DNA from: Lachnospiraceae bacterium
GTDB lineage: Bacteria > Bacteroidota > Bacteroidia > Bacteroidales > Muribaculaceae
Length of the DNA: 43,973 bases
NCBI GenBank assembly: GCA_023663655.1
Contig: JAMPGZ010000009.1
Location: 41,876 to 85,848 of the forward strand
Reading direction: 5' to 3'
The notes beneath the pieces were generated by a model. That model did not search any database. It was not told where the DNA came from and worked only from the letters and a program-made list of their open reading frames with translations. This document shows, one piece after another, positions 1 to 43,973 of this stretch. The translations under genes and the position numbers were made by a program. Every line of letters begins with the position of its first letter. Within the stretch, counting starts at the first letter, position 1.

Positions 1-218
1 TCTCTTAGCAAGAGTTACGCTATAAGACCCATAAATTTGCAATGGTATAAACCGCCGTGCAAATCCCTTGTAATCGGTTTTACAACACTCGTAAAGGACT
101 GTTGTAGAATTATTTATAACACACGTGTGTCAAATGGCGGGATATGCATCCAGACTGTTATTTTGTCATACTTCAGGGAGCTATCCCAATGAAATTACAC
201 ATAAAGAAAATTTAAGTG
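1..218. promoter_or_regulatory. Leader region of the fimbrial operon
   Basis: No coding region is seen in this stretch. It holds a -7-like element TAAATTTG at 32-39, without a clear TTTG at the usual distance upstream, and several inverted repeats. These are ATTTGCA at 35-41 facing TGCAAAT at 58-64, a 13-bp imperfect pair at 78-90 and 97-109, and the perfect palindrome ACACACGTGTGT at 119-130. A smaller pair, GGGA and TCCC, lies at 176-187. If 32-39 is the promoter, the mRNA leader is about 170 nt and contains these structures. The neighbour beyond base 1 is unknown. Confidence 0.45.
78..109. repeat. Inverted repeat with 13-bp arms and 6-bp spacer
   Basis: The left arm TTTTACAACACTC (78-90) and the right arm GACTGTTGTAGAA (97-109) are complementary at 11 of 13 positions, with the core TACAACA/TGTTGTA perfect. 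The arms are separated by the 6 bases at 91-96. Arms of 11-13 bp around a 6-8 bp spacer are the shape of tyrosine-recombinase core sites, but an RNA hairpin in the leader or a regulator site would look the same. No T-tract follows, so a terminator is unlikely. Confidence 0.5.
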
Positions 219-800
219 ATGAGGAAAGTAATTCTATTATTACTGTTTTTGTTGACATGGAGTTATTCGGTTAAAGCTCAGGAATTTGCAATTAAGACCA
301 ATCTCCTTTACGATGCGCTTCTCACTGTGAACGCAGGTGCTGAAGCCCGTCTTGCCCCGAAATGGACATTTGATCTTTCGGGCAATCTTAACGCATGGAC
401 TGTCAATGAACGGCGTTGGAGGCACTGGCTCGCCCAGCCTGAAATACGCTATTGGTTCTGTCAGGAATGGCAGGGGCATTTCGTTGCCGCACATGGACTT
501 GTGGGGCAATACAACATCGGCAACATGGATTTCCCCAATTTCAACCTTCTCGGCAATAAGCTCGGAGATTTCAAGAACCACCGCTACGAGGGATGGTATG
601 GAGGCGTGGGTGTCGCATACGGCTATTCCTGGATCATGTCGCGTCATTGGAACATCGAGGCTGAAATAGGCTTTGGATGGGTTTATTCAAAAGCCACAGC
701 CTATCCCTGCGCCGAGTGCGGAACCCCTGAATACAAGGACAAACCGGTACACTACGTAGGCCCTACCAAGGCTGCTATAAACTTGGTATATACATTCTGA
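219..800 (+). CDS. DUF3575 family outer-membrane protein, first gene of the fimbrial operon
   Basis: The 193-residue product has a signal peptide of about 20 residues ending in SVKAQ. A body follows with many short alternating aromatic and hydrophobic strands and a C-terminal strand ending in LVYTF, as in small outer-membrane beta-barrels. The pattern EFAIKTNLLYDAL near the mature N-terminus is typical of DUF3575 proteins. In Bacteroidales these proteins usually lie at the head of Mfa/Fim-type fimbrial clusters, as here, and probably act in the outer membrane during assembly; their exact role is not settled. A GTG lies one codon upstream of the chosen ATG; either is possible. Only 28 bases separate it from the next gene, so the two are probably co-transcribed. 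Confidence 0.82.
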   Translation: MRKVILLLLFLLTWSYSVKAQEFAIKTNLLYDALLTVNAGAEARLAPKWTFDLSGNLNAWTVNERRWRHWLAQPEIRYWFCQEWQGHFVAAHGLVGQYNIGNMDFPNFNLLGNKLGDFKNHRYEGWYGGVGVAYGYSWIMSRHWNIEAEIGFGWVYSKATAYPCAECGTPEYKDKPVHYVGPTKAAINLVYTF

Positions 801-828
801 TTATCTCATACGATTACACAATTATAGT

Positions 829-2262
829 ATGAAAAATACGTTTTTTGTCATATTTCTATTGGCAGGAATATTTGGCTGCCATGCCCTGAACGTCGATATG
901 TTTGACGGTTCGGTGGGGCTCAATGGAATAAAAGTGGAGCGTTCGCAGAGTAAGTTGATTCTCAACATGGATATCGACACTCGCCTGTTGAAGCAGGGTG
1001 GAAGCTCTGAAACTATGCTCGTGCCGGTGCTTAACGGCAAGGCAGGGGAGACCTACCGCTTTCCCGAAGTGGTGATCTCCGGAAGAAACAGGTATTACTA
1101 CCGTCTCCGCAACGATGCCACCCCTCATTCCTATCTTTTGTACAGAAGCGGAAAAGATCTTATGATCAACTATCAGTCGGTGATTGACTATGAACCGTGG
1201 ATGGAGATCTCCGACCTTTCGATAGAATATGGTCAGAGCGATTGCGGATGCGATATGCCGCTGGAATCCATGCCCTTGGCGCACCTCGATTACAAGCCCC
1301 GCGTGTTTGCTCCGCAGTATGCGTTCATCACTCCCGAGGCTGAGGCTGTGAAGATGCGCGACCTCAAAGGCTCGGCTTACATCGACTTCCCGGTGAACCG
1401 CACTGAGCTGTATCCCGACTACCGCCGCAATCCCGAGGAGCTTGCAAAAATACGCAAGACCATCGACGTGGTGCGCAATGACCTGAATGTCAAAATCACC
1501 TCATTCTCTATCAAGGGATATGCTTCGCCCGAGGGTTCCTACACCAACAACGTGCGTCTTGCCAAGGGTCGTACCGCGACATTGAAGGACTACGTGCAGC
1601 GTCTCTACGCTTTCGATCCGGAGATAATGCACACTTCCTATGAGCCGGAGGACTGGGAAGGACTTCGCCGCTATGTGGAGGCAAGCGACATCGCCAACAA
1701 AGAGGGCATACTTGCCATCATCGACAGCGACCTCGCTCCCGACCCCAAGGACAACAAGATCAAGTCGACCTATCCGCAGCAATACGCTTTCCTTCTCAAG
1801 GAGGAGTATCCGGCGTTGCGTCACTCTGACTACACCATCAACTACATCGTGCGCACATTCACTTCGGTTGATGAGATAAAGAAAGTGCTTGCCACTGCGC
1901 CGCAGAATCTGTCGTTGAACGAGCTGTTCCTTGTGGCACAGAGCTATGAGCCGGGCTCGGAAGAGTATTGCGACGTGTTTGAGACTGCCGTGCGTATGTT
2001 CCCCGACAACGAGACAGCCAATCTTAACGCCGCCAACATCGCTCTTCAGCGCGGCGAGCTCTCCAAGGCTCGCGCTTATCTCGCGAAGGCGGGTGACACA
2101 CCCGAAGCTATTTATGCCAAGGGATTGGTCGAGGCTAAAGAGCTTAACTACGAGAAGGCACTTGAATTCTTTGAAAAAGCCTCGGCTCGCGGCTTGAAGC
2201 AAGCCACCGACGCATTGGCTCAGCTAAAGGAGGTTCTTGAATACAATGAACGAAACAAATAA
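829..2262 (+). CDS. DUF3868 / OmpA-like / TPR fimbrial accessory protein
   Basis: This 477-residue exported protein starts with a hydrophobic signal peptide (about residues 1-19). The first 110 or so residues resemble the DUF3868 domain found beside Mfa-type fimbrial genes. An OmpA-like segment follows at about residues 215-255, recognisable by the pattern IKGYASPEG and the regularly spaced R/K residues after it, which suggests peptidoglycan contact. The C-terminal third (about 350-470) is rich in helical TPR-like repeats with alternating Ala, Leu and Tyr. With the preceding barrel it may form an envelope platform for fimbrial assembly; that is inference from gene order. The ATG at 829 is the only plausible start, since it directly precedes the signal peptide. 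Confidence 0.8.
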   Translation: MKNTFFVIFLLAGIFGCHALNVDMFDGSVGLNGIKVERSQSKLILNMDIDTRLLKQGGSSETMLVPVLNGKAGETYRFPEVVISGRNRYYYRLRNDATPHSYLLYRSGKDLMINYQSVIDYEPWMEISDLSIEYGQSDCGCDMPLESMPLAHLDYKPRVFAPQYAFITPEAEAVKMRDLKGSAYIDFPVNRTELYPDYRRNPEELAKIRKTIDVVRNDLNVKITSFSIKGYASPEGSYTNNVRLAKGRTATLKDYVQRLYAFDPEIMHTSYEPEDWEGLRRYVEASDIANKEGILAIIDSDLAPDPKDNKIKSTYPQQYAFLLKEEYPALRHSDYTINYIVRTFTSVDEIKKVLATAPQNLSLNELFLVAQSYEPGSEEYCDVFETAVRMFPDNETANLNAANIALQRGELSKARAYLAKAGDTPEAIYAKGLVEAKELNYEKALEFFEKASARGLKQATDALAQLKEVLEYNERNK

Positions 2263-2311
2263 TAATTAGAGAAAAATAATAGTACTAATCTTAAAACAAC
2301 ACAAATCGTAA

Positions 2312-3973
2312 ATGAAAAAGGTAACTTTTGGAATCCTTGCCGCTCTTATGATGGCATCTTGCGACAGCAATGAGGATCGTCCGAGTGTGGTTGAAATGCC
2401 GGAAGAGGGCATAGCTGCACGCTTGACCCTGAGTCTGCCCACAGCCGGTTCGCGAAGCGAAACAGTGACTCCCGATGACAACACCAACTCTAATGCAGGT
2501 TATGAAATCGGTCAGGCAAGTGAAAACCACATTAACTCAGTGCTTATTGTATTGGCTGACTCTGTTAAAACCGGAACCGGAGTTGACTACAAGTTTATCG
2601 CATTCGCTCAGGCTGATGCAACAGAGGAAAATGCTGACGGTGCAACTCTCCCCAAATTCACAGTACGCATCAAGTCGCCCGAGATTTTGGCGAAAGCTAA
2701 GCAGAAAATTTTCGTCTTCGCTTACTGTAACCCCACTGCCGACATCATGAATCAGGTGGAAGGTCTGCAGGTTGGTGCTTCATTCACCGGCTTCAGCACA
2801 TCATTGGACGAGAATGCTCCCATCTGGATGGCAAACAATTTCTTGATGACCAACCGCGACCTCTGTTCTAAAGAACTTCCCGATGTAGAAGAGATGCAGA
2901 GATCTACAGTTAAAAATCCCGTCAATCTCGGTACAGTGAAGGTGCAGCGTGCCGCAGCACGTTTCGACTTCGAGTCTACCACTGTGAAAGATGAAGCAAA
3001 GCCTAATTTCTATCCGGTAAGAAGCGTATATGATGCAGAAACGATTGAAGGTTATGTTGAACTCGTGGGTATGTCACTCATCAATATGTCGAAGACTTTC
3101 AACTATCTTCCCATGATGTCGGCTAATGATAACTGGTCAAATCCTGTAGTGTGTGAGCGTGAGAACTCCAACAACTGGGTTGTCAGCACCAACTATGATA
3201 TCAAGTCGACTTACACCAATGGCGATGTATCATCTTATTTCGATTTCGCGACGTCAGCTCCCGGCTTCGCACCCGACAACGCCGCCTACACAATGATCTC
3301 AAGCCTTACTGCTGATGACAAGGATGAAAACTGGAAGCCCGGTTCAGAAGGTGGCACCAGCTATAAGATCTGGCGCTATGCAACCGAGAATACTATCCCC
3401 GGCGTCGACGAACAGTTGCACGGTATCACTACCGGCGTGATTTTCAAGGGCTATCTTCGCGGAGGTAACGATACCAAGTTAAATGAGATGCTTCTTTCAG
3501 GTAAAGTGCTCTACGCTTACGAAGGTCACATCTATGGCGACAAGGATCAGCTTAAGGCTAAGGCTGAAGAGGCTCCCACCACCACTCTTGCAGCTTTGTA
3601 CGCTGAGCTCTTCACAGCTGACAACATGGATGCTAACGGCGACCTCAAATCGACTATTGAAGATGGTTTCACCATCTATCGCCCTGAGACTGTAGGATCT
3701 GAAAATGTATATCCTTGCTACTATTACTACTACAACCGTCATGACGACAATGGTGATGCCATCAACATGGGTCAGATGGAGTTTGCCGTAGTTCGTAACA
3801 ATGTCTACAAGCTGAAAGTCAACTCTATCAATGAATTCGGACACCCCGGTAAACCCGGCGACGACCCCGATCCCGAAAAGCCCGAAGATCCCGATGAGTC
3901 TCCCAAGACTTACTTCCAACTCTCAGTACAGGCTCTTCCGTGGGTAGTACGAGTTAACACTATTGATTTCTAA
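2312..3973 (+). CDS. Mfa1-family major fimbrial subunit (fimbrillin), lipoprotein precursor
   Basis: The 553-residue protein has a short signal peptide with a lipobox (MMASC, Cys17). In P. gingivalis, Mfa1-type fimbrillins are exported as lipoproteins, cleaved by an arginine-specific protease and polymerised by strand exchange. A basic cleavage region cannot be fixed here, but SRSETV near residue 50 is a candidate. The protein is acidic, rich in Thr, Asn and Asp, and ends with a Pro/Asp-rich stretch (KPGDDPDPEKPEDPDE) before the last strand WVVRVNTIDF. Its position, directly before a FimB/Mfa2-like gene, supports the major-subunit role. The start lies 49 bases after the previous stop and no terminator is seen between them. 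Sequence variation between strains is usual for this family, so a precise subfamily is not claimed. Confidence 0.82.
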   Translation: MKKVTFGILAALMMASCDSNEDRPSVVEMPEEGIAARLTLSLPTAGSRSETVTPDDNTNSNAGYEIGQASENHINSVLIVLADSVKTGTGVDYKFIAFAQADATEENADGATLPKFTVRIKSPEILAKAKQKIFVFAYCNPTADIMNQVEGLQVGASFTGFSTSLDENAPIWMANNFLMTNRDLCSKELPDVEEMQRSTVKNPVNLGTVKVQRAAARFDFESTTVKDEAKPNFYPVRSVYDAETIEGYVELVGMSLINMSKTFNYLPMMSANDNWSNPVVCERENSNNWVVSTNYDIKSTYTNGDVSSYFDFATSAPGFAPDNAAYTMISSLTADDKDENWKPGSEGGTSYKIWRYATENTIPGVDEQLHGITTGVIFKGYLRGGNDTKLNEMLLSGKVLYAYEGHIYGDKDQLKAKAEEAPTTTLAALYAELFTADNMDANGDLKSTIEDGFTIYRPETVGSENVYPCYYYYYNRHDDNGDAINMGQMEFAVVRNNVYKLKVNSINEFGHPGKPGDDPDPEKPEDPDESPKTYFQLSVQALPWVVRVNTIDF

Positions 3974-3994
3974 AAATCGCTTCATTTCAATAAA

Positions 3995-5068
3995 ATGAAT
4001 CTATTAAAACGAATCATTACCAAGTCTGTCATAGGAGCGGCGATTGCCGCCGCTCCTATGGTAAGCTTGTCGTCATGCGACGGTGCCATATATGAAGATC
4101 TCGATCCGTGCCGCTCCGGCATCGAGGTGAGATTCGTGTATGACTACAACATGCTGTTTGCCAACGCGTTTTATTCGCAGGTGGACTGCCTGACACTTTT
4201 CGTGTATGATTCGGACTACAAATATGTGACCACGCTCACCGAGACCACCTCCGCGCTTAAGGATGAGAACTACCGCATGGCTCTCGAACTCGATCCCGGC
4301 GAGTATCATCTGCTCGCTTACGGCGGTATGCAGTGCGACAAGCCTTCGTTCCACTTCTCGCCGATTCCCGGTGCCGGTTCCGAGATGAACTCGCTTACCG
4401 TGGCGATGAACACCAACTGCATCGGCGCCAATCCCGGCGTGAAGCTTCATTCGCTCTTCTATGGCGAACTGGCGGTCACTGTGCCTGAACCCGAATCCAA
4501 CACCTACACCACGGCAACACTTCCCATGATGTGCGACACTCACAATGTGCGCGTGTTGCTTCAGCACGTCAACGGCAACCCAATCAGCAGCGATGACTTC
4601 GATTTCGCTATCACAGGCGCCGACAACTTCATGTTTGACTACGCCAACAATATCCTCCCCTTGGGTCAGGACACCGATGTCTATCCTTGGGTGAAAGGCG
4701 ACGAAAATGCAAAATATGACTCCTACGGCAACTTGATCGCTGACGATGATGCAGATGATGACGCAACTGTTGCTCCCATCGCGGCGTTTGCCGAGTTCAG
4801 CACATCGCGTCTGTATGCCAACGCCCCCATGAGGCTTGAGATTTCCAATCATGCTTCCGGCGAGCCTGTGCTGTCAGTGCCCCTCATCAGGTGTCTTCTC
4901 CTTCTTAAGAGCGAGAAATACGCATCGATGCCCTCTCAGGAGTACCTTGACCGAGAATCGGAATGGAACGTGATATTTTTCCTTGACAGTAATAATAACT
5001 GGATAGATACTAAGATTGTCATCAACGGTTGGGTTGTGCGACTCAATACTACTGACTTATGGAATTGA
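3995..5068 (+). CDS. FimB/Mfa2-family fimbrial anchor subunit, lipoprotein
   Basis: The 357-residue product carries a long signal peptide with a lipobox (SLSSC, Cys28). The mature N-terminus has the family pattern DLDPCRSGIEVRF, followed by strands such as YSQVDCLTLFVYD and PGEYHLLAYGG that are typical of FimB/Mfa2 proteins. In P. gingivalis, Mfa2 anchors the fimbria in the outer membrane and limits its length. The C-terminus, WVVRLNTTDLWN, closely resembles that of the preceding fimbrillin. A 13-bp perfect hairpin lies inside the signal-peptide coding region (4030-4060). The gene starts 21 bases after the fimbrillin stop and overlaps the next gene by 10 bases, so the two are translationally linked. 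Confidence 0.85.
   Translation: MNLLKRIITKSVIGAAIAAAPMVSLSSCDGAIYEDLDPCRSGIEVRFVYDYNMLFANAFYSQVDCLTLFVYDSDYKYVTTLTETTSALKDENYRMALELDPGEYHLLAYGGMQCDKPSFHFSPIPGAGSEMNSLTVAMNTNCIGANPGVKLHSLFYGELAVTVPEPESNTYTTATLPMMCDTHNVRVLLQHVNGNPISSDDFDFAITGADNFMFDYANNILPLGQDTDVYPWVKGDENAKYDSYGNLIADDDADDDATVAPIAAFAEFSTSRLYANAPMRLEISNHASGEPVLSVPLIRCLLLLKSEKYASMPSQEYLDRESEWNVIFFLDSNNNWIDTKIVINGWVVRLNTTDLWN
4030..4060 (+). promoter_or_regulatory. Strong hairpin in the 5' coding region of the fimbrial anchor gene
   Basis: CATAGGAGCGGCG (4030-4042) and CGCCGCTCCTATG (4048-4060) are perfectly complementary over 13 bp with a 5-base loop. The stem begins 35 bases after the start codon, inside the signal-peptide region, and is GC-rich in an otherwise mixed sequence. 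No T-tract follows, so it is not a standard terminator. It could slow ribosomes, protect or define an mRNA end, or lower downstream expression relative to the major subunit; these roles are inference. Confidence 0.6.
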
Positions 5069-6156
5069 ACCGAATTGTAAATCTGCTTTTGTTTTGCTCG
5101 TTCTTGACGGCATTTACCGGCTGCGGAGACTCCGGCTCGCCTCAGGCGGTCGAGGAGCCACGCGACCCGATGGCTTATCTGTCGCTGTCGATTACGGCGG
5201 TTGATGCTGCTCCCGGTGTCGGAAGCCGCGCCGATGACTATGGCTTTGAGCCACCGGAATATGACAATGAAAAGATCAGCACCATGCGTTTCATCATAGT
5301 CGATAAAGATGGCAAGGTAGAGCACAACATATCCATCTCCCAGAATCCTGACATTATGACCGCCAAACGCTTGTTCAAGGTGAAGCCTAATGAAACAAAA
5401 CAGGTTTATCTGTTTGCCAACGAGGCATCGATTCCGGAAGATGTCATTAATGTGTTCCGCAATCTTGAAAAGGGCAATCCGTTTCCTGTCGACACTTATG
5501 GTTCATACACATTGTCGAGAACTTCCGACGAGCCTCTTTTCACCGCCGATCAGCTCATTCCCATGACTGAGGTGCATGAGGTGGAGATAGGCGCACCGAA
5601 ATATGACGCTAATGGCGACCCTGACCCTTACAAGGCGACCCTTTTTGTCACCCGTGCGGCTGTCAAGCTGTCGTTCAGCCTTAATGTAACCGATTCCTAT
5701 ATAAAGTTTGACCCCTCGGCTCTCTCCACTGTCACTTTCAATGAGGTGGGCGACGTGGAATACCTGTTCCCCTGCAACACCACCTACGAGCCTCCCAAAG
5801 CGCCCGATGCAACCGATCGCATCATCACTGCCTATTCAGTACCGGCAAATGCTGCAACTCATTCATGGTCGCTGTCATGGAGCCCGGTCGGCGACAGCAA
5901 CCGCTCATTCTCGGCAGGACCGGTCTATATGCCCGAAACCAAATATCGCAACGGCGCCGAGCCTTATACGATCACTCTTCCTGTCAATGGAGTCGTGCTT
6001 TCAGCCCCGCTGCCCAATCTGCCCTCTCTTCCCCGCAACACTCATGTGCGTGTCAATATCAACCTCTATGGAGCGTCAATGACCTGTGAAGTCACAGTGG
6101 TGCCATACACCGGCATATATCTGGATCCCGACTTCGGCATAGGCGACAGAGAGTGA
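5059..6156 (+). CDS. Fimbrial accessory/tip lipoprotein subunit (Mfa-type)
   Basis: The 365-residue protein has a lipoprotein signal peptide with Cys22 in the context AFTGC. A Ser/Ala-rich linker and a beta-rich body follow, with strands such as KISTMRFIIVDKDG and RLFKVKPNETKQVYLFANE that are shared by Mfa-like subunits of Bacteroidales. A second half begins near FVTRAAVKLSFSLN, a pattern that marks the C-terminal domain of many fimbrillin-like proteins. It probably is a minor or tip-complex subunit comparable in position to Mfa3/Mfa4, but no one-to-one match is claimed. Its start codon lies inside the end of the anchor gene (10-base overlap), so it is translated from the same message. Confidence 0.72.
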   Translation: MELNRIVNLLLFCSFLTAFTGCGDSGSPQAVEEPRDPMAYLSLSITAVDAAPGVGSRADDYGFEPPEYDNEKISTMRFIIVDKDGKVEHNISISQNPDIMTAKRLFKVKPNETKQVYLFANEASIPEDVINVFRNLEKGNPFPVDTYGSYTLSRTSDEPLFTADQLIPMTEVHEVEIGAPKYDANGDPDPYKATLFVTRAAVKLSFSLNVTDSYIKFDPSALSTVTFNEVGDVEYLFPCNTTYEPPKAPDATDRIITAYSVPANAATHSWSLSWSPVGDSNRSFSAGPVYMPETKYRNGAEPYTITLPVNGVVLSAPLPNLPSLPRNTHVRVNINLYGASMTCEVTVVPYTGIYLDPDFGIGDRE

Positions 6157-6255
6157 CCCTCACAACCCCATCACAGAACGCCTATTGACGGCGCTCTGCA
6201 ACAACTGAAACAGAATAAACAGAAATCACACCATATATATACATAATCACTTGCA

Positions 6256-9200
6256 ATGAGATTTAAGTTTCTACACATGACCCCCAAGTCGCCGATGGTC
6301 GCCTCGATTATGATGGCGTTCATCATGCTTGCCGTGTCGTCATGTACCGATGATCTGCTATATGACCCCGCCGTCATCGGCGAGGGGGAAGCGGCTATCA
6401 CTGCCGACCTGAATTTCTATGAGATAAGCAGCCGCCTTGAGTCGCGAGCCGTCACCGGCGGCACTCCGGGAAATGAGATAGGAGCGATTAACTCGGTGTG
6501 TGTCCTTGCCTACGACCTGGAGGGAACTCTTGTCAAGAAATATACGAAGGATGATCTCGAAGATTATGACTACAAGCCCGCCGACAACAATTCGTCGCCC
6601 TCCGATGCCATTAATGCCGGCGAACATCAGGCTGAAGCAGCGACCGGACGCGCCACTTTCAAAATAGGTGTGGCTAAGGTGGAAAACCGTTTGCCATTCG
6701 GAAAATACCGCATATATGCAGTCGCCAATATGGGCGATCTTGCCGACTACGACCTCTCCACCGAGGAGAAGCTGCACTCCATCCGCTTGAAGTGGGATGC
6801 CGAGAATATCGGCGCCAACAATCAGATGTTTGGCTACTTTACCGAGCATCAGGCTACCGAGCATGCAAGCGAGGGTTTCATTGGCAAGGAGCTGGTGATC
6901 AACAACACCTCCGTGTCGCTCCATTCGTGGGTGAAGCGCGCGGTGTCGAAAGTGACCGTGGCGTTTGACGGTCGCGGACTGAAAGAAAATATATGGATAT
7001 TCGTGAAGTCGGTTGAGATCAAGGATATCCCTGACTCATGCTATCTCGCCGACTACAACCCCGGCGACCCTTCAAAGCTTACCGCCGGCGACCGTGGCGT
7101 GAAATTGCCGCTTGTCACCGAAGGACAGAAAATCACATATCACGAAGGAGATACCTATAATGCCGACTCATGGGAGGAATACATCTCCAAGGGTCACCCA
7201 ATACTCGGCTATGACACCGAGAAAGCATTTGACACCAACCTTAAATATGAGGAGCGTCTTGCGGCACAGCACACCGAAAGCGTCAATGCCCTTTATTTCT
7301 TTGAGAATATGCAGGGCAAGGGCAAGGAGGGCACTGAGTCCGACAAGCGCCAGCAGGTTAAAGATGAAGATAAGAACTCCCATCGCCCATCCTATCCCGA
7401 AGGTATCGATACCACAACAGTGGCGTGGAAGGATGCGAAGCCTCATGGCACCTATATCGAGGTAAAGGCTTACTATAGGTCGCTCAACCCGGGCGATCCG
7501 GGACAGGGCGATATCATCTACCGCTTTATGCTCGGCAAGGATGTGACGCTCGATTACAATGCTCAGCGCAACTATCACTACAAGCTCACACTCCGCTTCA
7601 ATGGCTATGCCAACGATGTCGATTGGCACATTGACTACAAAAAGGAGGACCGTAAGATCCAAAACCCCAATCCTTACTACATCTCCTATCTATACAACCA
7701 CTCAATGATGCTCCCGCTCGAGATCGATGCCGGATCATCAACTATCAAGAAGCTGAAGCTGGAGATAGTGTCAAATAACTGGGCGCCGCTCAATGCTTCG
7801 GGTGGTGTATCGGCAACTCCCAGTGCCGATGCCTATGCGCTTTATTGGAAAAAAATGGATGATCCTACAACATACCCTTACAATGGTTTTCTGTCTCTGC
7901 AAGAGACTGATAGTACTGTGATCATGAGAGAGAAGCCATTCAATATCGATGCCAATTCCGCCTATTATAATAGCGATCCTAAACGTGGTGAAAGAACCTA
8001 TACAAGTTTTGTTGAAAGTGGTGAAAAAACTATTGAAGAGGCACTTGTGGATGGTGAAATGCACGTGCAACTTAAAAAGGATGATGACGGATATAACCAT
8101 TATATCCTGAATATACCAATGTGGACCCGTGCAAAGCAGTTGATTAAAGAGACCGCTTATACCGGCAACAATCCCTTTGTAGCCTATCAGCGTGAGGCGA
8201 AAGTGAAGGTGCTCGCTATTTTAGAGGATGGTGACACGCTCACCACCGGTATTACTACTCAGAACGGATCAGAACTAAATGATCATGGCACTCAGTCGGG
8301 AGAACCGATTTCGATACGTCAGGTGCGACGCATTGTCAATCCAAAGGGTGTTTACCGCCGTGCCGATAACAATAAAGATTTTCATGTGGTGCTAAGCATT
8401 CTCCCGTCGGAAGAGGCCACCACATTCAAGCCTCTTGCTTCTGAGGGTCCGTGGCGTGCCTACGTGATTCGCGACACTCAGCGCGGCGAGGAAAATGCTG
8501 AGGGTTGGAATGATGCCAACGGCACCATACGCCTTGAGGGCGGAGTGGGAACCACTACAGGCAGCATGGAGATTAAGGATAAAAATGGGGAGGTACGCAG
8601 ATATCAGACCATCGAAGGCTCTACCGGATCAAATATGGACTTTACCATAAAATTCAATGGCAAGACCACATCGGATGATTCTCCCAACTATGCCGTTATT
8701 CGTGTGGAATACCACAACTACACTTGCTATCACCTTATCTTCGTCCGTCAGGGATATGGTGCCGACGATTTGATTGAGGGTGGTGCCAAGTGGATGGCGA
8801 GCAACAATATATCCAATGGTGTTGTTGGAAAATCTCCGCTCGATGAAGGGTCGTTGTTTAAATTCGGCAATTGGGATCAACCTATAGCTGCCTCCAACAA
8901 TAAGAATAATAAATCTACCTGGACCGGTGTTGTTCCAAACGACTTCGTGAATAATGCCGCAGATAAAAAAGAGTTGGTTTTGGCTACATCAGGGACAGCA
9001 ATATGGGATTCCATAAAACATGTGACAACCGGTAATTGGCAAGGTCCATTTAATGTGGAATTTAAGGAGCAAACCGGAATGCGTGTAGCCTCCCAAGCTG
9101 ACTATGCTACACTGTATTCAGGAAAGAATCCTGATATTGAGCAGGGTTATGGTGTGCTTTATGGCGATGATTCATCCTATACACTCACCAATCTTAATGA

Positions 9201-9675
9201 TGTATATGGCTATATGTCTGACGGTGATAAAGCGGTTGATAAAGGCATGAGAGGATGTTTTGTTTACAATTACAGGACAGGTAAAAACCTCTTTTTCCCT
9301 ATTGGAGCTTCAGGATATGGTCATAGAATCACTTCGATAAAGGATGCCAATGGCACTGAGCATAAGGGATTGTTGAGATATAATTGCTCAACAGGCAGAT
9401 GGGGATATTTTGATACAAGCAGATTGCCTGCTGACACCACTAAAACTGCTGTTTATCCCGATGGTGTGGATGATTGCCCGTTGTTCTTTGATGCTTTCCG
9501 CCGTCCGGGGGCTATCTATTGGTATAATAAGCCGGTGACTACTTCTGTGAACAGTGAAACGGGAGCTATGGTAGGCTGGGACATAAATTACTTCACGTTC
9601 GACTTCTTCCAGATATCCGGAGGAAATGTCGCACAAGGAGCAGATGCATGCTTCGTGAGAAGCATCAAACTTTAA
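6256..9675 (+). CDS. Large DUF4906-type fimbrial tip lipoprotein
   Basis: This 1139-residue protein has a signal peptide with a lipobox (AVSSC, Cys30). Its N-terminal half resembles Mfa-like subunits (EIGAINSVCVLAYDLEG, then FGKYRIYAVANMGDL). The segment around residues 680-830, beginning at SIRQVRRIVNPKGVYRR, resembles DUF4906 proteins, which sit last in Bacteroidales fimbrial operons. The last 250 residues contain GMRVASQADYATLYS and FDAFRRPGAIYWY, a globular layout that could bind a ligand. Length and position suggest the distal adhesin, comparable in place to Mfa5 of P. gingivalis; this is inference. It follows the previous gene by 99 bases with no clear terminator. Parts of the gene (about 7850-8280 and 8790-9670) look more AT-rich than the rest. 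Confidence 0.72.
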   Translation: MRFKFLHMTPKSPMVASIMMAFIMLAVSSCTDDLLYDPAVIGEGEAAITADLNFYEISSRLESRAVTGGTPGNEIGAINSVCVLAYDLEGTLVKKYTKDDLEDYDYKPADNNSSPSDAINAGEHQAEAATGRATFKIGVAKVENRLPFGKYRIYAVANMGDLADYDLSTEEKLHSIRLKWDAENIGANNQMFGYFTEHQATEHASEGFIGKELVINNTSVSLHSWVKRAVSKVTVAFDGRGLKENIWIFVKSVEIKDIPDSCYLADYNPGDPSKLTAGDRGVKLPLVTEGQKITYHEGDTYNADSWEEYISKGHPILGYDTEKAFDTNLKYEERLAAQHTESVNALYFFENMQGKGKEGTESDKRQQVKDEDKNSHRPSYPEGIDTTTVAWKDAKPHGTYIEVKAYYRSLNPGDPGQGDIIYRFMLGKDVTLDYNAQRNYHYKLTLRFNGYANDVDWHIDYKKEDRKIQNPNPYYISYLYNHSMMLPLEIDAGSSTIKKLKLEIVSNNWAPLNASGGVSATPSADAYALYWKKMDDPTTYPYNGFLSLQETDSTVIMREKPFNIDANSAYYNSDPKRGERTYTSFVESGEKTIEEALVDGEMHVQLKKDDDGYNHYILNIPMWTRAKQLIKETAYTGNNPFVAYQREAKVKVLAILEDGDTLTTGITTQNGSELNDHGTQSGEPISIRQVRRIVNPKGVYRRADNNKDFHVVLSILPSEEATTFKPLASEGPWRAYVIRDTQRGEENAEGWNDANGTIRLEGGVGTTTGSMEIKDKNGEVRRYQTIEGSTGSNMDFTIKFNGKTTSDDSPNYAVIRVEYHNYTCYHLIFVRQGYGADDLIEGGAKWMASNNISNGVVGKSPLDEGSLFKFGNWDQPIAASNNKNNKSTWTGVVPNDFVNNAADKKELVLATSGTAIWDSIKHVTTGNWQGPFNVEFKEQTGMRVASQADYATLYSGKNPDIEQGYGVLYGDDSSYTLTNLNDVYGYMSDGDKAVDKGMRGCFVYNYRTGKNLFFPIGASGYGHRITSIKDANGTEHKGLLRYNCSTGRWGYFDTSRLPADTTKTAVYPDGVDDCPLFFDAFRRPGAIYWYNKPVTTSVNSETGAMVGWDINYFTFDFFQISGGNVAQGADACFVRSIKL

Positions 9676-9732
9676 ATAGCAATGTGTTATTTAAATGGGA
9701 TAGTTAGATTATAAAAATGTTAAATTAGTGCG

Positions 9733-9765
9733 ACCGGTTTCTGAGTGATCAGCAGCCGGTTTTTT
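9733..9765 (+). terminator. Rho-independent terminator of the fimbrial operon
   Basis: The outer arms ACCGG (9733-9737) and CCGGT (9756-9760) pair, with an inner pair CTGA/TCAG (9741-9744 and 9749-9752). Six T residues run from 9760 to 9765. It lies 57 bases after the stop of the tip protein and is the only classic terminator in the cluster, which supports a single transcript for the six genes. Confidence 0.8.
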
Positions 9766-9791
9766 CATTAGCCCCCATCCTCACGCCATAC

Positions 9792-10560
9792 ATAAGGTCA
9801 CTCTTTGCAGAGTGCATTCGGAGCGTGTGTTTTTCCGGGCACAGGTCGCCTGCGGCTCCCTGTACCGCGGCTACGCATAAGCCCTGCCTTCCAGGCATCG
9901 TCCGCACCCGCACACCCTATATCCATAGGGTCACTCTTTGCAGAGTGAATTTTGTGTGGCACCCGACCGGGCACCGCTCGCCTATGGCTCGCGTGCTCGG
10001 CTACGCGTAAGCCCTGCCTTCCAGGCATCGTCTGCACCCGCACGTGGATCGCCTTATGTTTAACGCCGCTGCATGTTTAATCGCCTGATAAGGCGAGTCT
10101 TACGCATAGCCGGGTACAGGGAGCCGTAGGCGATCTGTGCCCGGTTGATATCATGGTTGAATTCACTCTGCAAAGAGTGACCTTATGTAAGGCATCTCTT
10201 TTCAGAGATATCCGATGTGTGGCGCATGACCGGGCACCGCTCGCCAGTGGCTCGCGTGCCCGGCTACGCGTAAGCTCTGCCTTTCAGGCATCGTCCGCAC
10301 CCGCACGTGGATCACCTCATGTTTAATCGCCGCTGTATGGTTAATCGCCTGATAAGGCGAGCCTTACGCGTAGCCGGGTACAGGGAGCCGTAGGCGACCT
10401 GTGCCCGGTTGGTATCAATGTTGATTTCACTCTGCAAAGAGTGACCTTATGTAAGGCATCTCTTTTCAGAGATGTCCGATGTGTGGCGCATAACCGGGCA
10501 CCGCTCGCCTATGGCTCGCGTGCTCGGCTACGCGTAAGCCCTGCCTTTCAGGCATCGGAC
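9792..10560. repeat. Array of extragenic palindromic repeats, period about 264 bp
   Basis: The sequence starting ACCGGGCACCGCTCGCC recurs at 9966, 10229 and 10493, giving spacings of 263 and 264 bp. The 16-bp hairpin CACTCTGCAAAGAGTG recurs at 10164 and 10428 (264 bp apart), and its reverse complement is at 9799 and 9932. Within each unit the left arm (from ACCGGGCA) and the right arm (ending TGTGCCCGG) form an imperfect inverted repeat of about 45-55 bp. Small stem-loops fill the space between: TGCCT/AGGCA, CGCCT/AGGCG, CCTTA/TAAGG and ATCTC/GAGAT. The first part (9799-9900) is an inverted version of the right arm. The layout recalls bacterial interspersed mosaic elements; the family is not one I recognise. 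Confidence 0.8.
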
Positions 10561-10611
10561 GACCCGCATATACTACCGTCGTGCGTTTAATCGCTGCACA
10601 CGAACATGATG

Positions 10612-10647
10612 CCGCTATGCATATTATTATCATTTTATGCATAGCGG
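10612..10647. repeat. Long hairpin, 12-bp perfect stem
   Basis: CCGCTATGCATA (10612-10623) and TATGCATAGCGG (10636-10647) are perfectly complementary, separated by a 12-base AT-rich loop. It lies at the boundary between the repeat array and the AT-rich yqgE upstream region. No T-tract follows on either side. It may end transcription entering from either side or belong to the repeat family. Confidence 0.6.
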
Positions 10648-10752
10648 TGACACCTTCGACATAATTATAAATCTATTTTCGATGCGATTATAAATTTATT
10701 TTGGGGTGCTTTTCTTATTTCGTTAAAATAGAATAATTTGGCATTGAAAATA

Positions 10753-10783
10753 TTTGTTTATTCGATATATTTCCGTAAATTTA
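10753..10783 (+). promoter_or_regulatory. Bacteroidetes-type promoter of yqgE
   Basis: TTTG at 10753-10756 and TAAATTTA at 10776-10783 are spaced by 19 bases, matching the TTTG / TAnnTTTG pattern except for the final base. The start codon at 10811 lies about 27 bases downstream, giving a short leader. Confidence 0.55.
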
Positions 10784-10810
10784 TAACGGAAACACCATAA
10801 TTAATGCCTT

Positions 10811-11419
10811 ATGAACAAGATTGATGACTTTTTATTCAATATCCGTGTGCCGCATGGAGATGTAAGAGCCGGTTCATTGCTTGTGTCCGAGCCGTTTTTA
10901 CGGGAAAGCTATTTCAATCACAGTGTCATTTGCCTGATTGAATATGGCGGAAAGGGGGTCACTTCGATGGGGGTGGTGCTGAACAAACCCACCGATTACC
11001 TCTTGTCGGATCTCATTGACGGCGTCACACGCAAAGAGCCTGTGATGGTCTATTGCGGTGGTCCGGTGTCGGTCGACCGTCTTTATTGCATTCATTCTTT
11101 GGGCGATGAGATATTTCCCGGAGCGACCAAGATATGCGACGGGCTATATATAGGTGGCGATTTCGCGGCGATGATCGACTATGTGAATGCCGGATATCCG
11201 CTCGACGGCAATATAAGGTTTTTCCTCGGTTACAGCGGATGGGATGCCGGGCAACTTGATTCGGAGATAGCCGACCATGTGTGGGCGGTGGCTCAGATTG
11301 AATCGGCGCCGGCGCTGCTCTCGGGGTCTTCACGAGGATATTGGCACGGACTGGTGCGACAGATGGGAGAGGACTACCGTGGCTGGATGTACCACCCGCA
11401 GAATCCCCGATGGAATTGA
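10811..11419 (+). CDS. YqgE/AlgH family protein
   Basis: The 202-residue protein matches the YqgE/AlgH (DUF179) family over its whole length. The N-terminal pattern AGSLLVSEPFLRESYFNHSVI, the central GVVLNKPTDYLLSDL, and FFLGYSGWDAGQLDSEI are the usual landmarks. No enzymatic activity is established for the family; it is widely conserved in Gram-negative bacteria and often lies near housekeeping genes. No signal peptide is present, so it should be cytoplasmic. Its stop codon directly abuts the stop of the convergent acetyltransferase gene, leaving no room for a terminator between them. Confidence 0.9.
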   Translation: MNKIDDFLFNIRVPHGDVRAGSLLVSEPFLRESYFNHSVICLIEYGGKGVTSMGVVLNKPTDYLLSDLIDGVTRKEPVMVYCGGPVSVDRLYCIHSLGDEIFPGATKICDGLYIGGDFAAMIDYVNAGYPLDGNIRFFLGYSGWDAGQLDSEIADHVWAVAQIESAPALLSGSSRGYWHGLVRQMGEDYRGWMYHPQNPRWN

Positions 11420-11953
11420 TTAAGTGAACAACAGTTGGAGAGCGAACACGTCGACATAATGGGCTCCTCTCCGCATCCACGAGCGGTATCTGCCGCAAAT
11501 CTTGAATCCCGATTTACGGAATAATCCTATGCTCGCCTCATTGTCGGCGGGAATTGTAGCGTGAAGCTGGTGCATTCCCAGCATCCCGTGGCTATACTCG
11601 GCAATCAGCCGGAGGGCTCTTGAGGCGTAGCCCATGTGCTGAGAATTGCGGTCGATGATTATGCCCACCCCTGCACGGCGGTTGTGAGGATCAAATTCAA
11701 AAAGGTCGACAGCTCCTACAGGTTCCATCGTGTCGAGCATCACAATCATGAGACGCAACTGTCGGGCGGCATATATGTCGGGATTATAGCTGTCGATATA
11801 CTCCTCGATCAGTTGACGGGTGAATGGCGCGGTAGTCGTTCCTGCCGCCCACAGCTCGGTGTCATTTTCCCAACGGTAGATGACATCAAGGTCGTAAGGC
11901 TCGGGACAGCGGAGCATGATGGCTTCGTCCTGTAGATAATGTGGGGCATTCAT
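11420..11953 (-). CDS. GNAT-family N-acetyltransferase (RimJ/SpeG-like)
   Basis: The 177-residue cytoplasmic protein has the layout of RimJ/RimL/SpeG-like GNAT enzymes. The N-terminal part reads [20 protein letters not shown]. The acetyl-CoA-binding region is the segment with RRAGVGIII and [10 protein letters not shown], and [13 protein letters not shown] is the usual strand-helix near the C-terminus. The acceptor (a protein N-terminus, a polyamine or another amine) cannot be told from sequence. Its ATG overlaps the recR stop by 4 bases, so it is co-translated with recR, and it ends back-to-back with yqgE. Confidence 0.85.
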
Positions 11954-12582
11954 CGTGAATTGCGGTTAAATGAGTCACTGAACAGGGTGCGGTTCAACAG
12001 GGAGCGCCCGAGAGTGATCTCGTCGGTGTATTCGATCTCATTTCCAACCGATACGCCACGGGCAAGCTGCGTGATTTTGACCGGAGTGGCGCCGAGCTGA
12101 CGGTAGATGTAGAAATTGGTGGTCTCGCCCTCCATAGTGGCGCTTAGCGCGAGGATCACCTCTTTGACCGTGCCCTCTTTCACGCGTTCGACCAGAGACG
12201 CAATCTCAAGTTCGGCGGGACCGATGCCGTCCATTGGGGAGATGAGTCCGCCCAATACATGATAAAGCCCGGTGTATTGACCGGTGTTCTCAAAGAGCAT
12301 CACATCCTTCACGCTCTCCACCACGCACACAGTAGAGAGATCGCGGGCGGGATTGGAGCATATAGGACACACATCGGTCTCCGATATGTTGTGGCACACG
12401 GTGCAGTAGCGTATTCCTTTGCGCAGATTTATGATGGCGTCGCCGAGCGACTGTCCCATCTTCTCATCCTGGCGCAGAATGTGGAGCGCGAGCCTCAGCG
12501 CTGTTTTTCTGCCTATGCCGGGGAGCCGCGAAAGCTCGTTGACAGCAGTTTCAAGTAGGGTAGAAGCGTATTCCTGTTCCAT
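11950..12582 (-). CDS. recR: Recombination mediator protein RecR
   Basis: The 210-residue protein has the full RecR layout. The N-terminal helix-hairpin-helix reads [21 protein letters not shown] four-cysteine zinc motif ([17 protein letters not shown]) follows, then a Toprim domain containing [14 protein letters not shown] and the C-terminal region with [15 protein letters not shown]. RecR works with RecO (and RecF) to load RecA on single-stranded DNA at gaps. Length and motifs are normal. It is the first gene of a two-gene unit with the acetyltransferase and has its own promoter facing away from panC. Confidence 0.95.
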
Positions 12583-12592
12583 AATTATAATG

Positions 12593-12624
12593 TAAAGTTA
12601 GCTCAAAACAATGAACACTACAAG
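12593..12624 (-). promoter_or_regulatory. Probable promoter of recR
   Basis: Read on the minus strand, CTTG (12621-12624) is followed after 20 bases by TAACTTTA (12593-12600). Each differs by one base from the Bacteroidetes TTTG / TAnnTTTG consensus. The recR start codon follows 10 bases later, which leaves a very short or absent leader. Confidence 0.4.
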
Positions 12625-12675
12625 ATGTGGGACGTAATTTTCTCAATTTTGCTTTTTACATTGTCATTAAATGCT

Positions 12676-12683
12676 TAATTTTG
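12676..12683 (+). promoter_or_regulatory. Probable -7 element of the panC promoter
   Basis: TAATTTTG matches the TAnnTTTG consensus exactly and is followed by the panC start codon 32 bases later. A TTTG lies at 12648-12651, 24 bases upstream, slightly farther than the usual 19-21. It probably drives panC-panD and perhaps the genes beyond. Confidence 0.5.
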
Positions 12684-12715
12684 CGTGTTGAAAGCAAAAT
12701 TTGCTCATATAAACA

Positions 12716-13564
12716 ATGGAAATTATACGTAAAGTCGATGAACTTAAGAGCACGCTTTCCGCAGCCAAGGCTGCAGGAAAAAGCGTGGGGCTCGTTCCCA
12801 CGATGGGCGCTCTTCATGCCGGACACGTGTCGCTGATAGACCGTGCCCGCTCAGAAAACGATGTAGTCGTTGTAAGTGTATTTGTAAATCCTACACAATT
12901 TAATAACCCTGAAGATTTGCGCACATATCCCCGCACCGAGGAAGCCGATTGCGCCAAGCTCGAAGCCGCAGGCGTGGACTACGCGTTTATCCCCACGGTA
13001 GAGGAGATGTATCCGCAGCCCGACACCCGAGTGTTTGATCTCGGTCCGGTCGCCGATGTTATGGAGGGCAAGATGCGTCCGGGTCATTTCAACGGTGTGG
13101 CTCAGGTGGTGAGCAAACTTTTCGCTATGGTGGAGCCGACACGCGCTTACTTTGGCGAAAAGGACTTCCAGCAGATAGCAGTAATCCGCCGTATGGTCGA
13201 GCTTGAGGGTTTTGACCTTGAAATCGTTCCATGCCCCATAAAGCGAGAGGATGACGGGCTTGCCCTCAGCTCACGCAATGTGCGCCTCAATCCGGAACAG
13301 CGCGCCATCGCTCCCAAGATTCATAAAGTGCTTGCCGAAAGCGTTGGCTGGGCTCCAGAAGCACCGGTCGACACGGTGAAAACCCGCGTGGTCGATGACA
13401 TAAACGCTTATCCCGGAATGGAAGTGGAGTATTACGAGATTGTGAACGGATATGATATGCAGCCTATTTCCGACTGGTCGGAGACTGACTATGCCGTGGG
13501 CTGCGTGACCGTGAACGTAGGCGATGTAAGACTCATTGATAACATTAAATATACTACGAAATGA
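12716..13564 (+). CDS. panC: Pantothenate synthetase
   Basis: The 282-residue enzyme condenses pantoate and beta-alanine with ATP to give pantothenate, the coenzyme A precursor. The nucleotidyltransferase HIGH-like motif is seen in [14 protein letters not shown], followed by [12 protein letters not shown], the pantoate-binding region with [21 protein letters not shown], and the KMSKS-like loop in GLALSSRN. Length is normal. Its stop overlaps the panD start in an ATGA, so the enzyme that consumes beta-alanine is translated with the enzyme that makes it. Confidence 0.96.
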
Positions 13565-13917
13565 TGCAGGTTGAAGTGGTGAAATCAAAGATTCACCGTG
13601 TTACGGTTACTGAAAGCAATCTTGCTTATATCGGCAGTATAACCATTGATGAAGATCTCATGGACGCGGCTAATATCATAGCCGGAGAGAGAGTGTATAT
13701 CGTCAACAATAATAATGGTGAACGGTTTGACACCTACACCATCCCCGGAGAAAGAGGATCGGGCATGATATGCCTCAACGGAGCGGCGGCACGCAAGGTG
13801 CAGCCGGGCGATGTGGTGATAATCATGAGCTATGCCACAATGCCGTTTGAGGAAGCGAAGACCTTTAAGCCGGCGGTGATTTTCCCTGACACGGCTACCA
13901 ACCGACTGGTCAATTAA
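13561..13917 (+). CDS. panD: Aspartate 1-decarboxylase proenzyme
   Basis: The 118-residue proenzyme makes beta-alanine from aspartate using a pyruvoyl group formed by self-cleavage. The cleavage site is the Gly25-Ser26 bond in YIGSITID (Gly24-Ser25 if the second Met is used). The active-site region with Tyr in [17 protein letters not shown] and the segment [19 protein letters not shown] are all conserved. Two ATG codons stand in tandem; the first overlaps the panC stop. With panC it forms the usual pantothenate pair. Confidence 0.96.
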
Positions 13918-13949
13918 AATAATTAACGAAACGAATATCTCAATCATAT

Positions 13950-15281
13950 ATGTTTGAAAATCTTAGCGAAAGACTTGAACGGAGTTTCAAGATGTTGAAA
14001 GGCGAAGGCCGTATCACTGAAATTAATGTTGCCGAAACATTGAAAGATGTTCGTCGCGCTCTTCTCGATGCCGACGTTAACTATAAAGTCGCAAAACAAT
14101 TCACTGACACGGTTAAAGCCAAAGCCCTTGGACAGAACGTGATCAATGCCATCAAGCCGAGTGAACTTATGATTAAGATAGTTCACGATGAGCTTACCAC
14201 ATTGATGGGAGGAGAGACCGCTCAGATCAACCTGAGCGGAAATCCTACCGTGATATTGATGTCGGGTCTGCAAGGTTCCGGTAAGACCACAATGTCGGGT
14301 AAGCTTGCTAAAAAGCTCAAGAGTGAAAAGGGGCGTCGTCCTCTCCTTGTAGCCGGCGACGTGTATCGTCCCGCCGCTATCGAGCAGCTGAAAGTGCTTG
14401 GAGAGCAGATAGAAGTGCCTGTATATACCGAGGAGGGCAACAACAACCCCGTGCAGATTGCGGAAAATGCTATCCGCTATGCCAAGGCTAACCATTTTGA
14501 CCTTGTGATCGTCGACACCGCCGGCCGTCTTGCCGTGGATGAGGCGATGATGAAAGAGATCGAGGCTATCAAGAAGGCTGTGAAACCGCAGGAAACTCTC
14601 TTCGTGGTCGATTCAATGACCGGTCAGGATGCCGTGAACACCGCTAAAGAGTTCAATGACCGCCTTGACTTTGACGGCGTTGTGCTGACTAAGCTCGACG
14701 GTGATACCCGAGGTGGTGCCGCTCTATCTATCCGTACCGTGGTGACGAAGCCCATCAAGTTTGTGGGTACAGGCGAGAAGCTTGACGCGCTCGACTATTT
14801 CCACCCGTCGCGTATGGCTGACCGTATCCTCGGAATGGGTGACATCGTGACCCTCGTGGAGAAAGCGCAGCAGCAGTTTGACATGAAGCAGGCTGCCGAG
14901 CTTGAACGCAAATTCTCCAAGAACCAATTCAACTTCAACGACTTCTATAATCAGATACAGCAGATCAAGAAACTTGGAAACATCAAGGATATCGCTGCGA
15001 TGATTCCCGGTGTGGGCAAGGCTATAAAGGATGTCGACATTGACGATGACGCATTCAAGAGCATTGAAGCCGTGATACGCTCAATGACCGAAAAGGAGCG
15101 CACTCACCCCGATATCATCGATGCAAGCCGTCGCCGCCGTATAGCCGCAGGTTCCGGAACTTCGCTTCAGGAGGTGAACCGCATCCTGAAGAATTTCGAG
15201 GATATGCGCAAGATCATGAAGTCGGCTATGAACATGAAGGCTAACCCCATGAAGATGATGCGCAATATGCGCCGTCGATAA
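13950..15281 (+). CDS. ffh: Signal recognition particle protein Ffh
   Basis: The 443-residue GTPase binds 4.5S RNA and signal sequences and delivers ribosomes to FtsY at the membrane. The N domain occupies about residues 1-90. The G domain shows the P-loop GLQGSGKTTMSGKLA, then DTAGRL and TKLDGDTRGG. The methionine-rich M domain covers the last 130 residues and ends MKMMRNMRRR. All key residues appear intact and the length is normal. It begins 32 bases after panD and 16 bases before the next gene, so it is likely in the same operon. Confidence 0.97.
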   Translation: MFENLSERLERSFKMLKGEGRITEINVAETLKDVRRALLDADVNYKVAKQFTDTVKAKALGQNVINAIKPSELMIKIVHDELTTLMGGETAQINLSGNPTVILMSGLQGSGKTTMSGKLAKKLKSEKGRRPLLVAGDVYRPAAIEQLKVLGEQIEVPVYTEEGNNNPVQIAENAIRYAKANHFDLVIVDTAGRLAVDEAMMKEIEAIKKAVKPQETLFVVDSMTGQDAVNTAKEFNDRLDFDGVVLTKLDGDTRGGAALSIRTVVTKPIKFVGTGEKLDALDYFHPSRMADRILGMGDIVTLVEKAQQQFDMKQAAELERKFSKNQFNFNDFYNQIQQIKKLGNIKDIAAMIPGVGKAIKDVDIDDDAFKSIEAVIRSMTEKERTHPDIIDASRRRRIAAGSGTSLQEVNRILKNFEDMRKIMKSAMNMKANPMKMMRNMRRR

Positions 15282-15297
15282 TCATTTCATCTCGACT

Positions 15298-16062
15298 ATG
15301 GACAAGAGCATAACCGTAGACGGCGCCAAGGTGCATTATACTGACACCGGCGAAGGAAAACCAATCGTGCTTATGCACGGTTGGGGGTGTGATACTACCA
15401 CTTTGGCAAGTATTGAAAAGGTGGCTCTTGAATCGTGCAGGGTGATCAACATTGATTTTCCCGGTCATGGAAAATCGCCCGAACCGCCGGCAGTGTGGGG
15501 AGTGGAGGAGTATACCCGCGTCCTTGAAAAAATAGTGGAAGCCGAGAAGCTTGAACACCCTTCACTGCTCGGTCACTCTTTCGGAGGCAGGGTAGGAATC
15601 CTCTACAGTTCCCGCCATCATGATGTCGACAAGCTGATACTTGTCGATGCCGCCGGCATAAAGCCTAAAAGATCGGCGAAATACTATCTTAAGGTGTACT
15701 CCTTCAAGTTGATGAAGCGGTGGCTCTATCTCACCCTCGGCAAGAAAGAGGCTGAGGCACGGCTCGACGCTATGCGCGCCAAGGCGGGGTCGAGCGATTA
15801 TGCTCGCGCCACTCCGCGCATGAGAGCTATTCTCAGTAAGGTGGTGAATGAAGACTTGAAACCGGTGATTCCATCGATAAAGGCTTCCACGCTTCTTATA
15901 TGGGGAGAGAACGACACGGCGACACCAATAAGCGATGCCCGTTATATGGAGGCGCACATCCCCGGTGCGGGACTGGTGGCATTTCCCGGTTGCGGACATT
16001 ATAGCTTTCTTGACAATCCGACACAGTTTGCTGCGGTTCTCCGCAGTTTTCTTAATTCCTGA
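15298..16062 (+). CDS. Alpha/beta hydrolase
   Basis: The 254-residue protein has the alpha/beta-hydrolase fold. The oxyanion region is LMHGWGCDT, the nucleophile elbow GHSFGG (Ser), the acid lies in LIWGENDTATP (Asp) and the catalytic His in FPGCGHYSFLD. No signal peptide is seen. Such hydrolases cannot be given a substrate from sequence. It lies 16 bases after ffh and 12 bases before the membrane-anchored Mur ligase, so a link with cell-wall precursor metabolism is possible but unproven. Confidence 0.85.
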   Translation: MDKSITVDGAKVHYTDTGEGKPIVLMHGWGCDTTTLASIEKVALESCRVINIDFPGHGKSPEPPAVWGVEEYTRVLEKIVEAEKLEHPSLLGHSFGGRVGILYSSRHHDVDKLILVDAAGIKPKRSAKYYLKVYSFKLMKRWLYLTLGKKEAEARLDAMRAKAGSSDYARATPRMRAILSKVVNEDLKPVIPSIKASTLLIWGENDTATPISDARYMEAHIPGAGLVAFPGCGHYSFLDNPTQFAAVLRSFLNS

Positions 16063-16074
16063 CATATACGACAC

Positions 16075-17664
16075 ATGGCTGTTTTATTTATAATAATAGC
16101 GTTATTAGCGCTTGGCAATATGCTGCTTGAATACAAGCGCGATCTTATGATGATGCAGCAGAACTCCTATCGTCATGAGCGGTACATGAAGTGGCTCTCC
16201 ACAAGCGGCGACACCACTTCCATCATACGCCTTTGCGGAATGGGGGCGTTTCTTTTCTCGTTGGTCGCTTTCTCATCTGAATTGCTCGGAATGGTGGTGA
16301 TCATCGCGTTTGATTGTTTCTGCGGCACCCGTCTGCTGAGTGCCCGATACAAGAAACCGCTTGTGTGGACGGCTCGCGCCAAACGCATATTCTCAGTGAT
16401 GTGTGTGCTGTCGGCATTGATTATCGCTCTTGTGTCGATTTTCTATGGCGATGCCTCGCTTAAACGAATCGCGTTTCTGATAGCCGTGTGCGCAACCGGA
16501 CTTTATGCCGCCTCCCACGTGGTTGTGGTTGCTTCGGTAGCTTTGCTGCAACCGGTGGAGAAGCGTATCAATAAAGGCTATTATGATGATGCCGCACGCA
16601 TATTGAAAGGTGTGCAGGGGCTGAAGGTCATAGGCATTACCGGCAGTTATGGCAAAACCAGCACAAAGCACTATCTCAACCGCATCCTTTGCGAGCAGTT
16701 CAATGTGTTGATGACCCCCGGAAGCTATAACACTACGATGGGTGTGATACGCACAGTGCGTGAGATGATGCAGCCCTACACTGAGATCTTTATCTGCGAG
16801 ATGGGAGCGAAGAATGTGGGCGACATAAAAGAGATATGCGATCTGGTTCATCCCTCGATCGGAGTTGTGACAGCAGTCGGCGAGCAGCATCTTGAATCGT
16901 TCAAGAGCATCGAGAATGTGCAGCGCACAAAATTTGAATTGATCGACTCACTGCCTTCCGATGGAGTAGCCTTCGTCAACAATGATTTCCCCTTTGTGGC
17001 AAATCGTGGCGTTGATAATGTGGAGTGCCACCGTTACTCCATAGCTGAAGGAAATGGCGGGGAATACTTTGTCAAGTCGATGGTGTTCTCGGCAGACGGT
17101 ACTGACTTCACGCTTTCGACTCCCGTAGGCGAATATGACTTCCACACTCGGCTCATAGGTGAGTTCAATATCTCCAACCTCATACCGGCGATTGCCGTAG
17201 CGATGTATCTTGGCATGAATATTGAAAAAATAAAATATGCCGTGAGCCGCATCGAGCAGGTGGAACATCGTCTGAGCCTGAAACGCATCCCCGGTTCCTA
17301 TACCATAATCGATGATGCCTTCAACTCCAATCCTGATGGCTCGAGAATGGCGCTCGACGTGCTTGCCTCAATGACCGGTGGTAAAAAATTTGTCATAACT
17401 CCGGGAATGATTGAGTTGGGCGAAAAACAGTATGAGTATAACAAGCGTCTCGGTGAAAAAATTGCAGAGTCGGTGGATGAGGCTATCATCGTGGGGCAAT
17501 ATAACCATGATGCGATTATGGACGGGCTCCTTGCAGGAAATATGGAGCCAACCCGCATACATGCCGTAGCCACCTTCACGGAAGCCTACACCCTCCTCAC
17601 CAAAATGGCAGGGGCAGGAGACTATGTTTTGTTGGAAAATGACCTTCCCGACACCTTTAAATAG
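16075..17664 (+). CDS. Membrane-anchored MurF-like Mur ligase
   Basis: The 529-residue protein starts with about 165 residues carrying roughly four transmembrane segments (around residues 1-15, 55-80, 105-122 and 127-155). A Mur ligase catalytic part follows. The P-loop GITGSYGKTSTK begins at residue 187, then TPGSYNTTMGV, ICEMGAKNVGDI, EQHLESFKS and IIDDAFNSNPDG. It ends VLLENDLPDTFK, a C-terminus typical of MurF-type ligases. The usual soluble substrate-binding domain of MurF is missing, replaced by the membrane region. Located directly before ddl, it probably adds D-Ala-D-Ala or a related group to a wall precursor. Whether it is the cell's main MurF or a paralogue cannot be decided from this window. 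Confidence 0.75.
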   Translation: MAVLFIIIALLALGNMLLEYKRDLMMMQQNSYRHERYMKWLSTSGDTTSIIRLCGMGAFLFSLVAFSSELLGMVVIIAFDCFCGTRLLSARYKKPLVWTARAKRIFSVMCVLSALIIALVSIFYGDASLKRIAFLIAVCATGLYAASHVVVVASVALLQPVEKRINKGYYDDAARILKGVQGLKVIGITGSYGKTSTKHYLNRILCEQFNVLMTPGSYNTTMGVIRTVREMMQPYTEIFICEMGAKNVGDIKEICDLVHPSIGVVTAVGEQHLESFKSIENVQRTKFELIDSLPSDGVAFVNNDFPFVANRGVDNVECHRYSIAEGNGGEYFVKSMVFSADGTDFTLSTPVGEYDFHTRLIGEFNISNLIPAIAVAMYLGMNIEKIKYAVSRIEQVEHRLSLKRIPGSYTIIDDAFNSNPDGSRMALDVLASMTGGKKFVITPGMIELGEKQYEYNKRLGEKIAESVDEAIIVGQYNHDAIMDGLLAGNMEPTRIHAVATFTEAYTLLTKMAGAGDYVLLENDLPDTFK

Positions 17665-17688
17665 ACTTTTACAAAATAAAAATATAGA

Positions 17689-18873
17689 ATGAAAACTAAC
17701 ATAGGAGTATTCTTTGGCGGACGAAGCACTGAGCATGAGATCTCGGTCATCTCCGCATCACAAGCAATGCACGCCATTGATAGAGAGAAATTTGACGTAA
17801 CCCCGATATACATTACAAAGCAAGGAAAGTGGTTCACCGGTGATGCGCTTTTTGATGTGGCAAATTACCGAAACATACCTGAACTGCTCAAAAAATGTGA
17901 GGAAGTGTATATGGAACCATCTTACGGTGACTACAATCTCTATCGCAAGCAGAAGAAAATGTTTGGTAGCCAAGTGGTTACTAAACTTGATGTAGTCATT
18001 CCGGTGCTTCATGGCAGCAATGGCGAGGATGGCATCTTTGAGGGTGTGCTTGAGTCGATAGGCATTCCGTTTGCAGGTTGCGACACGCTTGCCAGTGCCA
18101 ACGGAATGGACAAAATCACCATGAAGATGATTCTGCAAGCCTGTGATATTCCGGTAGTTGACTATGTGTGGTTCACTGATAAGGAGTGGTATGCCAAGCG
18201 TGACGAGATAATAAATCGCATCGAGGAGAAGCTGGGTTATCCCGTTATTGTGAAGCCGGCTAATCTCGGCTCGAGCGTCGGCATCAGCCGTGTAGCCAAT
18301 CGTGATGAACTCATTGAAAAGGTGGAAGTTGCAGAAAAATATTCCACTCGTTTGATCGTTGAACACATGGTGGATAACTTGAAGGAGATAAACTGTTCGG
18401 TGCTCGGAGACTGTGATGACTATCAGACTTCTGTATGCGAAGAGCCAATCAAAAGCGGTGCTATCCTTTCTTATGAAGATAAATATATGGGGGGTACGAA
18501 GAGCGCGAAAGGGATGCAAGCCTCACAGAAACGCATTCCCGCCGATTTGCCTGTGGAGATGAGCGACCGCATCCGTTTCCTTGCCGGTGAGACATTCCGA
18601 GTTCTCTCTTGTCATGGTGTGAGCCGCGTGGATGTCATAGTCGATGCCGACACTAATGAGATATATGTCAATGAGATAAATACCATTCCTGGATCACTGT
18701 CGTTCTATCTTTGGGAAGCTACCGGCATTCCATTTGATAAGCTGATGGAGAAGCTGGTGTCGCTTGCCCTCAAACGTAAGAGAGAGCAGGGTTTGAAGAC
18801 TGTAAGCTATGACCAAAACATTTTCAGCCTCGGTGGAGGTGTAAAGGGCGCTAAAGGAGCCAAGGCGAAATGA
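17689..18873 (+). CDS. ddl: D-alanine--D-alanine ligase
   Basis: The 394-residue ATP-grasp enzyme joins two D-alanines for peptidoglycan stem peptides. The N-terminal GGRSTEHEISVISA is the family signature. VIPVLHGSNGEDGIFEG, the ATP-grasp region with YPVIVKPANLGSSVGI, and the Mg-binding EIYVNEINTIPGS are all present. It is slightly longer than the classical enzymes, mainly through a lysine-rich tail (VKGAKGAKAK). It follows the Mur ligase by 24 bases and ends the housekeeping run; a strong hairpin stands downstream. Confidence 0.95.
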   Translation: MKTNIGVFFGGRSTEHEISVISASQAMHAIDREKFDVTPIYITKQGKWFTGDALFDVANYRNIPELLKKCEEVYMEPSYGDYNLYRKQKKMFGSQVVTKLDVVIPVLHGSNGEDGIFEGVLESIGIPFAGCDTLASANGMDKITMKMILQACDIPVVDYVWFTDKEWYAKRDEIINRIEEKLGYPVIVKPANLGSSVGISRVANRDELIEKVEVAEKYSTRLIVEHMVDNLKEINCSVLGDCDDYQTSVCEEPIKSGAILSYEDKYMGGTKSAKGMQASQKRIPADLPVEMSDRIRFLAGETFRVLSCHGVSRVDVIVDADTNEIYVNEINTIPGSLSFYLWEATGIPFDKLMEKLVSLALKRKREQGLKTVSYDQNIFSLGGGVKGAKGAKAK

Positions 18874-18898
18874 GATAATAAGTCTAAGTTACCTGATT

Positions 18899-18925
18899 AG
18901 TCCAATTGGTCCAATTAGTCTAATT
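18899..18925 (+). repeat. Three tandem copies of a 9-bp repeat
   Basis: AGTCCAATT, GGTCCAATT and AGTCTAATT follow one another without a gap; each differs from the first by one base. The repeat lies between the ddl stop and its downstream hairpin. Its role is unknown; short tandem repeats of this kind can vary in copy number by slippage. Confidence 0.65.
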
Positions 18926-18945
18926 AGGTGCTGGTATATAGCATT

Positions 18946-18983
18946 TTACGGCATCAATGGGAGAATTCTCATTGATGCCGTAA
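18946..18983. terminator. Strong hairpin downstream of ddl
   Basis: TTACGGCATCAATG (18946-18959) and CATTGATGCCGTAA (18970-18983) are perfectly complementary over 14 bp, and the inner bases can pair further if two G residues bulge. There is no clear T-tract, but the place, between the ddl stop and the promoter of the next operon, favours a transcription-ending or mRNA-protecting role. Confidence 0.55.
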
Positions 18984-19038
18984 CTATTAACTATAGTTAA
19001 TTAACTAAAAGTATTAGTTTAAACTAAAGTTTATAGTT
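18982..19038 (+). promoter_or_regulatory. Three 17-bp operator-like dyads (AACTA-N7-TAGTT)
   Basis: AACTATTAACTATAGTT (18982-18998), AACTAAAAGTATTAGTT (19003-19019) and AACTAAAGTTTATAGTT (19022-19038) share the frame AACTA, seven bases, TAGTT. Their starts are 21 and 19 bases apart, about two helix turns. The third abuts the -7 element. BlaI/MecI repressors bind dyads of this size as dimers and usually control their own operon, and a blaI-like gene is the second gene downstream. Assignment as BlaI operators is inference. Overlapping perfect palindromes are at 18986-19001 and 19014-19027. Confidence 0.65.
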
Positions 19039-19046
19039 TATATTTG
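19039..19046 (+). promoter_or_regulatory. -7 element of the TlpA-BlaI-BlaR1 operon promoter
   Basis: TATATTTG matches TAnnTTTG exactly. No good TTTG is seen 19-21 bases upstream; that stretch is taken by the dyads. Transcription would begin near 19053, which rules out the TTG at 19044 as start codon and favours the ATG at 19062. Confidence 0.55.
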
Positions 19047-19061
19047 CAATATATAAAGTAT

Positions 19062-20219
19062 ATGACCATGACTAAATTTGCCTTGAAAAAACATATCGGT
19101 ATTATTGCCGCAGGATTAATGGTGATAAACGCGAGTGCAATTGATAAAGAACCTTACCGGCTTGATGTGGAGTTGACCGGTTTTCCCGACAGCACTCAGT
19201 TTGTGCTCACTGACTTCAAAAACCTGAGTGATACCGCTATGCTTATCAGTGGCAAGGCTTCGTTTGAGATTGACATTCCTGAAGTTCCGGGTGAAGATTG
19301 CCCTATTGATCTTCGTCTTGCCGGTCCGGTGCCGCTGTCGCCCGGATACTGCTCAATGTATATGCTCGGACAAAATGGCTATCACGAGAGAGTGACAGGC
19401 AACAGAAGCCAATTCCGCGGATATAAGTTGAAAATAGAGGGGGCGCCATGGAGTGATGAACTGATGACATGGGGGAGCATTGTCGGCGACAAGGAAATTG
19501 AGGAGCGCGCATTGCGTGACTCGATGAACATTACTACCGGTAAGGAACAGCGTAGAATTTATGAAAAAATGCGTAGATTGAAGTCGGAGATAGACTCGTT
19601 GAATATCGCGTTTATCGAGAATAATCCCAATTCATTTGTGGCATTGAAATTTTTTTCATTTTGGTATAAAACCGCGTTTCCGCATGAACGCTTGACGGCG
19701 TTATATAATCGTCTTGAGCCGAAATACCGCGATTCAAAGCATGGTAAGCTTATGGCTAAACTTGTCAATAAAAAGTGTATAGAAGTAGGTGATAAATTGG
19801 CTGATTACGATATTGCCGGTACGATAGCCGATGGCTCTTACTTTAAGCTGAGTGATGTGAAAAATGATTATATAGCTCTCTTTTTTACCAGTGCGGGATG
19901 TGGTCCATGCATAGAGATGAAAAAGGAGATTGAAGCTCTTGATTGCAGCGATCGAATTGCAATAGTGGGGTATGTGATAGACGATGACCCTATGTTTTAT
20001 AAGATGGCTGTGAATAGGAGCGGAGGAAAAATTCCATTGATACAGACCGACGGCGAGCGGTGGAAAAGTGATGCCGAATTGAAATATGGTGTTGAGGCGA
20101 TTCCGAGCTTGTATATTTTCGGTCCTGATAGAACTCTTCTTGAAAAGACAAGGGGCTGGAGAGCAGGAAAAGTGAAACAAATGTTTGAAAAATATATCGA
20201 TGCTAAAGTATCGGATTAA
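19062..20219 (+). CDS. Exported thioredoxin-like protein with DUF4369-like N-terminus
   Basis: The 385-residue protein starts with a signal peptide (about residues 1-27). About residues 28-130 form a beta-rich domain resembling DUF4369, which often precedes TlpA-like thioredoxin domains in Bacteroidetes. The C-terminal thioredoxin fold has the redox motif CGPC in FFTSAGCGPCIEMKKEI near residue 280, and YGVEAIPSLYIFGPD provides the cis-proline. It probably acts in the periplasm as a thiol-disulfide reductase. The start could also be the ATG at 19068. Being first in an operon with a BlaI-type repressor and BlaR1-type sensor, it is the likely effector of that circuit rather than a beta-lactamase, which is absent. 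Confidence 0.78.
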   Translation: MTMTKFALKKHIGIIAAGLMVINASAIDKEPYRLDVELTGFPDSTQFVLTDFKNLSDTAMLISGKASFEIDIPEVPGEDCPIDLRLAGPVPLSPGYCSMYMLGQNGYHERVTGNRSQFRGYKLKIEGAPWSDELMTWGSIVGDKEIEERALRDSMNITTGKEQRRIYEKMRRLKSEIDSLNIAFIENNPNSFVALKFFSFWYKTAFPHERLTALYNRLEPKYRDSKHGKLMAKLVNKKCIEVGDKLADYDIAGTIADGSYFKLSDVKNDYIALFFTSAGCGPCIEMKKEIEALDCSDRIAIVGYVIDDDPMFYKMAVNRSGGKIPLIQTDGERWKSDAELKYGVEAIPSLYIFGPDRTLLEKTRGWRAGKVKQMFEKYIDAKVSD

Positions 20220-20233
20220 AAAATAATGATTAT

Positions 20234-20602
20234 ATGAAAGAATTGACAGCAAAAGAAGAGGAGATAATGAATTATTTCTGGCAGCATGGAAAATTGTTTG
20301 TCAAGGATATTCTGGAATTTTACGATGATCCGAAACCTCATTTCAATACTATATCCACTATAGTGCGTGGACTTGAGGAGAAAGGTTATCTCGGGCATGA
20401 AGCGTTTGGCAAGACCTATCGTTACCATGCTGTAGTAAGTGCGTCGGAACTCGGATTAAAATCAATGAAATCAATAGTGTCGCGTTTTTTCAAGAACTCT
20501 TATCTTGGAGTGGTTTCCTCATTTGTAAAGGATGAAGAAATTTCTATTGATGAGCTTCGCAGGCTTATTGACGAGGTAGAGAAAAATAACAATAAAAATT
20601 AA
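20234..20602 (+). CDS. BlaI/MecI/CopY-family transcriptional repressor
   Basis: The 122-residue protein is a typical BlaI/MecI-type repressor. It has an N-terminal winged helix (LTAKEEEIMNYFWQHG, then HFNTISTIVRGLEEKGYL with the recognition helix, then the wing FGKTYRYHAVV) and a short C-terminal dimerisation tail. Family members bind DNA dyads as dimers and are removed by proteolysis when the partner sensor is activated. It lies 14 bases after the thioredoxin-like gene and 5 bases before the sensor gene. The three dyads upstream of this operon are its likely targets. Confidence 0.88.
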   Translation: MKELTAKEEEIMNYFWQHGKLFVKDILEFYDDPKPHFNTISTIVRGLEEKGYLGHEAFGKTYRYHAVVSASELGLKSMKSIVSRFFKNSYLGVVSSFVKDEEISIDELRRLIDEVEKNNNKN

Positions 20603-20607
20603 TCGCC

Positions 20608-22458
20608 ATGGGAGCATTGCTGGCATATTCATTTTGGGTAGGGTGCATTCTTATACCACTTTACTTTGTCGTCAAGTTAGGTCTTAGCGGCACTACTTTT
20701 CATTCATTCACCCGCAAGATTATACTTGGATGTTATGGGTTGGCTCTATTGTTCCCGTTGGTTTCCGATATTGAGTTTGCTCCATCCGGTGTGCCTGTCT
20801 CAGATATGACATTTGATCTGCCGACTTATTCTGAATATTCTGAATTGCTGTCAGCGAGTGAGGTTGTGCCTCTTCCGGAGCTTCCATTATGGATTGTTGC
20901 CGCAATATCTGTCTATGCGGCAGGACTGGTGTTTTTTGCAATCAGGGAACTGATAATATTAATACGTATGTTCCGGTTGTTTTCACATTGCGAGGCGTTA
21001 AGTGTAAATTCACGATGGAAACTCCTTGTCCACGATTGTGACGATGTGGCACCTTTCAGTTGGGCTGACCGCATCGTGATTTCCCAGAAGGATTTTTTAG
21101 ACGGCGGTGACACTATTATCGCACATGAATCGGCACACTTGGAACGCTTTCATTCCGCGGACTTGCTGCTTGCCGAAATTGTGGCTATACTCACATGGTA
21201 TAATCCGGCATCATGGCTCATGCGTGATGAGCTTTGCACAGTGCATGAATATGAGACTGACGATGCTGTGCTTCGTCAAGGGTTCAATGCGCGTGATTAT
21301 CAATTATTGCTAATAAAAAAGGCGGTTGGCTCCAGATTCCCGTCCATTGCCAACAGCCTTGATCATTCTAACTTATCTAAACGTATTAAAATGATGTTAC
21401 AAAAAAGAACCTCCCCGGGTCGCCGCTGGATAGCAGCCGCAACCCTTCCGGCAGTCGCACTGACAGCCGTGATGTTGTCAACCGACAGTGTGGCTTCCAC
21501 TATCACCGAGATTGCAGAAGCCAAAGTTACAGAATTTTTTGCTAATGAGCAAGCTGAAACCACTTATGGAACAGTTGTTGAAGAAGCTGTTGAAATGGTT
21601 CCGGAAGAATCTCAATCTCTTGGCTTTGCTGACGAATTAAAGGATAGTGCGACAGATGCTGCCATTCCGTCACGCGTGGTTTCTCCTGCGGTTAAAGACG
21701 AGAGTTCAGCGGTTTCTGAGCCGGAAAAGACAGAGCCTAAGGCTAATGACAGCAAGAGACAGAAGGATGGTGAAAAGATTTTTTCATCAGTGGAGAAAAT
21801 GCCGCAATATCCCGGTGGTGATGCCGCACTCCTCGAATTTGTTAGGTCAGAGCTGAAATATCCTGAAGATGCTATTAGAGATACTATTCAGGGAAGAGTC
21901 ATTGTGGGTTTTGTCGTTAAATCAGACGGCTCGGTAACTGATGTGCAGGTTCTGCGTGGCAAGCATCCATCGCTTGATCAGGAAGCTGTGAGAGTTGTAA
22001 AGGCAATTGACTATATGATTCCGGGCACGTTTAAGGGTGAACCGGTAAATGTGCGCTATGTGTTGCCGCTCACTTTCCACCTTAAAGAAATACCGGAAAA
22101 ACCGGCACCAACCGATGCTGAACTGGAAGGGAAGATATTTAATGCCGTAGAGCAGATGCCTCAATATCCGGGCGGAGAGAAAGCATTGCTGACCGATCTG
22201 ATGAAAAATCTGAAACATCCTGATTCCGATGTGGAGGGCAGGGTAATCATCAAGTTTGTCGTAACATCATCCGGATCGGTTGGGGATGTCAGCATAATAC
22301 GAAGCCTTACTCCTGAAATGGATAAAGCCGCTGAAGATGCTGTTAAGACATTGCATTTTGAGCCGGGACGTATGAATGGGAAACCGGTGAATGTGTATTA
22401 TACCCTTCCGGTCACATTTAAAAATACATCAAAATCGGATGCGGCGACAAAGATGTAG
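20608..22458 (+). CDS. BlaR1/MecR1-type M56 metalloprotease with two TonB C-terminal domains
   Basis: The 616-residue membrane protein begins with about three transmembrane segments. The M56 peptidase domain follows, with the zinc motif HESAH (residues 173-177) and the downstream HEYETDDAVL. A further transmembrane segment lies near residues 271-295. After an acidic linker come two TonB C-terminal-like domains, at about 393-494 and 509-611, each starting with the pattern MPQYPGG. The classical beta-lactam-binding sensor domain is absent, so the signal must differ. M56 proteins of this family cleave or inactivate their partner BlaI repressor. The two TonB-like domains, exposed to the periplasm, could sense or touch an envelope partner; this is inference. 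Confidence 0.85.
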   Translation: MGALLAYSFWVGCILIPLYFVVKLGLSGTTFHSFTRKIILGCYGLALLFPLVSDIEFAPSGVPVSDMTFDLPTYSEYSELLSASEVVPLPELPLWIVAAISVYAAGLVFFAIRELIILIRMFRLFSHCEALSVNSRWKLLVHDCDDVAPFSWADRIVISQKDFLDGGDTIIAHESAHLERFHSADLLLAEIVAILTWYNPASWLMRDELCTVHEYETDDAVLRQGFNARDYQLLLIKKAVGSRFPSIANSLDHSNLSKRIKMMLQKRTSPGRRWIAAATLPAVALTAVMLSTDSVASTITEIAEAKVTEFFANEQAETTYGTVVEEAVEMVPEESQSLGFADELKDSATDAAIPSRVVSPAVKDESSAVSEPEKTEPKANDSKRQKDGEKIFSSVEKMPQYPGGDAALLEFVRSELKYPEDAIRDTIQGRVIVGFVVKSDGSVTDVQVLRGKHPSLDQEAVRVVKAIDYMIPGTFKGEPVNVRYVLPLTFHLKEIPEKPAPTDAELEGKIFNAVEQMPQYPGGEKALLTDLMKNLKHPDSDVEGRVIIKFVVTSSGSVGDVSIIRSLTPEMDKAAEDAVKTLHFEPGRMNGKPVNVYYTLPVTFKNTSKSDAATKM

Positions 22459-22617
22459 CAATAATAGCAATATTATTTGAGCACAGTGGCGGTTATCAAT
22501 AAAGATAGCTGCCACTGATTGTGAAATGGCGCTTTATATATTGTTAAAATTATAGCCATTGTTAACTTTTTATATAAGCATTTGTTTTCAATATAGAACC
22601 ATAAAATATTATGCACT
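22459..22617. other. Intergenic region between the BlaR1-type gene and the decarboxylase
   Basis: A hairpin stands at 22484-22517 and is listed separately. The rest is AT-rich with no gene. The promoter of the decarboxylase must lie within it, but no convincing TTTG / TAnnTTTG pair was found; a TTTG at 22582-22585 is the nearest piece. Confidence 0.4.
22484..22517 (+). terminator. Hairpin after the BlaR1-type gene
   Basis: The arms 22484-22496 and 22505-22517 pair over 13 positions with two G-U wobbles; the outer CAGTGGC/GCCACTG is perfect. The loop is 8 bases. A T-tract is lacking, so it is a probable rather than a clear terminator. Confidence 0.5.
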
Positions 22618-24369
22618 ATGGCAAATGCTATTAATAAAAACGAAATTTGGAACAATGATGGAGAAATCTTAGGAAATGCTCCTCGCTGGGCTGCCTATCG
22701 TAAACAACTTAACAGTGAATTTCCCGCTCCCTTCAGCGGAGGCAAAGATACTCTTGCCGAATCCATGAAAAAGGCGGTTGAAATGATTGATTCCTTGCGT
22801 CCGGCTCCCGACGGACCTGCTTTCCTCGGAGGCAGTTCAAAATTGGATTATACATATCCTGATGTTAAGGACTGCAAGATACCGCAAAAGGCGGCAACAC
22901 TTGACGGGGTTATTTCCGATTGCGTTAAATTATTCAATGGTATGCCAGATGTGTCAAGTCCGCTTACCATGTCAAATGTGTGGCCACAGCCTAATAATGC
23001 CAGCATCATAGCATCGATGCTTCCATTGATTTTCGCTCCTAATATTATAGAAGGAGAGTATGCCTGGAATGTCCATAAGGCAGAACTTGAAAGTGGAGGT
23101 ATGCTTGCCGATTTGTTTGGTTGGGAATCGGAAAAGGCAGGTGCCGTTTACACTTATGGCGGTTCCGGATGTTGGCTTTATGGTCTTAAGTATGCTATCA
23201 CAAGAGTTTTCCCCGGCTCGCGAGAGAAAGGAGTGAGAGTGGATGGAAAGGTTTTGGTATCAGCTCAGGCACATTATTGCCGACAGAATGCAACAGACTG
23301 GACCGGTCTCGGAATGGACAATGTGATTGTAATTCCTACCGATCCTGAAAGCAACAAGATGGATCTTGTCGCTCTTGAGGCTACTCTTAAAGATTTGACA
23401 GAAAAGAATATTCCGGTTATTGAAGTCGTATGTACGATGGGCACCACTGATGCCAGTGTGTTTGACCCGATTTCGGAAGTGCGTCGTCTTCTTGACAAGT
23501 ATCCTAATAAAGCTCCTTATGGCAAGGCATTGCTTTATGCCGACGCTGTGTGCGGATGGTCATGGCAAGTGTTCCGCTACTATGATTTTGAAGCTAATCC
23601 TCTTGGATTTTCAGCTGAGGCTCTCAATGTAATCAAGAAAAACTATAAGGAGATTAAGGGTATCCATGAAGCTGATGCAGTAGGCATCGATTTCCATAAA
23701 TTTGGATTCTCTCCTTACATCAGCAGTTGCTTCCTTTATAAAGATGCGGCAGAATTTGAGAATCTTATGCGAAGAGGTTCTTATGCCTATCTTCAGGAGG
23801 TGACGCCGTATAATCCTATGTACTATACTCTGGAGGTGTCACGTACGGCAGCCGGATCTCTCGCCGGATGGGCTACGCTTAAATATCTTGGCATAGAGGG
23901 TTTCCAAGCCGTGCTTGGAGGAATACTTGAAGTGCGTCTTTATATGGACTCGTTGATTGAGCAGCAAACTGAGATGGTAATGGCTGATTCTGATGACACC
24001 GGATTCATCACTCTGTTCCGAGTATATCCCAAGGGTACTGACGCACGTCAGCAATTCTCCAATGAATTGAATGATCGCGGACATCGTGCCGATCTTATCG
24101 CCAATAACCGTTTCCAGCAGGCTGTGGGAGAGAAGATGTTCCATTGGTATCTTGAAGGGCACAAGATCAATGGCAAACCGACACCGCATATAGCCTATAG
24201 CACCGGATTCCGCACCGCATCATGGAATAAAGATGGAAGTGATGCAGAAGGCACTGTCTATGCGCTTAAGACTTATCCAATGAATGTCTACAATAATCCG
24301 GTGGTGATGGATCATGTTATAACCTGTGTCCTTGCCGCCCGTGATGAAGTAGAGAAAGAAATGAACTGA
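22618..24369 (+). CDS. Group II PLP-dependent amino-acid decarboxylase
   Basis: The 583-residue enzyme belongs to the group II (glutamate/aromatic) decarboxylase family. Visible landmarks are YTYGGSGCWLYGLKYA, the cofactor-stacking His219 in SAQAHYC, VVCTMGTTDASVFDPI, Asp309 in YADAVCGW (pairs with the PLP ring nitrogen) and Lys361 in DFHKFGFSP (Schiff base). It is over 100 residues longer than the standard glutamate decarboxylase and has unusual residues around the classical motifs, so the substrate is uncertain: glutamate, tyrosine or another amino acid. The downstream GadC-like antiporter suggests glutamate/GABA-type exchange. The reaction would consume a proton and produce an amine and CO2. 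Confidence 0.78.
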   Translation: MANAINKNEIWNNDGEILGNAPRWAAYRKQLNSEFPAPFSGGKDTLAESMKKAVEMIDSLRPAPDGPAFLGGSSKLDYTYPDVKDCKIPQKAATLDGVISDCVKLFNGMPDVSSPLTMSNVWPQPNNASIIASMLPLIFAPNIIEGEYAWNVHKAELESGGMLADLFGWESEKAGAVYTYGGSGCWLYGLKYAITRVFPGSREKGVRVDGKVLVSAQAHYCRQNATDWTGLGMDNVIVIPTDPESNKMDLVALEATLKDLTEKNIPVIEVVCTMGTTDASVFDPISEVRRLLDKYPNKAPYGKALLYADAVCGWSWQVFRYYDFEANPLGFSAEALNVIKKNYKEIKGIHEADAVGIDFHKFGFSPYISSCFLYKDAAEFENLMRRGSYAYLQEVTPYNPMYYTLEVSRTAAGSLAGWATLKYLGIEGFQAVLGGILEVRLYMDSLIEQQTEMVMADSDDTGFITLFRVYPKGTDARQQFSNELNDRGHRADLIANNRFQQAVGEKMFHWYLEGHKINGKPTPHIAYSTGFRTASWNKDGSDAEGTVYALKTYPMNVYNNPVVMDHVITCVLAARDEVEKEMN

Positions 24370-24386
24370 TAAAACGCATATTGAAT

Positions 24387-24422
24387 TCGGGCGGGAGCAC
24401 CATCGAGGGAGATCCCGCCCGA
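24387..24422 (+). terminator. GC-rich hairpin between decarboxylase and antiporter genes
   Basis: TCGGGCGGGA (24387-24396) and TCCCGCCCGA (24413-24422) pair perfectly over 10 bp around a 16-base loop. No T-tract follows. It may partly stop transcription or protect the upstream mRNA, giving less antiporter than decarboxylase. Confidence 0.55.
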
Positions 24423-24447
24423 TGTCATATAATCAAATAATTTGTTT

Positions 24448-26064
24448 ATGAGCGATAATACAAACAAAGTTCCTGAACCGGCGACAACCGCTTCAGGAAG
24501 AAAGAAGATCGTTTCGACGGCAAAGGGGTCAATAACTATGATTGCGATGGCAATATTGATAGTGACTTCGGTGCTTAGTTTACGCGGTTTGCCGTCAGAA
24601 GCAAAGTTTGGGGTGCAATCAATATTCTATTATCTATTTGCTGCAATAGTATTTTTGCTCCCGTTTTCATTGGTGTGTGCTGAACTCGCGTCCACTTACA
24701 CTAAAAGCGGTGGACTCTATCGGTGGGTTTCAGAAGCATTCGGTCCTCGCTGGGGATGGACGGCAATGTATCTTGAATGGCAGACCATAATATTCTGGTT
24801 TCCGACCGTATTGATGTTTGGAGCCGCATCGCTTGCCTATATATTCTGGCCTGAAAGTTTTGACAGAGCATTGGCATCAAATAAGATATACACACTTGTC
24901 ATTGCGATGATAATTTATTGGGCAGCGACTCTTAATTCATTCCGAGGGCAGAAACTGGCGAATAAACTAAGTACGCTCGGGGGTACATTCGGCACAATTA
25001 TTCCGGGAGCTTTGCTATTGATTCTCGGAGTCTTGTATTTGTGTTTCGGAAAGCCGATACAGCTTACTCCTATGCCGTTTTTCCCTGACTTCAGCCACTT
25101 GAGCACTATTGTGCTTGCCGCGTCGATATTCCTGTTTTATGGAGGTATGGAGATCCAGTCGGTCCACATCAATGACATGAGCAATCCGTCAAGGGATTTT
25201 CCGAAGGCTATATTCCTTGCCATTGTAGTCATTGTCGTGGTCTATGCTCTTGGTACCTTGGTGATAGGAGAGGTTATCCCGACTGATAATATTAATTTGC
25301 TCCAGTCTCTTTTGGTCGCCTACAATGCCTTGTGGAAGAGTTTCGGTCTGAGTTGGCTTGGAAATGTGATGGCTGTGTTTATCATGTTTGGTGTCATCGG
25401 TCAAGTAAGCGCCCTTGTCACCGGACCTGCTACCGGACTTATGGCTGTGGCACAGTCGGGCTATCTTCCGAGATCAATGCAGAAGGTCAATAAGAATGGA
25501 ATCAACAAGCCTATTTTGATAGTCGAGGGTATATTCGTCAGCGTGCTGACACTCGTGCTGCTTGTCCTTCCTACAGTAGAATCGGCATATCAGATTATGT
25601 CGCAGATGGCGACTATAATTTATCTTATCATGGTTCTGATGATTTATGGCGCATTTTTAAGATTGCGACGCACTCAGCCCAATAAACAACGAGGCTTTAA
25701 AGTGCCGGGAGGAAATTTGGGCAAATGGATTGTCAGCATAGTGGGTATGGCAGGAGCGATTTTGGCTCTTGTGTTGAGCTATATTCCACCGGCTCAGATT
25801 TCTACCGGAAGCCCTGTGGTGTATGTAGGAATAATTGTGATAGGGGTAGGTGTGTTTGTCGCTTTGCCACTGGTGGTCTACGCCAATCGTAAGCCGTCAT
25901 GGCGAAATCCTGATGCCCATTTCTATCCTTTTGACTGGCAGATTGAAGGACGTAAGCCGTGGGAAGAATCAAAATGGACTCCCGGATATGAACCAAGCGA
26001 GGAACAGGTTGAGCAGGCGGAATCACAGGCGATATGTGATCATGCAACACATAAGCATTGTTGA
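24448..26064 (+). CDS. APC-superfamily amino-acid antiporter, GadC-like
   Basis: The 538-residue protein has about twelve transmembrane segments and resembles GadC glutamate:GABA antiporters along its length. The pattern SVHINDMSNPSRDFPKA matches the E. coli GadC region with NEMSNPGRDYP, and FFPDF, GPATGLMAVAQ and RGFKVPGG are further shared landmarks. The C-terminal tail is rich in charged residues and His. It would exchange an external amino acid for the decarboxylation product from the preceding enzyme. A TTG two codons upstream is possible, but the ATG is preferred. A hairpin separates it from the decarboxylase gene, and it ends before a bidirectional hairpin facing trkH. Confidence 0.82.
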   Translation: MSDNTNKVPEPATTASGRKKIVSTAKGSITMIAMAILIVTSVLSLRGLPSEAKFGVQSIFYYLFAAIVFLLPFSLVCAELASTYTKSGGLYRWVSEAFGPRWGWTAMYLEWQTIIFWFPTVLMFGAASLAYIFWPESFDRALASNKIYTLVIAMIIYWAATLNSFRGQKLANKLSTLGGTFGTIIPGALLLILGVLYLCFGKPIQLTPMPFFPDFSHLSTIVLAASIFLFYGGMEIQSVHINDMSNPSRDFPKAIFLAIVVIVVVYALGTLVIGEVIPTDNINLLQSLLVAYNALWKSFGLSWLGNVMAVFIMFGVIGQVSALVTGPATGLMAVAQSGYLPRSMQKVNKNGINKPILIVEGIFVSVLTLVLLVLPTVESAYQIMSQMATIIYLIMVLMIYGAFLRLRRTQPNKQRGFKVPGGNLGKWIVSIVGMAGAILALVLSYIPPAQISTGSPVVYVGIIVIGVGVFVALPLVVYANRKPSWRNPDAHFYPFDWQIEGRKPWEESKWTPGYEPSEEQVEQAESQAICDHATHKHC

Positions 26065-26088
26065 TGCCGTTAAGAGACTGAGAAATGA

Positions 26089-26128
26089 AAATATGGCGGG
26101 CATGGATTATACCTTGTCCGCCATATTT
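26089..26128. terminator. Bidirectional hairpin between the convergent antiporter and trkH genes
   Basis: AAATATGGCGG (26089-26099) and CCGCCATATTT (26118-26128) pair perfectly over 11 bp. The convergent genes end at 26064 and 26150, so the hairpin can serve both. T-tracts are weak on both strands. Confidence 0.6.
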
Positions 26129-26149
26129 ATTCCGTTATTTTGTCATCTG

Positions 26150-27625
26150 TTATTTTGTCCAGAAAGCACGTGTGAACAGGATAAGTACGGTAAATAGCTC
26201 AAGACGTCCTATCAGCATGAGCATGGCGAGAATCCATTTGCATATATCGGGGATTGCCGGAAGTCCGCCGGTGTTACCGGTGTCGGAAACGAGTCCGATA
26301 TTGGAAACGCAGGAGAAGGAGTTGAAAAATGCGTCGACAAGCGACATTCCGCAAGCTGTCAGAGCGGTTCCTCCAACAGTGATTATCATGACATATATGC
26401 ACAGGAACGCGATAACTTTTTCAACCACATCGGGAGATATTATTGTTCCGTTTATGCGCACAGAGCGTATGGCATTGGGGTGTAGAGAGCGATAAAGCTC
26501 ATTGTTGGTGTTTTTTAAAAGGAACAATAGTCGGTCGATTTTAGCTCCACCACTTGTAGATCCAGCACAGGCACCGAAAAACATTAGGATGAACAGTATC
26601 GACATGACAAATGATCCGAGTGTTTCAAAATCGCTTACGGTTAGTCCGGTGGATGTAATAGTAGTTATTATTTGAAAAAGCGGGTCTATCACCAGCGTTG
26701 AAAAGCTGAAGTCGGATGTGTGGCGGCATATCTCAACAAGCACAACGATATATGCGAGTATGATTATTTTTATGTATGCCATGAATGTGTCATTCTTGAG
26801 CAGGCTTCTCCAGTCGCCATTCGCTGCTTTGTATATGAGGGCGAAATTCACACCTCCGAGAAACATGAAGAACGTGACGATGACTTTTACATAATCGCTG
26901 TCCCATGCGGCAATACTTGCTGTGCGGGTTGAGAATCCGCCTGTCGACATTGTAGAGAATGCGTGGCACAGACTGTCAAACAGATTCATAGGGCCTATCC
27001 ACAGCAGGAAGCATACTATTGCTGTCAGGATGAAATAGATCATCCATAGGCTTTTTGCCGTCTGGCTGATGCGTGGTCTTAACTTCTCATGAGTGATTCC
27101 CGTTACCTCGGCATTGAACATCTGCATTCCTCCTGAATGGTTCAGCATAGGCAGCACGGCAAGAGTGAAGAGGATTATTCCCATACCTCCGAGCCATTGT
27201 GTGAGGCATCTCCATATATTGATGCCATGGGAGAGTGAGTCGATGTCAGCATAGATGCTTGCTCCGGTGGTGGAGAATCCTGACATAGTCTCAAAAAAGG
27301 CATCGGTGAAATCAAGCGGAGTGTCGCACAACATGAACGGTATCATGCCAAAAAAAGAGAAGACTACCCACACTAATGCTGTCAGCAGGAATCCCTCGCG
27401 TTTAGCCATAGTCGATGATGCAGGGCGAATGCAGAATGTCATTATCATTCCAGATGCGATGGTGACTGCGAATGCAATCAAAAATGCCCAGAAATCGTGC
27501 TCTTCATAGATTGCGCAAGTGAAGAGCGGAACGGTCATGAAGATGGATTCGATGAGCAGAAGCCACCCTAAAACTTTTAAGAGCATCGGGAAGTTTACCC
27601 GATGCGTATTGGAAAACAAAGACAT
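26150..27625 (-). CDS. trkH: Trk-type potassium uptake membrane protein TrkH
   Basis: The 491-residue membrane protein has the four-fold repeated P-loop layout of Trk/Ktr K+ translocators. Pore-loop segments are visible as MSGFSTTGASIY, AFSTMSTGGFSTR, TTITSTGLTVSDF and SFSCVSNIGLVSDTG. It forms the membrane part of the Trk uptake system with TrkA. An upstream TTG would give two extra residues and overlap the trkA stop, but the ATG is favoured. It is the last gene of the minus-strand unit starting at the small membrane protein. Confidence 0.92.
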   Translation of the reverse strand: MSLFSNTHRVNFPMLLKVLGWLLLIESIFMTVPLFTCAIYEEHDFWAFLIAFAVTIASGMIMTFCIRPASSTMAKREGFLLTALVWVVFSFFGMIPFMLCDTPLDFTDAFFETMSGFSTTGASIYADIDSLSHGINIWRCLTQWLGGMGIILFTLAVLPMLNHSGGMQMFNAEVTGITHEKLRPRISQTAKSLWMIYFILTAIVCFLLWIGPMNLFDSLCHAFSTMSTGGFSTRTASIAAWDSDYVKVIVTFFMFLGGVNFALIYKAANGDWRSLLKNDTFMAYIKIIILAYIVVLVEICRHTSDFSFSTLVIDPLFQIITTITSTGLTVSDFETLGSFVMSILFILMFFGACAGSTSGGAKIDRLLFLLKNTNNELYRSLHPNAIRSVRINGTIISPDVVEKVIAFLCIYVMIITVGGTALTACGMSLVDAFFNSFSCVSNIGLVSDTGNTGGLPAIPDICKWILAMLMLIGRLELFTVLILFTRAFWTK

Positions 27626-27627
27626 GG

Positions 27628-28962
27628 TCAATTGAATAGTTTTTCAACTTTATGTATTGATCCGGAGAGACAGAACACTACCACATGGTCGCCCGGCTGC
27701 ACTTCCGTGTTACCGCTTACAAGCATTCCTTTTCCATCGCGGATAAGTGCCGCTATGGTCATCCCGCGAGGGAGTGACAGATTCTTGACTGCTGAACGTG
27801 TGATTTTGCTTCCGGGTTTTGCTTCAATTTCGGCAACTTCGGCATCGGCAAGCGCGAGGCATTTTGAGGTGGTCGAGTCGGCATCCAGCAGAAGTTGGAA
27901 TATTTTACTTGACGCAAGAAGTTTTTTGTTGATTATGGTGCCGATGTTAAGCCCTTCAGCTTCTGATATGAACTGAAGGTCCTCCACTTCGGCTATGCTC
28001 TTTGCCACTCCGAATTCTTTTGCCGTGAGACACGCAAGAATGTTGGTCTCGCTGCTGCTGCTCAATGCGATGAATGCGTCGGTATCGGCAATTCCCTCTT
28101 CTCTCAACACATCGATATCGCGAGCATCACCATGAATGATGTCACAATCGGGACACCGTTCAGGCAGTGACCGACAAGTGTCGATGTCATTATCAATTAT
28201 TTTAATGTCATATTCATTTCCCGCAAGTGCAGCCAATCGGATGGCTATGCGGCTGCCGCCCATTATAATCAATTTCTTGATTCTGCGTGTCTTTTTGCCG
28301 CATAACTCAATAAGTTCGTCAACATGGTCCTTTCGGGTGGCAAAGTACAGAATGTCGCTCTCTTTTATTACATCGTCACCTCGCGGTATGATTGTTTCAT
28401 GGCGACGTTTTATTGCAGCCACGTGGAAATTATGCTTGATTTGGGCAAATTCCTTCAGTTGCATACCGATTATCTGTGCATTGTCACGCAGTTTGACCCC
28501 TAAGATTATAATCTCACCGTCATGTAGCTCAAACCATTGGCGCACCCAGGTGCGGTGAAGGGCGGTATATATTTCTTGTGCGGCGAGCAATTCAGGATAG
28601 ATTAGAGCGTTCACACCCATGCGTGTGAAGTATTCTTGATGTTCGTCGGACATGAATTCAAAATTATCGATTCTGGCAACGGTGCGTTGCGCTCCGATGT
28701 TACGGGCTATTGAACAGGCAAGGATGTTCTGCGTTTCCTCGGGGGTAACCGCTATGAATAGGTCGCATTTTTCCACACCTGCCTTTCTGAGATCCTTGAA
28801 TGAAATAGGATTTCCTTTCAAGGTCATAAGATTATAATTGGCGTCCAGATTGGCGAGCCTGTGATTATCGGGATCTATAACCACTATATCCTGCTCTTCA
28901 CGAGACAATAGTTTTGCCAGATGTGAACCCACTTCGCCTGCGCCGGCTATTACTATTCTCAT
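27628..28962 (-). CDS. trkA: Trk potassium transport NAD-binding regulatory protein TrkA
   Basis: The 444-residue cytoplasmic protein has two tandem units, each a Rossmann RCK-N domain followed by an RCK-C domain. The first nucleotide-binding motif, [19 protein letters not shown], opens the protein, and the second lies in [17 protein letters not shown] near residue 225. It gates TrkH in response to bound nucleotides. The chosen ATG overlaps the dxs stop in an ATGA, and an upstream extension of 21 residues falls inside dxs and looks unlike the family. The trkH start follows directly. Confidence 0.93.
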
Positions 28963-30887
28963 TTGGTTGCGTTTTGAATTGTTCCGACAATAGTTTGGTA
29001 AATGGCCTCTTCGTCCATGCAGCACATATTCATGAGTTCCGGAACTCTGCCATGGGCTATGAACTGGTCAGGCACACCTATTCTCACGACTTTGTTGCTA
29101 TAACCATTGTCATTCAGCCATTCAGTCACTGCCGATCCTAATCCGCCACTCTTCACGCCGTCCTCAACCGTGATTATGGTTGTTCCTTTTTCCGCCGCGT
29201 CCTTCATCAGTTCTGTATCGAGTGGTTTTAGGAATATCATGTCATACCATGCTGTGCTGATTCCTTCGGAAGCCGCCCTTGAAACAGCTTTTTCAGCCAT
29301 GTTTCCGATAGTCCCAATTGAAATGACAGTTATGTCATTGCCATCGGTCATTTTGATACCTTTGCCTATCGGAATCTCTCGCATAGGTGTGCGCCAATCC
29401 GGATTCTGCCCTTTGCCTCGCGGATATCTTATTACCATAGGTCCATGGTTGGAGGCTTGTGAAGTGAAAAGAAGATTGCGCAGCGTTTCTTCATTCCGTG
29501 GAGCGGCAATAATGAGATTAGGGATGATGCGCAGATATCCCAGATCAAATACTCCATGATGTGTCACGCCGTCTTCACCAACAATTCCTGATCGGTCGAT
29601 GCAGAATGTGACAGGGAGTTTCATTATAGCCACATCATGTATGATCTGGTCGTATGCTCTCTGGAGGAAAGAGGAATATATGGCACAATAGGGGAGGAAT
29701 CCTTCTTTAGCAAGTCCTCCGGCAAATGTGATTGCGTGCCCTTCCGATATTCCGACATCGAATACCCTGTGTGGCATTTCCGCCTGCATGATGCTTATCG
29801 ATGTCCCTGACGGCATCGCTGCGGTAATACCGATGATTCTGTCATTTTGACGTGCAAGTTCAAGAAGGGTTTCACCGAATACGTCCTGATATTTTGTGCA
29901 TCCGTTGCTTGATTCGCTCTGTCGTTTTCCTGTGACGGGATCAAATTTGCCCGGAGCGTGCCATTGAGCCGGATCGTTTTCTGCCGGAGCAAATCCTTTT
30001 CCTTTTACGGTGCGGAGATGCAACAGTCGCGGACCGTTCATGTCCTTGATGTCGTTGAGCACTCTCACGATTTTTTCGATATCATGTCCGTCAAACGGAC
30101 CGAAATATCTAATGTTGAGCCCCTCAAATATATTTTGATGCTTACCTAAAAGCGACTTAAGGCTGTTGTTGAACCGTAGTATGAAGTCTCTCTGCCGCTC
30201 AGTCACAAGATGCAGTTTTTTCAGGACTTTGTAGAGATTTAGCCTGAATTTGTTGTATCCGCGTGTGGTATTTATATTAGTTAAGTATGAGTTCAACGCT
30301 CCTACATTATGGTCAATTGACATATCATTGTCATTGAGGATGATGAGGAGGTTATTGGGCGTTGTGCTTGCATTGTTGAGTCCCTCAAATGCCAGCCCTC
30401 CGCTTATGGATGCGTCGCCGATCACAGCCACAACATTGCGTTGGGGAGTTTCTTTGTGCAGGCTCGAAGCCACTGACATACCTAATGCCGCCGAAATGGA
30501 ATTGGAGGCGTGACCTGCGGTGAAAGTATCATATTCGCTCTCTTCAGGGTTGGGAAATCCGCTTATTCCTCCAAGTTTGCGATTGGTGGAAAATCGGTCG
30601 CGTCGTCCTGTCAGCAATTTGTGCCCATAAGCTTGATGTCCCACATCCCACACTATTCGGTCATAAGGAGTGTTGAATACATAATGTAGGGCTACTGTCA
30701 GCTCGACGGCACCCATACTTGACGCGAAGTGCCCGGGGTTGGCTGACAGAGATGCTATTAAAAATTCGCGTATCTCAGAACACACTTCCGGCAACTGGTC
30801 GATGGATAATTTTCTCAGGTCGGAAGGTGAGTCTATTTTGCTTAGGAGAGGATATGAAGCGCTATTTCGATTATCTTCGTTTTCCAT
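28959..30887 (-). CDS. dxs: 1-deoxy-D-xylulose-5-phosphate synthase
   Basis: The 642-residue thiamine-diphosphate enzyme makes DXP from pyruvate and glyceraldehyde-3-phosphate, the first step of the MEP isoprenoid pathway. Landmarks are [31 protein letters not shown], the cofactor-binding [16 protein letters not shown], the pyrimidine-domain [18 protein letters not shown], and the transketolase C-terminal [10 protein letters not shown]. The ATG at 30887 gives the usual family length; an ORF extension upstream lacks support. It overlaps the preceding small membrane-protein gene by 17 bases and trkA by 4, so the four genes are probably one transcript. Confidence 0.95.
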
Positions 30888-31056
30888 TGCTGTCACGGAT
30901 ATATTTTTTATACAGCGGAATAAACACCACTCCACCGGAAACTACAATGATGAAGAGAGTCCATGCCGTCAGCCCTCTGCCGGCAATCATCAGATAGCAG
31001 AGTATGAGCCACAAAGCAGCGAGGCATACAAGGCGGAAAATGGTATATCCTGTCAT
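30871..31056 (-). CDS. Small two-helix membrane protein upstream of dxs
   Basis: The 61-residue product has two hydrophobic segments (about residues 5-22 and 26-45) separated by a short turn (AGRGLT) and a basic C-terminal tail ([12 protein letters not shown]), predicted on the cytoplasmic side. I do not recognise the family. Support for it being real comes from context. A near-perfect promoter lies directly upstream, its predicted start near 31068 allows only this ATG and not the one at 31077, and the gene overlaps the dxs start by 17 bases, which suggests coupled translation. Confidence 0.6.
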
Positions 31057-31074
31057 AAATCGTATTAATGTATG

Positions 31075-31105
31075 CAAAGATACGAAGATTATTCACAAAA
31101 ACAAA
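31075..31105 (-). promoter_or_regulatory. Consensus Bacteroidetes promoter of the small protein-dxs-trkA-trkH unit
   Basis: On the minus strand TTTG (31102-31105) is followed after exactly 19 bases by TATCTTTG (31075-31082), a full match to the TTTG / TAnnTTTG pattern. It is the best promoter match found in the window. It sets the start of the small gene at 31056, with a leader of about a dozen bases. Confidence 0.75.
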
Positions 31106-31163
31106 GATTAGCGGTAGTGCTTGCATTGTGTTTGTGATGTGTCGGCTCTCACATATCGATGTG

Positions 31164-31192
31164 CCTCTTTTCAGAAATGCCTGTGTGGCATG
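31164..31192 (+). repeat. Degenerate fragment of the palindromic repeat family
   Basis: This stretch contains CTCTTTTCAGA and TGTGTGGC in the same order and nearly the same spacing as the repeat array near 10459-10490, with three gaps and few mismatches. It lies between dxs-side genes and the GH35 gene, so the repeat is not confined to one locus. Confidence 0.5.
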
Positions 31193-31206
31193 GTTTTGTC
31201 TTTGTT

Positions 31207-33654
31207 TCAGTAATTGAAGTCGGTTGGTTTAACATAAACGCGGAAATCCTTTATCGCTCCCGGAGTCTCAGCCTCCATGCGTGGAAGATATTGTAGTCCG
31301 GTGATTTTTTGTACTGATCCGAGATCGATGACTATCGAGTGAGGATATTTTGCTTTTGTCGCTGTAGTCCAATAGGTCGATTCCTGAAGATCATAGATTT
31401 TATCGGCAGTGTGGTTGCCTGATTTTATATCTTCGGAATCGGCATATCGTATCAGCCATGATTCGCGTGAAAGGCGTTTGCCCTTGTCATCGATAAGATA
31501 TAACTCGGATATTGCGGCATTGTCATTTCCATTGATTGAGTTTGTCATTTCCAAGCAAACATATCTTCCGGATACAGGGGTGGTGAAATTCACGTTTTGC
31601 CAACCGTTGCCGGGCATGAATGAGCCTGAGACAACAGGAGTTTCATCGGAGAGGTTGATGTGTTCTCCTGATTTTCTGTGGATGCGTTGTTTTTCGGTCT
31701 GTAATTTGTCAAGAATCGGAGCTGCAAGACCTTCTGATTTTGCCTCTTTCGGACCAATGATGTCAAATACTACAATCTCGTTTTCTCCTTTTTTCAGCCA
31801 ACATCCGGGCAAATAGAGAGTTTGTTGCGGACCTATTTCCCAAAATCTTCCGAGCGGATTGCCGTTGACATATACAAGTCCCTTTCCCCAGGTGGAAAAA
31901 TTAAGGAATGTGTCGGCAGGTTTTGATACGTTGAATGCGGCACGATACACGCCACCGGGCAAACGCCCGTCATCTCCGGGCGTGAATGCTCCCAACGGAA
32001 AGAATTCCATGGAATTATAAAAGTTCATGTTGTCTTCAAGATTGAACACTTTCCAGTTCTTCAGATCGCACACGAAAGTGTGTCCGTCGCGAAATTCCGA
32101 TAGTGTGACATTGTCAGTGATTCCTTTAAAGTCCTTTATGGCGCGTCCGAAATTGATTCGTCCCATTGCTTCTACGAGTATGTCAAGTTGTGCTCCTGAT
32201 TTTACCGGAGGTATAAGTATGCTTTTCTCTCCGAGGCGACGGTCAAGTTTGCCGATGTATTTACCGTCAATATAAATTTGTGCAAAATCATGAGGATCAT
32301 TAACCGTGAGTGTGGTGGAGGTGGATGTTGCCGGTAATTCGGTGCGATAAAGTATGCTTCCGAATCCTTGATTGTATTCTTCCATCGTTTTTATATCCAC
32401 ATCTTTATTGGGTTCAGGCAGATTAGGAAATAATGGCGCAACTTCCGTGAATGGGAATTGTGCAATCTTGCCGGTAGGTATCGGATTTGGAACGGGATAT
32501 TGCTTGCCGCGTGTGTATTTGGAGAGAGCTTCGCGCAGAGCATGATATTTGGGCGTGGCAGCTCCTTGTTCGTTTATGGGGGCATCATAATCGTAGGATG
32601 TGACATCAGGGGCAAATCCCGGAGAATTGGCTCCAGCCCAGTGTCCCCAGTTGGTGCCGCCGTGAGTCATGTAGAGGCTGAACGATATGTTTTTGTCAAG
32701 CATTTCAGTTATGCCGGCGATCATTTTATCGGCTGAGCGTGTTTCATGTTTTCCGCCCCATTTGTCGAACCATCCGCTCCAAAATTCCGAGCACATCAAT
32801 GGAGTGTTGGGGCGGACCTCCCGCAGTTTGTCAAATTGCTTATCTATATTTGCACCGGTTCCGAAGTTGATGGTCCAAATGAGATCATCAAGTCCGTTGT
32901 TCAAGAAATTAGATGCCCAGTCACATTGAAATAGTGTAAGTTCCTCGCCGAAGTTTTTTCGGATCATATCACGGATTTGGCTCACATAATTCTTGTCAGT
33001 ACCGTATGAGCCATATTCATTTTCTACCTGAGCCATGATGATAGGTCCTCCTTCGGATATTGTCAGTCCTTTGACCTTATCAGCTACCGCTTTCTGAAAT
33101 TTATCGACGCGTTCAAGGAAATATGTATCGCTTTCACGCAGGCGTATATCTTTTTTCTTTAGCAGCCACCATGGCAGTCCTCCCATTTCCCACTCTGCGC
33201 ACACGTATGGTCCCGGACGCAGTATTACATACATATCATTCTTTTTACAGAGATTGATGAACTCTGAAAGGTCATTCTGACCTTCAAAATCAAACCGGTC
33301 AGGTTCGCTTTCGTGAGAGTTCCAGAACACATACAGGCAGATTGTGTTCATACCCAATGCTTTGCACATCTTTATGCGATGATCCCAATATTCACGGGGA
33401 ATACGAGGGTAATGAAGCTCTGCTGCTTTGATTGTGAACGGCTCTCCATTAAGCAAGAATGTGCCGTCGCCTGCTTCAAATTTTCCTTTCAGATCCTCTT
33501 TTTTGTTTGTCGAGTTTTTGGAACGGTCACTGTTCATATTGTGAGACAGCTGATGTGTCGATTGATGTTGATGAGATTCAGATGCAATTGCTTCCGGAGA
33601 TATGTATGTGATGATTCCGAGCATTGCCAAGGTAAGGAATTTTGGTATTATCAT
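31207..33654 (-). CDS. GH35 family beta-galactosidase, secreted
   Basis: The 815-residue glycoside hydrolase has a signal peptide (MIIPKFLTLAMLGIITYISP) and a GH35 catalytic TIM barrel over about residues 60-390. The acid/base Glu213 lies in QVENEYGSYG, and the nucleophile Glu290 in MCSEFWSGW. RPGPYVCAEWEMGGLPWWL is a further GH35 signature. Beta-sandwich domains follow, and the last 130 residues resemble a discoidin (F5/8 type C) carbohydrate-binding module (IVIDLGSVQKITGLQY). It would release terminal beta-galactose from galactans or arabinogalactans. An ATG 36 codons upstream is possible, but the chosen start puts the signal peptide at the N-terminus. It is divergent from the GH51 gene. 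Confidence 0.88.
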   Translation of the reverse strand: MIIPKFLTLAMLGIITYISPEAIASESHQHQSTHQLSHNMNSDRSKNSTNKKEDLKGKFEAGDGTFLLNGEPFTIKAAELHYPRIPREYWDHRIKMCKALGMNTICLYVFWNSHESEPDRFDFEGQNDLSEFINLCKKNDMYVILRPGPYVCAEWEMGGLPWWLLKKKDIRLRESDTYFLERVDKFQKAVADKVKGLTISEGGPIIMAQVENEYGSYGTDKNYVSQIRDMIRKNFGEELTLFQCDWASNFLNNGLDDLIWTINFGTGANIDKQFDKLREVRPNTPLMCSEFWSGWFDKWGGKHETRSADKMIAGITEMLDKNISFSLYMTHGGTNWGHWAGANSPGFAPDVTSYDYDAPINEQGAATPKYHALREALSKYTRGKQYPVPNPIPTGKIAQFPFTEVAPLFPNLPEPNKDVDIKTMEEYNQGFGSILYRTELPATSTSTTLTVNDPHDFAQIYIDGKYIGKLDRRLGEKSILIPPVKSGAQLDILVEAMGRINFGRAIKDFKGITDNVTLSEFRDGHTFVCDLKNWKVFNLEDNMNFYNSMEFFPLGAFTPGDDGRLPGGVYRAAFNVSKPADTFLNFSTWGKGLVYVNGNPLGRFWEIGPQQTLYLPGCWLKKGENEIVVFDIIGPKEAKSEGLAAPILDKLQTEKQRIHRKSGEHINLSDETPVVSGSFMPGNGWQNVNFTTPVSGRYVCLEMTNSINGNDNAAISELYLIDDKGKRLSRESWLIRYADSEDIKSGNHTADKIYDLQESTYWTTATKAKYPHSIVIDLGSVQKITGLQYLPRMEAETPGAIKDFRVYVKPTDFNY

Positions 33655-33826
33655 CGGTGGAAAAAGTATTTTGGTATTATTATTTTCAGGAGTTTTATGC
33701 GAATTTACATCTATTTTATGAATATTCGTAGTTATTTTTGTAATTTCGCGTATATGTACCATGTAATTTTCGATTGATAGGTTATTTCAATCGATATTTT
33801 TTAACTAATCTTTAATTGATACCATA
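33655..33826. promoter_or_regulatory. Divergent promoter region of the GH35 and GH51 genes
   Basis: The 172-bp AT-rich region must hold both promoters. On the plus strand TATTTTTG (33733-33740) matches the -7 pattern TAnnTTTG, giving a leader of about 80 bases for the GH51 gene. On the minus strand only an imperfect TAAATTCG is seen. A dyad TCGATTGATA / ATCGATATT-like pair near 33772-33797 could be a regulator site, but it is weak. Confidence 0.4.
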
Positions 33827-35800
33827 ATGGGAAAAGTAGCAGCGATTTTAGCCGCCTCATTGCTTTCTGTCGGAAATTTATGTGCCGACAATCAGTTTGA
33901 CATATCAGTGAATAAACCTGGAAGTGATATCGCTCCAACGATGTATGGATTGTTCTTCGAGGATATAAATTTCGGTGCTGACGGGGGACTGTATGCCGAG
34001 ATGGTGAAAAACAGATCATTTGAATTTCCCAATCCACTTATGGGGTGGTATTCATTTGGAAAGGTAACAGTAAAAAATGATGGACCGTTTCCGAAAAATC
34101 CCCATTATATCACTCTTGAAAATGCCGGACATCGTGAGAAAGGAACAGGAATTGACAATGAAGGATACTTCGGTGTATCATTCAAAAAAGATTCTTCTTA
34201 CAGGTTCAGTGTTTATGCACGCTCTCCTAAAGGAAAGAAAAGCCGAATCATAGTGGAGCTTGTGGATCCGGCATCGGATGGTGAAACTCAGGTGTGTGCC
34301 CGTACAAAGGTTAGTGTCAATAATTCCGAATGGACAAAATACACTGTCAATCTTTCTCCTGACAAAACTGTGGAAAAAGGGCGTCTTCGTATATTTTTGG
34401 ACTCAAGCAATCCTGTGGATCTGGAACATGTGTCGCTATTCCCGGTTGATACTTACAATGGACATGAAAACGGATTGCGACGCGATCTTGCGGAATTGCT
34501 TGCCGATATAAAGCCCGGAGTGTTTCGCTTCCCGGGCGGATGTATTGTCGAAGGCACTGATCTTGCATCACGTTATCAGTGGAAGAATACTGTTGGACCG
34601 GTCGAAAATCGTCCACTGAACGAGAACCGCTGGCATTATACATTCCACCATAGATATTTCCCCGATTATTATCAAAGTAACGGACTCGGTTTTTATGAGT
34701 ATTTTCTGTTATCGGAAGAAATAGGAGCAGAACCTCTGCCGGTGTTGAATGTTGGTATGGCGTGTCAGTATCAGAATAAATCTCTTGATGCTCATGTCCC
34801 GGTAGATGAACTTGCGCCATACGTTCAGGATGCGATAGATTTGATTGAATTTGCCAATGGTGACACTACTACTGTGTGGGGTGCTTTACGCTCTTCAATG
34901 GGGCATCCTGAGCCATTCGGGCTTGAATATCTCGCCATCGGCAATGAACAGTGGGGACCGGAATATGTGGAGAGGCTTAAGGTTTTCGTTGACACTCTCC
35001 GTAAAGTTCATCCTGAAATTAAAATCGTTGGCTCTTCCGGTCCTGTGCCTGATGGTGACAAGTTTGATTATCTGTGGGATGGTATGAAAAAGCTTAAAGT
35101 GGATCTTGTCGATGAGCATTACTATCGTCCTGAGGATTGGTTTTTAAGCCAAGGTATGAGGTATGACAATTACGATCGTAAGGGACCGAAGGTTTTTGCC
35201 GGGGAGTATGCTTGTCACACTCAAGGGCATAAGCGTAATAATTTTGATGCCGCTCTGTGTGAGGCTGCTTTTATGACTGGGCTTGAACGTAATGCCGACA
35301 TGGTGCGCATGGCTACATACGCACCGTTGTTTGCCCATGTTGATGGATGGCAGTGGCGTCCTGACATGATTTGGTTTGACAATATGCGTTCAGTGCCTAC
35401 AGTAAGCTATTATGTCCAGAAATTGTATGGAAATTATAAAGGCACCCATGTTTTGCCTTTGACAATGGATGGTAAGCCCGTTGCCGGACAGGAGGATCAG
35501 AATGGGTTATTCGCATCGGCAGCTCTCGATAAATCTACGGGTGATATTATAATAAAGGTGGCAAATACGTCAGCCCAATCTCAGGATATAAAGTTTAATA
35601 TCAAAGGTCTTAAAAAAGGCAGGAAGCTGACATCGATACGTAAAATATCTCTTCACTCCGATGACTCCCGACTTGATAATACGCTTGATAATCCCGAGGC
35701 GGTAATACCCGTTGAATCTACTGAGAATATAAATGGTAACTATTTCAGCAGTGATGTGCCGGCAAAAACATTTCAAGTGATTGTCGTATCGGGTGAATAG
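33827..35800 (+). CDS. GH51 family alpha-L-arabinofuranosidase, secreted
   Basis: The 657-residue enzyme has a signal peptide (cleavage near NLCAD), an N-terminal carbohydrate-binding/beta-sandwich part with MYGLFFEDINFGADGGLYAEM, and a GH51 barrel. The acid/base Glu374 stands in AIGNEQWGPEY and the nucleophile Glu460 in FAGEYACHTQ. RFPGGCIVEGTDL is another family landmark. It would cleave terminal alpha-L-arabinofuranose from arabinans, arabinoxylans or arabinogalactans. It lies 54 bases before the GH43 gene, on the same strand, so the two are likely co-expressed, and divergent from the GH35 gene. Confidence 0.9.
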   Translation: MGKVAAILAASLLSVGNLCADNQFDISVNKPGSDIAPTMYGLFFEDINFGADGGLYAEMVKNRSFEFPNPLMGWYSFGKVTVKNDGPFPKNPHYITLENAGHREKGTGIDNEGYFGVSFKKDSSYRFSVYARSPKGKKSRIIVELVDPASDGETQVCARTKVSVNNSEWTKYTVNLSPDKTVEKGRLRIFLDSSNPVDLEHVSLFPVDTYNGHENGLRRDLAELLADIKPGVFRFPGGCIVEGTDLASRYQWKNTVGPVENRPLNENRWHYTFHHRYFPDYYQSNGLGFYEYFLLSEEIGAEPLPVLNVGMACQYQNKSLDAHVPVDELAPYVQDAIDLIEFANGDTTTVWGALRSSMGHPEPFGLEYLAIGNEQWGPEYVERLKVFVDTLRKVHPEIKIVGSSGPVPDGDKFDYLWDGMKKLKVDLVDEHYYRPEDWFLSQGMRYDNYDRKGPKVFAGEYACHTQGHKRNNFDAALCEAAFMTGLERNADMVRMATYAPLFAHVDGWQWRPDMIWFDNMRSVPTVSYYVQKLYGNYKGTHVLPLTMDGKPVAGQEDQNGLFASAALDKSTGDIIIKVANTSAQSQDIKFNIKGLKKGRKLTSIRKISLHSDDSRLDNTLDNPEAVIPVESTENINGNYFSSDVPAKTFQVIVVSGE

Positions 35801-35854
35801 TAAGAAGATGATGCATTTACGATTAGTGTAGATTATTGTATAATGATTGATTAT

Positions 35855-37756
35855 ATGAATGTGAGATTTTTGATATTAGCATTGATAACTGTGCTCTCAT
35901 TGCAGCTCTCCGCGACTGAATGCACAGTGCCGAAATATGACGGTTATCTGTTTGTGTATTTCACCGGTGGAGATAAACGTGATGAAGCGATAAGATTCGC
36001 ATTGAGCAAAGATGGATTGAATTTTACCTCACTCAATGATAATGCTCCAGTTGTAGACTCACGTCTTATCAGTGAGACCGGAGGGGTGCGTGATCCACAC
36101 ATCCTGAGAACAGAAGATGGCAAGGTTTTTTATATGGTCATCACCGATATGGTATCGGCAAATGGATGGGACTCCAATCGTGGGCTTATATTGATGAAAT
36201 CAGATGATCTCATCCACTGGTCGTCCTCAGCGATAAATATACAGAAACGCTTCAAAGGGAATAACGATCTGCTAAGGGTATGGGCGCCGCAGACCATATA
36301 TGACAATAATGCCGGAAAATATATGGTGTATTGGTCCATGAAACATGGTGACGGTCCTGATATCATCTATTATGCTTATGCCAACGATGATTTCACCGAT
36401 TTCGTTTCAAAACCGAAGCCATTGTTTATTCCGAAAGATAAAAAAGCATGTATAGACGGCGACATAATATATAAGGATGGATTGTATCATCTTTTTTATA
36501 AGACTGAGGGCAACGGAAATGGCATTAAAAAGGCTACAACTGAAAAATTGACCTCCGGAAAATGGAAAGAATCACCTGATTACAAGCATCTCACTAAAAA
36601 GGATGTGGAAGGTTCCGGTGTGTTCAAATTGAATGATTCGGACAAATACATACTGATGTATGATGTGTATAGGAACGGTGAATATATGTTTACAGAATCA
36701 GAGGACCTTGACACTTTTAAATTGATTGATTCTGATATTTCAATGGATTTCCACCCGCGTCATGGCACAGTGATGTCGGTCACGGCTGAAGAATATGACA
36801 GGCTGCTGAATGCTTTTCCATCTTATCTCAAGGGAGTGAAAAATCCGGTGCTCCCCCAGTTTCATGCCGATCCTGAGATTCTGTATTCCCAAAATACGGG
36901 GAAATATTACATTTATTCCACTACAGATGGATATAAGAATTGGGGAGGCTCATATTTTACCTGCTATTCATCGGATGATTTGAAAGACTGGCATTACGAG
37001 GGCGTGGTCCTTGATGTTGCGACTGATCAGGTGCCGTGGGCTGACGGTAATGCCTGGGCTCCGGCTATTGAAGAAAAAATGATTGGAGGGAAATATAAAT
37101 ATTTTCTGTATTTCAGCGCCAATAATCCCGACAGCGGACGGAAGCAGATAGGGGTGGCTGTGGCTGATAAACCGACAGGTCCGTTCAAGGCTGTTCCGGA
37201 ACCGATAATAACGTCATCGCCTGCCGGACGCGGACAGCAAATAGATGTTGATGTATTTACCGATCCTGTTTCAAATAAGACTTTTATTTATTGGGGAAAC
37301 AGTTATATGGCAGGTGCGGAATTGAATGCCGATATGACCTCTGTGAATCCTGAGACAATCACTTTAATGACGCCTGAGGGTGGCACATTGGATGATTACA
37401 GTTTCCGTGAAGCAGCCTATGTGTTCTATCGTAACGGAATCTATTATTTCCTTTGGTCAGTCGATGATACACGTTCACCCAACTATCATGTGGCTTATGG
37501 CACATCAACATCTCCGCTTGGACCAATCACCGTGGCTGACAGCCCTGTGATATTGGCTCAAAATAAAAGGAAAAAGATTTATGGTACTGCTCATAATTCA
37601 GTGCTTCAATTGCCTGAATCAGACAATTGGATCATAGTTTACCACCGAATAAATCCGGGTTATATTAATGACCTTCCTGGAATACATCGTGAGGTATGTA
37701 TCGATCGCTTGCTGTTCAATGAGGACGGAAGTATAATTCCTGTCACGCCAAACTGA
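35855..37756 (+). CDS. Secreted protein with two GH43 domains (arabinanase/xylosidase type)
   Basis: The 633-residue protein has a signal peptide (LILALITVLSLQLSATEC) and two consecutive five-bladed-propeller GH43 domains, at about residues 20-320 and 325-633. Each keeps the three expected acids. In domain 1 these are GGVRDPHIL, DGDIIYKDG and VEGSGVFK; in domain 2 FHADPEILY, QIDVDVFTD and FREAAYVFY. GH43 enzymes act on alpha-L-arabinofuranosides or beta-xylosides. Together with GH51 and GH35 the target is probably pectic arabinan/arabinogalactan side chains. An ATG 12 bases upstream would add four residues before the signal peptide; the start cannot be decided. Confidence 0.87.
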   Translation: MNVRFLILALITVLSLQLSATECTVPKYDGYLFVYFTGGDKRDEAIRFALSKDGLNFTSLNDNAPVVDSRLISETGGVRDPHILRTEDGKVFYMVITDMVSANGWDSNRGLILMKSDDLIHWSSSAINIQKRFKGNNDLLRVWAPQTIYDNNAGKYMVYWSMKHGDGPDIIYYAYANDDFTDFVSKPKPLFIPKDKKACIDGDIIYKDGLYHLFYKTEGNGNGIKKATTEKLTSGKWKESPDYKHLTKKDVEGSGVFKLNDSDKYILMYDVYRNGEYMFTESEDLDTFKLIDSDISMDFHPRHGTVMSVTAEEYDRLLNAFPSYLKGVKNPVLPQFHADPEILYSQNTGKYYIYSTTDGYKNWGGSYFTCYSSDDLKDWHYEGVVLDVATDQVPWADGNAWAPAIEEKMIGGKYKYFLYFSANNPDSGRKQIGVAVADKPTGPFKAVPEPIITSSPAGRGQQIDVDVFTDPVSNKTFIYWGNSYMAGAELNADMTSVNPETITLMTPEGGTLDDYSFREAAYVFYRNGIYYFLWSVDDTRSPNYHVAYGTSTSPLGPITVADSPVILAQNKRKKIYGTAHNSVLQLPESDNWIIVYHRINPGYINDLPGIHREVCIDRLLFNEDGSIIPVTPN

Positions 37757-37770
37757 TGATAGAATTGAGC

Positions 37771-37809
37771 AAAAAAATGCGAGCACACAGATTAATATCT
37801 GTGTGCTCG
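37771..37809 (-). terminator. Rho-independent terminator of the nqr operon
   Basis: CGAGCACACAGAT (37780-37792) and ATCTGTGTGCTCG (37797-37809) pair perfectly over 13 bp with a 4-base loop. Seven A residues at 37771-37777 make a T-tract on the minus strand, just after the stem. On the plus strand it can also end the GH43 transcript. A second small hairpin (CGGAGGTT/AACCTCCG, 37828-37845) spans the nqrF stop codon. Confidence 0.85.
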
Positions 37810-37835
37810 TGCTGTTTGTAACGGTAGCGGAGGTT

Positions 37836-39140
37836 TTAACCTCCGAAGTTGTCATACATGAGATTTTCTGAAGGCACGCCGAGATCCCACAGCATCTTTT
37901 CTACAGCTTTACTCATGGGACCGGGACCACACATATAATATTCGATATCTTCCGGAGCCGGATGATCTTTCAAGTAAGTTTCGTAAATCACTTGATGAAC
38001 AAATCCTGCGGTGTACTTCACGCCTGCTGCATCGGCTGCCGGATCAGGGCGGTCGAGGGCGAGGTGGAATTTGAAGTTGGGGAAGTCCTTTTCAAGTTGG
38101 AGGAAATCCTGAAGATAGAATACTTCATTGAGAGCACGGGCACCATAGAAGTAGTTCATGATGCGATCGGTGCAGTTGAGTGTGCGTGTCATGTACATTA
38201 TCTGAGCACGGAGAGGAGCCATTCCTGCTCCACCGCCTACCCACATCATTTCAGCTTTTGAGTCGATGATGGGATGGAAATCTCCATAAGGACCGCTCAT
38301 CACTACCTTGTCGCCCGGTTTGAGGGTGAAGATGTAGGATGACGCGATTCCCGGCATCACATCCTGAAATCCCACCTGAGGCTTCGGTTTGAAGGGCGGA
38401 GTAGCTATACGCACTGTGAGCATTATGCGGTCGCCCTCGTCAGGGTAGTTCGCCATTGAGTAAGCTCGTACGGTGGGGGAGGTATTCTTACACTTGAGGG
38501 TGAAAAGTCCGAATTTTTCCCAAGAGGGCAGATACTCATCCCCAATGAGTGATTTGTCGATATCCTTGTCATAATCCATCTCATAGTTGGGGATCTTAAT
38601 CTGGGCGTATGATCCTGGAATGAAGTTCATGTGTTCGCCCGGAGGCAGAGCCACGATGAATTCCTTGATAAACGTAGCCACGTTTTTATTGGAAATCACT
38701 TCGCATTCCCACTCTTTTACATCGAGCACTGAAGCGGGAACTCCGATTGACATATCTTCCTTTACCTTCACCTGGCAACCGAGTCTCCAGTGGTCTTTGA
38801 CTTGTTTGCGAGTGAAATGCACTGTTTCTGTAGGCAGAATATCTCCTCCACCTTCAAATACCTGTACTTTGCACTGTCCGCAACTGCCTTTTCCTCCGCA
38901 AGCTGATGACAGAAATACATTGTTTTCGGAAAGTGTGGAGAGAAGGGTCTTGCCGGAAGTGGCAAACAGATCTTTGTCGTTGTTGATTTTTATGTGTACT
39001 TCGCCGGTGTGTACCAGAAATTTTTTTGCTACAAGCAGTATGATTACGAGCAGCAGAGTTATTGCTAAAAATATAGTGACACCGGAAACGAGTGTCAGCG
39101 TCATTGTATCGGCGAGAGTTATCATTGCTAATCTATCCAT
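37836..39140 (-). CDS. nqrF: Na+-translocating NADH:quinone reductase subunit F
   Basis: The 434-residue subunit takes electrons from NADH. It has one N-terminal transmembrane segment (about residues 16-38), a plant-type [2Fe-2S] ferredoxin domain with cysteines in SSACGGKGSCGQC and GCQVKV, an FAD-binding domain (RAYSMANYPDEG) and an NADH-binding domain (WVGGGAGMAPLRAQI, then YYMCGPGPM). The protein ends YDNFGG, the usual C-terminus. It is the last gene of the nqr operon, 9 bases after nqrE. Confidence 0.96.
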   Translation of the reverse strand: MDRLAMITLADTMTLTLVSGVTIFLAITLLLVIILLVAKKFLVHTGEVHIKINNDKDLFATSGKTLLSTLSENNVFLSSACGGKGSCGQCKVQVFEGGGDILPTETVHFTRKQVKDHWRLGCQVKVKEDMSIGVPASVLDVKEWECEVISNKNVATFIKEFIVALPPGEHMNFIPGSYAQIKIPNYEMDYDKDIDKSLIGDEYLPSWEKFGLFTLKCKNTSPTVRAYSMANYPDEGDRIMLTVRIATPPFKPKPQVGFQDVMPGIASSYIFTLKPGDKVVMSGPYGDFHPIIDSKAEMMWVGGGAGMAPLRAQIMYMTRTLNCTDRIMNYFYGARALNEVFYLQDFLQLEKDFPNFKFHLALDRPDPAADAAGVKYTAGFVHQVIYETYLKDHPAPEDIEYYMCGPGPMSKAVEKMLWDLGVPSENLMYDNFGG

Positions 39141-39149
39141 AAATCGATA

Positions 39150-39767
39150 TTATAGTTTGATGCCGAGGAAGCTCATGAAAGCTATTCCCATCAGCCCGGT
39201 GATTATAAATGTTATTCCCACACCTCGCAATGGTTTCGGGATATTGCTATATTCTTGCAGACGCTCTCTGATAGCCGCCACGGCAACAATAGCTATAAGC
39301 CATCCGATACCCCAACCGGCACCTGCACAACACGCAGTCCACACATTAGGGAAATCTCTTTGTTGCATGAACAGAGATCCGCCGAGTATGGCACAGTTTA
39401 CTGCGATAAGCGGCAAGAAGATACCTAACGAAGAGTAGAGTGCTGGACTGAACTTCTCCACAGCCATTTCTACAAGCTGAGTAAGAGAGGCGATTACCGC
39501 GATGAACATGATCAGCGACAGGAAGCTTAGATCCACATCGGCATATTCCGGTCCGAGCCATGATAGAGCTCCGGCACGCAGCACGTAGGTTTCGAGAAGA
39601 TAGTTTATAGGCAACGATATCACGAGCATGAAAGTAACTGCGGCACCGAGCCCGAGAGCCGTTTTCACATTCTTGGAGACGGCAAGGAATGAGCACATAC
39701 CCAAGAAGTAGGCGAAAATCATATTGTCGATGAATATCGACCGTATGAAGATATTGAAATTTTCCAT
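39150..39767 (-). CDS. nqrE: Na+-translocating NADH:quinone reductase subunit E
   Basis: The 205-residue integral membrane subunit has about six transmembrane segments and the family patterns IFAYFLGMCSFLAVSKNVKTALGLG and LGIFLPLIAVNCAILGGSLF, with one conserved Cys in each half; these bind an Fe centre between NqrD and NqrE. It is homologous to NqrD. Length is normal. It is preceded by nqrD at 9 bases and followed by nqrF. Confidence 0.96.
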   Translation of the reverse strand: MENFNIFIRSIFIDNMIFAYFLGMCSFLAVSKNVKTALGLGAAVTFMLVISLPINYLLETYVLRAGALSWLGPEYADVDLSFLSLIMFIAVIASLTQLVEMAVEKFSPALYSSLGIFLPLIAVNCAILGGSLFMQQRDFPNVWTACCAGAGWGIGWLIAIVAVAAIRERLQEYSNIPKPLRGVGITFIITGLMGIAFMSFLGIKL

Positions 39768-39776
39768 AACTGGTGA

Positions 39777-40400
39777 TTATTCTTGAAGATCTTTGTTATA
39801 TGAACGATGCACCCAGATGATGCAAGCCACTACTATAAGAGCCATGGGAGGAAGGATCATAAGTCCGTTGTTGGCATATCCGTGATCGTACCAGCATTGA
39901 GGAATCACCTGATAACCCCACAGGGTTCCGCTTCCAAGAAGTTCGCGGAAGAATGCCACAATAATAAGGATTATGGCATATCCGACACCATTTCCAATTC
40001 CATCAAGGAATGAAGGCCAAGGCTTGTTGCTCATGGCGAATGCTTCAAGGCGACCCATGAGGATACAGTTGGTGACGATCAGTCCGATGAATACCGACAA
40101 TTGCTTGCTGACATCATATTGATATGCCATCAGGAGCTGGTTGACAATTACCACAAGCCCGGCGACAACTACAAGCTGCACAATGATTCGGATGTTGGTT
40201 GGAATCGTATTTCTTAGCAACGATATGATCACATTGGCGAATGCGAGCACGGCGATTACCGATATACCCATCACAAATGCCGGTTCAAGCTTAGCTGTGA
40301 CTGCAAGGCATGAACAGATGCCGAGAATTTGTACAATGACCGGATTGTCTTTCGAGAGCGGATTAAGCAATGCGCTCAGGTTTTTATTATCTGTAGCCAT
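39777..40400 (-). CDS. nqrD: Na+-translocating NADH:quinone reductase subunit D
   Basis: The 207-residue membrane subunit has about six helices and the half-repeat patterns NPVIVQILGICSCLAVTAKLEPAF and FIGLIVTNCILMGRLEAFAM, each with a Cys used for the intramembrane Fe site. The GNGVGYAIILIIVAFFRELLGSG segment is typical. It pairs with NqrE. The gene lies 6 bases after nqrC. Confidence 0.96.
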   Translation of the reverse strand: MATDNKNLSALLNPLSKDNPVIVQILGICSCLAVTAKLEPAFVMGISVIAVLAFANVIISLLRNTIPTNIRIIVQLVVVAGLVVIVNQLLMAYQYDVSKQLSVFIGLIVTNCILMGRLEAFAMSNKPWPSFLDGIGNGVGYAIILIIVAFFRELLGSGTLWGYQVIPQCWYDHGYANNGLMILPPMALIVVACIIWVHRSYNKDLQE

Positions 40401-40406
40401 AGGTCA

Positions 40407-41117
40407 TTAGTGTTTTTGAGTGTTAAGGCTCTCAAGGAACGCTTTGTAGCCCTCAAGTCCGTTTTCAATCATTTTAGATACCCCGTTGGATGTGATGGTT
40501 CCGCCGGAAATAGCGTGAACATAATCTTCTCCGTTAAGAGGAGCCTGTCCGGCTTTTAATACAGCTATAGGAAGATATTTGTCATCCTTTATTAGGTGCA
40601 GTCCATTGAATTGGTCGGCGAAAGCCGGCTTCTCAATCTCAGCTCCAAGTCCGGGAGTCTCTCCCTGATGTGCAAAATAAGCACCGTAGACAGTTGATCC
40701 GTCGTTGTCGAATGCGAGGTATCCCCATATCGGACCCCATAATCCGGCTCCATACACAGGAACGATGTATTTCACATCTCCGGGAGCGATTGTGCATTCG
40801 TAAACCGGCATCTTGCGGTCAGCCACCGGCATTTTGCTTTCTGATGCTGTGTTCACGGCAAAGGCATTGCCTTCGATGCGTTCTCCTGCCGCATTTACAA
40901 GGAATTGGGCGGTGATGTACTTGTTGAAGTCTGATTTTATTTCTGACTTTTCCGGAACGATGTGGACTGATGCAAGGATTTGCTTCATCTTGTCGGCATC
41001 GGCATTGTCTGTTTGAAGTGGCTTCAATGACATTGCGGTAAACGCGAGCGCCGCTCCGACAACCACGACCAGGATTATTATATAAATAATCGTGTAAGTA
41101 TTGCTTTGCTTGTTCAT
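40407..41117 (-). CDS. nqrC: Na+-translocating NADH:quinone reductase subunit C
   Basis: The 236-residue subunit has one N-terminal membrane helix and a periplasmic FMN-binding domain. The covalent flavin site is expected at Thr207 in ISGGTITSNGV; the common motif is SGAT, so one Ala is replaced by Gly here. The attachment requires the flavin transferase ApbE, which is not in this window. GLGAEIEKPAFADQF is a second landmark. The gene lies 2 bases after nqrB. Confidence 0.95.
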   Translation of the reverse strand: MNKQSNTYTIIYIIILVVVVGAALAFTAMSLKPLQTDNADADKMKQILASVHIVPEKSEIKSDFNKYITAQFLVNAAGERIEGNAFAVNTASESKMPVADRKMPVYECTIAPGDVKYIVPVYGAGLWGPIWGYLAFDNDGSTVYGAYFAHQGETPGLGAEIEKPAFADQFNGLHLIKDDKYLPIAVLKAGQAPLNGEDYVHAISGGTITSNGVSKMIENGLEGYKAFLESLNTQKH

Positions 41118-41119
41118 GT

Positions 41120-42331
41120 TTATTCGGCTTTAGCGTTTAAACGGCGCAGACGGCGACGTATATTGTTCTGAACAACGGTGTAATCGATCAGCGGAGCGAA
41201 TGAGTTCATTAGTAGTACCGCAAGCATGGCTCCTTCGGGATAACCGTTATTGTAGGTGCGGATGAGAATTGCGATAACTCCGATGAGGAATCCGTAGATG
41301 TATTTTCCGGGATTGGTGCGTGATGCGGTGACCGGATCGGTTGCCATATACACTGCGGCAAACGCGAATCCTCCCAAACAAAGTTGTTCAAACGGAGTGA
41401 GCATTGATACCGGATAGGTGGGAGTTGCCAAAGCGTGGGCGATAGATGCCATCACGAATCCGCCAATGAAAACCGACAGCATGATGCGCCAGCTTGCTAT
41501 GCCTGTGGCAAGAAGGATCAGGGCACCGATGAGGATGCATAGTGTGGATGTTTCTCCCACACATCCGGGGATAAGTCCTAAGAACATATCCCAAAGAGAG
41601 ATTGCATTGCCGGCTACATCGGTGATATTTATGGTGTCACCGATATTGGTGGCAACCTGTCCTAATGGTGTTGCTCCGGAAAAACCGTCGACCAATGTTC
41701 CCTCGCCAAGTCCGCATATAGAATGCGTGGGAACAAAGGCTGAGTCTCCACTCATTTTGGAGGGGTAGCCAAAGAATAGAATGGCACGTGTGACGAGGGC
41801 GACATTGAAAATGTTGTAGCCGGTGCCACCGAACACTTCTTTAACAAACACTACAGAGATAGCTGTGGCTACAGCAAGCATCCACAATGGGATGTCAATG
41901 GGGCAGATGAGCGGAATAAGGATACCCGAAACAAGGAATCCTTCCTGAATCTCTTCTTTTCTCCATTGAGCTACCATGAATTCAATCCCGAGCCCTACTG
42001 CATAAGATACGATGAGTCGTGGCAAGAGTGCGAGAAAACCGTAGGTGAGAAGTTGCCAGAATGGGAACTGCGTGGCTCCTATTGCGAGCCAGTGCTGGTA
42101 ACCGGCGTTGTACATGCCGAATAGAAGGCATGGTATCAACGCGAGTACCACTATGATCATGACGCGTTTTGAGTCAAGGCTGTCATGTATGTTCACGCCC
42201 GATGTCGATGTGGTTGTCGGGGTAAACAGAAACGTCTCAAACCCATCAAACACCGACTGGAAAGCATGAAGCTTTCCTCCGGGCTCGAAATTAGGTTTGA
42301 TACGGTCAAGATATTTTCTTAATGCGTTCAC
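41120..42331 (-). CDS. nqrB: Na+-translocating NADH:quinone reductase subunit B
   Basis: The 403-residue membrane subunit has about ten helices and forms the Na+ path. Covalent FMN is expected on Thr221 in GFSGATPLG. The N-terminal part KLHAFQSVFDGFETFLF and the region CGLGEGTLVDG are family landmarks. It starts 17 bases after nqrA ends and is followed directly by nqrC. Confidence 0.96.
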   Translation of the reverse strand: MNALRKYLDRIKPNFEPGGKLHAFQSVFDGFETFLFTPTTTSTSGVNIHDSLDSKRVMIIVVLALIPCLLFGMYNAGYQHWLAIGATQFPFWQLLTYGFLALLPRLIVSYAVGLGIEFMVAQWRKEEIQEGFLVSGILIPLICPIDIPLWMLAVATAISVVFVKEVFGGTGYNIFNVALVTRAILFFGYPSKMSGDSAFVPTHSICGLGEGTLVDGFSGATPLGQVATNIGDTINITDVAGNAISLWDMFLGLIPGCVGETSTLCILIGALILLATGIASWRIMLSVFIGGFVMASIAHALATPTYPVSMLTPFEQLCLGGFAFAAVYMATDPVTASRTNPGKYIYGFLIGVIAILIRTYNNGYPEGAMLAVLLMNSFAPLIDYTVVQNNIRRRLRRLNAKAE

Positions 42332-42348
42332 TTTATTGGTGTATTTTA

Positions 42349-43695
42349 TCAGTTAAGTTCTTTGCGCATATATTCAAGCCCGTCGTAAACTATCTTTTGC
42401 AGTTCGAGTTTTGACGGATCCACATATTCGCAGAGAGCGAAATCTTCAGGAGCGACTTCATAGATGCCGAGCTGCTCCATCTTGTCAATATCTTTAGCAA
42501 GAATTGCCTTGATCAAGAATTCCGGCAGTATGTCCATAGGGAGCATCTTTTCATATACGCCAGACATGATCATGGCTCTGCGGCCACCGAGAATTCGGGC
42601 ATCGGGACAAAACAGCTTTTTGGTGAAGTGTCCCGGGAAGGAACGGCTTACACTCATCTTTTGCGGTGATAGTGACGCCCATCCCATAAACTCGGCATAG
42701 TCATCGCCTTCGGCGATGACGGTCACCTGATTGTATGGAAAACGGAGATAACCTTCAAAGCTTGTCGGGTGTCCTGTCAGCACATTGCCTGAAATGATAC
42801 GGTGGTGGATAATGTCGTCGTTTATTTCTCCTTTGGTGAGTGTTGACATATCGCATCCCACAACAGTCGACACATAGTGTGGTTCTGTTACTTCACAACC
42901 GGTCAAGGCAACTGTGGTAGTCATGTCGAGAATATTGTTCTTGACGAGTTTGCCGATGCGAAGTAGAGTGAGAGCATCGAGTGTCCACACTATGTCGCCC
43001 TTGTTTACGGGTTTCACGTTGCAAATCTGGACACTTGGATTACCCGCAGGATGCGGACCTTCGAAAATAACAGTTTCTGTTCCCTCAATTTCTGTCAAAC
43101 AGCTTCCTCCGCGGATGCCGATATAAATTTTACCTGATGTGAGCATGTTCAGCAGTTTTACTGCCGCGTCAAGTTCTTCTTTGTACCCCTTTAGAAGCAT
43201 TTCATAGTCAGGAGCCAACGGTGCGGAATCAAATCCGGTGACGAAGATGTCGCGAGGCGTTACGCCCGGTTCAGGAATCACATTGTAGGGACGCTGCCTT
43301 AACCAAGCCCACAATCCGGAATCAAGCAGGAGTTGCTGTGCTTTTGTAGGATCAGAAACTTTTTCAACCTCAAACTTTGCCGATGCGGAGAACTCTTTTT
43401 CGGGAGCCACGACAATGCGTTCAAGTTTTCGGCGTTCACCACGGACAACAGCGGAAACGGTTCCGTTTACAGGAGATACAACCTTGATGTCAGGGAATTT
43501 TTTGTCGTGAAACAACGGGTCGCCAATTTTTACCTTGTCGCCCTCTTTGACATCAACCTTGGGTGTGATACCTGTGTAGTCATCCGGGATTAAGGCGATG
43601 GATTCAGGAATGATAAATTTCTGAGGGAGTATTGCCGGAGCCTCGCCTCTGATTCTGATATCCAAGCCTTTTTTCAATCGGACATTTTTTACCAT
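42349..43695 (-). CDS. nqrA: Na+-translocating NADH:quinone reductase subunit A
   Basis: The 448-residue peripheral subunit opens with VRLKKGLDIRIRGEAP and contains the Rnf/Nqr-type barrel-sandwich part (VNGTVSAVVRGERRKLERIVV) and the central IYIGIRGGSCLTEIEGTETVIFEGPHPAGNP. It contributes to quinone reduction on the cytoplasmic side. It is the first gene of the nqr operon, and its start is set by the family N-terminus and a -7 element 31 bases upstream. Confidence 0.95.
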   Translation of the reverse strand: MVKNVRLKKGLDIRIRGEAPAILPQKFIIPESIALIPDDYTGITPKVDVKEGDKVKIGDPLFHDKKFPDIKVVSPVNGTVSAVVRGERRKLERIVVAPEKEFSASAKFEVEKVSDPTKAQQLLLDSGLWAWLRQRPYNVIPEPGVTPRDIFVTGFDSAPLAPDYEMLLKGYKEELDAAVKLLNMLTSGKIYIGIRGGSCLTEIEGTETVIFEGPHPAGNPSVQICNVKPVNKGDIVWTLDALTLLRIGKLVKNNILDMTTTVALTGCEVTEPHYVSTVVGCDMSTLTKGEINDDIIHHRIISGNVLTGHPTSFEGYLRFPYNQVTVIAEGDDYAEFMGWASLSPQKMSVSRSFPGHFTKKLFCPDARILGGRRAMIMSGVYEKMLPMDILPEFLIKAILAKDIDKMEQLGIYEVAPEDFALCEYVDPSKLELQKIVYDGLEYMRKELN

Positions 43696-43725
43696 AAATA
43701 AATTGTACTAAACTATATAGAAGTG

Positions 43726-43733
43726 CAAAGTTA
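43726..43733 (-). promoter_or_regulatory. -7 element of the nqr operon promoter
   Basis: On the minus strand TAACTTTG fits TAnnTTTG exactly, 30 bases before the nqrA start. A TTTG at the usual spacing is not seen; the nearest lies 34 bases upstream. Confidence 0.55.
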
Positions 43734-43943
43734 TTATATAATTTTGATTTGGCTTAACTTTTTCTCACAAAATAGGCATTATTTGCATATCAAGCAATGA
43801 TAAAGTCTAAATAATTTAACAATTAAGCCGGATAATCTGTTCAATATCGGTTCTGATATTTGAAAATGCAGATATTGTTATCTGTGTTAAACTTGAATGT
43901 ATGACAATTTTAAAAAAATATTGCTGTCCGATAAAACTCAATA
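43734..43943. other. Divergent intergenic region between nqrA and the next gene
   Basis: This AT-rich stretch holds no gene. It must contain the promoter of the plus-strand gene at 43944, for which only a partial match (TAAACTTG near 43887) is seen. Short imperfect dyads around CAATATC/GATATTTG (43841-43862) are present but not convincing. Confidence 0.4.
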
Positions 43944-43973
43944 ATGGCAAAAACTAAAGTCTCGGCTGCTGAT
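43944..43973 (+). CDS. Start of an unidentified gene, truncated by the window end
   Basis: An ATG followed by nine open codons (MAKTKVSAAD) runs to the last base. It is divergent from nqrA with a 248-bp spacing, which suits a new transcription unit. Ten residues are too few to name the product. Confidence 0.4.
   Translation, partial: MAKTKVSAAD

Follow-up and report, generated by a model that had tools for sequence, protein, structure and literature searches.

A gene for a BlaI-type repressor and one for a BlaR1-like protein lie behind three closely spaced inverted repeats in a Muribaculaceae genome, and this locus raises the question of what reads the repeats and how far they represent an operator class of their own. 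We analyzed the whole 43,973-nucleotide stretch of DNA that surrounds them, hereafter the window. A preliminary description had seen there an autoregulated switch with three cooperative operators, placed at the promoter of a TlpA-BlaI-BlaR1 operon and possibly typical of Bacteroidales.

The three dyads and the promoter

The dyad AACTA-N7-TAGTT is present in three exact copies at 18982-18998, 19003-19019 and 19022-19038, to which no strand is assigned. The second copy lies 4 bp past the first and the third 2 bp past the second, with starts at 18982, 19003 and 19022, that is, in steps of 21 and 19 bp. The last copy ends at 19038 and abuts a -7 element of the Bacteroidetes type, TATATTTG, at 19039-19046 of the forward strand; we take TAnnTTTG to be the consensus of this element. 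The copies, their steps, the contact with the -7 element and the interval 18982-19046 are therefore as the preliminary description had them.

When two mismatches were allowed, the pattern was found 15 times in the window for 13.57 expected, hence without enrichment: the signal resides in the exact copies and not in such degenerate ones. The 2.9-Mb genome contains four exact sites, three of them at the window array, and seven copies of the backwards control pattern. Across the whole genome, no further pair of dyads in tandem at 4 bp was found when up to three mismatches were allowed (control, 0). The fourth exact site, on contig C2, is located between a peptidase-like gene (assigned by eye) and a tRNA-Leu gene of the other strand, with no recognisable promoter at this position. 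A regulon of arrays in this genome was thus considered and rejected, given the lack of another array and the position of the fourth site.

A 17-bp inverted repeat at 18946-18983, with arms 94 percent complementary and separated by 4 nt, reaches into the first dyad and ends there. It may serve as terminator for the D-Ala-D-Ala ligase gene upstream (ddl), although it lacks a following T-run. Between ddl and this hairpin, three 9-nt direct repeats resembling ATTAGTCCA are observed at 18896-18922.

The genes behind the array

All three genes of the presumed operon are on the forward strand. The first one (19062-20219) encodes a TlpA-like protein of 385 aa with a thioredoxin fold and a C-G-P-C motif; its start codon is likely the ATG at 19062 (or 19068). 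Its matches to thioredoxin-fold Pfam families are weak and all under the curated cut-offs, and no NCBIfam model matched it. After 14 bp follows blaI (20234-20602), coding for a Penicillinase_R repressor of 122 aa that matches PF03965 with an E-value of 1.6e-27, spanning 1-114 of 115, and is the sole match to this family in the genome. It also retrieves MecI structure chains in phmmer (E-values 3.4e-12 and 8.3e-12) and matches the NCBIfam CopY, MecI and BlaI models under their cut-offs.

The blaR1-like gene (20608-22458) starts 5 bp after blaI. Its product combines an M56 metallopeptidase (Peptidase_M56, E-value 1.2e-09), with an HESAH sequence of the HExxH type in the translation, and two TonB_C stretches (E-value 7.2e-35). 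Neither Pfam nor NCBIfam revealed a penicillin-binding sensor domain, the former giving M56 and TonB_C only and the latter TonB-type models only. A beta-lactam signal is not implied, because no such domain was found in the partner of BlaI. Further downstream (22618-26064), a gene for a pyridoxal-dependent decarboxylase precedes a gene that we take to be antiporter-like, and the two presumably resemble the decarboxylase pairs of amino-acid-dependent acid resistance.

Relatives in the genus

BlaI matches were obtained in 8 of 14 genomes of the genus. Besides the window's, all five closest BlaI genes are preceded by N7 dyads (that is, with a 7-bp spacer): the 21/19 spacing recurs unchanged in the arrays of G595, G594 and G600, and G025 and G591 have two dyads that are 19 and 41 bp apart, respectively. 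Among the 11 more distant BlaI matches of the genus, none has N7 dyads and one (L417) has an N6 dyad. Half-sites are identical between genus members and spacer letters differ, as expected of a protein-binding site.

The comparison also bears on the first gene. In G594, which has no tlpA at this place, the array stands between blaI and a sequence matching the end of the window's ddl (by eye). G595 has two tlpA-like genes between array and blaI, sharing 48 and 49 percent identity with that of the window, and it is the only one of the 14 genomes in which a tlpA homologue was seen at this position. An ancestral place of tlpA in the operon was rejected, since among the other fetched loci phmmer gave relatives in L026, L033 and L042 only. 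Of the proposed TlpA-BlaI-BlaR1 operon, the BlaI/BlaR1-type pair behind the dyads thus holds, but the tlpA-like gene is a passenger, inserted behind the operator in this lineage.

Operators of other Bacteroidales blaI genes

A BlaI match is present in 247 of the 393 Bacteroidales genomes sampled. Exact N7 dyads are found 5' of blaI in 30/30 loci when the 30 highest-ranking genomes are each represented by their best match, window included. We then considered 107 upstream regions: 29 of these 30 top loci (the window being left out), 76 loci from lower in the list, and L341 and L344. The 76 were drawn among the matches listed and comprise, for some genomes, a second match (e.g. L325), and L341 is a second read of L023, counted both in the 107 regions and in the N7 counts for geometry and tree. 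The N7 dyad occurs in 47 of the 107 regions and its N6 counterpart in 44, for 0.16 and 0.08 expected from resampled sequence. Over spacers of 0 to 15, N5 and N8 were each found in no region and any other length in at most one, with expectations below 0.2. One locus (L032) holds both forms and 17 of the 107 regions neither exact form. When the 60 regions lacking N7 were searched for inverted repeats without a preset pattern, AACTA-N6-TAGTT came out on top (42/60 versus 0.10 in shuffles). The 18 rows without an exact dyad, one of which comes from the scan described below, divide into eight with an N6 dyad bearing one mismatch, five with two-mismatch dyads only and five with none.

Conservation at related Bacteroidales blaI-blaR1 promoters, which had been set in advance as the check on the proposed operator, is thus observed both in the top loci and in the wider set. 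An M56 relative is encoded within the fetched locus in 137/138 N7 rows and 40/43 N6 rows that have enough sequence. Judging from these sequence comparisons, the three dyads of the window are very probably the operator of the downstream BlaI/BlaR1-type pair.

Three further observations concern individual loci. L325, from the window's own family and among the closest matches, has N6 and not N7. Five loci (L276, L281, L306, L311 and L318) contain variant N6 dyads in which one half-site is TCGTT in place of TAGTT; these are perhaps a further operator class. In a small BlaI clade (L332, L337 and L338), TACGA/TCGTA-like repeats replace AACTA upstream of blaI (by eye).

Geometry of the arrays

The dyads are repeated every 20 bp in 27 of 34 N6 intervals and every 21 bp in 35 of 48 N7 intervals. 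The gap between dyads is mostly 4 bp in both classes, TAGTT-N4-AACTA being present in 28/43 N6 and 32/46 N7 loci, and it is this same gap, added to a spacer of 6 or 7 bp, that gives most arrays their period of 20 or 21 bp. Twelve N6 and eleven N7 loci have a single exact dyad only.

The -7 box tends to stand in a fixed register with the array. Measured from the last exact dyad, TAnnTTTG lies at -1, 0 or +20 in 64 of the 143 N7 rows; the corresponding positions in the N6 class are +1 or +21, seen in 28 of its 44 rows. No exact TAnnTTTG was found within 40 bp of the last dyad in 68/143 N7 and 11/44 N6 rows. The two positions past AACTA are mostly A or T, C amounting to 0 to 6 percent. The half-site had been described as departing from the known TACA/TGTA core, and this is borne out for the inner CA/TG, which is not kept, the outer part being common to known sites.

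blaI genes outside Bacteroidales

We extended the comparison to 50 blaI genes from outside the order, 30 in fetched loci and 20 picked by hand from the same match list. In the other classes of Bacteroidota, (A/T)ACTA-N6-TAGT(A/T) precedes blaI in 17/17 genes, 16 of them with TACTA, and in the other orders of the class the N6 dyad precedes blaI in 26 of 33 genes. No N7 dyad was found among these 50 genes. The half-site had been put forward as the mark of a Bacteroidales class, which does not stand: ACTA/TAGT with a 6-bp spacer lies before most of the blaI genes sampled in the rest of the phylum. The staphylococcal mec site likewise reads ACTA-N6-TAGT. The N6 geometry is also that of OP1 from Bacillus licheniformis, for which the available text of PMC3305447 gives a BlaI-bound oligonucleotide with TTA-CATATG-TAA, an inward TTA-N6-TAA. 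What sets the window's class apart is one additional base pair in the centre, i.e. the 7-bp spacer. Since N6 prevails outside Bacteroidales and fits OP1, we infer that 6 bp is probably the ancestral spacer of the phylum and 7 bp a derived one. In Capnocytophaga, one locus (L062) carries N7; its BlaI is placed within the Bacteroidales N7 clade, and the locus was perhaps acquired by transfer.

Spacer length and the BlaI tree

In a tree built from 202 BlaI proteins, N6 versus N7 rows amount to three changes. N7 against all other rows gives six changes, where shuffles average 53.4 and 0/500 are as low, in a set of which 97/202 rows come from the N7-selected scan. When the unselected set was joined by the 50 proteins from outside the order, N6/N7 required four changes over 134 rows. 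Both trees are quick ones, built on about 120 columns and with many weak forks. Spacer length largely follows the BlaI branch.

Some rows go against their clade, with N7 in L096, L295, L322 and L344 and N6 in L273, L275 and L325, which suggests secondary switches of the spacer. A tree with a single origin of N7 is 38 log-likelihood units worse without being rejected in the AU test (p 0.148).

Two simple accounts of the split were discarded. We looked for a residue that specifies the spacer: none of the 22 most divergent BlaI columns tracks the main split together with both secondary groups, and these columns follow clade, not spacer length. Strict insulation between paralogues by means of the spacer was rejected as well, since N7 precedes blaI at three loci in G105 and at two in G377.

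Scans for tandem arrays

Two tandem N7 dyads with a gap of 2-6 bp were sought, irrespective of neighbouring genes, across 84,980 genomes of bacteria and archaea; as the N7 pattern itself was used, the resulting rows are uninformative on the N6:N7 ratio. With a BlaI profile built from the loci hits, scanned loci included, blaI was recognised as a reading frame downstream in 101 of the 119 array stretches among the matches listed, with the nearest dyad 11 to 412 bp (median 56) from the matched blaI start. Four more stretches (L067, L077, L105 and L141) have a BlaI-like start at the edge of the fragment, and in L037 the array itself is at the edge. The other 13 of the 119 listed comprise three Bacteroidales arrays at other genes (a weakly thioredoxin-like protein in L048, a TPR protein in L066, and L061), six at TetR_C_33 genes, and four with no assigned neighbour (L076, L087, L110 and L143).

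The TetR_C_33 gene adjoins the array in L078, L103, L112, L130 and L149 and is one gene away in L147. The hosts are Enterococcus, Clostridium, Lentilactobacillus, uncultured Clostridia, Acholeplasmatales and a Chloroflexi bin. In L078, L112 and L130, translations examined by eye show isochorismatase-like or transporter-like genes alongside. The use of AACTA-N7-TAGTT at both TetR and BlaI genes is an apparent convergence of operator sequences. Because TetR_C_33 genes also carry arrays, the dyad motif alone does not identify the protein that binds it.

Within Bacteroidales, the tandem pair (gap 2-6) is present in 32 of 393 genomes and its backwards control in 0/393. The order scan placed 33 of 36 array loci at a blaI operon, positions being cross-checked by hand. 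Of the remaining three, one precedes an M56/TonB_C gene without blaI (G387), one precedes an outer-membrane barrel gene and one is at a paralogous locus (the last two in G055).

Discussion

The sites, their spacing, their conservation, their association with blaI and the link between spacer and lineage are observations, and it is from them that we infer binding, repression, cooperativity and proteolytic release. We are highly confident, though not certain, that the three dyads are sites for BlaI dimers whose stacked occupancy autorepresses tlpA-blaI-blaR1 until the M56 protein drives release. One BlaI dimer would read a pair of AACTA half-sites separated by 7 bp, and the next would follow after 2 or 4 bp. 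With starts 19 or 21 bp apart, about two helical turns, the dimers would lie on roughly the same side of the helix. The last dimer would lie against the -7 box, and the occupied sites could block RNA polymerase and so repress the operon. Phasing makes cooperativity between the stacked dimers plausible. For comparison, pneumococcal CopY has an affinity for two sites that is not significantly above that for one, according to the available text of PMC7253601.

As for release, an outside signal could trigger the M56 protease partner, with cleavage or loss of BlaI as the consequence. In S. aureus, BlaR1 cleaves BlaI at Asn101-Phe102 (PMC9834060, as far as its available text goes), and by analogy the M56 partner suggests a proteolytic release of the same kind. 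The position of the window's protein that is aligned to this site reads S-F. In the Asn101 column, N7 proteins have S, A and T in 51, 29 and 13 percent of cases and N6 proteins have F in 85 percent.

One could wonder whether the dimer site is not the other palindrome of the array, TAGTT-N4-AACTA, the 6- or 7-bp spacer being then the gap between neighbouring dimers. This would explain a spacer that drifts between 6 and 7 while N4 stays constant, and this palindrome is about equally common in the two classes (28/43 and 32/46 loci). Nevertheless, there are 12 N6 and 11 N7 loci with a single exact AACTA-N6/7-TAGTT, the other palindrome is held by just two of the 18 regions lacking an exact dyad, both of which have one-mismatch N6 dyads, and the BlaI-bound OP1 shows the inward TTA-N6-TAA in the text available from PMC3305447. 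We regard this arrangement of the dimers as improbable.

A still slighter chance can be given to another regulator, for instance of the TetR family, binding the array near a blaI gene that would be there by coincidence. The same pattern does occur at TetR_C_33 genes in Firmicutes, Acholeplasmatales and Chloroflexi, but blaI adjoins 101/119 of the listed scan stretches and the spacer class follows the BlaI tree. Finally, the region is AT-rich and partly self-complementary, as would befit plain promoter sequence or an RNA leader structure devoid of repressor function. The dyads are however upstream of the -7 element and should be outside the transcript, and the 44 N6 and 47 N7 regions exceed the 0.08 and 0.16 expected from resampled sequence some hundred-fold, so that we grant this explanation next to no probability. 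The preferred reading remains that of BlaI dimers on the AACTA-N7-TAGTT dyads.

Much of this layout has a precedent in Firmicutes, namely the type of half-site, the paired sites and the 7-bp spacing. Like OP1-OP3 of B. licheniformis and the staphylococcal bla/mec operators, the window has three repressor sites in its control region, and a 6-bp dyad spacer is known from these systems. Unlike them, it has no inner CA/TG and a spacer of 7; its operon contains no beta-lactamase and its partner no detected penicillin-binding domain. The nearest parallel is found in Clostridium thermocellum, where BlaI_0696 and BlaI_1845, studied by DAP-seq and by single-site gel shifts, have the half-sites GTCTAT and GACTAT, with autoregulation and small regulons (PMC8457756, available text). 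At the promoter of its own gene, BlaI_0696 has ordered pairs of GTCTAT-N5-ATAGAC (PMC8457756), which amounts to CTA-N7-TAG, the spacing of the window. This is nonetheless a Firmicute, with other outer bases and two dyads instead of three, and the available text of that study holds no clade-wide comparison. Regarding the proposed Bacteroidales operator class, the 7-bp spacer does mark the window's class, but the spacing itself has this clostridial precedent (PMC8457756, same text).

CopY/CopR belong to the same repressor superfamily as the window's BlaI. According to the available text of PMC7253601, their cop box, RNYKACANNYGTMRNY, is a 16-base operator and two operators are found in 67 of 88 upstream sequences; they differ from the window's BlaI by their TACA/TGTA core, by copper sensing and by a regulation through metal and not through a protease. 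The TetR_C_33-linked arrays of Firmicutes and Chloroflexi share the dyad and the tandem layout, with a TetR-family regulator as neighbour, and are presumably convergent with the BlaI arrays. For Mycobacterium BlaI, the available text of PMC12565901 prints no motif letters. Among the literature matches listed, none names an operator for a Bacteroidota BlaI. As far as the listed literature shows, the Bacteroidota BlaI operator, the spacer classes that follow the tree and the common gap between dyads are new.

With regard to the two spacer lengths, we lean towards a heritable switch of one base pair, with a 6-bp spacer in most of the sampled phylum and a 7-bp one in a large branch of Bacteroidales. 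The half-site ACTA/TAGT would have been kept, as would the 4-bp gap that is usual between dyads, and the lattice would have gone from 20 to 21 bp while tending to its register with the -7 box. Under such a switch the geometry of the dimer must have changed, local switches in both directions would be possible, and spacer length might to some extent separate paralogous BlaI circuits within one cell.

The operator motif makes the BlaI regulons of Bacteroidales readable from sequence. The N6/N7 split offers a compact natural experiment on how spacing shifts jointly in a dimeric repressor and in its operators, and at the window's locus a thioredoxin-like gene has been placed under an existing repressor switch. 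The other genes found at arrays, coding for an M56/TonB_C protein without blaI, an outer-membrane barrel and a weakly thioredoxin-like protein, point to functions in the envelope and not to beta-lactamase.
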